A DNA stretch of 36,520 bases from Bacillota bacterium (lineage in GTDB: Bacteria > Bacillota_I > Bacilli_A > Izemoplasmatales > Hujiaoplasmataceae), in the NCBI GenBank assembly GCA_003245625.1, contig QKCT01000013.1:1-36520 (forward strand). The letters run 5' to 3'. A model generated the notes under the pieces. The model had not been told where the DNA came from. It saw only the letters and a list, made by a program, of their open reading frames with translations, and did not search any database. Shown here piece by piece: positions 1-36,520 of this stretch; position 1 is the first letter of the stretch, and the number at the start of each line of letters is the position of its first letter. The translations under genes and the position numbers were made by a program.

Positions 1-165
1 ATCGAAGTGGTTTCTCCCAATAAAACCTTTGTTCATACCAAAGTGACAGTCTTGTTGGATGAAGAAAAACAACCACTCGATGTCGCAAGACATCCATTGC
101 AGAAATTATATATCAATATGTCTCATCCGGTTCAACCGTATGACATGATTAGGAGGGTAAGATGA
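1..165 (+). CDS. trhP2: U32-family peptidase-like tRNA hydroxylation protein, C-terminal end (partial)
   Basis: An open frame enters from the left edge and stops at TGA 163-165, giving 54 residues of a longer protein. The tail, with ARHP followed about 20 residues later by PYDMIR, resembles the C-terminus of U32-family proteins such as Bacillus YrrO. Those proteins install the 5-hydroxyuridine modification at tRNA position 34. In Bacillus the same gene lies directly upstream of udk, as here, where its stop overlaps the udk start (ATGA). The catalytic part lies outside the window, so the call rests on this short tail and on gene order. The symbol is tentative. Confidence 0.6.
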   Translation: MEVVSPNKTFVHTKVTVLLDEEKQPLDVARHPLQKLYINMSHPVQPYDMIRRVR

Positions 166-785
166 ACAATAAACCAGTTGTCATTGCAGTGGCTGGCGGA
201 TCGTCATCAGGGAAGACGACCGTAGTCAATAGTATTTTGGACCACTTGAAGGATTACAAAATCGTTGTAATACGACATGACGATTATTACAAGGATCAAA
301 GCGATATGACCATGGAACAGCGTAGGGAAGTCAATTATGACCACCCTTTTGCACTCGATAATGACCTCTTTTATGATCACATCAAAGAATTGATTTCAGG
401 CAAAAGCATCGAAAAGCCAACTTATGACTTTGTTCAGTTGACGAGAGCTGAAAAGACGGAAACGATCGAACCCGCCAAAATCATTATTATTGAAGGAATC
501 TTGGTATTGGAAGATGAGCGAGTACGCGATATCGCTGATATCAAACTATATGTAGAAGCAGATGAAGATTTACGTTTTATCCGTCGGCTTAAACGCGATA
601 CCCAAGAACGTGGTAGAACCATTGATTCTGTGATTAATCAGTACTTGGATACCGTTAAACCGATGCATTATGCATTCGTCAAACCGACCAAGCGATATGC
701 CGATATAATCATTCCAAATGATTACTCGCATGACGTTGCAGTCGATCTGATCAATGCCAAAATTATCACTATCTTAAACAAATAA
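162..785 (+). CDS. udk: Uridine/cytidine kinase
   Basis: Phosphorylates uridine and cytidine to UMP and CMP in the cytoplasmic pyrimidine salvage pathway. The P-loop GGSSSGKTT is at residues 12-20. It is followed by the family signature around residues 38-60 (HDDYYKD, then NYDHP) and by the RRLKRDTQERGR lid region. Length (207 aa) matches the family. The start is supported by AGGAGGG just upstream and overlaps the stop of the previous gene by four bases (ATGA), so the two are probably translated together. The greA gene follows after 42 bases containing its own promoter. The udk-greA order is also found in Bacillus. Confidence 0.95.
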   Translation: MNNKPVVIAVAGGSSSGKTTVVNSILDHLKDYKIVVIRHDDYYKDQSDMTMEQRREVNYDHPFALDNDLFYDHIKELISGKSIEKPTYDFVQLTRAEKTETIEPAKIIIIEGILVLEDERVRDIADIKLYVEADEDLRFIRRLKRDTQERGRTIDSVINQYLDTVKPMHYAFVKPTKRYADIIIPNDYSHDVAVDLINAKIITILNK

Positions 786-789
786 TATA

Positions 790-798
790 TGATATAAT
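790..798 (+). promoter_or_regulatory. Extended -10 promoter of greA
   Basis: TG at 790-791, one base, then a perfect TATAAT at 793-798. No good -35 hexamer is present at the right distance, which is typical of extended -10 promoters. Transcription should begin near 805, about 23 bases before the greA start. Confidence 0.6.
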
Positions 799-827
799 AA
801 ATTGTTTTTTATAAGGAGAAATGACAA

Positions 828-1310
828 ATGGAGAACAACTATCAATTAACCGAAGCCGGTTACGCTCAATTAAAAGAAGAACTAGAAGATCTCAAGGGCG
901 TCAAACGGTTTGAAAACTTAGAAGCGTTAAAAGAAGCGAGATCACAAGGTGACTTATCTGAAAACGCAGACTATGATGCAGCCAGAGACGAACAAGCAAG
1001 AATTGAAAGCCGCATCAAAGAAATCGAAAATATTCTAAAACATTCTGAAATCATCAAAGAAAACAGCCGTTCAAAAGTGATTGGTATCGGTAAAACCGTA
1101 ACCATCAATATCATCAAAGACGGTAAAACAATCATGGAAAACAAGGAATATATCATTGTAGGTAACCTTGAAGCAAATCCATTCCAAGGCAAGATTTCTA
1201 ATGAATCTCCTCTTGGAAAAGCATTGATTGGCAAGAAAAAAGGCAAATTGATCCCTTACAAAGCAGAAAACGGCCAGGAGATGTCAGTAGAAATCGTAGA
1301 CTTCAAATAA
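828..1310 (+). CDS. greA: Transcription elongation factor GreA
   Basis: Binds RNA polymerase in the secondary channel and stimulates cleavage of backtracked RNA. The N-terminal half is the long coiled coil (about residues 8-75) with the conserved tip SQGDLSENADYDAARDEQ carrying the acidic residues that act in the polymerase active site. The C-terminal half is the FKBP-like domain with SPLGKALIGKKKG near residues 127-139. Length (160 aa) is normal for the family. AAGGAGA lies 7-8 bases before the ATG. It has its own extended -10 promoter. mtnN and two more genes follow closely and may share the transcript. Confidence 0.96.
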   Translation: MENNYQLTEAGYAQLKEELEDLKGVKRFENLEALKEARSQGDLSENADYDAARDEQARIESRIKEIENILKHSEIIKENSRSKVIGIGKTVTINIIKDGKTIMENKEYIIVGNLEANPFQGKISNESPLGKALIGKKKGKLIPYKAENGQEMSVEIVDFK

Positions 1311-1329
1311 TGGTTCGGAGCGAATAACG

Positions 1330-2025
1330 ATGATTGGAATCATAGGGGCAATGGACAAAGAATTGTTATTGTACTTCCACGAGATGACAATCGAAAAAAC
1401 CGACATCTTTGGAGACAAAACATTCTACATCGGAACCCTTCACAACCATAAGGTCGTCCTTGCAAAATCCGGCATTGGCAAAGTCAATGCTGCAATTACA
1501 GCGACGATCATGATTTTAAACTATAACGTCAGAATGATACTGAACACAGGAATTGCCGGTGGATTGAGTCCGGTAAAGACAGGCGATATCGTCCTCGCAG
1601 AGGGAATCGCTTATTTTGATGTATCGTTGACTGAAATCGATGATGTCCCGTATGGTCAAATGGCAGATGATCCTTTGATTGTTAAGACAGATGCATCCTT
1701 ACTTCAAAAAGGCAGTGAAATCTGTGAAAAGCTTGGATATGAATTTCTACTCGGAAATCTTGTTTCCGGAGATCGTTTTGTAACGAAAACAAAAGACTTA
1801 CGCAAAATCATGCGAAACGTAGACAATATCCTAGGCGTTGAGATGGAAGGTATGGCAATCGCATTGACCGCTCATAAATTTCATATTCCGTTTATCTCCA
1901 TTCGCGGAGTATCCGATATCATCGATACCGAAGAACAAAGTGATGTCTATCACAATGCATCACAGGAAGTGGCAAACAAAACAACCCGTTTTGTATTCCA
2001 GTTCCTTGAGGGACTAAATGAATAA
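1330..2025 (+). CDS. mtnN: 5'-methylthioadenosine/S-adenosylhomocysteine nucleosidase
   Basis: Cleaves adenine from MTA and SAH, recycling by-products of polyamine synthesis, SAM-dependent methylation and autoinducer-2 formation. The family pattern is complete: MIGIIGAMDKE at the N-terminus with the catalytic acid, GIGKVNAA near residue 49, NTGIAGG near 75, VSGDRFV near 145, GVEMEGMA near 172 and RGVSDI near 193, whose Asp acts as the general acid. The 231-residue length is typical. A GGAG lies about 10 bases before the ATG, 19 bases after greA. The next gene begins inside its last eight bases. No luxS is seen in the window. Confidence 0.95.
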   Translation: MIGIIGAMDKELLLYFHEMTIEKTDIFGDKTFYIGTLHNHKVVLAKSGIGKVNAAITATIMILNYNVRMILNTGIAGGLSPVKTGDIVLAEGIAYFDVSLTEIDDVPYGQMADDPLIVKTDASLLQKGSEICEKLGYEFLLGNLVSGDRFVTKTKDLRKIMRNVDNILGVEMEGMAIALTAHKFHIPFISIRGVSDIIDTEEQSDVYHNASQEVANKTTRFVFQFLEGLNE

Positions 2026-2713
2026 GATTCGACTTGATAATAAGACATTTTATTATCAAGTTTTTTACAAAAACAACAAAAATATGTATCTTAGAATTCA
2101 AGGGAATGATCATTTGACAATCACTTGTAATCGTCGCGTCACAGCTTCTCAAATTGAAGATTTTATCCAAAAAAACTCTGACCGTATTTTAAAACATGCG
2201 GAGGCGATGAAAACCAAACAATCACTCTATTCGGAAGTTCAAATGGAACTGTTTGGAAAAACATTCCAAATCCTTTATTCCATCAAAGAACCGAAGGATT
2301 CTTATCAAGTATTCGACGAATATATTGAAATTTGTTTTCATAAAGATGATTTCGATCGTTCTTATCTCGAGCGAGTCTATGGAGAATTGATGTTAGAAAA
2401 GGTTTCTACATTAATGGTGGAATTAAAACCACAAATCAAAGCATTTTTCAATGTGGATAATATTGTTTTTAAATCTCAGTTGATGAAAAGTCGCTTTGGA
2501 AGCTGTATTCCTCAGCAACGGATCATCAAATTGAATTCGTTATTAGCTCGCTTTGATGAACGATACCTAAGAATGATATTGATACATGAATTGATTCACC
2601 TAAAAGTGTTTGACCATCAAGAAGAGTTTTATCTCTATATGGACGAATTACTTCCCAATTATAAACAACTCAAGAAAGAACTTGTACAAATCTCTAGAAA
2701 GTATGTGATTTAA
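2018..2713 (+). CDS. YgjP-like (DUF45) zinc metallopeptidase family protein
   Basis: Zincin-like protein of the YgjP/DUF45 family, usually annotated as M48-type metallopeptidase; the physiological substrate is not established. The metal site is H190-E-L-I-H194 with a probable third ligand H200 (FDHQEEF). It is preceded by the family motif RFGSC near residue 159, the counterpart of the usual SRWGSC. It has 231 aa and no signal peptide, so it is probably cytoplasmic. It overlaps mtnN by eight bases, with a GAGGGAC ribosome-binding site inside the mtnN end. The next gene starts on the last base of its stop codon, suggesting translational coupling. Confidence 0.8.
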   Translation: MNKIRLDNKTFYYQVFYKNNKNMYLRIQGNDHLTITCNRRVTASQIEDFIQKNSDRILKHAEAMKTKQSLYSEVQMELFGKTFQILYSIKEPKDSYQVFDEYIEICFHKDDFDRSYLERVYGELMLEKVSTLMVELKPQIKAFFNVDNIVFKSQLMKSRFGSCIPQQRIIKLNSLLARFDERYLRMILIHELIHLKVFDHQEEFYLYMDELLPNYKQLKKELVQISRKYVI

Positions 2714-4518
2714 TGGGCTTCTTGCCAATTACCAAGGCAGAAATGCTAGAACTTGGAATTCAACAACCAGATTTTGTTTTTGTCAGTGGTGACGCATATT
2801 GCGATCACCCTTCTTTTGGAACGGCCATTATTGCTAGAATCTTAGAAAGACATGGATATCAGGTTTGTATTTTGAGTCAACCAGACATCAACAAGCCAAA
2901 TGATTTCTTGGAATTTGGAAAACCAAAACTCGGTTGGTTGATTTCTTCGGGAAATATTGATTCGATGGTGAATCATTATACAGTGGCAATGAGAAAACGA
3001 ACAAAAGACTATTACACTCCGGGTGGAACGATGGGAAAACGTCCCGATCGAGCAGTGATACGATATAGCGAGGTTGTACGCAATATCGACCCCAATGCCA
3101 ATATTATTTTAGGTGGAGTCGAAAGTTCCTTGCGTCGCCTTGGACACTATGACTATTGGTCTGATAGTGTCCATAAAAGCATCCTTTTGGATGCGAACGC
3201 TAATATTTTAGTGTATGGTATGGGCGAACTGGCTATTGTGGAAATCGCTGATGCACTCGCATCTGGTTTACCAATGGAATACCTGACTTACCTCAAAGGA
3301 ACGGTTGTCAAAACCAAGAATCCCGATTTCATCCCAACAGATGCGATTTCTCTTCCCCGTTATGAACAAATCAAAAAAGATCGATTTGATTATGCGAAGA
3401 GTTTTATGATTCAATATCAAAATTCAGATGCTATCGTCGCAAAAACATTGGTAGAACAATATCAGGATACCTATGTAATTCAAAACCCACCGATGCGTCC
3501 TTTATCTGAATTTGAAATGGATGAAATCTATGATTTACCATTTATGCGAGCACCTCATCCTTTGTTAGAGAAACAGGGACATATCGCCGCTATGGACGAA
3601 ATCAAATTCTCCATTACCGCCAATCGTGGTTGTTTTGGAGGTTGTTCGTTTTGTGCTTTAACCTCTCATCAAGGACGAACCATTCAATCGCGTTCCAAAG
3701 ACTCTATTGTCAAAGAAGCAAAACAAATTATCTCTGATCCCGAGTTTAAAGGGTATATTCATGATGTTGGAGGACCCACCGCTAATTTTTATCGCAAAGC
3801 TTGCGATAAACAAGTGGAATATGGCGTCTGCGCAAATAAGTCTTGTATTGGTTATGAAACCTGTAAAAATCTTGTCGTTACTCACGAAGACTATCTCGAT
3901 GTCCTCCGCACTCTAAGAGAATTAGACGGAGTCAAAAAAGTATTCATTCGATCCGGAATACGGTATGATTATTTGATGTATGATAAAAAAGATGATTTCT
4001 TCAAGGAATTAATCGAACACCATATTTCTGGGCAGCTAAAAGTTGCACCGGAACATGTAAGTCCCGATGTTCTAAAAGCAATGGGGAAACCCACGAGAAA
4101 TCTCTATGATCGATTTGTCAAACGATATTACGAACTCAATGAAGAACTTGGAAAAAACCAATATCTTGTTCCATACCTGATGAGTTCTCATCCCGGATCT
4201 ACATTAAAAGATGCGATCATTTTGGCGGAGTATGTTCGCGATATGAATTACAATCCAGAACAAGTACAGGATTTCTATCCAACACCGCTGACGTTAGCCA
4301 CAACCATGTATCATACCGGACTCGATCCTAGAACAATGGAACCAATATATGTCGCGAAATCTAAACACGAAAAAGCGATGCAAAGGGCATTGATTCAATT
4401 TCGAAATCCAAAGAACTATGATTTGGTTTTTCAAGCCTTAATTCAGGCTGGAAGAAAAGATTTAATTGGGAATGGACAGCGTTGCTTAATCAAAGCCAAG
4501 CGCCCTATTCACCGCTAA
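2713..4518 (+). CDS. YgiQ family radical SAM protein
   Basis: Radical SAM enzyme of the YgiQ family (function unknown) with 601 aa. The N-terminal part (about 1-290) holds the cobalamin-binding-like region typical of YgiQ, including ILGGVESSLRR near residue 136. The iron-sulfur motif is C307-xxx-C311-xx-C314, followed by GRTIQSRS. A second cysteine group (near residues 358-390, CDKQ, CANKSC, ETCK) is also a YgiQ feature. The ending QRCLIKAKRPIHR appears complete, though some family members have a longer tail. It overlaps the previous stop codon by one base and lacks a clear ribosome-binding site, so reinitiation is likely. Confidence 0.88.
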   Translation: MGFLPITKAEMLELGIQQPDFVFVSGDAYCDHPSFGTAIIARILERHGYQVCILSQPDINKPNDFLEFGKPKLGWLISSGNIDSMVNHYTVAMRKRTKDYYTPGGTMGKRPDRAVIRYSEVVRNIDPNANIILGGVESSLRRLGHYDYWSDSVHKSILLDANANILVYGMGELAIVEIADALASGLPMEYLTYLKGTVVKTKNPDFIPTDAISLPRYEQIKKDRFDYAKSFMIQYQNSDAIVAKTLVEQYQDTYVIQNPPMRPLSEFEMDEIYDLPFMRAPHPLLEKQGHIAAMDEIKFSITANRGCFGGCSFCALTSHQGRTIQSRSKDSIVKEAKQIISDPEFKGYIHDVGGPTANFYRKACDKQVEYGVCANKSCIGYETCKNLVVTHEDYLDVLRTLRELDGVKKVFIRSGIRYDYLMYDKKDDFFKELIEHHISGQLKVAPEHVSPDVLKAMGKPTRNLYDRFVKRYYELNEELGKNQYLVPYLMSSHPGSTLKDAIILAEYVRDMNYNPEQVQDFYPTPLTLATTMYHTGLDPRTMEPIYVAKSKHEKAMQRALIQFRNPKNYDLVFQALIQAGRKDLIGNGQRCLIKAKRPIHR

Positions 4519-4647
4519 ACCGCCTTATTCGGAAGACATCGGAACAAATCGGACAGATTTTTCCCTTAAAAAACCATTATGGCACAGAAAAAAAATAGAC
4601 AATTATCAATATTTTAGGTATAATTAGAGTAGTATTCGGAGGGAAAT
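4519..4647 (+). other. Intergenic region with phased TCGGA repeats ahead of the yqeG promoter
   Basis: This gap between ygiQ and yqeG holds three TCGGA copies at 4529, 4539 and 4549, exactly 10 bases apart. A yqeG promoter follows (listed separately). No convincing terminator hairpin for the upstream genes is visible; only a weak AAATC/GATTT pair with a T-run is present near 4547-4563. Confidence 0.5.
4596..4624 (+). promoter_or_regulatory. Promoter of the yqeG-yqeM operon
   Basis: -35 TAGACA at 4596-4601, a 17-base spacer and a perfect -10 TATAAT at 4619-4624. Predicted transcription start is near 4631, just before the CGGAGGG ribosome-binding site of yqeG. Confidence 0.75.
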
Positions 4648-5208
4648 ATGGTTGAATTATTTTTTAGAAAAAAACATTTTTATCCCAATGATTATAAAAA
4701 AACCGTCTTCGACGTTGATTTCCATCAATTATGGGAAAACAACATTCGGATCGTCATGCTGGATTTGGATAACACTTTAATTCCATATGATGAAACGGAA
4801 GCGACTGAAGAGCTTTTCACTTTGTTCGAACAACTCAAACAAATCGGTTTTCGCGTATATATCATTTCCAATAACAAAAAAGGGAGAGTCAAAGCTTTTG
4901 CAAAACAAGTAGGCGTTCGTTATGTCTACTCTGCTAGAAAGCCGTTTCGACTCGGTTTTCGGATGGCAATCAAACATGCTGAGTATCCTGATCCAGCAAC
5001 TGTCTGCCTGATTGGCGACCAGTTTATGACCGATGTACTTGGTGGTAGAAGAATGGGCTTTCGTGTGATCGTAGTCGATACATTGAAGCGAAGTGGAGAA
5101 AAGTGGTTTACCAAAATTAGCAAATATCTGGAGAGACGTATTTTACAACGGTTAAAACGGACAGATCCAGATTTCTACTACAATATGAAACTTGACGAGA
5201 AGAGGTAA
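4648..5208 (+). CDS. yqeG: YqeG family HAD IIIA-type phosphatase
   Basis: HAD-superfamily protein of the YqeG family; the substrate is unknown. Motif I is D39-L-D41-N-T43 in MLDLDNTLIPYDE, motif II is the Ser of YIISNNKKGR near residue 74, and the C-terminal acidic motif is IGDQFMTD near residue 127. All HAD catalytic elements are present. It has 186 aa, close to the usual length. CGGAGGG precedes the ATG. It is the first gene of the operon yqeG-yqeH-yqeK-rsfS-yqeM, and its position before the ribosome-assembly GTPase YqeH is conserved widely in Firmicutes, suggesting a linked role. Confidence 0.92.
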   Translation: MVELFFRKKHFYPNDYKKTVFDVDFHQLWENNIRIVMLDLDNTLIPYDETEATEELFTLFEQLKQIGFRVYIISNNKKGRVKAFAKQVGVRYVYSARKPFRLGFRMAIKHAEYPDPATVCLIGDQFMTDVLGGRRMGFRVIVVDTLKRSGEKWFTKISKYLERRILQRLKRTDPDFYYNMKLDEKR

Positions 5209-5210
5209 CA

Positions 5211-6329
5211 ATGAAGGAAGTCTTTTGCAAGGGGTGCGGCGCAAAGATACAGACAGCGGATTCAACTCAACCGGGTTTTATCAGTGAAAACATGTTGGGA
5301 TCGTTCAAACCATCGAACATGATTTGCCAACGATGCTTTCGAATCCGACATTATAATGAAGTTTATCCTTACACCGTGTCAAACACTGACTACTTGAAAG
5401 TCATTGAGAAAATTAAAGAAGAAGACGCCTTAATCGTAAAAATCGTAGATATCTTCGATTTTTCCGGTTCTTTTGTTCCGGCAATCAAGACCTTAACAGG
5501 AAATCAGGATGTTATCTTGGTTGGAAACAAAATGGACCTCTTACCAAAAAATGTCAAACCGAAAAAAATTATTAACTGGTTGAAAATTATGTTGGCTGCT
5601 CAAGGATTTACCGTCTTGAATTCGATTCTTGTTTCATCGAAATACGGAGATAATTTTGACCAATTAATGGAAATGATCAATCGTTATAAAGGCAAACGAA
5701 ATGTATATATCGTTGGTTGTTCTAACGTGGGAAAATCCAAATTGGTCAACCAAATTTTGAAACGATACCTTGGCGAACCGGCCGATGTTTTGACGGTTTC
5801 CACATCCCCTCAAACCACCATTGGTTTGATTGGATTCCCGTTGCTCGATGGTTCCATCATTTACGATACCCCTGGTGTTATAAACAAACACCAATACATG
5901 CACTATTTAACTCGCTCCTCCTACAAATTGACTGTACCAAAAAAGGAAATCAAACCTTTGGTTTTCCAGTTATTTGAAGGACAAACCCTGTATTTTGGAG
6001 GTCTTGCAAGACTTGATATCATCAGTGGTGAAACAGGGGACAAGATTTCGGTTATTACCTTCTTTGCGAACACATTGAATATTCATCGAACCAAAACCGC
6101 TCGAGCAGATGAACTCTATCGAGAAAAACTATACACCTTGTTATCGCCGCCATTCTCACCGGATGAAGATGTCCCGAAATGGGTGTATCACGAATTCCGT
6201 ATTCGCGATAATCAAAAATATGACATCGTATTTTCCGGTCTAGGATTTGTCACCTTACGAGCTCCGTTCCACATTCGCGCTTACGCTCCTTTTGTGGTTG
6301 GCGTATATACTAGATTGGCCATTATATGA
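5211..6329 (+). CDS. yqeH: Ribosome biogenesis GTPase YqeH
   Basis: Circularly permuted GTPase needed for 30S ribosomal subunit assembly. An N-terminal zinc knuckle is formed by C6, C9, C39 and C42. The G motifs come in the permuted order: G4 NKMD at 106-109, G5-like SSKYG near 142, G1 GCSNVGKS at 169-176, then G3 DTPG at 219-222. The C-terminal part contains the family-specific RNA-binding region. Length is 372 aa, as usual. It starts two bases after the yqeG stop (GAAGAGGTAAC before the ATG) and overlaps yqeK by four bases. In Bacillus, aroE, yhbY and nadD lie between yqeH and yqeK; they are absent here. Confidence 0.96.
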   Translation: MKEVFCKGCGAKIQTADSTQPGFISENMLGSFKPSNMICQRCFRIRHYNEVYPYTVSNTDYLKVIEKIKEEDALIVKIVDIFDFSGSFVPAIKTLTGNQDVILVGNKMDLLPKNVKPKKIINWLKIMLAAQGFTVLNSILVSSKYGDNFDQLMEMINRYKGKRNVYIVGCSNVGKSKLVNQILKRYLGEPADVLTVSTSPQTTIGLIGFPLLDGSIIYDTPGVINKHQYMHYLTRSSYKLTVPKKEIKPLVFQLFEGQTLYFGGLARLDIISGETGDKISVITFFANTLNIHRTKTARADELYREKLYTLLSPPFSPDEDVPKWVYHEFRIRDNQKYDIVFSGLGFVTLRAPFHIRAYAPFVVGVYTRLAII

Positions 6330-6904
6330 TCGATGCATCCTTGATTCAAAGAATTGAAGTTTATCTGAAGGATCATTTTGAAGAGGATTCATATCGTTTT
6401 CGACACATTTATCAAATGAAACAAGTCGCAATCACATTGGGTGAGTTGTATCAGGAAGAAATTACCAATGTTATTGTGGCTTCTTATTTACATGACGCTA
6501 CAAAATATATGTCTTTGGAAGAAAACATTGCTTACGCAAGTAAGATTTTGACAAAGCCTGTTCTACCTGCTTGTGCACATGCTTATGCGGCAAAACGTTT
6601 AGCGCAAGAAGTATTTGGTATTGAACAGGAAGACATCTTGAATGCTATTCAATATCATTGTTCTGGTCGAAAAGCAATGTCATTATTAGAAAAGATTATC
6701 TACCTAAGTGACTATATCGAAGAAAGCAGAACCTTTGTAAAAGAGGAATTGCGCCAACTGGCAAAAGTGGATTTGGACAAAGCGGTATTGACCGCTATGA
6801 TCGAAATCAAAGAGTATTTAGAAGACACGAATCAACCCGTCTCAAATCTGACGATCGAGGCGATAACCTATTATCAAAAAGAATTGGAGGAATCGAATGG
6901 CTAA
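6326..6904 (+). CDS. yqeK: HD-domain bis(5'-nucleosyl)-tetraphosphatase YqeK
   Basis: HD-domain hydrolase of the YqeK family, known to split diadenosine tetraphosphate symmetrically into two ADP. Metal-binding residues are visible as RHIYQM near residue 27, the HD pair in YLHDATKYM near residues 55-56, AHAYAA near 83, YHCSG near 111 and the downstream Asp in IIYLSDYIEESR near 129. It has 192 aa and only the HD domain; in many mollicutes it is fused to NadD, which is not the case here. ATGA overlap with yqeH and no separate Shine-Dalgarno suggest coupled translation. Confidence 0.92.
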   Translation: MIDASLIQRIEVYLKDHFEEDSYRFRHIYQMKQVAITLGELYQEEITNVIVASYLHDATKYMSLEENIAYASKILTKPVLPACAHAYAAKRLAQEVFGIEQEDILNAIQYHCSGRKAMSLLEKIIYLSDYIEESRTFVKEELRQLAKVDLDKAVLTAMIEIKEYLEDTNQPVSNLTIEAITYYQKELEESNG

Positions 6905-7241
6905 TTTGATTCATACTGTTTACCAAGCATTAAGTGACCTAAAATTGACGGATATCATAATCTATGATTTTCGTGGTCATTCTCCGTATTATGACTATCA
7001 AGTCATCGCCTCTGCTAGTAATGAGCGTCAGGTGAATGCGGCGATCAATCACATCAAACAAGCATTGCCGGAAGGCTATGATTTTCATATTGAAGGACAA
7101 GAAACCAGTCGCTGGATATTAATCGACTTACATGAAGTGATCATCCATGTTATGCACAAGGAAGATCGAGAATTCTACCAAATCGAAAAAATCTTCTATG
7201 AGCGCGAAACCATTTCCTTGGAGGAAACCAATGGAATATGA
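6897..7241 (+). CDS. rsfS: Ribosomal silencing factor RsfS
   Basis: Binds ribosomal protein uL14 on the 50S subunit and prevents subunit joining when nutrients are scarce. The 114-residue sequence has the family pattern: LTDIIIYDFRGHSPYYDYQVIASASNERQ-type core, then GQETSRWILIDLHEVIIHVM and the C-terminal REFYQIEKIF. GGAGG lies seven bases before the ATG, inside the end of yqeK (eight-base overlap). Its own last bases overlap the start of the methyltransferase gene. Position after yqeK is conserved in Firmicutes. Confidence 0.94.
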   Translation: MANLIHTVYQALSDLKLTDIIIYDFRGHSPYYDYQVIASASNERQVNAAINHIKQALPEGYDFHIEGQETSRWILIDLHEVIIHVMHKEDREFYQIEKIFYERETISLEETNGI

Positions 7242-7926
7242 TTTGTTAGCGACGTTTTATGATTCTTTTATCGATCCTGAAGTCTATGAGGAATACATCA
7301 AGCTGATCAATGAGTATACCTCGATCGGAACGGTGTTGGATATTGGCTGTGGTACTGGGACGCTATCAATCGAGATGGCGAAAGCCGGGTACGATGTTGT
7401 CGCAACAGATTTATCCGAAGAAATGTTGCAGATAGTCAGTTATCGAGCAAAAGAAGAAGATGTTGAACTTGAAATAGCATTATATGATATGCTTGATCCT
7501 ATCGAATTTTTATTCGATACAATTATTGCATCAATGGATGTCATCAATCATTTGACAGATTTGGAAGATGTGGAATTTGGATTCACAAACATCTATAATT
7601 CACTAAAACCTAACGGTATTTTTATATTTGATGTCTTGTCCGCTGAGTATATCGATGCACTAGACGGATACAAAGAAACCGATGAAGAATATCATTTTTC
7701 ATGGGAATCCGTGAAAGGGGATAAACCTCACAGTATCCTTCACACGATTAAAGTCAATGTCGAAGGGCAAGAAGAAGTCTCTACCATTTATGAAGTGACT
7801 CATGATTTCTCTGAATATGAAAGAATCTTTGAAAAAGTCGGATTTACGACCTTGGAAAAAGTCGTTTTACCAGAACGCACCATCTATGTTCTGCACAAAG
7901 AAGAAGTGAAACCGCAATCATTGTGA
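7231..7926 (+). CDS. yqeM: YqeM-like class I SAM-dependent methyltransferase
   Basis: Probable cytoplasmic methyltransferase; the substrate is unknown. Motif I VLDIGCGTGTLS lies at about residues 33-44, followed by the acidic ribose-binding position in VVATDLSEEM and the post-motif SMDVINHL. ATG 7231 is chosen because GGAGG sits at 7220-7224 with a six-base spacer. An in-frame start 84 bases upstream would lie deep inside rsfS and adds a lysine-rich stretch unlike the family. Length is then 231 aa. It closes the operon; its TGA lies in the loop of the terminator at 7909-7940. Order and family match Bacillus yqeM. Confidence 0.88.
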   Translation: MEYDLLATFYDSFIDPEVYEEYIKLINEYTSIGTVLDIGCGTGTLSIEMAKAGYDVVATDLSEEMLQIVSYRAKEEDVELEIALYDMLDPIEFLFDTIIASMDVINHLTDLEDVEFGFTNIYNSLKPNGIFIFDVLSAEYIDALDGYKETDEEYHFSWESVKGDKPHSILHTIKVNVEGQEEVSTIYEVTHDFSEYERIFEKVGFTTLEKVVLPERTIYVLHKEEVKPQSL

Positions 7927-7940
7927 TTTGCGGTTTTTTT
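7909..7940 (+). terminator. Terminator of the yqeG-yqeM operon
   Basis: Perfect nine-base stem AAACCGCAA (7909-7917) with TTGCGGTTT (7928-7936), ten-base loop, followed by a T-run to 7941. The yqeM stop codon is in the loop. Confidence 0.9.
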
Positions 7941-7952
7941 TGAGCATATTTT

Positions 7953-7981
7953 TTGGGAATTTCACGGTAATTTGGTAAAAT
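7953..7981 (+). promoter_or_regulatory. Promoter of ldh
   Basis: -35 TTGGGA at 7953-7958, a 17-base spacer and -10 TAAAAT at 7976-7981 with an extended TG at 7973-7974. It lies 17 bases after the preceding terminator stem. Confidence 0.72.
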
Positions 7982-8005
7982 ATACGCGAAGGGAGTGAAG
8001 AGAAT

Positions 8006-8950
8006 ATGCAATCAAGTAAAGTTGTAATTATCGGAACAGGACTCGTTGGAATGAGTTACGCCTACTCTTTGGTGAACCAAGGAGCGGTAGAAGAGCTCGT
8101 ATTAATCGACATAAACAAAGACAAAGCGATTGGGGAATCTATGGACCTCAACCACGGCTTGGCGTTTTCCCCACGGAAAATGAAGATTTACGCAGGTGAA
8201 TTTTCCGACTGTAAAGATGCTAATCTAGTTGTTATCACAGCTGGAGTAAATCAAAAAGAAGGCGAAACAAGAATTCACTTGTTGAACCGAAACGCACAAA
8301 TTATGAAATCCGTCGTCAAGAATGTTATGGATTCAGGATTTGACGGAATCTTTTTGGTCGCAACCAATCCTGTGGACATTCTATCCTACGTTGTTTGGAA
8401 AGAATCAGGATTGCCATCCAGTCGAGTAATTGGTAGTGGAACCTCTTTGGATACCGCAAGACTTCGCTATGAGATTTCATCCAAATTAAACATCTCGGTG
8501 CGTAATATTCATGCCTATATATTGGGAGAACACGGCGATTCAGAATTCGTCTGTTGGTCTAACGCATATGTTGGAGCGAAACCAATTATGGATGTCATCG
8601 AAGATATGAGTGAAATTGGCTTTGAAGATTTGGAGCAAATTTATCTGAACGTCAAGAACGCGGCGTATGAAATTATCAAAAAGAAGAATGCGACTTATTA
8701 TGCGATTGGTATCGCATTGGTTCGCATCACCTTAGCGATCCTAAACAACGAAAATCGTATCTTACCGTTGTCGGTTCTAAATGATGGTGTCTACCAAATC
8801 GAAAAGGATGTTTATATCGGTTTACCGGCAGTTGTCAATAAAGATGGAATTCACCATGTAGTCAAAATGAAATTGACTGCGGAAGAAATGGTCAAACTCA
8901 ATCGTTCCGCGAATCTTTTGAAGTCCCATCTCAACGAAATGGATATCTAA
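8006..8950 (+). CDS. ldh: L-lactate dehydrogenase
   Basis: Reduces pyruvate to L-lactate with NADH, regenerating NAD+ in fermentation. The Rossmann motif GTGLVGMSYA is at residues 10-19 and DINKDKA binds the ribose. The substrate loop reads NQKEGETR, whose Gln marks lactate rather than malate dehydrogenase. The catalytic His is H176 in LGEHGDSE, and the substrate-binding Arg is in the DTARLRYE region. Length 314 aa is typical. GAAGGGAGTGA precedes the ATG. It has its own promoter and terminator, so it is monocistronic. It separates the yqe operon from the comE genes, an insertion relative to Bacillus. Confidence 0.96.
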   Translation: MQSSKVVIIGTGLVGMSYAYSLVNQGAVEELVLIDINKDKAIGESMDLNHGLAFSPRKMKIYAGEFSDCKDANLVVITAGVNQKEGETRIHLLNRNAQIMKSVVKNVMDSGFDGIFLVATNPVDILSYVVWKESGLPSSRVIGSGTSLDTARLRYEISSKLNISVRNIHAYILGEHGDSEFVCWSNAYVGAKPIMDVIEDMSEIGFEDLEQIYLNVKNAAYEIIKKKNATYYAIGIALVRITLAILNNENRILPLSVLNDGVYQIEKDVYIGLPAVVNKDGIHHVVKMKLTAEEMVKLNRSANLLKSHLNEMDI

Positions 8951-8959
8951 AAAACCATA

Positions 8960-8989
8960 AATAGTCACCATCTGGTGGCTATTTTTTTT
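8960..8989 (+). terminator. Terminator of ldh
   Basis: Eleven-base stem AATAGTCACCA (8960-8970) with TGGTGGCTATT (8973-8983), containing one G-U pair, a two-base loop as drawn, and a run of eight T. Confidence 0.92.
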
Positions 8990-9042
8990 ATCCGAAAAGA
9001 AAACGATTATCATCCTTGTACTATGTAATCGAGGTGATAAAA

Positions 9043-10044
9043 ATGGAATGGATCAAAAAGAACAAAGGATTTTTGTTATTGCTGATTGGAATTGTAGGAT
9101 TGATCGCTATGAATGTGGAATGGCCAACAGAGTCCGAACAAGTTGCTTTAGAATATGCGCAGGACTTAGTCGCAACTATAGAACAAACAGAATCTTCTTC
9201 TGATGTGGTTGTCGAAATCAAAGGTGAAGTAATGTATCCCGGTATATTCGAGGTAGAAGATGGTTTGCGGGTTGGAGATATCATAGCTCTTGCTGGAGGA
9301 TTGACATCGGATGCAGATACTTCCGGGATTAATCAAGCGGCTAAGATTACGGATGAGATGATAATCTATATTCCCAAAATAACCACAACTCAAACCGTTG
9401 ATGCATCGATAGTACGTATCGTTGTCGAAATCAAAGGAGAAGTGAAGTATCCCGGTGTTTATTCGCTGTATTCAACTTCTAGAGTAATGGATTTGATTGA
9501 GGAAGCTGGAGGCGTGAAAGACACGGCAGATTTGACAAATGTCGATTTAGCTGCTCGACTAGTCGATGGTAGTTCCATCGTGATTCCTAAAATAGAAGCA
9601 ACGCAAGAAGAAACTGAAGAAACAACCAATATCCAAATTCGCTATATCTATGTGGAAATCCTTGGGGAAGTGATTCGCCCAGGAACTTATTATATTCCAG
9701 AAGATTATAATCTGAAAGATCTAATCTATGATGCTGGAGGAGTCACTACTGAATGCGATCTTTCCAAAGTCGATTGGGATGTTGTATTGGTATTAGGGGC
9801 AACCATCTATATTCCTTCCTATGATGATGAAATAACGCAAGTGGATGAATCTGGTTTCATCAATATCAATACAGCTTCCGTTGAAACGTTGATCACTCTT
9901 CCTGGAATTGGTAATATCTTAGCACAACGAATCATTGATTATCGCGCTGAAAACGGAAACTTTCAATCCATCGAAGAAATTATGAATGTGTCTGGAATCA
10001 AAACCAGCGTATATGAGCAGATTAAAGAACTTATTACAGTCTGA
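9043..10044 (+). CDS. comEA: ComEA-like DNA receptor with three SLBB domains and a helix-hairpin-helix end
   Basis: Membrane-anchored competence DNA receptor. A short cytoplasmic start (MEWIKKNKG) is followed by one membrane helix (about residues 9-25). Three consecutive SLBB-type domains follow at about 55-111, 124-185 and 200-262, each beginning VE-I-x-GEV-xx-PG and containing AGG. The C-terminus (about 272-333) is the (HhH)2 DNA-binding unit, INTAS then LPGIGNILAQRIIDYR. Usual ComEA has one SLBB domain, so 333 aa is long. ATG 9043 is chosen because GAGGTGAT lies just before it; an in-frame start 27 bases earlier has no such site. No clear promoter is visible. It overlaps comEC. Confidence 0.88.
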   Translation: MEWIKKNKGFLLLLIGIVGLIAMNVEWPTESEQVALEYAQDLVATIEQTESSSDVVVEIKGEVMYPGIFEVEDGLRVGDIIALAGGLTSDADTSGINQAAKITDEMIIYIPKITTTQTVDASIVRIVVEIKGEVKYPGVYSLYSTSRVMDLIEEAGGVKDTADLTNVDLAARLVDGSSIVIPKIEATQEETEETTNIQIRYIYVEILGEVIRPGTYYIPEDYNLKDLIYDAGGVTTECDLSKVDWDVVLVLGATIYIPSYDDEITQVDESGFININTASVETLITLPGIGNILAQRIIDYRAENGNFQSIEEIMNVSGIKTSVYEQIKELITV

Positions 10045-12157
10045 TGCAGGACAATTCCTCCATGTCGGATTTCTCCTCCTGACATATATCTATAGTAAAA
10101 CATCCTATCTCGCGATAGGATTGTTTTGTCTTGAAATCGTATTCTTATTTAAAAAATCAAAAAGACTTGTGATTTATGGGTTAGTCTTAATTCTCATTAC
10201 TTCTTTAAGGTTTTCCCAAATCGAGTCTGTTTCACAAATCACCAAGGATCAATACCAAGGGAAAATTATATCTGTCGAGGACCAATCTTTTGTACTTCGA
10301 TCCGAACTTGATTTAATCTGTTATTTGGATGATACCACCGGATTAACTCCGGGAATGGTAGTCGTAGTAAAAGGAAGCTTATGGGAACCAAGCGATTATC
10401 AAATCATGAATACATTTGATTATCAAACCTACTTAAGAAGTATTGGCATCGAGAAAGCTTTCTGGGTCGATAGTATCGATGTTATTTCAATAGGATTTGA
10501 TATTCATCAAATTTCGATGCGAATCAGCCAATATATCGATAACAACTTCATTGAAAGCAGCTCTTATTTTCTTCATCTCTTCATTTTAGGAGAAAGACTG
10601 GACTGGGATGGGTTTGATTCCAATCAAGCAAACCAACTTGGAATTACTCACTTATTCGCTATTTCCGGGATGCACCTAGGATTATTGGTAGGTTTTTTAT
10701 CTTGGGTATTGAAAAAGTTTTATTGGACAAAAGAAACCAATCGGATTTTGATTCTCATTTTTTTGATTGTTTACAATGTGATTACTGGATTCAAAATATC
10801 GATTGTAAGAGCGAGTCTATTGGTCACAGGGATCTATTTGATTGATACATATCAAATCCTCTTAAGTAAAACAGATTTGATTACCTTTTCGATGATTGGG
10901 TTTTTACTCTACAATCCGTACATTGCATATCACCTTGGCTTTCAACTCTCCTATCTGATTGTCCTTGCCTTAATGTTGGCATCAACCAAGGACAAACAAA
11001 GTTCCTTTTGGAAAAGAACAATCCACACGACCTGGATAGCCACTTTGTTTTCTCTTCCGATTACACTATCGGTGAATCACGAGTTTGGATTGGTATTTCT
11101 GTATGCAAATCTATGTTTTATTGTTTATGTTGCCTATGTTTTCTTACCAGTGTCGTTTTTAACAGTCTTTCTTCCTATACTAGAACCAGTATACCAAGTA
11201 TTTGTAAGTGTATTCCTAAAACTCATGCAATTATTTGATTCAATCAATGTTGTAATATCCTTTTCGTTTCCAAATCAACTATACTTCCTACTGTACTATG
11301 GAATCGTAGTTTCCTTATTTTTGTTTTGGAGACAATATAAACGTCGTTTGATATTGCTGTTGTCGATGCTTGTATTATTGCTTGTATCTTGGAAACTCCC
11401 CTATGAGAGCAATCGTTTTGTTCGCTTTTTTGATGTAGGACAAGGAGATGCAATTCAAATCCACGACAATGGTTGTGATCTTTTAATCGATACTGGGAAT
11501 AGTGATGGATATGATACTTTGATTGAATATTTCCACAGTGTCAATTTGCATCATCTCGATTATTTAATTATTACTCATTTGCATGCAGATCATTATGGTG
11601 AAACCAATGACATTTTAAACGAGATCGAGATCGATCATTTATATTTGAATCAACAAAGCGAAGCAATTATCGGAGAAGCCGTTTGGAACGAAGGTGATGT
11701 CATTTTTTGTGGGACATCCCAATTTCAAGTGTTAAGCGCTTATAGCAATGACACAAACGAGAATAATAATTCTTTGGTTATCTATGGATTAATTGGAGGG
11801 GATCGATATCTTTTTACAGGGGATATCGAATCAGAACAAGAAACATCACTGCTCGATAAATATAGTTTCTCGATTGATGTGTTAAAAGTCGCACATCATG
11901 GCTCATCGACCTCAAGCACGGAAACGTTCCTTACTAGAATGAATCCAGAAATGGCGATTATATCCGTTGGAAAGAACAACTCCTACGGTCAGCCAGATGA
12001 AGAGGTCCTCGAGAGAATAGAGAATCACTCAAATTCCATCTATCGAACAGATGAATCGGGAACAATCACTATCTATTATTATTCAGTATTGCATCTGCGA
12101 GTAGTTGAAACCTATCGTCATCATACAAAAAGGAATTATACTTGGACGTTGATGTAA
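10013..12157 (+). CDS. comEC: ComEC/Rec2 DNA-uptake channel protein
   Basis: Polytopic membrane protein that forms the channel for single-stranded DNA uptake in transformation. The N-terminus has two membrane helices, then a DUF4131/OB-like region (about residues 75-160). The competence domain with many helices starts at about 175 and contains ITHLFAISGMHLGLL. A C-terminal metallo-beta-lactamase domain (from about 470) has FDVGQGDA, THLHADHYG and VAHHGSS, consistent with a nuclease role. The start is uncertain: ATG 10013 lacks a clear ribosome-binding site, and in-frame ATG 9986 has only a weak GAAG. Either overlaps comEA, implying coupling. Length is 714 aa from 10013. comEB is not present between the two genes. 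Confidence 0.9.
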   Translation: MSRLKNLLQSDAGQFLHVGFLLLTYIYSKTSYLAIGLFCLEIVFLFKKSKRLVIYGLVLILITSLRFSQIESVSQITKDQYQGKIISVEDQSFVLRSELDLICYLDDTTGLTPGMVVVVKGSLWEPSDYQIMNTFDYQTYLRSIGIEKAFWVDSIDVISIGFDIHQISMRISQYIDNNFIESSSYFLHLFILGERLDWDGFDSNQANQLGITHLFAISGMHLGLLVGFLSWVLKKFYWTKETNRILILIFLIVYNVITGFKISIVRASLLVTGIYLIDTYQILLSKTDLITFSMIGFLLYNPYIAYHLGFQLSYLIVLALMLASTKDKQSSFWKRTIHTTWIATLFSLPITLSVNHEFGLVFLYANLCFIVYVAYVFLPVSFLTVFLPILEPVYQVFVSVFLKLMQLFDSINVVISFSFPNQLYFLLYYGIVVSLFLFWRQYKRRLILLLSMLVLLLVSWKLPYESNRFVRFFDVGQGDAIQIHDNGCDLLIDTGNSDGYDTLIEYFHSVNLHHLDYLIITHLHADHYGETNDILNEIEIDHLYLNQQSEAIIGEAVWNEGDVIFCGTSQFQVLSAYSNDTNENNNSLVIYGLIGGDRYLFTGDIESEQETSLLDKYSFSIDVLKVAHHGSSTSSTETFLTRMNPEMAIISVGKNNSYGQPDEEVLERIENHSNSIYRTDESGTITIYYYSVLHLRVVETYRHHTKRNYTWTLM

Positions 12158-12171
12158 AAACAAAACATTTA

Positions 12172-12180
12172 TGTTATAAT
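12172..12180 (+). promoter_or_regulatory. Extended -10 promoter ahead of holA
   Basis: TG at 12172-12173, one base, TATAAT at 12175-12180, lying 16 bases before holA's ATG and 15 bases after the end of comEC. The -35 is poor. The predicted leader would be under ten bases, just long enough to carry the GGTGAT site. Confidence 0.5.
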
Positions 12181-12195
12181 ATTTTTGGTGATGAA

Positions 12196-13161
12196 ATGAA
12201 CCCGAATTGCATTCTTTTGTATGGTGATGATTTGTATGCCGTCAAAAAAGAAATCGATAGTATCCTACAAAATAGTGGGATCCAATCCGAAGATATCGAA
12301 AACTATGATTATGAAGAAGATGGTTTAACAGCGGCAATCCAATCCGCTATGACCCTGCCTTTCTTGGCAGAAAAAAAAGCAGTTATCTTACGAAACTGCA
12401 CTTTTTTGACAGATGCAAAAGCAGCATCTTCCGAAGAAGGAGATTCTTTAAAGCAATATTGCGATATTAATAACCCTACGACGATTTTTATTCTGACTGT
12501 AAACAACGAAAAATTGGATTTAAGAAAGAATCTTGTGAAACTACTGACCAAATCGATTGAAACAAAACAATTTGCCTCCAAAAGCAATATCGATCAATTA
12601 TATAAGTATGTTCGTTCCGAAATTGAAAAGAATCATTTATCGATTGACCCACTTGCATTAACACAATTCATCAATCGCATCGGGAATGATTCCGATATGT
12701 TGGAAAATGAGTTGGCGAAATTAATCACCTATTCCTTGGATAAAAAGCACATCACTTCAGATATGGTTTATGCGATTGTCACAAAAGATATCGAAAGCAA
12801 TATCTTTGAATTGGTCAATGCGCTTTTAGAGAAGGACATCGACAAAACTATGGAAATCTATTTTGATCTCAAAGCGATTAAAATTGATCCGATCTGGATG
12901 CTTGGTGTCATTACAAACAAATTTCAGGAAATCCTTTATACCAAGGAGCTTTTAAAACTCAAATATCGCCAAGAAGATATCATGAAATACTTTAATGCTT
13001 CCAAAGGTAGAGTATACTATATGATGCAAAACGCTAAAAATATAGATACCGAATTATTGGTTAAAATGTTGGCGAAAACAGAAGAGTTGGATTATCAAAT
13101 AAAGAGTGGTCAGATCGATAAAACATTAGGGATTGAGTTATTCTTGATGTCGATAGAATAA
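12196..13161 (+). CDS. holA: DNA polymerase III subunit delta
   Basis: Clamp-loader delta subunit, which opens the beta sliding clamp. The sequence begins MNPNCILLYGDDLYAVKKEI, the usual delta start with the strand-turn LLYGDD, and continues with the degenerate AAA+ fold (DLRKNLVKLL near 110). The helical collar domain has FINRIGNDSDMLENELAKLITY near residue 160 and the C-terminal KSGQIDKTLGIELFLMSI. ATG 12196 is preferred: an in-frame TTG at 12142 lies upstream of the probable promoter. Length is 321 aa. comEC-holA-rpsT order is common in Firmicutes. It shares a bidirectional terminator with rpsT. Confidence 0.92.
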   Translation: MNPNCILLYGDDLYAVKKEIDSILQNSGIQSEDIENYDYEEDGLTAAIQSAMTLPFLAEKKAVILRNCTFLTDAKAASSEEGDSLKQYCDINNPTTIFILTVNNEKLDLRKNLVKLLTKSIETKQFASKSNIDQLYKYVRSEIEKNHLSIDPLALTQFINRIGNDSDMLENELAKLITYSLDKKHITSDMVYAIVTKDIESNIFELVNALLEKDIDKTMEIYFDLKAIKIDPIWMLGVITNKFQEILYTKELLKLKYRQEDIMKYFNASKGRVYYMMQNAKNIDTELLVKMLAKTEELDYQIKSGQIDKTLGIELFLMSIE

Positions 13162-13162
13162 A

Positions 13163-13184
13163 AAAAAAGCCAACTGGCTTTTTT
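13163..13184. terminator. Bidirectional terminator between holA and rpsT
   Basis: Stem AAAAAAGCC (13163-13171) with GGCTTTTTT (13176-13184), loop AACT. The A-run and T-run make it usable on both strands, serving holA (plus) and rpsT (minus). Confidence 0.88.
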
Positions 13185-13188
13185 CTTC

Positions 13189-13449
13189 TTATAGACTGTT
13201 GACTTTATACGATAAACGAGCTTTTTGTCTATTGGCGTAATTTTTATGATGTACTCCCTTAGCGACAGCTTTGTCTAATTTCTTATAAGCCAAACTTAGG
13301 TTCTCAATTGCTTTTTCTTTGTCGTTGTTTGCGACAGCAGCTTCTACACTTTTGAGCGCTGTTTTCAAAGAAGACTTAAAAGAAGCATTCGCTTGACGAC
13401 GCTTTTCGTTTTGTAGATTACGTTTGATTTGTTGTTTGTTGTTTGCCAT
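13189..13449 (-). CDS. rpsT: 30S ribosomal protein S20
   Basis: Small-subunit protein that binds 16S rRNA. The 86-residue sequence shows the standard pattern: MANNKQQIKRNLQNEKRRQAN at the start, basic helices, then KAVAKGVHHKNYANRQKARLSYKVN at the end. GGAGGTG lies seven bases before the ATG on the minus strand. It has a strong promoter of its own and a shared terminator with convergent holA. It is divergent from the GH65-like gene. Confidence 0.97.
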   Translation of the reverse strand: MANNKQQIKRNLQNEKRRQANASFKSSLKTALKSVEAAVANNDKEKAIENLSLAYKKLDKAVAKGVHHKNYANRQKARLSYKVNSL

Positions 13450-13479
13450 GTTTTCACCTCCACTTTCAATTGCGTAAAT

Positions 13480-13508
13480 ATTGTAACAAATATAGGCTGA
13501 AATTGCAA
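13480..13508 (-). promoter_or_regulatory. Promoter of rpsT (minus strand)
   Basis: Read on the minus strand: -35 TTGCAA (13503-13508), 17-base spacer, -10 TACAAT (13480-13485) with an extended TG one base upstream. Confidence 0.75.
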
Positions 13509-13563
13509 CAAATAAAAATCAATATTTTCAGGGATTACAACGAAAATCAGTGAGTATTTCGCT

Positions 13564-13581
13564 AAAAAGGTTGACCTTTTT
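13564..13581. repeat. Inverted repeat over the -35 of the GH65-like promoter, possible operator
   Basis: AAAAAGGT and ACCTTTTT are perfect eight-base arms around a two-base centre (TG). No gene is transcribed into it, since rpsT reads away on the minus strand and the GH65-like gene starts downstream. A terminator role is therefore unlikely and a protein-binding site is the simplest reading. Confidence 0.5.
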
Positions 13582-13599
13582 GAAAAAAACATAGATAAT
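13571..13599 (+). promoter_or_regulatory. Candidate promoter of the GH65-like gene
   Basis: -35 TTGACC at 13571-13576, 17-base spacer, -10 GATAAT at 13594-13599. The -35 lies inside an inverted repeat (13564-13581), so access may be controlled. AT-rich TATTATATAG further downstream is an alternative -10. Confidence 0.5.
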
Positions 13600-13639
13600 A
13601 TTATTGATATGTATTATATAGTGTATTAGGGGTGACGTC

Positions 13640-15745
13640 ATGGCTTTGCTGGAACACAAGGGATATAAACGCTCCGAACAGAATTTGGTAGGGACAAAAT
13701 TCCTTATCAGTAATGGGTATTTGGGCTATCGTGGAACATTGGATGAAGCAGATTCATCCGATTTTGTTGCGCTTAATCTCAATGGTGTTTATGACGGAAA
13801 TATCGATTGTGAATCCATCAATGCTTATAATCCACTCTATATCATGGTGAAAGCCGACGGAATCAATTTAAATCCAAAATCTTTTCGACCAAAAAAACAT
13901 GTTATTTCGCTAGATACATCCACTGGTGTATTTCGTAGACACAGTGAATTTAAATATGGAAATATTGAAATCTCGCTAAAAAGCGAGCGTTTTGTCGATC
14001 AAACCAATAAGAACATGATCTACACTCGCTTCATGTTTAAATCGAACAAAGAAACAGAAGTCGAAATCTACAGCGGGATCGACACCTTTATCTGGAACCT
14101 AAACGATATGCATCTTAAAGATGACCTTATTACCAAAGAAGACGACTTGATTTTGATACATTCGAAAACCAAGCGTCAAGAAAAAGATGTGATCGTTGGG
14201 GTTATCGAAGAGCGCAACTTTGAAGTCAATGATATGTCTAAAACCAAAAGTATCTCGAAATTCAAGATGACACTTCGACCTGACAAAGTTTATACCGTAT
14301 TCAAATATGCCGGTGTAATTCATTCTAATCCAAACGGAATCGAAGTACTAAAATCTCAATTGCAACAAGCAAAAGAACTCGGCTTCAAGAAATTGTACCA
14401 ACAAAACGATGAGTTTTGGTCGAAGGTATATGAAATTGGCAGTGTTGATGTTTATAACAACGACAAAGCTAAGGAGCAAGTCGAATATGCTGTATATCAA
14501 CTAATTGCTCATCGTCCATATAACGATTATACCTCTGTTCCTCAAATGGGGTTATCCGGTCAATATGGCTATGGAGCCGTAAGTTGGAATGCAGAGCTGA
14601 TGATCTTACCGTATTTCATCAACACCGATACCATCAGTGCCAGAAGGATGGTTATGTATCGGGTACATGGATTGGAAGAAGCGAAAAAACGCGCGAAAGA
14701 ATATGGCTATGATGGAGCCTTATATCCGGTTTTGTCCGGACAAAACGGGATTGAACTTGACCCCAAAGAAATCGAGAATATGGTTCATATCAATGGATCC
14801 ATCATTTATGGTGTGTACCAATATATAGAACGAACTGCGGATTACTCGGTTCTATTCGAAGGAGCATTGGAAATGCTTCTTGAAATGTGCCGTTTCTACT
14901 TGTCATACGCGACTCTCAGTGACAATCAAAAACATTATGATTTCTTGCGGGTTCGCGGAATCGATACATCTCACGGAAAGTTGGATAACGAGGTTTATAC
15001 CAACAAAGTGATCGACAACGCTCTTGATGCCTTAATCAAATGTGTCGCTTTTGCAAAACAAACAGATAAAGCAGAAGTGAAAACCATGTTCGATGCCAAA
15101 AACTATGAAGATTTAATCAAAGATCTTCGAGAATTGCGCAGAAGACTTTATACGAAGAAAGAAAACATCGAGTATTTGGTGGAAGCCTTTGACGGTTATT
15201 TCGGTCTTCCAGACGATAAAATATCTCAATTAAAGCGAATCCGTTATTTAGAAACCGATCGATCCGTGAATTACAAAGAGACATCCTTTGTTCAAAATTC
15301 AAGTGTTTTGATTACTCTAGCGATGTTTCGTGAGGACTTCCCGGATAAAGTACATCGAACTTGCTACGACTATTATATGAGACGATCCGTGAATCCGGAT
15401 TATTTAGCAAAGGTTATGTACATCATCGAAGGATGTGAAAGTAATCTTCCAGAAGATGCTTTGGACTATTATACTAGTTTAGGGGATTTGGATATCAAAA
15501 ATACCAATTTATTCAAAAATGGTCTGAATATCGGATTGCTAGGTGGATTGTATTTGGCAATGGTTTATGGCTTCGCCGGGGTAAGGCATCATGTCTACTT
15601 GGTTTCTGCGGATTATCATATTCCACCTAACATTCGCCGCATCGAATGCAAGCTACGAGTCGTCGACAATATTGCCTACGTAAAAGTGAAACGTAATAGT
15701 GCCAGTGCTAAATGGACGGAAACCGACGATGATGACGATGATTGA
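13640..15745 (+). CDS. GH65-like (disaccharide phosphorylase fold) protein lacking catalytic residues
   Basis: Its collinear match is to glycoside hydrolase family 65, which phosphorolyses maltose, kojibiose or similar glucosides. N-terminal beta-sandwich (about 1-250, GTKFLISNGYLGYRGTLDEAD) is followed by the (alpha/alpha)6 barrel (about 290-660). The active-site loop, GPDE-F/Y-HE in family members, reads GIDTSHG here with T443 in place of the catalytic Glu, although the flanking DN-xx-YTN is kept. FWDTE reads SWNAE (N317), and the phosphate-site EGIH-type motif reads KNGLNIG (N630). The C-terminus ends in six Asp. 701 aa, somewhat short. No beta-phosphoglucomutase is adjacent. AGGGGTGA precedes the ATG. 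Probably a non-phosphorylase or pseudoenzyme. Confidence 0.8.
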   Translation: MALLEHKGYKRSEQNLVGTKFLISNGYLGYRGTLDEADSSDFVALNLNGVYDGNIDCESINAYNPLYIMVKADGINLNPKSFRPKKHVISLDTSTGVFRRHSEFKYGNIEISLKSERFVDQTNKNMIYTRFMFKSNKETEVEIYSGIDTFIWNLNDMHLKDDLITKEDDLILIHSKTKRQEKDVIVGVIEERNFEVNDMSKTKSISKFKMTLRPDKVYTVFKYAGVIHSNPNGIEVLKSQLQQAKELGFKKLYQQNDEFWSKVYEIGSVDVYNNDKAKEQVEYAVYQLIAHRPYNDYTSVPQMGLSGQYGYGAVSWNAELMILPYFINTDTISARRMVMYRVHGLEEAKKRAKEYGYDGALYPVLSGQNGIELDPKEIENMVHINGSIIYGVYQYIERTADYSVLFEGALEMLLEMCRFYLSYATLSDNQKHYDFLRVRGIDTSHGKLDNEVYTNKVIDNALDALIKCVAFAKQTDKAEVKTMFDAKNYEDLIKDLRELRRRLYTKKENIEYLVEAFDGYFGLPDDKISQLKRIRYLETDRSVNYKETSFVQNSSVLITLAMFREDFPDKVHRTCYDYYMRRSVNPDYLAKVMYIIEGCESNLPEDALDYYTSLGDLDIKNTNLFKNGLNIGLLGGLYLAMVYGFAGVRHHVYLVSADYHIPPNIRRIECKLRVVDNIAYVKVKRNSASAKWTETDDDDDD

Positions 15746-15819
15746 TATTACGGTCATTTAGTCGAATTTACGAAAAGATACTAAAATTTAGAATGAAATA
15801 GAATGAACAGGAGGATATT

Positions 15820-16110
15820 ATGAAAAACAAAAGTGCTATCGCAATTATCTTGATCGTACTTGGTGCGTTATTATTATTGAATGCTTTTGGATGGTTGAAC
15901 TTTAATCCATTCTTTAATGGCTGGTGGACTCTGTTCCTCATCATTCCAGCGTTAATTTCCATGTCTCGAACAGGGGTCACAGTTGGAAATGCCGTGTTAT
16001 TAGTTTTAGGGATTGGCTTCCTATTACAAGAAAACGGCTGGGACTTTAAAGGATACATTGTACCGGCGATCTTCATCGCAATCGGTATCGGAATCCTTGT
16101 AAAGAAATAA
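15820..16110 (+). CDS. Small LiaI/LiaF-like (DUF5668-type) membrane protein
   Basis: A 96-residue protein made almost wholly of hydrophobic segments: about residues 7-22, 33-46, 57-69 and 77-93, i.e. four short membrane helices. The pattern IILIVLGALLLLNAFGWLNF, then WWTLFLIIPALIS, matches the N-terminal membrane region of LiaF-type envelope-stress proteins, without their cytoplasmic or DUF2154 part. AGGAGGATATT precedes the ATG. It lies 74 bases after the GH65-like gene, with a possible -10 TAAAAT at 15782-15787. Its stop overlaps the next start by one base. Confidence 0.75.
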   Translation: MKNKSAIAIILIVLGALLLLNAFGWLNFNPFFNGWWTLFLIIPALISMSRTGVTVGNAVLLVLGIGFLLQENGWDFKGYIVPAIFIAIGIGILVKK

Positions 16111-16481
16111 TGTGCCTTTTTTGCGATAAATACAAACAACAAGAAAACATCGTCTATGAAAATGAGACGATGTTTGTCATTTATGATTCCTATCCAGTAA
16201 CAAAAGGACATTGTCTAATTATTCCCAAACGGCATATTCCTGATTACTTTGCGATGAATCCAACCGAATTAGTCGATATGGACGCTGCTATCATCGAAAT
16301 GAAAATTCGTTTGGATCATCAAATTCATCCAGATGGATATAATATTGGCATCAACAATGGCGAAGCTGCAGGTCAAACCATCATGCATTTACATGTTCAT
16401 TTGATTCCAAGAACCCATGGAGATATGGAACATCCACGTGGAGGAGTTCGTGGTGTCATCCCAGAAAAACAATCCTATTAG
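16110..16481 (+). CDS. HIT family nucleotide hydrolase/transferase
   Basis: Histidine-triad protein of 123 aa, likely acting on dinucleoside polyphosphates or AMP-lysine-type conjugates. The N-terminal CLFC resembles the zinc-site cysteines of many HIT proteins. IIPKRHIPDY near residue 40, the nucleotide-binding NNGEAAGQTIMH near 80-90 and the triad HLHVHLIP near 90-97 are all present, followed by RGGVRGVIPEKQSY. It overlaps the previous stop codon by one base without a visible Shine-Dalgarno, suggesting coupling to the LiaF-like gene. A terminator follows. Confidence 0.93.
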   Translation: MCLFCDKYKQQENIVYENETMFVIYDSYPVTKGHCLIIPKRHIPDYFAMNPTELVDMDAAIIEMKIRLDHQIHPDGYNIGINNGEAAGQTIMHLHVHLIPRTHGDMEHPRGGVRGVIPEKQSY

Positions 16482-16491
16482 AGTGTAAACG

Positions 16492-16517
16492 ATCACATGT
16501 TTTTCATGTGATTTTTT
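16492..16517 (+). terminator. Terminator after the HIT gene
   Basis: Perfect stem ATCACATG (16492-16499) with CATGTGAT (16505-16512), five-base loop, then a T-run. Confidence 0.85.
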
Positions 16518-16530
16518 ATTGGAAATATTG

Positions 16531-16536
16531 TATAAT
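16531..16536 (+). promoter_or_regulatory. -10 box of the pyk promoter
   Basis: Perfect TATAAT preceded by ATTG; a good -35 is not evident because the expected position falls in the terminator of the upstream gene. Predicted transcription start is near 16543, giving a leader of about 20 bases. Confidence 0.5.
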
Positions 16537-16563
16537 AGTAATGGTATTCATAAGGAGGCAATT

Positions 16564-17982
16564 ATGAAACGAAAAACAAAAATTATATGCACCATTGGAC
16601 CGGCAACCGACTCACCAGAAATGATCGACAAAATTATCGATGCCGGAATGAATGTTGCCAGACTAAACTTCTCCCATGGTACAAGGGATGAACATAAAGC
16701 CAGAATCGATATGATTCGTAAGATTAGTGAAGAGAAAAACCGTTTTATCGGAATTATGGCTGATACCAAAGGTCCAGAAATCCGTACAGGAATGTTTGAA
16801 AACAATCTAGCTACTTTTGCGAAAGGTGATTTGGTGGAAGTGGTTAGAGAAGAAGTCTTGGGAAACCACGAGCGGTTCCATATCTCAGCACCAGAGTTAT
16901 TTGACGATATCGAGATTGGTGATTATTTACTCATTGATGATGGGAAAATGCGTCTCGATGTGGTCGCCAAACGAAACGATTCTTTCACCTGTAAAATTTT
17001 CAATCCGGGCGTGATCAAGAGTCGTAAAGGTGTTAATGTACCGAATGTCAAACTCTCTATGCCGTTCATCTCAGCGAAAGACGATGAGGATTTACGTTTT
17101 GCTGCTAGAGAACATGTTGATTTGATTGCATTATCTTTCGTGAGAAGAAAAGAAGATGTTCAAGCAGTACGAAAGATCTTAAAAGAAGAAGGCAATCCAA
17201 CCATTGAATTGATTGCGAAGATCGAAAATCAAGAAGGGGTGGACAACCTCGATGAGATTTTAAAAGTTGTCGATGGAATCATGGTTGCTCGTGGAGACCT
17301 TGGTGTGGAAGTTTCCACTCAATTTGTCCCGATTTATCAAAAGAAAATTATTGCGAAAGCTAATGAAGCTGGAAAACCTGTTATCACCGCAACACATATG
17401 TTGGAATCGATGATTACTTCACCAAGACCGACTCGTGCCGAAGCTAGTGATGTGGCGAACGCAATTTTGGATGGCTCTGATGCCATTATGTTATCCGGAG
17501 AAACAGCTGCTGGAAATTATCCAGTTGAAGCAGTATTAACAATGGATACGATTGCCAAGGCAATTGAAGATACAATTCCGTATGAGGCTCGTTTAGAGAA
17601 AGCAATCCAATCAAGTTCACATACAGTCAACGATGCGATTGGAATTGCAGTAAGTCAAGCTGTGATGACACTACCAAAAGCAGAAGTCATCATCGCTTTC
17701 ACAGAAACCGGTGGTACTGCAAAACGGATGTGTAAATTCCGCCCATCCAAACCAATCATTGCGATTACGGAAAGTGTAGAAACATGCCGTAAACTTTCTT
17801 ATTACTGGGGAGTGTTTGCTGCAAAAGTAGATAATATTAATAATTTTGAATCTCATGACCCAGTTGCGATGGAAGTTGCCAGAGATTTTGGTTTCCAAAA
17901 AGGAGCCACACTCGTGTTGACTTCTGGTTGGGGTCAAAAACATGGAAAGACCAACACCATGCGAATCATTGATTTAGAATAA
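16564..17982 (+). CDS. pyk: Pyruvate kinase
   Basis: Converts phosphoenolpyruvate and ADP to pyruvate and ATP, the last step of glycolysis. It begins KTKIICTIGPATDSPEMI and NVARLNFSHG, has the MADTKGPEIRTG ADP/metal region near residue 65, the active-site segment IELIAKIENQEGVDNLDEI with the catalytic Lys near 220, and MVARGDLGVE near 240. The C-terminal allosteric domain is complete, but the extra PEP-utiliser-like domain of Bacillus pyruvate kinase is absent (472 aa). ATG 16564 follows AAGGAGGCAATT; the open frame extends 45 bases further up but across the promoter. It is monocistronic. Confidence 0.97.
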   Translation: MKRKTKIICTIGPATDSPEMIDKIIDAGMNVARLNFSHGTRDEHKARIDMIRKISEEKNRFIGIMADTKGPEIRTGMFENNLATFAKGDLVEVVREEVLGNHERFHISAPELFDDIEIGDYLLIDDGKMRLDVVAKRNDSFTCKIFNPGVIKSRKGVNVPNVKLSMPFISAKDDEDLRFAAREHVDLIALSFVRRKEDVQAVRKILKEEGNPTIELIAKIENQEGVDNLDEILKVVDGIMVARGDLGVEVSTQFVPIYQKKIIAKANEAGKPVITATHMLESMITSPRPTRAEASDVANAILDGSDAIMLSGETAAGNYPVEAVLTMDTIAKAIEDTIPYEARLEKAIQSSSHTVNDAIGIAVSQAVMTLPKAEVIIAFTETGGTAKRMCKFRPSKPIIAITESVETCRKLSYYWGVFAAKVDNINNFESHDPVAMEVARDFGFQKGATLVLTSGWGQKHGKTNTMRIIDLE

Positions 17983-17988
17983 AAAATT

Positions 17989-18018
17989 AAGCCGACAACG
18001 TTTGTCGGCTTTTCTTTT
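17989..18018 (+). terminator. Terminator of pyk
   Basis: Ten-base perfect stem AAGCCGACAA (17989-17998) with TTGTCGGCTT (18002-18011), loop CGT, then a T-rich tail. Confidence 0.93.
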
Positions 18019-18037
18019 ATTCTTTTTGGATAACATC

Positions 18038-18298
18038 CTAGAAATTATTCGTAATATTGTTCCAGATTTCTTCGATAACAGAAAAAAGATCTGTCATTGT
18101 CAGGCTTAAAACAAAAACAACAAATAAAATAACCAATACACTCATTAAAACTTGCGACCATAACATACTCTTTAACGTCGGGTTACTTTCACTGCCAAAC
18201 ATTATGAGTATTAAGACGATGATATTTACTAGTGGAATTGCCATTAACAAATAATACCCGATCCAATCAAAAACAGACAACTGATCCTTCTTAAACAT
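18038..18298 (-). CDS. Small membrane protein, unknown function
   Basis: An 86-residue protein I do not recognise. Two strong membrane segments are visible (about residues 10-33 and 48-71) joined by a short polar loop, GSESNPTLKS. The ends are polar, and the C-terminus is amphipathic (IEEIWNNITNNF). A perfect AGGAGG lies six bases before the ATG and there is a plausible promoter upstream on the same strand, so the gene is real. It is convergent with pyk and downstream of the WG-repeat lipoprotein gene, which has its own terminator. Confidence 0.75.
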   Translation of the reverse strand: MFKKDQLSVFDWIGYYLLMAIPLVNIIVLILIMFGSESNPTLKSMLWSQVLMSVLVILFVVFVLSLTMTDLFSVIEEIWNNITNNF

Positions 18299-18330
18299 AT
18301 TCTTCCTCCTAATTAGAATGCACTGAACAT

Positions 18331-18360
18331 ATTATACATTTAGAAAATATGGTAATGCAA
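18331..18360 (-). promoter_or_regulatory. Promoter of the small membrane protein gene (minus strand)
   Basis: On the minus strand: -35 TTGCAT (18355-18360), 18-base spacer, -10 TATAAT (18331-18336). Confidence 0.6.
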
Positions 18361-18380
18361 GGATTTATTTAATATTGCAT

Positions 18381-18408
18381 AAAAAAAACTGACTGTTGTC
18401 AGTCAGTT
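18381..18408 (-). terminator. Terminator of the WG-repeat lipoprotein gene (minus strand)
   Basis: Read on the minus strand: AACTGACT (from 18401-18408), a six-base loop, AGTCAGTT (18387-18394), then a T-run (complement of 18381-18388). Confidence 0.9.
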
Positions 18409-18415
18409 CTTATTT

Positions 18416-19954
18416 TTAGCGCAGCCAATCAAGGGCTGGGGTTCGGTCTTCGATATTGTAATAGAAAGTAGGATATACATAAGAATACTCAAAATCACTG
18501 ATGATATTTCCTTCCTTGTCGATTACCCCATATTTCCCATCATTGTAAAGCAACGCGTATCCATCCGCATAAAATCCGACACGAAGTCCCGCAGTTACAT
18601 CCAAATCAAATTGTGCTTCAATGGCAATATTGGCATCTTTATCCAGAAATCCATAAAGGTTTGTTCCATCTTGATTTATGCCATAAAAGCGATATCCGTT
18701 GATTAATTTAGAAAATACAAATGAATTGGCATCATCGACACTGAACGTATGAAGAAGAACTCCATCATAATTGTAAATGTTGGCGATATAGTTGTCATCC
18801 ACCTTTTGATAAAGTGTGAACCAATTTGGATAGCCATCTTCCAAATCGAGATAATAATACGAATCACAAGACAGGATTTCATTTTGTTCATAATCATAGA
18901 TTGTCGTGGATTGTTCTGTATAGTTGATAACACTATACACCAAATCGTTGATATAAGATAAGTTTTCAGCTTCTACTAGAACCGAACCTTCTTGATCGAT
19001 TACTGCATATTGCATTCCAGAACTATCTTGTAAATAATCAACACCGTGTTCAAAAATTGGTGGACGGTTCATCATATCAAATGTGAAGTGATTGCTTTCG
19101 GGAGCTTGAAATGTTGAGATGATTTCTCCATTTTCATTGATAATCCCAAACTGATTTTCCTCATCGATGTAAGTAGCTATGTTCTTTCCTGTTTTCTCGG
19201 TATCAGTATACACGATTGGAAGAATCGAAATGGGTTCGACAATGGTATTTCCGTCTTCATCAAACAACCCCCATAACCCATCTTTTTTCGCTGTGATGTT
19301 GTTTTGAATATAGTTGATATGAATATAGGTATACTCATTAGGTAAAATCTCTACACCTTCAACATTCACAACTCCCTTATATGAATCCAACTCATAATAA
19401 GTTAATGTACTAATCCCAGAAAACATCATCATCGAATCATATTTTGCCTCTGCAATGACTGTTCCTGTTTCATCAATCAAACCCACTAGGTTGTCTTCCC
19501 GATACATAAAGATTCCAGGATATTGTGTATAACTGATTTGCTCAAATGTTTGTTCTGTGACAATCTCACCTTTGCTGTTCATAATTCCCATCTCACCAGC
19601 TAAACCAAAAGTGGCATATCCAGCATAAAAGGGACTGATCATAAAAAGGTTTTCTGCCAACAATTTATTTTCATTCAAATCGATGATATTATAACTTGGC
19701 TCGTCATCCTCTATATCTGCTTCTCGAATAATCGCAACTTTGGAATCATAAAAAGGTGATAAGAATCCATAAACGGTATCAATAACCAACTCCCCTTTGG
19801 TATTAATAGCGCCCCAGTAGCCATCGTCATTTCTTACCGATAACAATCCCTCGTGAAATAAGGAATCTCCATAGGCATCCGAAGAAGTACCTGTACAAGA
19901 CAACATGGTGAGTGTTAACACCATGACCATCACAAAAAAACATATTTTTTTCAT
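18416..19954 (-). CDS. WG-repeat lipoprotein
   Basis: Secreted, probably lipid-anchored protein of 512 aa. The signal sequence (MKKICFFVMVMVLTLTML) ends in MLSC with Cys20 as the likely lipidated residue; the lipobox is not ideal, as Met is at -3. The rest is a chain of WG (beta-propeller-like) repeats of about 35-50 residues, for example GYWGAINTKGELVIDTVYG near 45, GLWGLFDEDGNTIVEP near 227 and KYGVIDKEGNIISDFEYSYV near the end. Several repeats are degenerate. The function of such repeats is not established; surface binding is a guess. AGGGGGAAA precedes the ATG. It has its own promoter and terminator. Confidence 0.85.
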   Translation of the reverse strand: MKKICFFVMVMVLTLTMLSCTGTSSDAYGDSLFHEGLLSVRNDDGYWGAINTKGELVIDTVYGFLSPFYDSKVAIIREADIEDDEPSYNIIDLNENKLLAENLFMISPFYAGYATFGLAGEMGIMNSKGEIVTEQTFEQISYTQYPGIFMYREDNLVGLIDETGTVIAEAKYDSMMMFSGISTLTYYELDSYKGVVNVEGVEILPNEYTYIHINYIQNNITAKKDGLWGLFDEDGNTIVEPISILPIVYTDTEKTGKNIATYIDEENQFGIINENGEIISTFQAPESNHFTFDMMNRPPIFEHGVDYLQDSSGMQYAVIDQEGSVLVEAENLSYINDLVYSVINYTEQSTTIYDYEQNEILSCDSYYYLDLEDGYPNWFTLYQKVDDNYIANIYNYDGVLLHTFSVDDANSFVFSKLINGYRFYGINQDGTNLYGFLDKDANIAIEAQFDLDVTAGLRVGFYADGYALLYNDGKYGVIDKEGNIISDFEYSYVYPTFYYNIEDRTPALDWLR

Positions 19955-19989
19955 TGATTCATTTTCCCCCTAAGTCGTTCTGTTCTTCT

Positions 19990-20019
19990 ATTATACCGTT
20001 ATCCACACCGCTTTTTCAA
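19990..20019 (-). promoter_or_regulatory. Promoter of the WG-repeat lipoprotein gene (minus strand)
   Basis: On the minus strand: -35 TTGAAA (20014-20019), 18-base spacer, -10 TATAAT (19990-19995). Confidence 0.65.
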
Positions 20020-20071
20020 GAAAACCTGAAAAATCACTGTCAATTCTTAATTGAATAGCGAATAGCGAAAT

Positions 20072-20097
20072 AAAAAAGTTGTCAATTTGACAACTTT
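20072..20097 (-). terminator. Terminator of the PAP2 gene (minus strand)
   Basis: Inverted repeat AAAGTTGTCAA (20075-20085) and TTGACAACTTT (20087-20097); on the minus strand it is followed by a T-run (complement of 20072-20077). Confidence 0.85.
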
Positions 20098-20103
20098 ACT
20101 TTT

Positions 20104-20844
20104 TTATTCCTGTGTATCTGAATCCCAGTCGAGATTGTGACGACGATTCAATTTTGTGAAGAAGGTTTTTAACCATGTTGTCAATTTAGAATTTCTGAAG
20201 ATCCAGTAGGCAGCTTCCGCAATCGCTACCGCGACAACTAAATCGATGATATAGTGTTGTTTCAACGTTTGAGTGGAAATAATAATTGCCATCGAAATGA
20301 CCCAAATCATAATTTTCCAACCGATATGCATTTTTTTATCGATTCTCGCACCAATAATTGCAATCCAACTCATCAGTGTGTGCATGGACGGTAAAGCGTT
20401 TCTAGGTCCAGCAGCCTGATAAATCCATAATACGATAGATTCTGTGAAATTCAAATCAGTTCTCGGGGTTAGATAATTGTTATCAATAAATAATCCAGAA
20501 GTTAAACGCCACGCCTCAACATCCGATTGAAAGAAGAAATACCATAAACCGCAGATGATAAATGTTACGACGATAACTGCTAGAATTTCATAGAGATGAT
20601 CCTTGGAATAATATGCAATGATGAAAAAGGAAAGTGCCCAAAATGGATATGCAATTACATAAGGATAAATCGTCCAAGCCCAGAATGGTACAGCGTTATT
20701 GAAGTCAAGCAGAATATAGGAATAGTCGATTCCAACAATTCCTTTGATTTCGGCATATAATTGATTTCCAAAATATGTTATGAATAACAAAACACATACA
20801 AGTAGAAATGGCAGTATCGCATATGTAATGCGTTTTTTGTTCAT
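20104..20844 (-). CDS. PAP2-superfamily membrane phosphatase (Aur1/Ipt1-like type)
   Basis: Integral membrane protein of 246 aa with about six helices, starting with a hydrophobic segment after MNKKRITYA. The PAP2 signature is present: GPRNALPSMHT near residues 145-155 (the SxxxH type motif with the proton-donor His) and KQHYIIDLV near 202-210 with the nucleophilic His and its Asp partner. Such enzymes act on lipid phosphates or transfer phospho-head-groups; the substrate cannot be told from sequence. AGGTGAGGAT precedes the ATG, and an extended -10 promoter lies upstream. It diverges from the acyltransferase-like gene. Confidence 0.85.
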   Translation of the reverse strand: MNKKRITYAILPFLLVCVLLFITYFGNQLYAEIKGIVGIDYSYILLDFNNAVPFWAWTIYPYVIAYPFWALSFFIIAYYSKDHLYEILAVIVVTFIICGLWYFFFQSDVEAWRLTSGLFIDNNYLTPRTDLNFTESIVLWIYQAAGPRNALPSMHTLMSWIAIIGARIDKKMHIGWKIMIWVISMAIIISTQTLKQHYIIDLVVAVAIAEAAYWIFRNSKLTTWLKTFFTKLNRRHNLDWDSDTQE

Positions 20845-20864
20845 ATCCTCACCTCAGCACTAAA

Positions 20865-20873
20865 ATTATATCA
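20865..20873 (-). promoter_or_regulatory. Extended -10 promoter of the PAP2 gene (minus strand)
   Basis: On the minus strand TG, one base, TATAAT (complement of 20865-20873); no clear -35. Confidence 0.55.
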
Positions 20874-20921
20874 TAGTTTAGGAGATAATGATTTGCTTTT
20901 TTTTCATTGTTTGTTTTTTGA

Positions 20922-20950
20922 TTGATTATGTGAAAAAATTGTGATAAAAT
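20922..20950 (+). promoter_or_regulatory. Promoter of the acyltransferase-like gene
   Basis: -35 TTGATT at 20922-20927, 17-base spacer, -10 TAAAAT at 20945-20950 with an extended TG at 20942-20943. Confidence 0.7.
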
Positions 20951-20986
20951 CAATATATTCATAGAAAAGTACAAGGAGGTAATCCC

Positions 20987-21853
20987 ATGTTTGGATTACG
21001 TAGCGACGGAAAAAAAATTAAGAATATTGATCCGTTCATGAAATTTGTACCGCACATCATGTTTCACCGAAACGATGCGATGGTTATGCAATCACAAGAT
21101 TACGATTGTGAAGGCATGGATAATTATATTTTAGAAAAAAGAAAAACCGAAGGCATTCGCTTTACTTACTTAGATATTTTGGTCGCAGCGATTGTCCGTA
21201 CAATCTCCCAACGTCCGAAACTAAACCGTTTCATTATGAATGGGAAAGTATACAAAAGAAACAATATCCAAGTTTCTTTTGCGGTTAAGAAAAAACTAAT
21301 CGACGAAGCGGAAGAAACGACCGTTAAACTAACCTTTGACGGAAGCGAAAGTATTTATGACATCAAAGAGAAAGTCGATGCAATCATCAAAGAAAACAAA
21401 GGTATGGAAATCAAGAATGATACCGATAAAGTCGCGAAGATGTTGACACGAGTGCCAAACTTCATGATCAAAATCATGGTTCGATTCTTGATGTGGCTAG
21501 ACAAACATGGAATGCTGCCAAAATCCTTGATCAATGTCAGTCCTTTTCATACTTCGGTATTCTTGGTTCATTTAAAATCCATCAAGATGCCACCTGTCTA
21601 TCATCATATCTATAATTTCGGTACCACAGGTATCTTCATTTCCATCGGTACAGAAAAATACGAACCGGTTGTGAAAGACCGTCAAACCAAAGAAATCGTT
21701 GTCAAGAAAATGTTAAAAGCAGGAGTAGTCGTCGATGAACGTATTAGCGACGGATTATATAACTCTTTGTCATTACGTATTTTCAAGAATATCATGGAAG
21801 ATCCAACCATCTTAGACAAACGCAATGACAATGTCATTAAGGATGTTGACTAA
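20987..21853 (+). CDS. Stand-alone 2-oxoacid dehydrogenase acyltransferase (E2/CAT-like) domain protein
   Basis: A 288-residue protein resembling the catalytic domain of E2 acyltransferases and chloramphenicol acetyltransferase. It has no lipoyl domain and no E1/E3-binding domain, and no E1 or E3 gene is adjacent. Family features are the TYLDILVAAIVRTISQRPKLNRF helix-strand region (about residues 60-80), the internal strand FGTTGIFISIGT near 220 and the C-terminal motif. In active enzymes that motif is HxxxDG; here it reads E251-R-I-S-D255-G256, so the base His is Glu. Function unknown; it may bind CoA or acyl groups without the usual transfer. AAGGAGGTAAT precedes the ATG. An 80-residue membrane protein follows after two bases. 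Confidence 0.75.
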   Translation: MFGLRSDGKKIKNIDPFMKFVPHIMFHRNDAMVMQSQDYDCEGMDNYILEKRKTEGIRFTYLDILVAAIVRTISQRPKLNRFIMNGKVYKRNNIQVSFAVKKKLIDEAEETTVKLTFDGSESIYDIKEKVDAIIKENKGMEIKNDTDKVAKMLTRVPNFMIKIMVRFLMWLDKHGMLPKSLINVSPFHTSVFLVHLKSIKMPPVYHHIYNFGTTGIFISIGTEKYEPVVKDRQTKEIVVKKMLKAGVVVDERISDGLYNSLSLRIFKNIMEDPTILDKRNDNVIKDVD

Positions 21854-21855
21854 TC

Positions 21856-22098
21856 ATGGATTGGTTCATGATCGTTATAGGGTTCCTAATCGTTGTTGGA
21901 ATCCTTTGGATAGGAGTCCGTTTTACATTCTTTCCAACGAAGTCCGTGCAATTCCTTCAACAAGTCAAATACAAAGAGACCGGAGGCGTTGATAAACGGG
22001 CAAAAACCGTATCTTTGATAATGGGGATTCTGTTTCTCCTCGTAGGTTTGTATTATTTATTATATGAGATTTTCGCAATTATCAATTTATTATCTTAA
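21856..22098 (+). CDS. Small two-helix membrane protein, unknown function
   Basis: An 80-residue protein not recognised as a known family. Membrane segments lie at about residues 3-24 and 53-75, separated by a basic, polar loop (QVKYKETGGVDKRAKT). It starts two bases after the acyltransferase-like gene, with AAGGATG inside that gene's end as a possible ribosome-binding site, and its stop codon sits in the stem of the shared terminator. It is therefore the second gene of a two-gene operon, and a membrane partner for the acyltransferase-like protein is a reasonable guess. Confidence 0.75.
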   Translation: MDWFMIVIGFLIVVGILWIGVRFTFFPTKSVQFLQQVKYKETGGVDKRAKTVSLIMGILFLLVGLYYLLYEIFAIINLLS

Positions 22099-22118
22099 GG
22101 CAGCCAAGCTGCCTTTTG
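22097..22118 (+). terminator. Terminator of the acyltransferase-like operon
   Basis: Perfect eight-base stem AAGGCAGC (22097-22104) with GCTGCCTT (22108-22115), loop CAA, followed by a short T-run. Confidence 0.85.
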
Positions 22119-22194
22119 TTTTGATTTTTTAAGTAAGGGAAAGTACAAAGAAGAATATTGAGAAGCTATTTTTCGAATTCTAAGAAATTTACTA

Positions 22195-22223
22195 TTGTCA
22201 GGCAGATTTAAATCTGTTACAAT
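22195..22223 (+). promoter_or_regulatory. Promoter of the ABC-F gene
   Basis: -35 TTGTCA at 22195-22200, 17-base spacer, -10 TACAAT at 22218-22223 with an extended TG at 22215-22216. The spacer contains a perfect 14-base palindrome. Predicted transcription start is near 22230. Confidence 0.75.
22203..22216. promoter_or_regulatory. Palindromic operator candidate in the ABC-F promoter spacer
   Basis: CAGATTTAAATCTG is a perfect 14-base palindrome lying wholly between the -35 and -10 boxes; its last two bases form the extended -10 TG. A repressor bound here would block RNA polymerase. No regulator gene is adjacent. Confidence 0.55.
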
Positions 22224-22242
22224 GGTTATGGTGAATATTCTC

Positions 22243-22259
22243 GCCAAATTTGGCTTTTT
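22243..22259 (+). promoter_or_regulatory. Small hairpin plus T-run in the ABC-F leader
   Basis: GCCAAATTTGGC (22243-22254) can fold back on itself and is followed by five T, between the predicted transcription start and the ribosome-binding site. The stem is short, so it may be a weak attenuator or have no function. Confidence 0.3.
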
Positions 22260-22272
22260 AGGTGGTGATCCT

Positions 22273-24120
22273 ATGAACTTACTAAAAATCAATAACCTAA
22301 AAAAAACATTTGGCGGTAATGTGCTTTTTGACAATTTATCTTTAGAAATCAATTCGGCGGACAAGGTTGCTCTCATAGGGAGGAACGGTGTCGGCAAGAC
22401 AACTTTGATTAAAATGATTTTAAAAGAAATTGCCCCAGATGATGGGGACATTTTTATTTTTGGGGGAGCAAATATCGGCTATTTATCGCAAGATATCATT
22501 ACTTCTTTAGACCATACAATGATCGAAGAATGCCAATTGGTTTTTGCTGAAGTAATCGAAATGAGGAAGCGCTTAAATCGGATTACAGAGGCGATGCTAC
22601 ACGACCACTCCCAAGAGATGCTCGATCGTTACGCCAGAATGGAACACGAATTCATGGTTAAAGGCGGATACGAATACGAGACTACCATCGATATGTTACT
22701 GACACGTTTTGGCTTTACAAAAGAAGAATACAATCGAACAATCCAAACCTTCTCTGGAGGAGAACGAACTCGCATTGCATTCGCCAAACTATTGATGCAA
22801 AAACCGGATCTCCTGATTCTTGACGAACCAACTAACCATATGGATATTCAAATCATCGAATGGTTGGAGGATTATTTGCGTCAATACGAAGGTGCAGTAT
22901 TGGTTATTACTCATGACAAATACTTCATCAACAAAGTCGTTAGTCGAATCTATGAGATCGACCAACAATCGATGGAACGCTACGATGGCAATTACGATCA
23001 ATATGAAGTAGAAAAAGTGAAACGTTACGAGCTTCTCATGAAGAAGTATCTCAAACAACGAAAAGAAATCGCTCACCTTCAAAGCTTCGTTGATCGCTTC
23101 CGTTACAATTCCAAGCGTGCATCTCTTGCCCAAGACAGAATCAAAAAAATTAATCGTATCCAAAAAATTGATCGACCAAGCAATTCTCAGTCCCATGTCA
23201 AGATTGCCTTTAAAACTAAGCGACCGACTGAAATTCATATTTTGGAACTAAACCATCTTGAGATTGGTTATGAAAACTCACTCACCCAACCCATCACATT
23301 CAAGATGAGAGGTTTTGAGAAACTTGGCATTATTGGCCCGAACGGCGCAGGAAAAACAACACTAATCAAGACTTTGATGGGTAATGTAAAACCGATTCGT
23401 GGGAATTTCATATTCCACAAGCAATTAAAAATCGGGTATTTCGACCAAAATCAAACACAATTTGATGAATCATTAACCGTGATGCAAACCATCCATAACA
23501 TCTATCCGGGTAAAACAATTGGCGAAGTCCGTAGTGATATCGCAAAAGTCCTCTTTACCGGCGAAGATGCCTATAAATTGGTGTCGGTACTATCCGGTGG
23601 AGAAAAGGTTCGCCTCGCTATCTTACTTTTGATGCTAGAGGAACCGGAACTGCTGATCCTTGATGAACCAACTAACCATTTGGACTTGGATACGAAAAAC
23701 ATCGTGGAAGATGTATTCGAAGCCTATGACGGACCGATTATTTTTATTTCTCACGACCGCTATTTCATCAATAAAGTAGCGACGAAAATCGTGAATATTG
23801 ATCAAAACGTCACGGTATTTGATGGTAATTATTCCGAGTATGTGGAATCGTTGAAAAGCATTGCAATTCCAAAAAAACAACCATCCCTTTCCAAACCCGA
23901 AAAGAGCTTAGATAAGGACAAAGAAATCCAAAAAAGAATCGCTCAAATCGAAGGATTGGAAGGGCAATTATCTCCATTAAAACAAGAGTTATTCTTGGAA
24001 GAAATTTATATGGACAAAGAAAAATACGATCGGAAAATGCAAGAAATTCAAACGATCGAATCGAAAATTGACGAGCTTTATCTCGAAATAGAGAACTTGT
24101 CGGACTTCGGAAATAACTAG
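22273..24120 (+). CDS. ABC-F family ATPase (YdiF-like)
   Basis: Soluble protein with two ATP-binding cassettes and no membrane part; ABC-F proteins act on ribosomes, for translation or antibiotic protection. Domain 1 (about 1-250) has GRNGVGKTT, the signature FSGGERTRIAFAK and DEPTNHMD. The linker (about 240-330) is rich in Lys/Arg and holds the ribosome-reaching arm. Domain 2 (about 330-540) has GPNGAGKTT, LSGGEKVRLA and DEPTNHLD. A charged coiled-coil tail follows. ATG 22273 follows AGGTGGTG; in-frame starts further up (22195 TTG, 22222 ATG) lie inside the promoter. Length is 615 aa. Which ABC-F subgroup it belongs to cannot be fixed here. Confidence 0.92.
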   Translation: MNLLKINNLKKTFGGNVLFDNLSLEINSADKVALIGRNGVGKTTLIKMILKEIAPDDGDIFIFGGANIGYLSQDIITSLDHTMIEECQLVFAEVIEMRKRLNRITEAMLHDHSQEMLDRYARMEHEFMVKGGYEYETTIDMLLTRFGFTKEEYNRTIQTFSGGERTRIAFAKLLMQKPDLLILDEPTNHMDIQIIEWLEDYLRQYEGAVLVITHDKYFINKVVSRIYEIDQQSMERYDGNYDQYEVEKVKRYELLMKKYLKQRKEIAHLQSFVDRFRYNSKRASLAQDRIKKINRIQKIDRPSNSQSHVKIAFKTKRPTEIHILELNHLEIGYENSLTQPITFKMRGFEKLGIIGPNGAGKTTLIKTLMGNVKPIRGNFIFHKQLKIGYFDQNQTQFDESLTVMQTIHNIYPGKTIGEVRSDIAKVLFTGEDAYKLVSVLSGGEKVRLAILLLMLEEPELLILDEPTNHLDLDTKNIVEDVFEAYDGPIIFISHDRYFINKVATKIVNIDQNVTVFDGNYSEYVESLKSIAIPKKQPSLSKPEKSLDKDKEIQKRIAQIEGLEGQLSPLKQELFLEEIYMDKEKYDRKMQEIQTIESKIDELYLEIENLSDFGNN

Positions 24121-24123
24121 CCT

Positions 24124-24138
24124 AAAACCATAGGTTTT
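24124..24138 (+). terminator. Weak terminator-like hairpin between the ABC-F gene and argS
   Basis: AAAACC (24124-24129), loop ATA, GGTTTT (24133-24138). Stem is short and AT-rich and the T-run is only four bases, so readthrough to argS is likely. Confidence 0.3.
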
Positions 24139-24139
24139 G

Positions 24140-24148
24140 TGCTACAAT
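24140..24148 (+). promoter_or_regulatory. Extended -10 promoter of argS
   Basis: TG at 24140-24141, one base, TACAAT at 24143-24148; no convincing -35. The leader to the ATG is about 26 bases, too short for a T-box. Confidence 0.5.
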
Positions 24149-24180
24149 AAGAACTGTTAAAAATAAGAGGAGGAGATACC

Positions 24181-25884
24181 ATGTTAAATCATTTCAAAAT
24201 TAGCATTAAGAAGGATCTCGAACAACAACTAAATACACGTTTCAATCAAGAAATATCGATTATCGTGGAAGAACCAAAAAAGGCTGAACTGGGTGATTTA
24301 TCAGTTCCTGTCTTTTCCATTGTCAAGACCCTTAGAAAACCTCTCCCTCAGATTGTTGACATCGTCAAAGAAGAATTAACCAAAGTCGGTGACGCTGCTT
24401 ATTTTAACAAAATTGACAGCGTATCCGGATTTATCAATATCACGTTAAATCGAACCAAGTTTTCAGAACTCGTAATCAATGATTTTGATAATACTGATAG
24501 TTATGGTCAAAATGAGTTTGGACAAGGAAAAACGATTTGTATCGATTACTCCTCACCAAACATCGCAAAACCATTCTCCATCGGACATCTACGCAGTACT
24601 ATTATTGGCCATTCCTTAGGAAATATCTTGGAAAAATGTGGTTATAATGTCGTGCGTATCAATCATTTAGGCGATTTTGGAACTCCGTTCGCTAAGACGA
24701 TCTATGCCTATTTAAACTGGGGAAATCAAGAAATCGTCGAACAAGATCCAGTGAATGAGCTTGTCAAACTCTATGTGGAGTTCAACGAAAAAGCCAAACT
24801 TGATCCAAACCTTGATGAGGAAGCGAGAAAGATTTTTAATGAACTCGAACAAGGCAATGAAACCTATGTCAAATTATGGGAGTATATCCGTGAGGAATCT
24901 CTCAAAGATTACATGAAGGTCTATGATCTATTAGGAGTACGTTTTGATTCCTATAATGGAGAAGCATTCTATAATGATAAAATGCAAGCGATTGTGGATG
25001 AACTTAAAGAGAAGAAACTCCTTATCAAAGATCAAGGTGCAATGATTGTCGACTTAGGCGATGATATTCCACCTGCACTGATTCAAAAAACAGATGGTGC
25101 TACATTATATATCACACGTGACTTGGCCGCTTTGTTCTACCGCAAAAACACTTATCATTTCGATGAGGTCTTGTATGTGGTCGGAAACGAACAAAAATTA
25201 CATTTTACCCAATTAAAGAGAGTCGTAGATAAAATGGGCTATGACTTTGCCGAAAACATTCATCACATCAACTTCGGTCTTGTGTTACAAGACGGAAAGA
25301 AGATGTCGACAAGAAAAGGGAAAATCGTGAAACTCGAAGATGTGTTAAACGAAGCATCGACAATGAGTTTAGACTATATTAATGAAAAAAATCCAGGGCT
25401 CGAGAACAAGGAAGAAATTGCGACTCATATTGGAGTATCCGCAGTTGTATTCAACGATTTGAAAAACTACCGAACCAATGATTTTGAATTCAATTTGGAG
25501 GAAATGGTGAATTTCGCAGGTCAGACAGGACCTTATCTCCAATATACTTCGGTACGGATTCAATCGATTCTTGATTCCGCTCTAAACACCACAAACAAAA
25601 TGAATTATGACTTGTTCGAGGGAGAACATTATTTTGACATCCTAAAGAACATCAGTCTATACGAGGACATTATCATCAAAGCGAGATTGGAGTATGCCCC
25701 AAGTATCTTGGCGAAGTATCTCTTAAATCTAGCCAGCCTCTTTAATAGTTTTTATGCGAAGGAAAGAGTGCTGGTCGATGATGAAGTCGAACGGAATACC
25801 AAACTCCATCTCCTCAAGATGACGAAAGACATCCTTAATGATGGAATGAGATTGCTTGGCATGCAGGTGATCTTAAAGATGTAA
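24181..25884 (+). CDS. argS: Arginyl-tRNA synthetase
   Basis: Charges tRNA-Arg with arginine. The N-terminal additional domain (about 1-115) precedes the class I core with the HIGH-type motif SIGH at residues 133-136 inside SSPNIAKPFSIGHLRS. A KMSKS-type motif reads KMSTR at 374-378 (DGKKMSTRKGK), as in many bacterial ArgRS. The anticodon-binding C-terminal domain begins near 450 (GQTGPYLQYTSVRIQSIL) and ends with GMRLLGMQVILKM, the typical terminus. Length 567 aa is normal. AGGAGGAGA precedes the ATG. The exporter genes follow after 33 bases with no terminator in between. Confidence 0.97.
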   Translation: MLNHFKISIKKDLEQQLNTRFNQEISIIVEEPKKAELGDLSVPVFSIVKTLRKPLPQIVDIVKEELTKVGDAAYFNKIDSVSGFINITLNRTKFSELVINDFDNTDSYGQNEFGQGKTICIDYSSPNIAKPFSIGHLRSTIIGHSLGNILEKCGYNVVRINHLGDFGTPFAKTIYAYLNWGNQEIVEQDPVNELVKLYVEFNEKAKLDPNLDEEARKIFNELEQGNETYVKLWEYIREESLKDYMKVYDLLGVRFDSYNGEAFYNDKMQAIVDELKEKKLLIKDQGAMIVDLGDDIPPALIQKTDGATLYITRDLAALFYRKNTYHFDEVLYVVGNEQKLHFTQLKRVVDKMGYDFAENIHHINFGLVLQDGKKMSTRKGKIVKLEDVLNEASTMSLDYINEKNPGLENKEEIATHIGVSAVVFNDLKNYRTNDFEFNLEEMVNFAGQTGPYLQYTSVRIQSILDSALNTTNKMNYDLFEGEHYFDILKNISLYEDIIIKARLEYAPSILAKYLLNLASLFNSFYAKERVLVDDEVERNTKLHLLKMTKDILNDGMRLLGMQVILKM

Positions 25885-25917
25885 GCAAAACCCATAACAC
25901 CAAGGGGGTGATATGTT

Positions 25918-27759
25918 ATGGAAACAAAAGACAATAACCAACCGAAAAAACACATTTTTAAAATGTTGATCACGATGTTTAAGTGGATGGGTCATTACTG
26001 GCCGCTGCTTATCCTATCCTTCGGTTTTCTATATTTCGTATCCTATGCGAGAACATTGCTACCGCTATTTGGACAACACATCATCGACGTGATTCTAACG
26101 AATCCGAGTGAAGCGAGTAAACTGCCAACATTCTTGGCGAACTTGTTAGTCTCTGATACGAAAATGAAAGAATTGCTGCTGGCAGCGGGAATGATCGTTG
26201 CGTTAGCAGTCTTCCGAGCTCTGTTTATCTTTTTACGCAGATGGAGTTCTGGATACTTTGGCGAAACCATCGCCTATAAACTAAGAAATCGATTATATCG
26301 TAAATTACAAGATGCAAACTACTATTTCCACACGCATTCGGAAACCGGAGATTTGATTCAACGGGTTACCTCCGATGTGGAGAGTTACAAAAGATTTATC
26401 TCCGATCGTATCATTGAGGTTTTTCGACTAATCTTATTGGTGGGTTTATCCATCTGGCAAATGTCAAAACTCAATACGGATTTAACGTTTATTTCCATTA
26501 TGATCGCACCGGTAATCTTGGCGATTGCGGCATATTACTTCCGCAAAGTCGAACGGATGTTTACCGTTATTGAAAACAATGAAGCGAAGATGACAACTCA
26601 TGTTCAAGAAAATGTTTCTGCAGCTAGAGTCGTCAAAGCGTTTGCGAATGAGCCTCACGAAGTTAACAAATTCAAAAACTTAAATCGCGAATTCACAGAT
26701 TCCGATTATGACTTGGCAAAGAAGATGTCCGTCTTCTGGTCTGTTACAGACTTTATCAGTTTCATGCAATTCTGCTTGATCGCTGTCTTTGGAATCATCT
26801 ATGCATCCAGAGGTATTATTACTATCGGTGTTTATACAGCGTTCCTTGCGTATGCTGGTAACATCATTTGGCCAATGAGACAATTGGGTCGTTTGGTTGG
26901 AGATTTCTCGAAATCCACCGTTGCCGTTTATCGTTTGACCAAGATTATTGAAAACGATGGCGAATACAACGATATGGAACCAAATGAAACTCCTGAGATT
27001 TTCGGTCATGTGAAATTCGATCATGTATCTTTCAAATTCAACGATTCCATCGATGATCAAATCATTGATGTCAATTTCGAAGTAAAAAAAGGCTCTACCG
27101 TCGCAATTGTCGGTAGAACAGGCTCTGGGAAATCGACCTTGATGAATCTCATGGTACGATTACTGGATTATCAGAAAGGGGAAATAACCATCGATGGTGT
27201 GCCAATTCAAAACATTGAAAAGCATTACCTGAGAGAACAAGTCGGTTATATCTTACAAGAACCATTCTTGTTTTCCAAAACAGTGGAAGAAAATATCGGT
27301 ATTGCGGATAAAAACGTGAAGAACGATCGGGTTGAATCAGTTGCGAAGATTGCGGCGGTTCATGAAGATATCATTAATTTCGAAAAAGGATATCAAACTT
27401 TGGTTGGGGAACGCGGAGTTACATTATCCGGCGGTCAAAAGCAACGTGTGGCGATTGCCAGAATGTTGCTGAAGCCAAAACCAATTTTGATTTTTGACGA
27501 CAGTTTGTCTGCCGTTGATACGGAAACCGATATTCAAATCCGGAAAGCATTGGATAAAGAATGGAAAAGCTCCACCGTATTTATCGTAACCCACCGAATC
27601 ACGACCGCGAAAGAAGCGGATATGATTATCGTGTTGGAAGATGGTATGGTGAAAGAAACCGGAACTCATGAGGAATTAATCAAGAGAGACGGTATGTACA
27701 AAAACATATGGGAAATTCAATCTCGAATTGATTTTCAATTAGAAGAAGGCGGTGAATAA
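25918..27759 (+). CDS. ABC exporter half-transporter, subunit A (degenerate Walker B)
   Basis: Membrane plus ATPase half-transporter (613 aa) of the multidrug/lipid exporter type. Six helices occupy about residues 20-330; the ATPase domain starts near 370. Walker A GRTGSGKST is at 399-407, the signature LSGGQKQR is intact and the H-loop VTHRIT is present. Walker B reads ILIFDD with D528 where the catalytic Glu is normally found. That change marks the subunit carrying the degenerate site in heterodimeric exporters. AAGGGGGTG precedes ATG 25918. The partner gene starts one base after its stop. Substrate unknown; a multidrug or lipid exporter is likely. Confidence 0.92.
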   Translation: METKDNNQPKKHIFKMLITMFKWMGHYWPLLILSFGFLYFVSYARTLLPLFGQHIIDVILTNPSEASKLPTFLANLLVSDTKMKELLLAAGMIVALAVFRALFIFLRRWSSGYFGETIAYKLRNRLYRKLQDANYYFHTHSETGDLIQRVTSDVESYKRFISDRIIEVFRLILLVGLSIWQMSKLNTDLTFISIMIAPVILAIAAYYFRKVERMFTVIENNEAKMTTHVQENVSAARVVKAFANEPHEVNKFKNLNREFTDSDYDLAKKMSVFWSVTDFISFMQFCLIAVFGIIYASRGIITIGVYTAFLAYAGNIIWPMRQLGRLVGDFSKSTVAVYRLTKIIENDGEYNDMEPNETPEIFGHVKFDHVSFKFNDSIDDQIIDVNFEVKKGSTVAIVGRTGSGKSTLMNLMVRLLDYQKGEITIDGVPIQNIEKHYLREQVGYILQEPFLFSKTVEENIGIADKNVKNDRVESVAKIAAVHEDIINFEKGYQTLVGERGVTLSGGQKQRVAIARMLLKPKPILIFDDSLSAVDTETDIQIRKALDKEWKSSTVFIVTHRITTAKEADMIIVLEDGMVKETGTHEELIKRDGMYKNIWEIQSRIDFQLEEGGE

Positions 27760-27760
27760 G

Positions 27761-29614
27761 ATGAACGATTATTTACACGATGAAGAAGAATTCACGTCTC
27801 GAAAGATTGATTGGGGTCTATGGAAAAAAATATTTTCTTTTATGAGACCACTACGAAAATATGTAATACTAGCAATCTCCTGCATGGCGGTACTGGCATT
27901 AACGGATGTTATATATCCGTACATCTCCCGCTTTGCGATCGACGATATCATTACACCAAATATTGAAAATGGCACTGCGGATTTATCCAAACTAACCGTT
28001 TTCATTGGTCTTTATGTAATCTTTATGATCGTTCAAGCAACGATGGTATTCCTGTTCATCCGTTTTGCAGGTAAAATACAAACTGAATTAGCTTATAATA
28101 TCCGAGAAAGTGCATTCAATCATTTACAAGAATTGCCATTCTCTTACTACGATCGTACCAGAGTCGGTTGGATCATGGCACGTATGACTTCTGACTCCAG
28201 AAACTTAAGTGAACTCCTGTCTTGGGGGTTGATTGACATCACATGGGGTTTATTCCTGATGGCGATCTTGGTCATTTTCATGTTTGCGATCAATCCAATC
28301 TTGGCTTTGGTTACCTTAGCCGTTGTGCCATTTATGACTTTGGTTTCGATTTATTTCCGAAAACATATTCTAAAAGCATATCGTTCAATTCGAAAAGTCA
28401 ACTCTAAAATCACTGGAGCTTATAACGAAGGAATTACGGGTGCTTTAACAACCAAAACATTAGTTTTGGAAGAAAGCAATTTTCAAGATTTTGATGATTT
28501 AACCAGCAATATGAAGAATCAATCGATTCGCGCTGCGATGATTCAAGGATTATACTTCCCAAGTATGTTATTCTTGATTACTATCGGGATTGCCTTGGTT
28601 TATATCGTCGGTGGAAATTATGTCTTGGCAAACATTGGGTTTTCTGTCGGTACGCTGTATCTTTTCACCAACTATGTATGGCAGTTCTTTGAACCAGTCA
28701 ACAATGTTGCGATGATTTATGCGAACTTCCAACAAGCGCAAGCTTCTGCGGAACGTATTGTGTCTTTAATCGAAGTAGAGGCAGATATAACCGATCGCCC
28801 AGATGTCATTGAGAAATATGGTACGTTATTTGATTACAAACTAGAAAACTTTGAAGACATCAAAGGTGCTGTCGAATTTGAAAACGTAAGCTTCAAGTAT
28901 CAAGTTGGCGAACAAGTCCTTACCGATTTTAATTTAAAAGTTGAGGCTGGTCAGTCGATCGCTTTGGTCGGACATACCGGTGCCGGTAAGACAACAATCG
29001 TTAATTTGATTTGTCGTTTCTATGAACCGACACAAGGTCGCATCTTAGTAGATGGTTCGGATTATAAGAATCGATCGATGTCTTGGTTGCATTCCAACCT
29101 TGGATATGTGCTGCAAGATCCACATTTATTTAGCGGTAGCGTGATGGAAAATATCCGTTATGGAAAACTCAGCGCAACTGATGAAGAAGTGATTGCGGCT
29201 GCAAAAGCAGTGGAAGCGCACGAATTCATTATGAAGTTTGAAAAGGGATATGACACCGAATGTGGTGAAGGTGGATCTCGTCTGTCCGTGGGACAGAAGC
29301 AATTGGTTAGTTTTGCTCGGGCAATCCTCGCTGATCCGAAAATCTTGATTTTGGATGAAGCGACGAGTTCTGTCGATACGGAAACCGAGAAAGCAATCCA
29401 AGTTGCCATCAACAAGCTGTTGGAAGGTAGAACCAGTTTTATCGTTGCCCATCGCTTGTCCACCATCGTTCACTCTGACCGAATCTTGGTTTTAGAGAAC
29501 GGTAAAGTCATCGAAGAGGGAACACATAAGCAGTTGATTCAAAAGAAAGGCTCGTATTACAAATTGTATACCAACCAATATTCGGAAGAGATGTTGGAAC
29601 TATCTTTACGTTAA
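27761..29614 (+). CDS. ABC exporter half-transporter, subunit B (catalytic Walker B)
   Basis: Second half-transporter (617 aa from ATG 27761). Six membrane helices lie within about residues 25-335 and the ATPase domain begins near 370. Walker A GHTGAGKTT is at 404-412, Walker B ILILDE has the catalytic E533, and the H-loop VAHRLS is normal. The signature is LSVGQ with V510 in place of Gly. Together with subunit A this gives one proper and one degenerate ATP site, as in BmrCD, LmrCD and TM287/288. GAAGGCGGTGA before ATG 27761 supports this start; an in-frame GTG at 27752 is the alternative. Confidence 0.92.
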   Translation: MNDYLHDEEEFTSRKIDWGLWKKIFSFMRPLRKYVILAISCMAVLALTDVIYPYISRFAIDDIITPNIENGTADLSKLTVFIGLYVIFMIVQATMVFLFIRFAGKIQTELAYNIRESAFNHLQELPFSYYDRTRVGWIMARMTSDSRNLSELLSWGLIDITWGLFLMAILVIFMFAINPILALVTLAVVPFMTLVSIYFRKHILKAYRSIRKVNSKITGAYNEGITGALTTKTLVLEESNFQDFDDLTSNMKNQSIRAAMIQGLYFPSMLFLITIGIALVYIVGGNYVLANIGFSVGTLYLFTNYVWQFFEPVNNVAMIYANFQQAQASAERIVSLIEVEADITDRPDVIEKYGTLFDYKLENFEDIKGAVEFENVSFKYQVGEQVLTDFNLKVEAGQSIALVGHTGAGKTTIVNLICRFYEPTQGRILVDGSDYKNRSMSWLHSNLGYVLQDPHLFSGSVMENIRYGKLSATDEEVIAAAKAVEAHEFIMKFEKGYDTECGEGGSRLSVGQKQLVSFARAILADPKILILDEATSSVDTETEKAIQVAINKLLEGRTSFIVAHRLSTIVHSDRILVLENGKVIEEGTHKQLIQKKGSYYKLYTNQYSEEMLELSLR

Positions 29615-29617
29615 TCA

Positions 29618-29649
29618 AAAGGCAGAGTCTATTGGGCTTTGCCTTTTTT
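29618..29649 (+). terminator. Terminator after the ABC exporter genes
   Basis: Twelve-base stem AAAGGCAGAGTC (29618-29629) with GGCTTTGCCTTT (29635-29646), including two G-U pairs, five-base loop, T-run. Confidence 0.88.
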
Positions 29650-29698
29650 CTTTCCAAAGGTAATTCTTCAAGAAATGATTTATTGTTTCATTCGATTA

Positions 29699-29707
29699 TG
29701 TTATAAT
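29699..29707 (+). promoter_or_regulatory. Extended -10 promoter of the hydrolase-like gene
   Basis: TG at 29699-29700, one base, TATAAT at 29702-29707; TTTATT at 29679-29684 is a weak -35 at 17 bases. Confidence 0.6.
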
Positions 29708-29739
29708 ATCTTTAGAAATGTGGAAAAGGAGGCGTTGCC

Positions 29740-30708
29740 ATGAAAAAAATCATTATCTCTATCGCTGTGATTGCGGCTATGACAATCGCCATCTTCATCT
29801 TTTTGATACAACCGAATATTGATCGCAATTTGATTTTGTATAAATCTTTGATCACGTATGAAGATATTACCTACAAGACCGCTGATGGTCAACGTTTAAC
29901 CTTGGATATTTTAATGCCAACAGAATATAAGCACGATACCACTCCGGCAATCTTCTATGTTCATGGTGGATCCTTTACAGAAGGGGAGAAATCTTGGCTG
30001 ACTTTGGATATCGGCGAACAGGTAACTCAGGCAATACTTGATGCAGGATATGCAATCATTACAATGGATTACCGTTATTTGGATGAGGATACGCATTTTC
30101 CTTCTAATCTCATCGATATCAAAGACTCCATTCGTTATATCAATTCGGTTGCGGAAGATTACAATCTCGATACATCGAATTTTGGGATTTTTGGAAGCAA
30201 TGCCGGGGCTTACTTGGCGTTAACAGTTGGATATAGCCCGAGTGCATTATTCTTAGGAGATTATGATCTAAGAAGTTATTCTGCGGAAGTCAACTATGTT
30301 GTTGACCTCTATGGGATGACGAAAATGAGTGAAATCAAAGACATTACGTCGATGACAGCGGATGAACTCGCAACCACGCAAATCGAATTGGATCATTTCT
30401 TTGGAGAAGGACTGGACATCTATAATCTAACCGAAACCGATTATGAAACATTAGGTGCCTATGATCCGATGATGTACGTATCGATTGATACGATTCCAAC
30501 CTTGATCATTCATGGAGTATTGGACGAAGTCGTCGACATCCATCAAAGTGAGTTGCTTGAAACCAAACTACTGGAATATAGTATCGAATATCAATTTTAT
30601 AAGATACTCGGTGGAAACAACGGATTGACCAGCATCACAGACAACGAAAAAGCGAATGTCTGTTCCTATGTGGTCAGTTTTATGAACAATCATTATGTTG
30701 CATCGTAA
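29740..30708 (+). CDS. Membrane-anchored alpha/beta-hydrolase-fold protein with substituted catalytic residues
   Basis: An N-terminal helix (about residues 3-23, signal anchor without a lipobox) leads to an extracytoplasmic alpha/beta-hydrolase domain of the carboxylesterase/feruloyl-esterase-like type. The oxyanion motif YVHGGSF is kept near residue 73. The nucleophile elbow reads G-S-N-A-G with N154 where the catalytic Ser should be, and the C-terminal His position reads GGNNGL with N294. The acid D262 (HGVLDEVV) remains. Two of three triad residues are therefore missing, in an otherwise intact frame of 322 aa. It is likely a non-catalytic binding protein, or uses another mechanism. AAAGGAGGCG precedes the ATG; it is monocistronic. 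Confidence 0.82.
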   Translation: MKKIIISIAVIAAMTIAIFIFLIQPNIDRNLILYKSLITYEDITYKTADGQRLTLDILMPTEYKHDTTPAIFYVHGGSFTEGEKSWLTLDIGEQVTQAILDAGYAIITMDYRYLDEDTHFPSNLIDIKDSIRYINSVAEDYNLDTSNFGIFGSNAGAYLALTVGYSPSALFLGDYDLRSYSAEVNYVVDLYGMTKMSEIKDITSMTADELATTQIELDHFFGEGLDIYNLTETDYETLGAYDPMMYVSIDTIPTLIIHGVLDEVVDIHQSELLETKLLEYSIEYQFYKILGGNNGLTSITDNEKANVCSYVVSFMNNHYVAS

Positions 30709-30735
30709 AACGCTGGTCTATGGCCAGTGTTTTTT
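30707..30735 (+). terminator. Terminator of the hydrolase-like gene
   Basis: Stem AAAACGCTGGTC (30707-30718) with GGCCAGTGTTTT (30722-30733), G-U pairs included, loop TAT, followed by more T. Confidence 0.88.
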
Positions 30736-30736
30736 G

Positions 30737-30742
30737 TATAAT
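30737..30742 (+). promoter_or_regulatory. -10 box ahead of the amidohydrolase gene
   Basis: Perfect TATAAT directly after the preceding terminator's T-run; no -35 of quality. The predicted leader is about 10 bases, reaching just to the AGGTGAGGTGAT ribosome-binding site. Confidence 0.45.
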
Positions 30743-30759
30743 ATAGGTGAGGTGATATC

Positions 30760-32157
30760 ATGCGTTATCCAGGATTCATTGATTCCCATCTCCACGTCTT
30801 AGGACTTGGATATGTTCATTATAATGTCGATTTGACTAAAACCACTTCTTTAAAAGAAACCATCCATCTTCTCAAAGATCGTTTGGAAGATCGATTGTTG
30901 ATAGCTAGAGGTTGGAACCAAAACAATTGGCAAGAAGAGAGAATGTTAACAAAAGAAGATCTCAATAAAGTTTCAAGATCGATTCCGATTGTCGCTGTAC
31001 GAGTTTGCGGCCACGTGTTAACCGTCAATGATAAGATGTTAGAAATCGCCAATATCCAAGAATCTACTCCACAGATCGAAGGCGGCCACTTTGATACCAA
31101 AACCGGCATATTCTCAGAAAAAGCTTTAGAATTAATCTATCAAGCAATGCCGAAACCGACCAAAGCGGATCTTAGAAAGTATTTCATAAAAGCAAACGAG
31201 ATTCTCTTGGCAAATGGAGTGACATCTGTGGCTAGTGATGATTTCTGTATTTTTCCTATTCCCTATGAAGAAGTCATCGATGTTATGAAGGAATTATACG
31301 AAGAGGATTTGTTACAAATCCGCATTACCGAACAAGTCAATCTTAGCTATCAAGATCTCCAAGATTTTATTGCAAAAGGGTACGTCAATCAACAGTTTGG
31401 GAAATTACGAATGGGTCCTCATAAAATTCTCGCAGACGGAAGTTTAGGTGGGAAAACAGCTGCCCTCAATCAACCATATCAAGATGACGAAACCAATTTT
31501 GGAATCCTTACATTCAGTGATCAAGAATTGTTCGAAAAAGTTCATCTAGCCAATCAAAACGGTATGGACGTTGTCGCCCATGCAATTGGGGACCGTAGTG
31601 TGGACCAAATTCTAGATGCTTTGGAACAATCGATTCAATTAACAAAACGACTGGATCATCATCATGCGATTATCCACGCACAACTAACCACGAAAAAACA
31701 AATTCAAAGAATGAAAGACCTCGGTGTCGGAGCGATTGTACAACCAATCTTCTTAAATACCGATTTACCAATCATTGAAAAACGAATTGGGTCAAGAGCT
31801 GAGGAGTCTTATTTATTCCATACTATGCATGAACAAGGATTACGAGTTGGATTTTCAACTGACAGTCCAATTGAACCAGTAAATCCTTTTTGGAATATCT
31901 ATACCGCAATGACGAGGAAGAGTATTCAATTTCCGGAATACAAGCCATTCTACCCACAAGAAGGGTTTTCACTAGAAACGGCATTAGAATGCTATACCAA
32001 TCAAAACCTTTGGTATGTCTATGAAACGGAATTACCGAATGGCGACTACATAGAAGTTGATTTGGAGTTGATTTCCAAACCATCGGATTTATTACAAGTA
32101 ACAGTCCAAAAAACGGTGATTGATCACCAAGTGGTATACGAAAGGAAAACATCATGA
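30760..32157 (+). CDS. YtcJ-like amidohydrolase lacking the N-terminal beta-sandwich segment
   Basis: Metal-dependent hydrolase of the amidohydrolase superfamily, YtcJ/N-substituted formamide deformylase-like; substrate unknown. The metal motif DSHLH is at residues 8-12. RGWNQNNW near 50, CGHVLTVN near 85, KILADGSLGGKTAAL near 222, HAIGDRSVDQ near 272, HAQL near 306 and STDSPIEPVNPF near 367 are all intact. YtcJ proteins usually have about 50 residues before this point forming part of a beta-sandwich; here an in-frame stop at 30751 and a strong ribosome-binding site fix the start right at PGFIDSH. The C-terminal strands are kept (465 aa). It overlaps the kinase gene by four bases. Confidence 0.85.
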   Translation: MRYPGFIDSHLHVLGLGYVHYNVDLTKTTSLKETIHLLKDRLEDRLLIARGWNQNNWQEERMLTKEDLNKVSRSIPIVAVRVCGHVLTVNDKMLEIANIQESTPQIEGGHFDTKTGIFSEKALELIYQAMPKPTKADLRKYFIKANEILLANGVTSVASDDFCIFPIPYEEVIDVMKELYEEDLLQIRITEQVNLSYQDLQDFIAKGYVNQQFGKLRMGPHKILADGSLGGKTAALNQPYQDDETNFGILTFSDQELFEKVHLANQNGMDVVAHAIGDRSVDQILDALEQSIQLTKRLDHHHAIIHAQLTTKKQIQRMKDLGVGAIVQPIFLNTDLPIIEKRIGSRAEESYLFHTMHEQGLRVGFSTDSPIEPVNPFWNIYTAMTRKSIQFPEYKPFYPQEGFSLETALECYTNQNLWYVYETELPNGDYIEVDLELISKPSDLLQVTVQKTVIDHQVVYERKTS

Positions 32158-33110
32158 AGAAAATCAGTACCATGGGAGAATTGCTAATTGATTTCGTTCC
32201 AGTATTAAACAATAATAACCATGTTTACGAACAAAAAGCTGGAGGAGCACCTGCTAATGTAGCTGCTACAGTAGCTATTTTGGGAGGTGACAGCACCTTT
32301 TATGGTCAAGTCGGAGATGATATCTTTGGTCATTTTTTGATTTCAGAGTTGTCTCATTTTGGGGTGAATACTTCTCATATTCGAACCACAAAAGACGCAA
32401 AGACGGGACTTGCATTTGTTCATTTAGATGAGGAAGGAAATCGAAGTTTCCATTTTTATCGGAATCCAAGTGCCGATATGTTATATTCCAAAGATGACTA
32501 TGAAAACGATAGTGCCTTAGAAGACATTTTTGCGTTTTCTTCAGTGAGTCTAATCGACTACCCTATCAAAGATGCCCATTTAGCTGCGATTCAAAAGATC
32601 AAACAAAACAATGGGTACCTGGTGTTTGATACGAATATCCGTTTGCATCTTTGGAAAGATCATGCCCAATATCGTCAACTAATCTTTGATTTTATTCGGT
32701 TGGTCGATATCGTCAAAATCGCCGATGATGAGATCGGTTGGTTGACGAATGCAGATACAGTGGAAGAAGGAGTAAAAATTTTACTCGAAACAGGTATCGA
32801 AATGCTCCTATTGACACGTGGGAAAAAAGGTGCCACTATCTTTACCAATGGTATCGAAGTGTCTCATCCTGGATACAGCGTTGATACCGTCGATACGACT
32901 GGGGCAGGAGATGCCTTTTTAGGAGCTTTTCTCTATCAATTAAGCACTTTGGACCAATCGATAAAACATCTAAACGTCGACGTTTTGGAAGAACTATTAG
33001 CATTTTCAAATGCAGTCGCTGCCATCTCTACAACAAAGAAGGGTGCGCTGTCCGCAATCCCGACACGACAGATAGTGTCGCATTTTAGAGACAACCAACT
33101 TTCCCGTTAA
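32154..33110 (+). CDS. PfkB-family sugar kinase, probable fructokinase
   Basis: Ribokinase/PfkB-type kinase of 318 aa. The N-terminal signature GGAPANVAATVAILGG is at about residues 31-46 and the C-terminal signature VDTTGAGDAFLGAF at about 245-258 holds the catalytic Asp. GELLIDFVP at the start and the GNRSFHFYRNPSADMLY region resemble ScrK-type fructokinases, but other sugars cannot be excluded. It begins within the stop codon of the amidohydrolase gene (ATGA), with AAAGGAAA as ribosome-binding site, so the two form an operon. This suggests the amidohydrolase may feed a carbohydrate or related pathway. Confidence 0.88.
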   Translation: MKKISTMGELLIDFVPVLNNNNHVYEQKAGGAPANVAATVAILGGDSTFYGQVGDDIFGHFLISELSHFGVNTSHIRTTKDAKTGLAFVHLDEEGNRSFHFYRNPSADMLYSKDDYENDSALEDIFAFSSVSLIDYPIKDAHLAAIQKIKQNNGYLVFDTNIRLHLWKDHAQYRQLIFDFIRLVDIVKIADDEIGWLTNADTVEEGVKILLETGIEMLLLTRGKKGATIFTNGIEVSHPGYSVDTVDTTGAGDAFLGAFLYQLSTLDQSIKHLNVDVLEELLAFSNAVAAISTTKKGALSAIPTRQIVSHFRDNQLSR

Positions 33111-33118
33111 TTTTCCTT

Positions 33119-33146
33119 TTGAAAATAAAAATCATTATGCTATAAT
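33119..33146 (+). promoter_or_regulatory. Promoter of the membrane GGDEF gene
   Basis: -35 TTGAAA at 33119-33124, 16-base spacer, -10 TATAAT at 33141-33146 with an extended TG at 33138-33139. Confidence 0.7.
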
Positions 33147-33172
33147 GACTTGGGTATTTAGGGGGTGACTTC

Positions 33173-34708
33173 ATGAATGCATTCCTTTGGCTTTTGTTTA
33201 TCGCAATTACCATTATCGCTTTTTTACCAATGGGGTATTTGCATGTTTTCAAAATAAGCAAACGCTATTTCTATTTCCGATATGTTACAATTGCCTTGTT
33301 TGTTTGGACGATTCACACCTGGTTGCGTTTTGTCATTACGGACGGGTATTTTCAATATTACCTGAGCATGAATCTATTTCCAATCGTTTTCTTGTTGGTT
33401 GGGATGTTATTCGTTGCGATTCACGACTATTTAGAACAACCACTTCCCATGATTATCCGTTGGATTATCCGGATTTTCTTGTTATTTGAACTAATAGTCG
33501 TAAACTCCAATGCCTTGAGTCATTGGTTAACCGATATGGAACCGAGTGCCAATGTCACATATCAATCGATTACAGCTTCAGAAACAGGATGGTTTTTCTA
33601 TTTCCATATGGCGGTCTGTTATTCTATGATTGCCTACATGAGTTTCCGCACTTTGGTGTATCTATACCGAAACTCAAAAACAGATAAAGATGTGTTTCCA
33701 TTCCTCTTTATCTTGATTGCGATTTTGGTCGCGGTTGTTTTAAACATTATTCATATTTTTGTCTTCCAATTTTATATCGATCCAACCTATATTTCCTTTG
33801 TTGTTTTAACAACGGTATTCTACTTTATTATTTATATTAGAGATATCCGATTGATCCTCTTGTTCAATCAAAATGTCTTTATTTTAGATAACTTAAGAGA
33901 AATGTATTTCGTTGTGAATCAACGAAATGAAATCATTGATGCTTCCGAATCGTTTGGAGATTTATTTGTCAAAAATCCTAGTCAATCAATCCTGTTTGAT
34001 GATTGGTTGTTGGGAGTTCAAGATCGAGTTGTGGTATTTACAGATTCAAAAGATCTAAAAATGCGTTTCAATCCGGAGAAAAGATATTTGCACATGCAGA
34101 TGAAGGAAATCTTCATTCCATTGTTTAAATACACCGGAAAATTTTATCTATTTTACGATGAAACCGAGCACCAACAATTTATCAATGATATGGACTTTGT
34201 GCGTACTCATGATTTAATGACAGGGTTATATAATCGAAACTATTTCGAAGAGATTAAACCCGATATTGATAGTCGTAATCAATCGTATGCATTGATATTG
34301 TTCGATGTGGACGGATTAAAATTATACAATGATTATTTAGGACATAACTCCGGTGATAATCTATTGATTCGCTTTGCCATTCGACTAAAAGAGGTTGGTG
34401 ATCGATATCGTTTCACTGCGATTCGGATGGGTGGAGATGAATTCTTACTGCTGGCACTCAATATGAATATAAAGATGATTGAAGCCAGCTTAGATGAAAT
34501 CATCGGTCAACTCAGCGGTTTGAAAGAAGAAAATAATATTTTGTTTTCCTATGGATATGCCGAAAGAGAATCACATGGTGAGAATTTAGAGCGTGTCGTT
34601 TCCCGTGCGGACAAGAGAATGTATAATCGGAAATTAGCTAACAAAGAAGCGAAATCTGTGTTAAAAGCAAAACTCAAAGCAGAATCTGAAGAAATGAATA
34701 TGAAATAG
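33173..34708 (+). CDS. Membrane diguanylate cyclase (7TM, PAS-like, GGDEF)
   Basis: Makes cyclic-di-GMP from two GTP. The N-terminal half (about 1-225) has roughly seven membrane helices like the 7TM sensor region of some histidine kinases. A PAS-like segment follows (EMYFVVNQRNEIIDASESFGDLF, about 243-335). The GGDEF domain (about 340-495) has HDLMTGLYNRNYF, LFDVDGLKLYND and the intact active site GGDEF, so it should be catalytic. The RxxD product-inhibition site nine residues before GGDEF is absent (RYRF). The C-terminal tail is basic and helical. AGGGGGTGA precedes the ATG. A terminator follows; it is monocistronic. 511 aa. Confidence 0.88.
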   Translation: MNAFLWLLFIAITIIAFLPMGYLHVFKISKRYFYFRYVTIALFVWTIHTWLRFVITDGYFQYYLSMNLFPIVFLLVGMLFVAIHDYLEQPLPMIIRWIIRIFLLFELIVVNSNALSHWLTDMEPSANVTYQSITASETGWFFYFHMAVCYSMIAYMSFRTLVYLYRNSKTDKDVFPFLFILIAILVAVVLNIIHIFVFQFYIDPTYISFVVLTTVFYFIIYIRDIRLILLFNQNVFILDNLREMYFVVNQRNEIIDASESFGDLFVKNPSQSILFDDWLLGVQDRVVVFTDSKDLKMRFNPEKRYLHMQMKEIFIPLFKYTGKFYLFYDETEHQQFINDMDFVRTHDLMTGLYNRNYFEEIKPDIDSRNQSYALILFDVDGLKLYNDYLGHNSGDNLLIRFAIRLKEVGDRYRFTAIRMGGDEFLLLALNMNIKMIEASLDEIIGQLSGLKEENNILFSYGYAERESHGENLERVVSRADKRMYNRKLANKEAKSVLKAKLKAESEEMNMK

Positions 34709-34714
34709 ATATGT

Positions 34715-34747
34715 AAAAACCATGAAATTTGTATCATGGTTTTTTTC
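34715..34747 (+). terminator. Terminator of the membrane GGDEF gene
   Basis: Perfect eleven-base stem AAAAACCATGA (34715-34725) with TCATGGTTTTT (34734-34744), eight-base loop, T-run. Confidence 0.92.
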
Positions 34748-34778
34748 TTACAAAAAAGGAAGCTCATATTTTTTCCTA

Positions 34779-34787
34779 TGATATAAT
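34779..34787 (+). promoter_or_regulatory. Extended -10 promoter of the HAD-IB gene
   Basis: TG at 34779-34780, one base, TATAAT at 34782-34787; no -35 of quality. Confidence 0.6.
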
Positions 34788-34818
34788 ACAGTTAGATATC
34801 TTTTTGGGGGGAACTATT

Positions 34819-35496
34819 TTGAAACTCGCTATTTATGATTTTGACGGAACTTATGTCGGTGTACAAACATTACCGCTGTTGTTTCGTTTGTGGAAAGAAC
34901 AACGCATCAATAACAAAGCCTACCGCAAGTATTGGCGAAAGATCATGCTGCGCTATTTATTTCATAAATGGAACTTTTCTGGATGGGATAAACAATCTTT
35001 CCGTGCCAATGCGATGGAACATACCGCTGATTTATTCCGTAGTGTTGAAATCGAAACCTTATTTCAATTTCTAGATCGTTTCTATGAAATGATTCAAATC
35101 CATATATCCCCTTCTATGAAAGCACAATTACAAAAGGATAAAGAAGAAGGATATCATACGGTATTATTAAGTGGTAATTATGATATCATTCTAAATCCTT
35201 TCCTTCAAGAAGGATTTGATCAGGTGATCGGTACTAAAATCCAAGGAGATCAAGGGTTGCTTTCATCGAAAGAAGTAGAGATCATTATCCACGAACGAAA
35301 ATCCGATGCCATAAAAAATCATTTCCCACAAGCGGATTTTCTTGCCAGCAAGGCTTACGCAGATTCGGATTATGATTTACCTATTTTAGAGTTGGTTGGG
35401 AATCCGGTCGCAGTCAATCCCGATGACGTTCTATTTCGAATTGCCAAAGAGCGGAACTTCATCATTTATCAAACCAATAAAAATGGAGACAATTAA
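34819..35496 (+). CDS. HAD-IB family phosphatase (SerB-like), TTG start
   Basis: Phosphatase of HAD subfamily IB, related to phosphoserine phosphatase; substrate unknown. Motif I is D7-F-D9-G-T (MKLAIYDFDGTYVG), motif II is the Ser of LLSGNYDI near residue 118, and the C-terminal motif is ADSDYDLPILELVGNPVAVNPD near residues 180-201, a hallmark of this subfamily. The start is TTG 34819: GGGGGGAAC lies just before it, the protein starts at the expected point, and the upstream in-frame extension runs through the promoter and the previous terminator. Length is then 225 aa. It sits between two cyclic-di-GMP genes. Confidence 0.85.
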   Translation: MKLAIYDFDGTYVGVQTLPLLFRLWKEQRINNKAYRKYWRKIMLRYLFHKWNFSGWDKQSFRANAMEHTADLFRSVEIETLFQFLDRFYEMIQIHISPSMKAQLQKDKEEGYHTVLLSGNYDIILNPFLQEGFDQVIGTKIQGDQGLLSSKEVEIIIHERKSDAIKNHFPQADFLASKAYADSDYDLPILELVGNPVAVNPDDVLFRIAKERNFIIYQTNKNGDN

Positions 35497-35510
35497 GTCT
35501 CCATTTGTTT
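35481..35510. terminator. Bidirectional terminator between the HAD-IB and GGDEF/HD-GYP genes
   Basis: Ten-base perfect stem AAATGGAGAC (35481-35490) with GTCTCCATTT (35497-35506), loop AATTAA containing the HAD-IB stop. It is followed by GTTTT on the plus strand and TTATT on the minus strand. Confidence 0.85.
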
Positions 35511-36520
35511 TATATTTTGTTTTCTTCTACAAGTTTTATAAAAATTTCAACCACTTCAGGATCAAAATGAGTTCCACTGCAACGTCGAATTTCTTCGATA
35601 GATTCTTCCAATGTCATCGATTTATGGTAAGGTCTTGATACAGTCATTGCGTCAAATGAATCGGCTAATGTAATGATTCGCGAAGGTAATGGGATATCAT
35701 GTCCTTTGATACAGTTTGGATAACCGGTCCCATCGAATCGTTCATGATGAGATAGGACAATTCCGGCAATCTCGAGGTATTCCGGTACAGAACTCAAGAT
35801 GTGGAATCCGGATTCCGGATGCTTTTTAATCATTTGCCATTCGGCATCTGTTAATTTACCTGGTTTATCCAGAATTGTTTGATCCAAATTAATTTTCCCG
35901 ATATCATGAAGTCGTCCAGCTAATTTTACTTTTTTGTTAAATGCAGTACCTAAATGAAATTCCTCGGCGATCTTGCCTGCGATTTCACCGACGCGTTCGG
36001 AGTGGCTCAATTCTCGTTTGTTCTTTTCAAATAGTGTTGCCATAACAATGTCAATTGTCTTCTTGGAAACACTGGACCCATCCAACACTTTATTGCTTTT
36101 TAAATTGGTTAAAGCTTTTTGATACACATCCGTAAGATCATCAGTACAATCTCCACAGGTCGCCACTCCAAAAGACATCATCATATTGATATTGTTAATT
36201 TGGATATGCGAAATCGAATCTTTCAATTCCTCCATGATGGCTTTGGTAGTATTTTCATTGGTTTTGAACATGATCAAGGAAAATTCGTCACCGCCGGTAC
36301 GGAAAGCTCGAATATTCTTTGAAACTTTACTTTTAAAGATATTCGATATTTCAATGAGAATACGATTTCCTTCATCGAAACCAAATGTTTCATTTATGAT
36401 TTGGAAGGTGTTGATATCACCGATTAAAATGGAGATTGGATGCTCGTTCTTTGTATGATTTTGAAATAACAATTGATCAAAGGTTTGACGATTCAATGTT
36501 TTTGTTAGTGGGTCAGTCTT
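35510..36520 (-). CDS. GGDEF plus HD-GYP cyclic-di-GMP protein (partial, 5' end outside the window)
   Basis: The frame continues to the right edge: before the first in-frame TTG, eight more codons read KTDPLTKT, the usual start of a GGDEF domain (DPLT-x-T-L-NR). The N-terminal part is therefore cut off and may hold a sensor. The GGDEF domain (about the first 150 visible residues) has the intact site TGGDEF but no RxxD inhibition site. The HD-GYP domain (about the last 165) has RLHDIGKI and HHERFDGTGYP, the full phosphodiesterase signature, then LADSFDAMT. The protein could both make and break cyclic-di-GMP. It converges on the HAD-IB gene. Confidence 0.9.
   Translation of the reverse strand, partial: KTDPLTKTLNRQTFDQLLFQNHTKNEHPISILIGDINTFQIINETFGFDEGNRILIEISNIFKSKVSKNIRAFRTGGDEFSLIMFKTNENTTKAIMEELKDSISHIQINNINMMMSFGVATCGDCTDDLTDVYQKALTNLKSNKVLDGSSVSKKTIDIVMATLFEKNKRELSHSERVGEIAGKIAEEFHLGTAFNKKVKLAGRLHDIGKINLDQTILDKPGKLTDAEWQMIKKHPESGFHILSSVPEYLEIAGIVLSHHERFDGTGYPNCIKGHDIPLPSRIITLADSFDAMTVSRPYHKSMTLEESIEEIRRCSGTHFDPEVVEIFIKLVEENKI

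Follow-up and report, generated by a model that had tools for sequence, protein, structure and literature searches.

A GH65 phosphorylase homologue with a dismantled active site is kept under purifying selection, with constraint shifted to its C-terminal domain

The window analysed here, a stretch of 36,520 nucleotides from a bacterium of the phylum Bacillota, carries a gene whose product is collinear in sequence with GH65 phosphorylases and lacks the residues on which GH65 catalysis depends. The protein is best explained as a neofunctionalised pseudoenzyme, a reading to which we assign a probability of about three in four: the GH65 scaffold would have been kept, and the protein would now serve in non-catalytic binding, chiefly through its C-terminal β-sheet domain. 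The gene and the signals in front of it are:

13571..13599, forward strand: sigma-70-like site TTGACC-17-GATAAT, matching 10 of 12 consensus positions (motif scan)
13628..13635, forward strand: Shine–Dalgarno-like AGGGGTGA, 5′ of the ATG (read from the sequence)
13640..15745, forward strand: GH65 pseudoenzyme gene, ATG at 13640, TGA ending at 15745, 701 amino acids

The initial annotation of a GH65-like open reading frame at this position was borne out. The family profiles of both the N-terminal and the central domain matched the 701-residue protein over their cut-offs (Pfam PF03636, GH65N, E 2e-29; PF03632, GH65m, E 2e-47), and its top PDB matches were the solved GH65 phosphorylases 4ktr/4ktp, 3wiq, 6w0p, and 1h54. 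In sequence alignment the protein is collinear with GH65s, by which it would have their layout of β-sandwich, helical linker, (α/α)6 barrel, and C-terminal β-sheet; the structure predicted from the window protein and three relatives was too poor (pLDDT 39.8) to serve for fold comparison. This gene is the sole GH65 of the source genome (1.85 Mb in 118 contigs, about 90% complete). The promoter and ribosome-binding site had also been described as functional-looking. Both sequences are present, but the region contains 16 promoter-like sites versus 16.7 in shuffled sequences, that is, such sites occur at chance frequency.

The active site was compared with nine published GH65 positions (PMC8626586), which were located by alignment with four solved phosphorylases. 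These positions are the general acid Glu, the Trp, Asp, Lys, and Gln of subsite −1, and the Lys, two Ser, and His that form the phosphate site in GH65 phosphorylases (PMC8626586). The alignment showed that eight of the nine are replaced in the window protein, with W316 alone being kept:

14546..14548, forward strand: codon of M303, replacing the phosphate-site Lys/Arg (alignment and spacing from the acid)
14588..14590, forward strand: codon of N317, replacing the subsite −1 Asp of FWDTE (alignment)
14966..14968, forward strand: codon of T443, replacing the general-acid Glu of GPDE (alignment)
15293..15298, forward strand: codons of Q552-N553, replacing the subsite −1 Lys-Gln of KQxD (alignment)
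15398..15403, forward strand: codons of D587-Y588, replacing the two phosphate-binding Ser (alignment)
15527..15529, forward strand: codon of N630, replacing the phosphate-site His of EGIH (alignment)

The substitutions at T443, N317, and N630, from which the initial annotation had concluded that all three active-site elements are altered, are real and align unambiguously with the solved phosphorylases; that conclusion understated the change, as M303, Q552, N553, D587, and Y588 have to be added. The alternative general base Glu of GH65 hydrolases was sought in residues 608–633, near the end of the barrel, where no Glu is present; with T443 at the place of the general acid, the protein has neither Glu of the hydrolase pair. 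In the GH65 enzyme FjGH65A, the E472Q substitution left less than 0.1% of the activity (PMC8626586). By alignment, the window protein combines a homologous fold with the loss of essential catalytic residues, as expected for a pseudoenzyme, and it is probably catalytically inactive.

Relatives were searched in 34 genomes from 11 genera (coded g1–g11) of the same taxonomic family. GH65s were present in 32 of these genomes; their loci were fetched, the proteins were extracted and aligned, and a tree was built. The window protein groups with other dismantled GH65s, from its own genus g1 and from g6 and g11, in one clade (SH-aLRT 100), which is nested among the intact-looking GH65s of the family. 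Each of the 14 aligned clade members has Asn or Asp in place of His630, and 12 of them have lost the general acid. The two exceptions are G004, which retains both E443 and D317, and G031, which has Glu at position 443; the phosphate site is gone in both. As to the homologs sharing GIDT, for which a search had been proposed, the loss of the acid is mostly common to the clade, but the exact Thr is limited to the window genome, with Asn at this position already in G003 (81% amino acid identity) and in G002. Six consecutive Asp residues (15725–15742) form the C terminus of the window protein, as in G003 but in no other clade member. A second pair of dismantled GH65s (G007, L062, and G016, L065) occupies the same syntenic site, lacks the C-terminal signature described below, and has long branches and an unsure placement. 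No relatives were detected in the viral contigs scanned or in a first scan of genome contigs, and a search of 296 genomes across the class with a profile of the C-terminal tail gave no match outside the family at E 1e-10.

The active-site replacements vary between clade members, as is expected once catalysis is unselected, and β-phosphoglucomutase was lost alongside, both of which would suit a gene that is decaying and has yet to accumulate frameshifts and stops. However, the frames are open across three genera, down to about 25% identity, and each of the 16 genomes sampled from g1, g6, and g11 carries a clade member, at 98–120 bits with the tail profile; the next-best match, at 77 bits, is the intact-looking GH65 of G006. 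The intact GH65 paralogues are patchy (6 of the same 16 genomes). Between G031 and G033 dN is 0.025 and dS 0.482. The window gene and its G003 counterpart differ with a dN of 0.15 and saturated dS, their codons being identical at 89% of second positions versus 47% of third positions, and their 81% protein identity is in the range of the neighbouring HIT (77%), LiaF-like (80%), and pyk (92%) products. These data show that purifying selection maintains the dismantled GH65. With dN/dS low where measurable and a near-invariant tail motif, decay is a highly improbable explanation.

The order of genes at the locus is conserved in the family as comEC, holA, rpsT (reverse), GH65, LiaF-like, HIT, and pyk, with variable insertions of a PAS/GAF/GGDEF/EAL protein upstream and of β-phosphoglucomutase, pseudouridine synthase, and BipA genes downstream. 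In the window the neighbours are:

13192..13449, reverse strand: rpsT (ribosomal protein S20), conserved divergent neighbour (Pfam and synteny)
15820..16110, forward strand: LiaF-type small membrane protein; this neighbourhood is conserved in g1 and in most g6 genomes (synteny)
16110..16481, forward strand: HIT-domain protein, conserved neighbour (Pfam and synteny)
16564..17982, forward strand: pyk (pyruvate kinase), conserved neighbour (Pfam and synteny)

An open reading frame of about 1,340–1,390 amino acids lies between rpsT and the GH65 gene in several genera (L035, L037, L040, L065) and is absent from the window genus; the copies in L035 and L065 are the PAS/GAF/GGDEF/EAL protein. Elsewhere in the window, 9016–10044 encodes a ComEA-like protein, in which the helix–hairpin–helix end is preceded by what appear to be three polysaccharide-export (SLBB-type) profile repeats. 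Genus g11 lacks the LiaF-like and HIT genes, and there pyk starts 9–14 bp after the stop codon of the pseudoenzyme gene, which could suggest that the gene is retained only to avoid disturbing expression of the downstream pyk operon. On the other hand, three g6 members (G028, G031, and G033) close the gene with a terminator-like hairpin of its own, and therefore neither a general operon partnership with pyk, which we ruled out, nor polarity explains the retention. Polar effects would also not conserve a particular amino-acid motif, and this explanation is as improbable as decay.

β-Phosphoglucomutase is required for β-glucose 1-phosphate to enter glycolysis. It is this sugar phosphate that GH65 phosphorylases release (PMC8950772). 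The mutase was scored with TIGR01990 at a cut-off of 189.4 bits, and no canonical β-phosphoglucomutase was found in the source genome at its completeness of about 90%, the best HAD matches reaching 28.5 and 23 bits. In a comparison of genomes that are mostly draft MAGs, the mutase exceeded the cut-off in none of the 12 genomes whose GH65s are all dismantled versus 15 of the 17 genomes that have an intact-looking GH65 (Fisher p = 1.8e-6, which overstates independence because the genomes are related). The tally was made by hand; it counts as present a G014 gene truncated at a contig edge, treats the GPDD-type GH65 of G012 as intact-looking, and leaves out G005, G018, G019, G026, and G029 as ambiguous. 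Two of the pseudoenzyme-only genomes without the mutase, G021 and G027, are closed single contigs, and therefore an assembly gap is an unlikely reason for its absence. In G003 and G001 a mutase gene lies directly downstream of the dismantled GH65. Taking this as a sign of activity was rejected, because both genomes have a second, intact-looking GH65 elsewhere. Together with the presence in 16 of 16 genomes at one syntenic site, the open frames, and the purifying selection, the lack of the mutase in pseudoenzyme-only genomes supports the earlier proposal of a retained non-phosphorylase role rather than decay.

The two genomes with an intact-looking GH65 and no mutase are G006 and G012. The GH65 of the latter (L036, 6473–8653, reverse strand) is otherwise intact and has GPDD in place of GPDE, the putative general acid being Asp. 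With canonical β-phosphoglucomutase missing from the genome, this GH65 is possibly an intermediate. Several other arrangements were observed in the family. GH65 and β-phosphoglucomutase are fused in one open frame of about 944 amino acids in L040 (G011, 6451–9282) and L044 (G024, 319–3147). In L038 (G025), L045 (G014, the truncated mutase gene), L043 (G015), L046 (G034), and L047 (G060), two different GH65 genes lie in tandem beside a β-phosphoglucomutase gene; the product of one is related to kojibiose phosphorylase 6W0P, and that of the other belongs to the wider subclade of the window protein. The g2 GH65s in L048 (G005) and L053 (G015, 5535–8717) keep the general acid and have altered phosphate-site motifs, RTERGTP and GTY in place of RT-H-SS and GxH, and they are possibly hydrolases or another loss in progress.

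The distribution of constraint along the protein is inverted in the dismantled clade, with the barrel loosened and the C-terminal sheet tightened. Identity between genera among intact GH65s is 0.60 in residues 276–400, 0.46 in residues 471–650, and 0.35 in residues 658–692, while the corresponding values in the dismantled clade are 0.25–0.34 and 0.19–0.28 for the barrel and 0.42–0.54 for the tail. Within the 43-residue C-terminal domain, 7 of 30 invariant columns of the clade are found, versus 0 of 80 in the intact relatives (hypergeometric p = 0.0015). The signature of the clade in this domain is:

15611..15715, forward strand: C-terminal β-sheet signature, residues 658–692, almost invariant across the inactive clade, variable among intact relatives (alignment)

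The signature, with the pattern D-x3-P-x3-RR-x-E ... K-x-[KR]-RNS, consists of D658, P662, R666, R667, E669, K682, K684, R685, N686, S687, A688, and W692. Partial forms of the motif occur in intact relatives (VKVRRNSVEIKW in G006), and therefore the signature may reflect a structural preference at the level of the clade with no new function. The weak model (pLDDT 39.8) has the strand order 667–674, 677–684, and 687–694, by which the basic residues of the signature would cluster at one end of an antiparallel sheet. The PDB search with the tail profile gave matches at chance level only. A basic charge of the whole protein was dropped as a sign of nucleic-acid binding, as the isoelectric points of clade members extend from 5.3 to 9.5.

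The roles that had been suggested for the protein differ in how well they fit. A sugar sensor, in which the old pocket still binds an alpha-glucoside or glucose and signals to a partner, could be consistent with the retention of W316, E319, H383, D442, H445, and N450 in the g1 pocket and with the neighbouring pyruvate kinase gene, which follows directly in g11. However, three of the four subsite −1 residues (D317, K552, and Q553) are replaced, and for this reason sensing through the old sugar pocket is unlikely; moreover, the Trp/Asp loop is substituted or deleted in g6 and g11, so that a function common to the clade cannot rest on the pocket. Hence the sugar-binding sensor of the initial annotation is weakened, while its alternative of a scaffold, or other binding, fits better. 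Its third suggestion, a new reaction, would mean an active site re-invented in the same barrel. In its favour, no clade member varies at D401 or N450, and position 443 is still acidic in G004 and G031. However, D401 is the only acidic barrel residue invariant in the clade and is invariant in intact relatives as well, and so it is probably structural. For this reason, and with the barrel being the region that lost constraint, a new catalyst is even less likely than a sensor.

The preferred reading, that of a GH65 scaffold kept for binding, would begin with a GH65 alpha-glucoside phosphorylase at the rpsT–pyk site. The general acid, the phosphate site, and subsite −1 would have been lost in the common ancestor of the three genera, and the mutase for the phosphorylase product wherever no other GH65 remained. 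The fold would have been retained as a scaffold, and the part now selected may be a non-catalytic binding surface, chiefly the C-terminal β-sheet domain, on which R666-R667 and K682-x-K684-R685-N686-S687 would meet at one end of the sheet and bind a partner, be it a protein, a nucleic acid, or another anion. The C-terminal domain would thus make the protein a binding, scaffold, or regulatory protein. A bolder version, which is speculative and which we consider doubtful, is that in the three genera a carbohydrate phosphorylase became, at its original locus, a core regulator without enzymatic function, with the C-terminal sheet as a conserved basic docking surface (RR-x-E ... K-x-[KR]-RNS) for nucleic acid or a partner from central metabolism, possibly pyruvate kinase, whose gene lies nearby.

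Automatic annotation would label this gene as a GH65 phosphorylase and credit the host with an alpha-glucoside metabolism that it apparently lacks. The locus presents a natural series, from intact GH65 with mutase, through intact GH65 with a partial tail motif and inactive GH65 with mutase, to inactive GH65 alone, which makes it possible to ask whether a new function arose before or after the old one was lost. To our knowledge, few bacterial pseudo-glycosidases have been described, and our search of the open-access literature found no GH65 pseudoenzyme.

The window protein is homologous to GH65 inverting phosphorylases, such as maltose phosphorylase (1H54), kojibiose phosphorylase (3WIQ), and glucosylglycerol phosphorylase (4KTP), over the N-domain, linker, and barrel, and it is nested in the GH65 tree. 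Unlike these enzymes, it has no general acid (T443), no phosphate site (M303, D587, Y588, and N630), and of subsite −1 only W316 next to the changed N317, Q552, and N553, and its genome has no β-phosphoglucomutase. GH65 hydrolases do not have the Lys/Ser-Ser/His phosphate site (PMC8626586), and its absence is shared by the window protein with FjGH65A, fungal acid trehalase, and PGGHG; FjGH65A even has Met in place of the phosphate-site Lys, as does the window protein at M303. On the other hand, the general acid Glu and subsite −1 are retained in the hydrolases, which have a general base Glu in addition; in the window protein neither Glu is present, and subsite −1 has lost three of its four residues. 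Pseudoenzymes are already known as a kind, and what is new here is one in GH65 and in a bacterial group where we found none described. Beetle polygalacturonase homologues are reported to have lost catalytic residues with the gene retained (PMC6549527), and fungal pseudonucleases to have lost theirs and become RNA-binding proteins (PMC8097288). The window clade resembles both in that catalysis was lost and the gene kept, and differs from both in that it replaces the enzyme at its original locus in a bacterial lineage.
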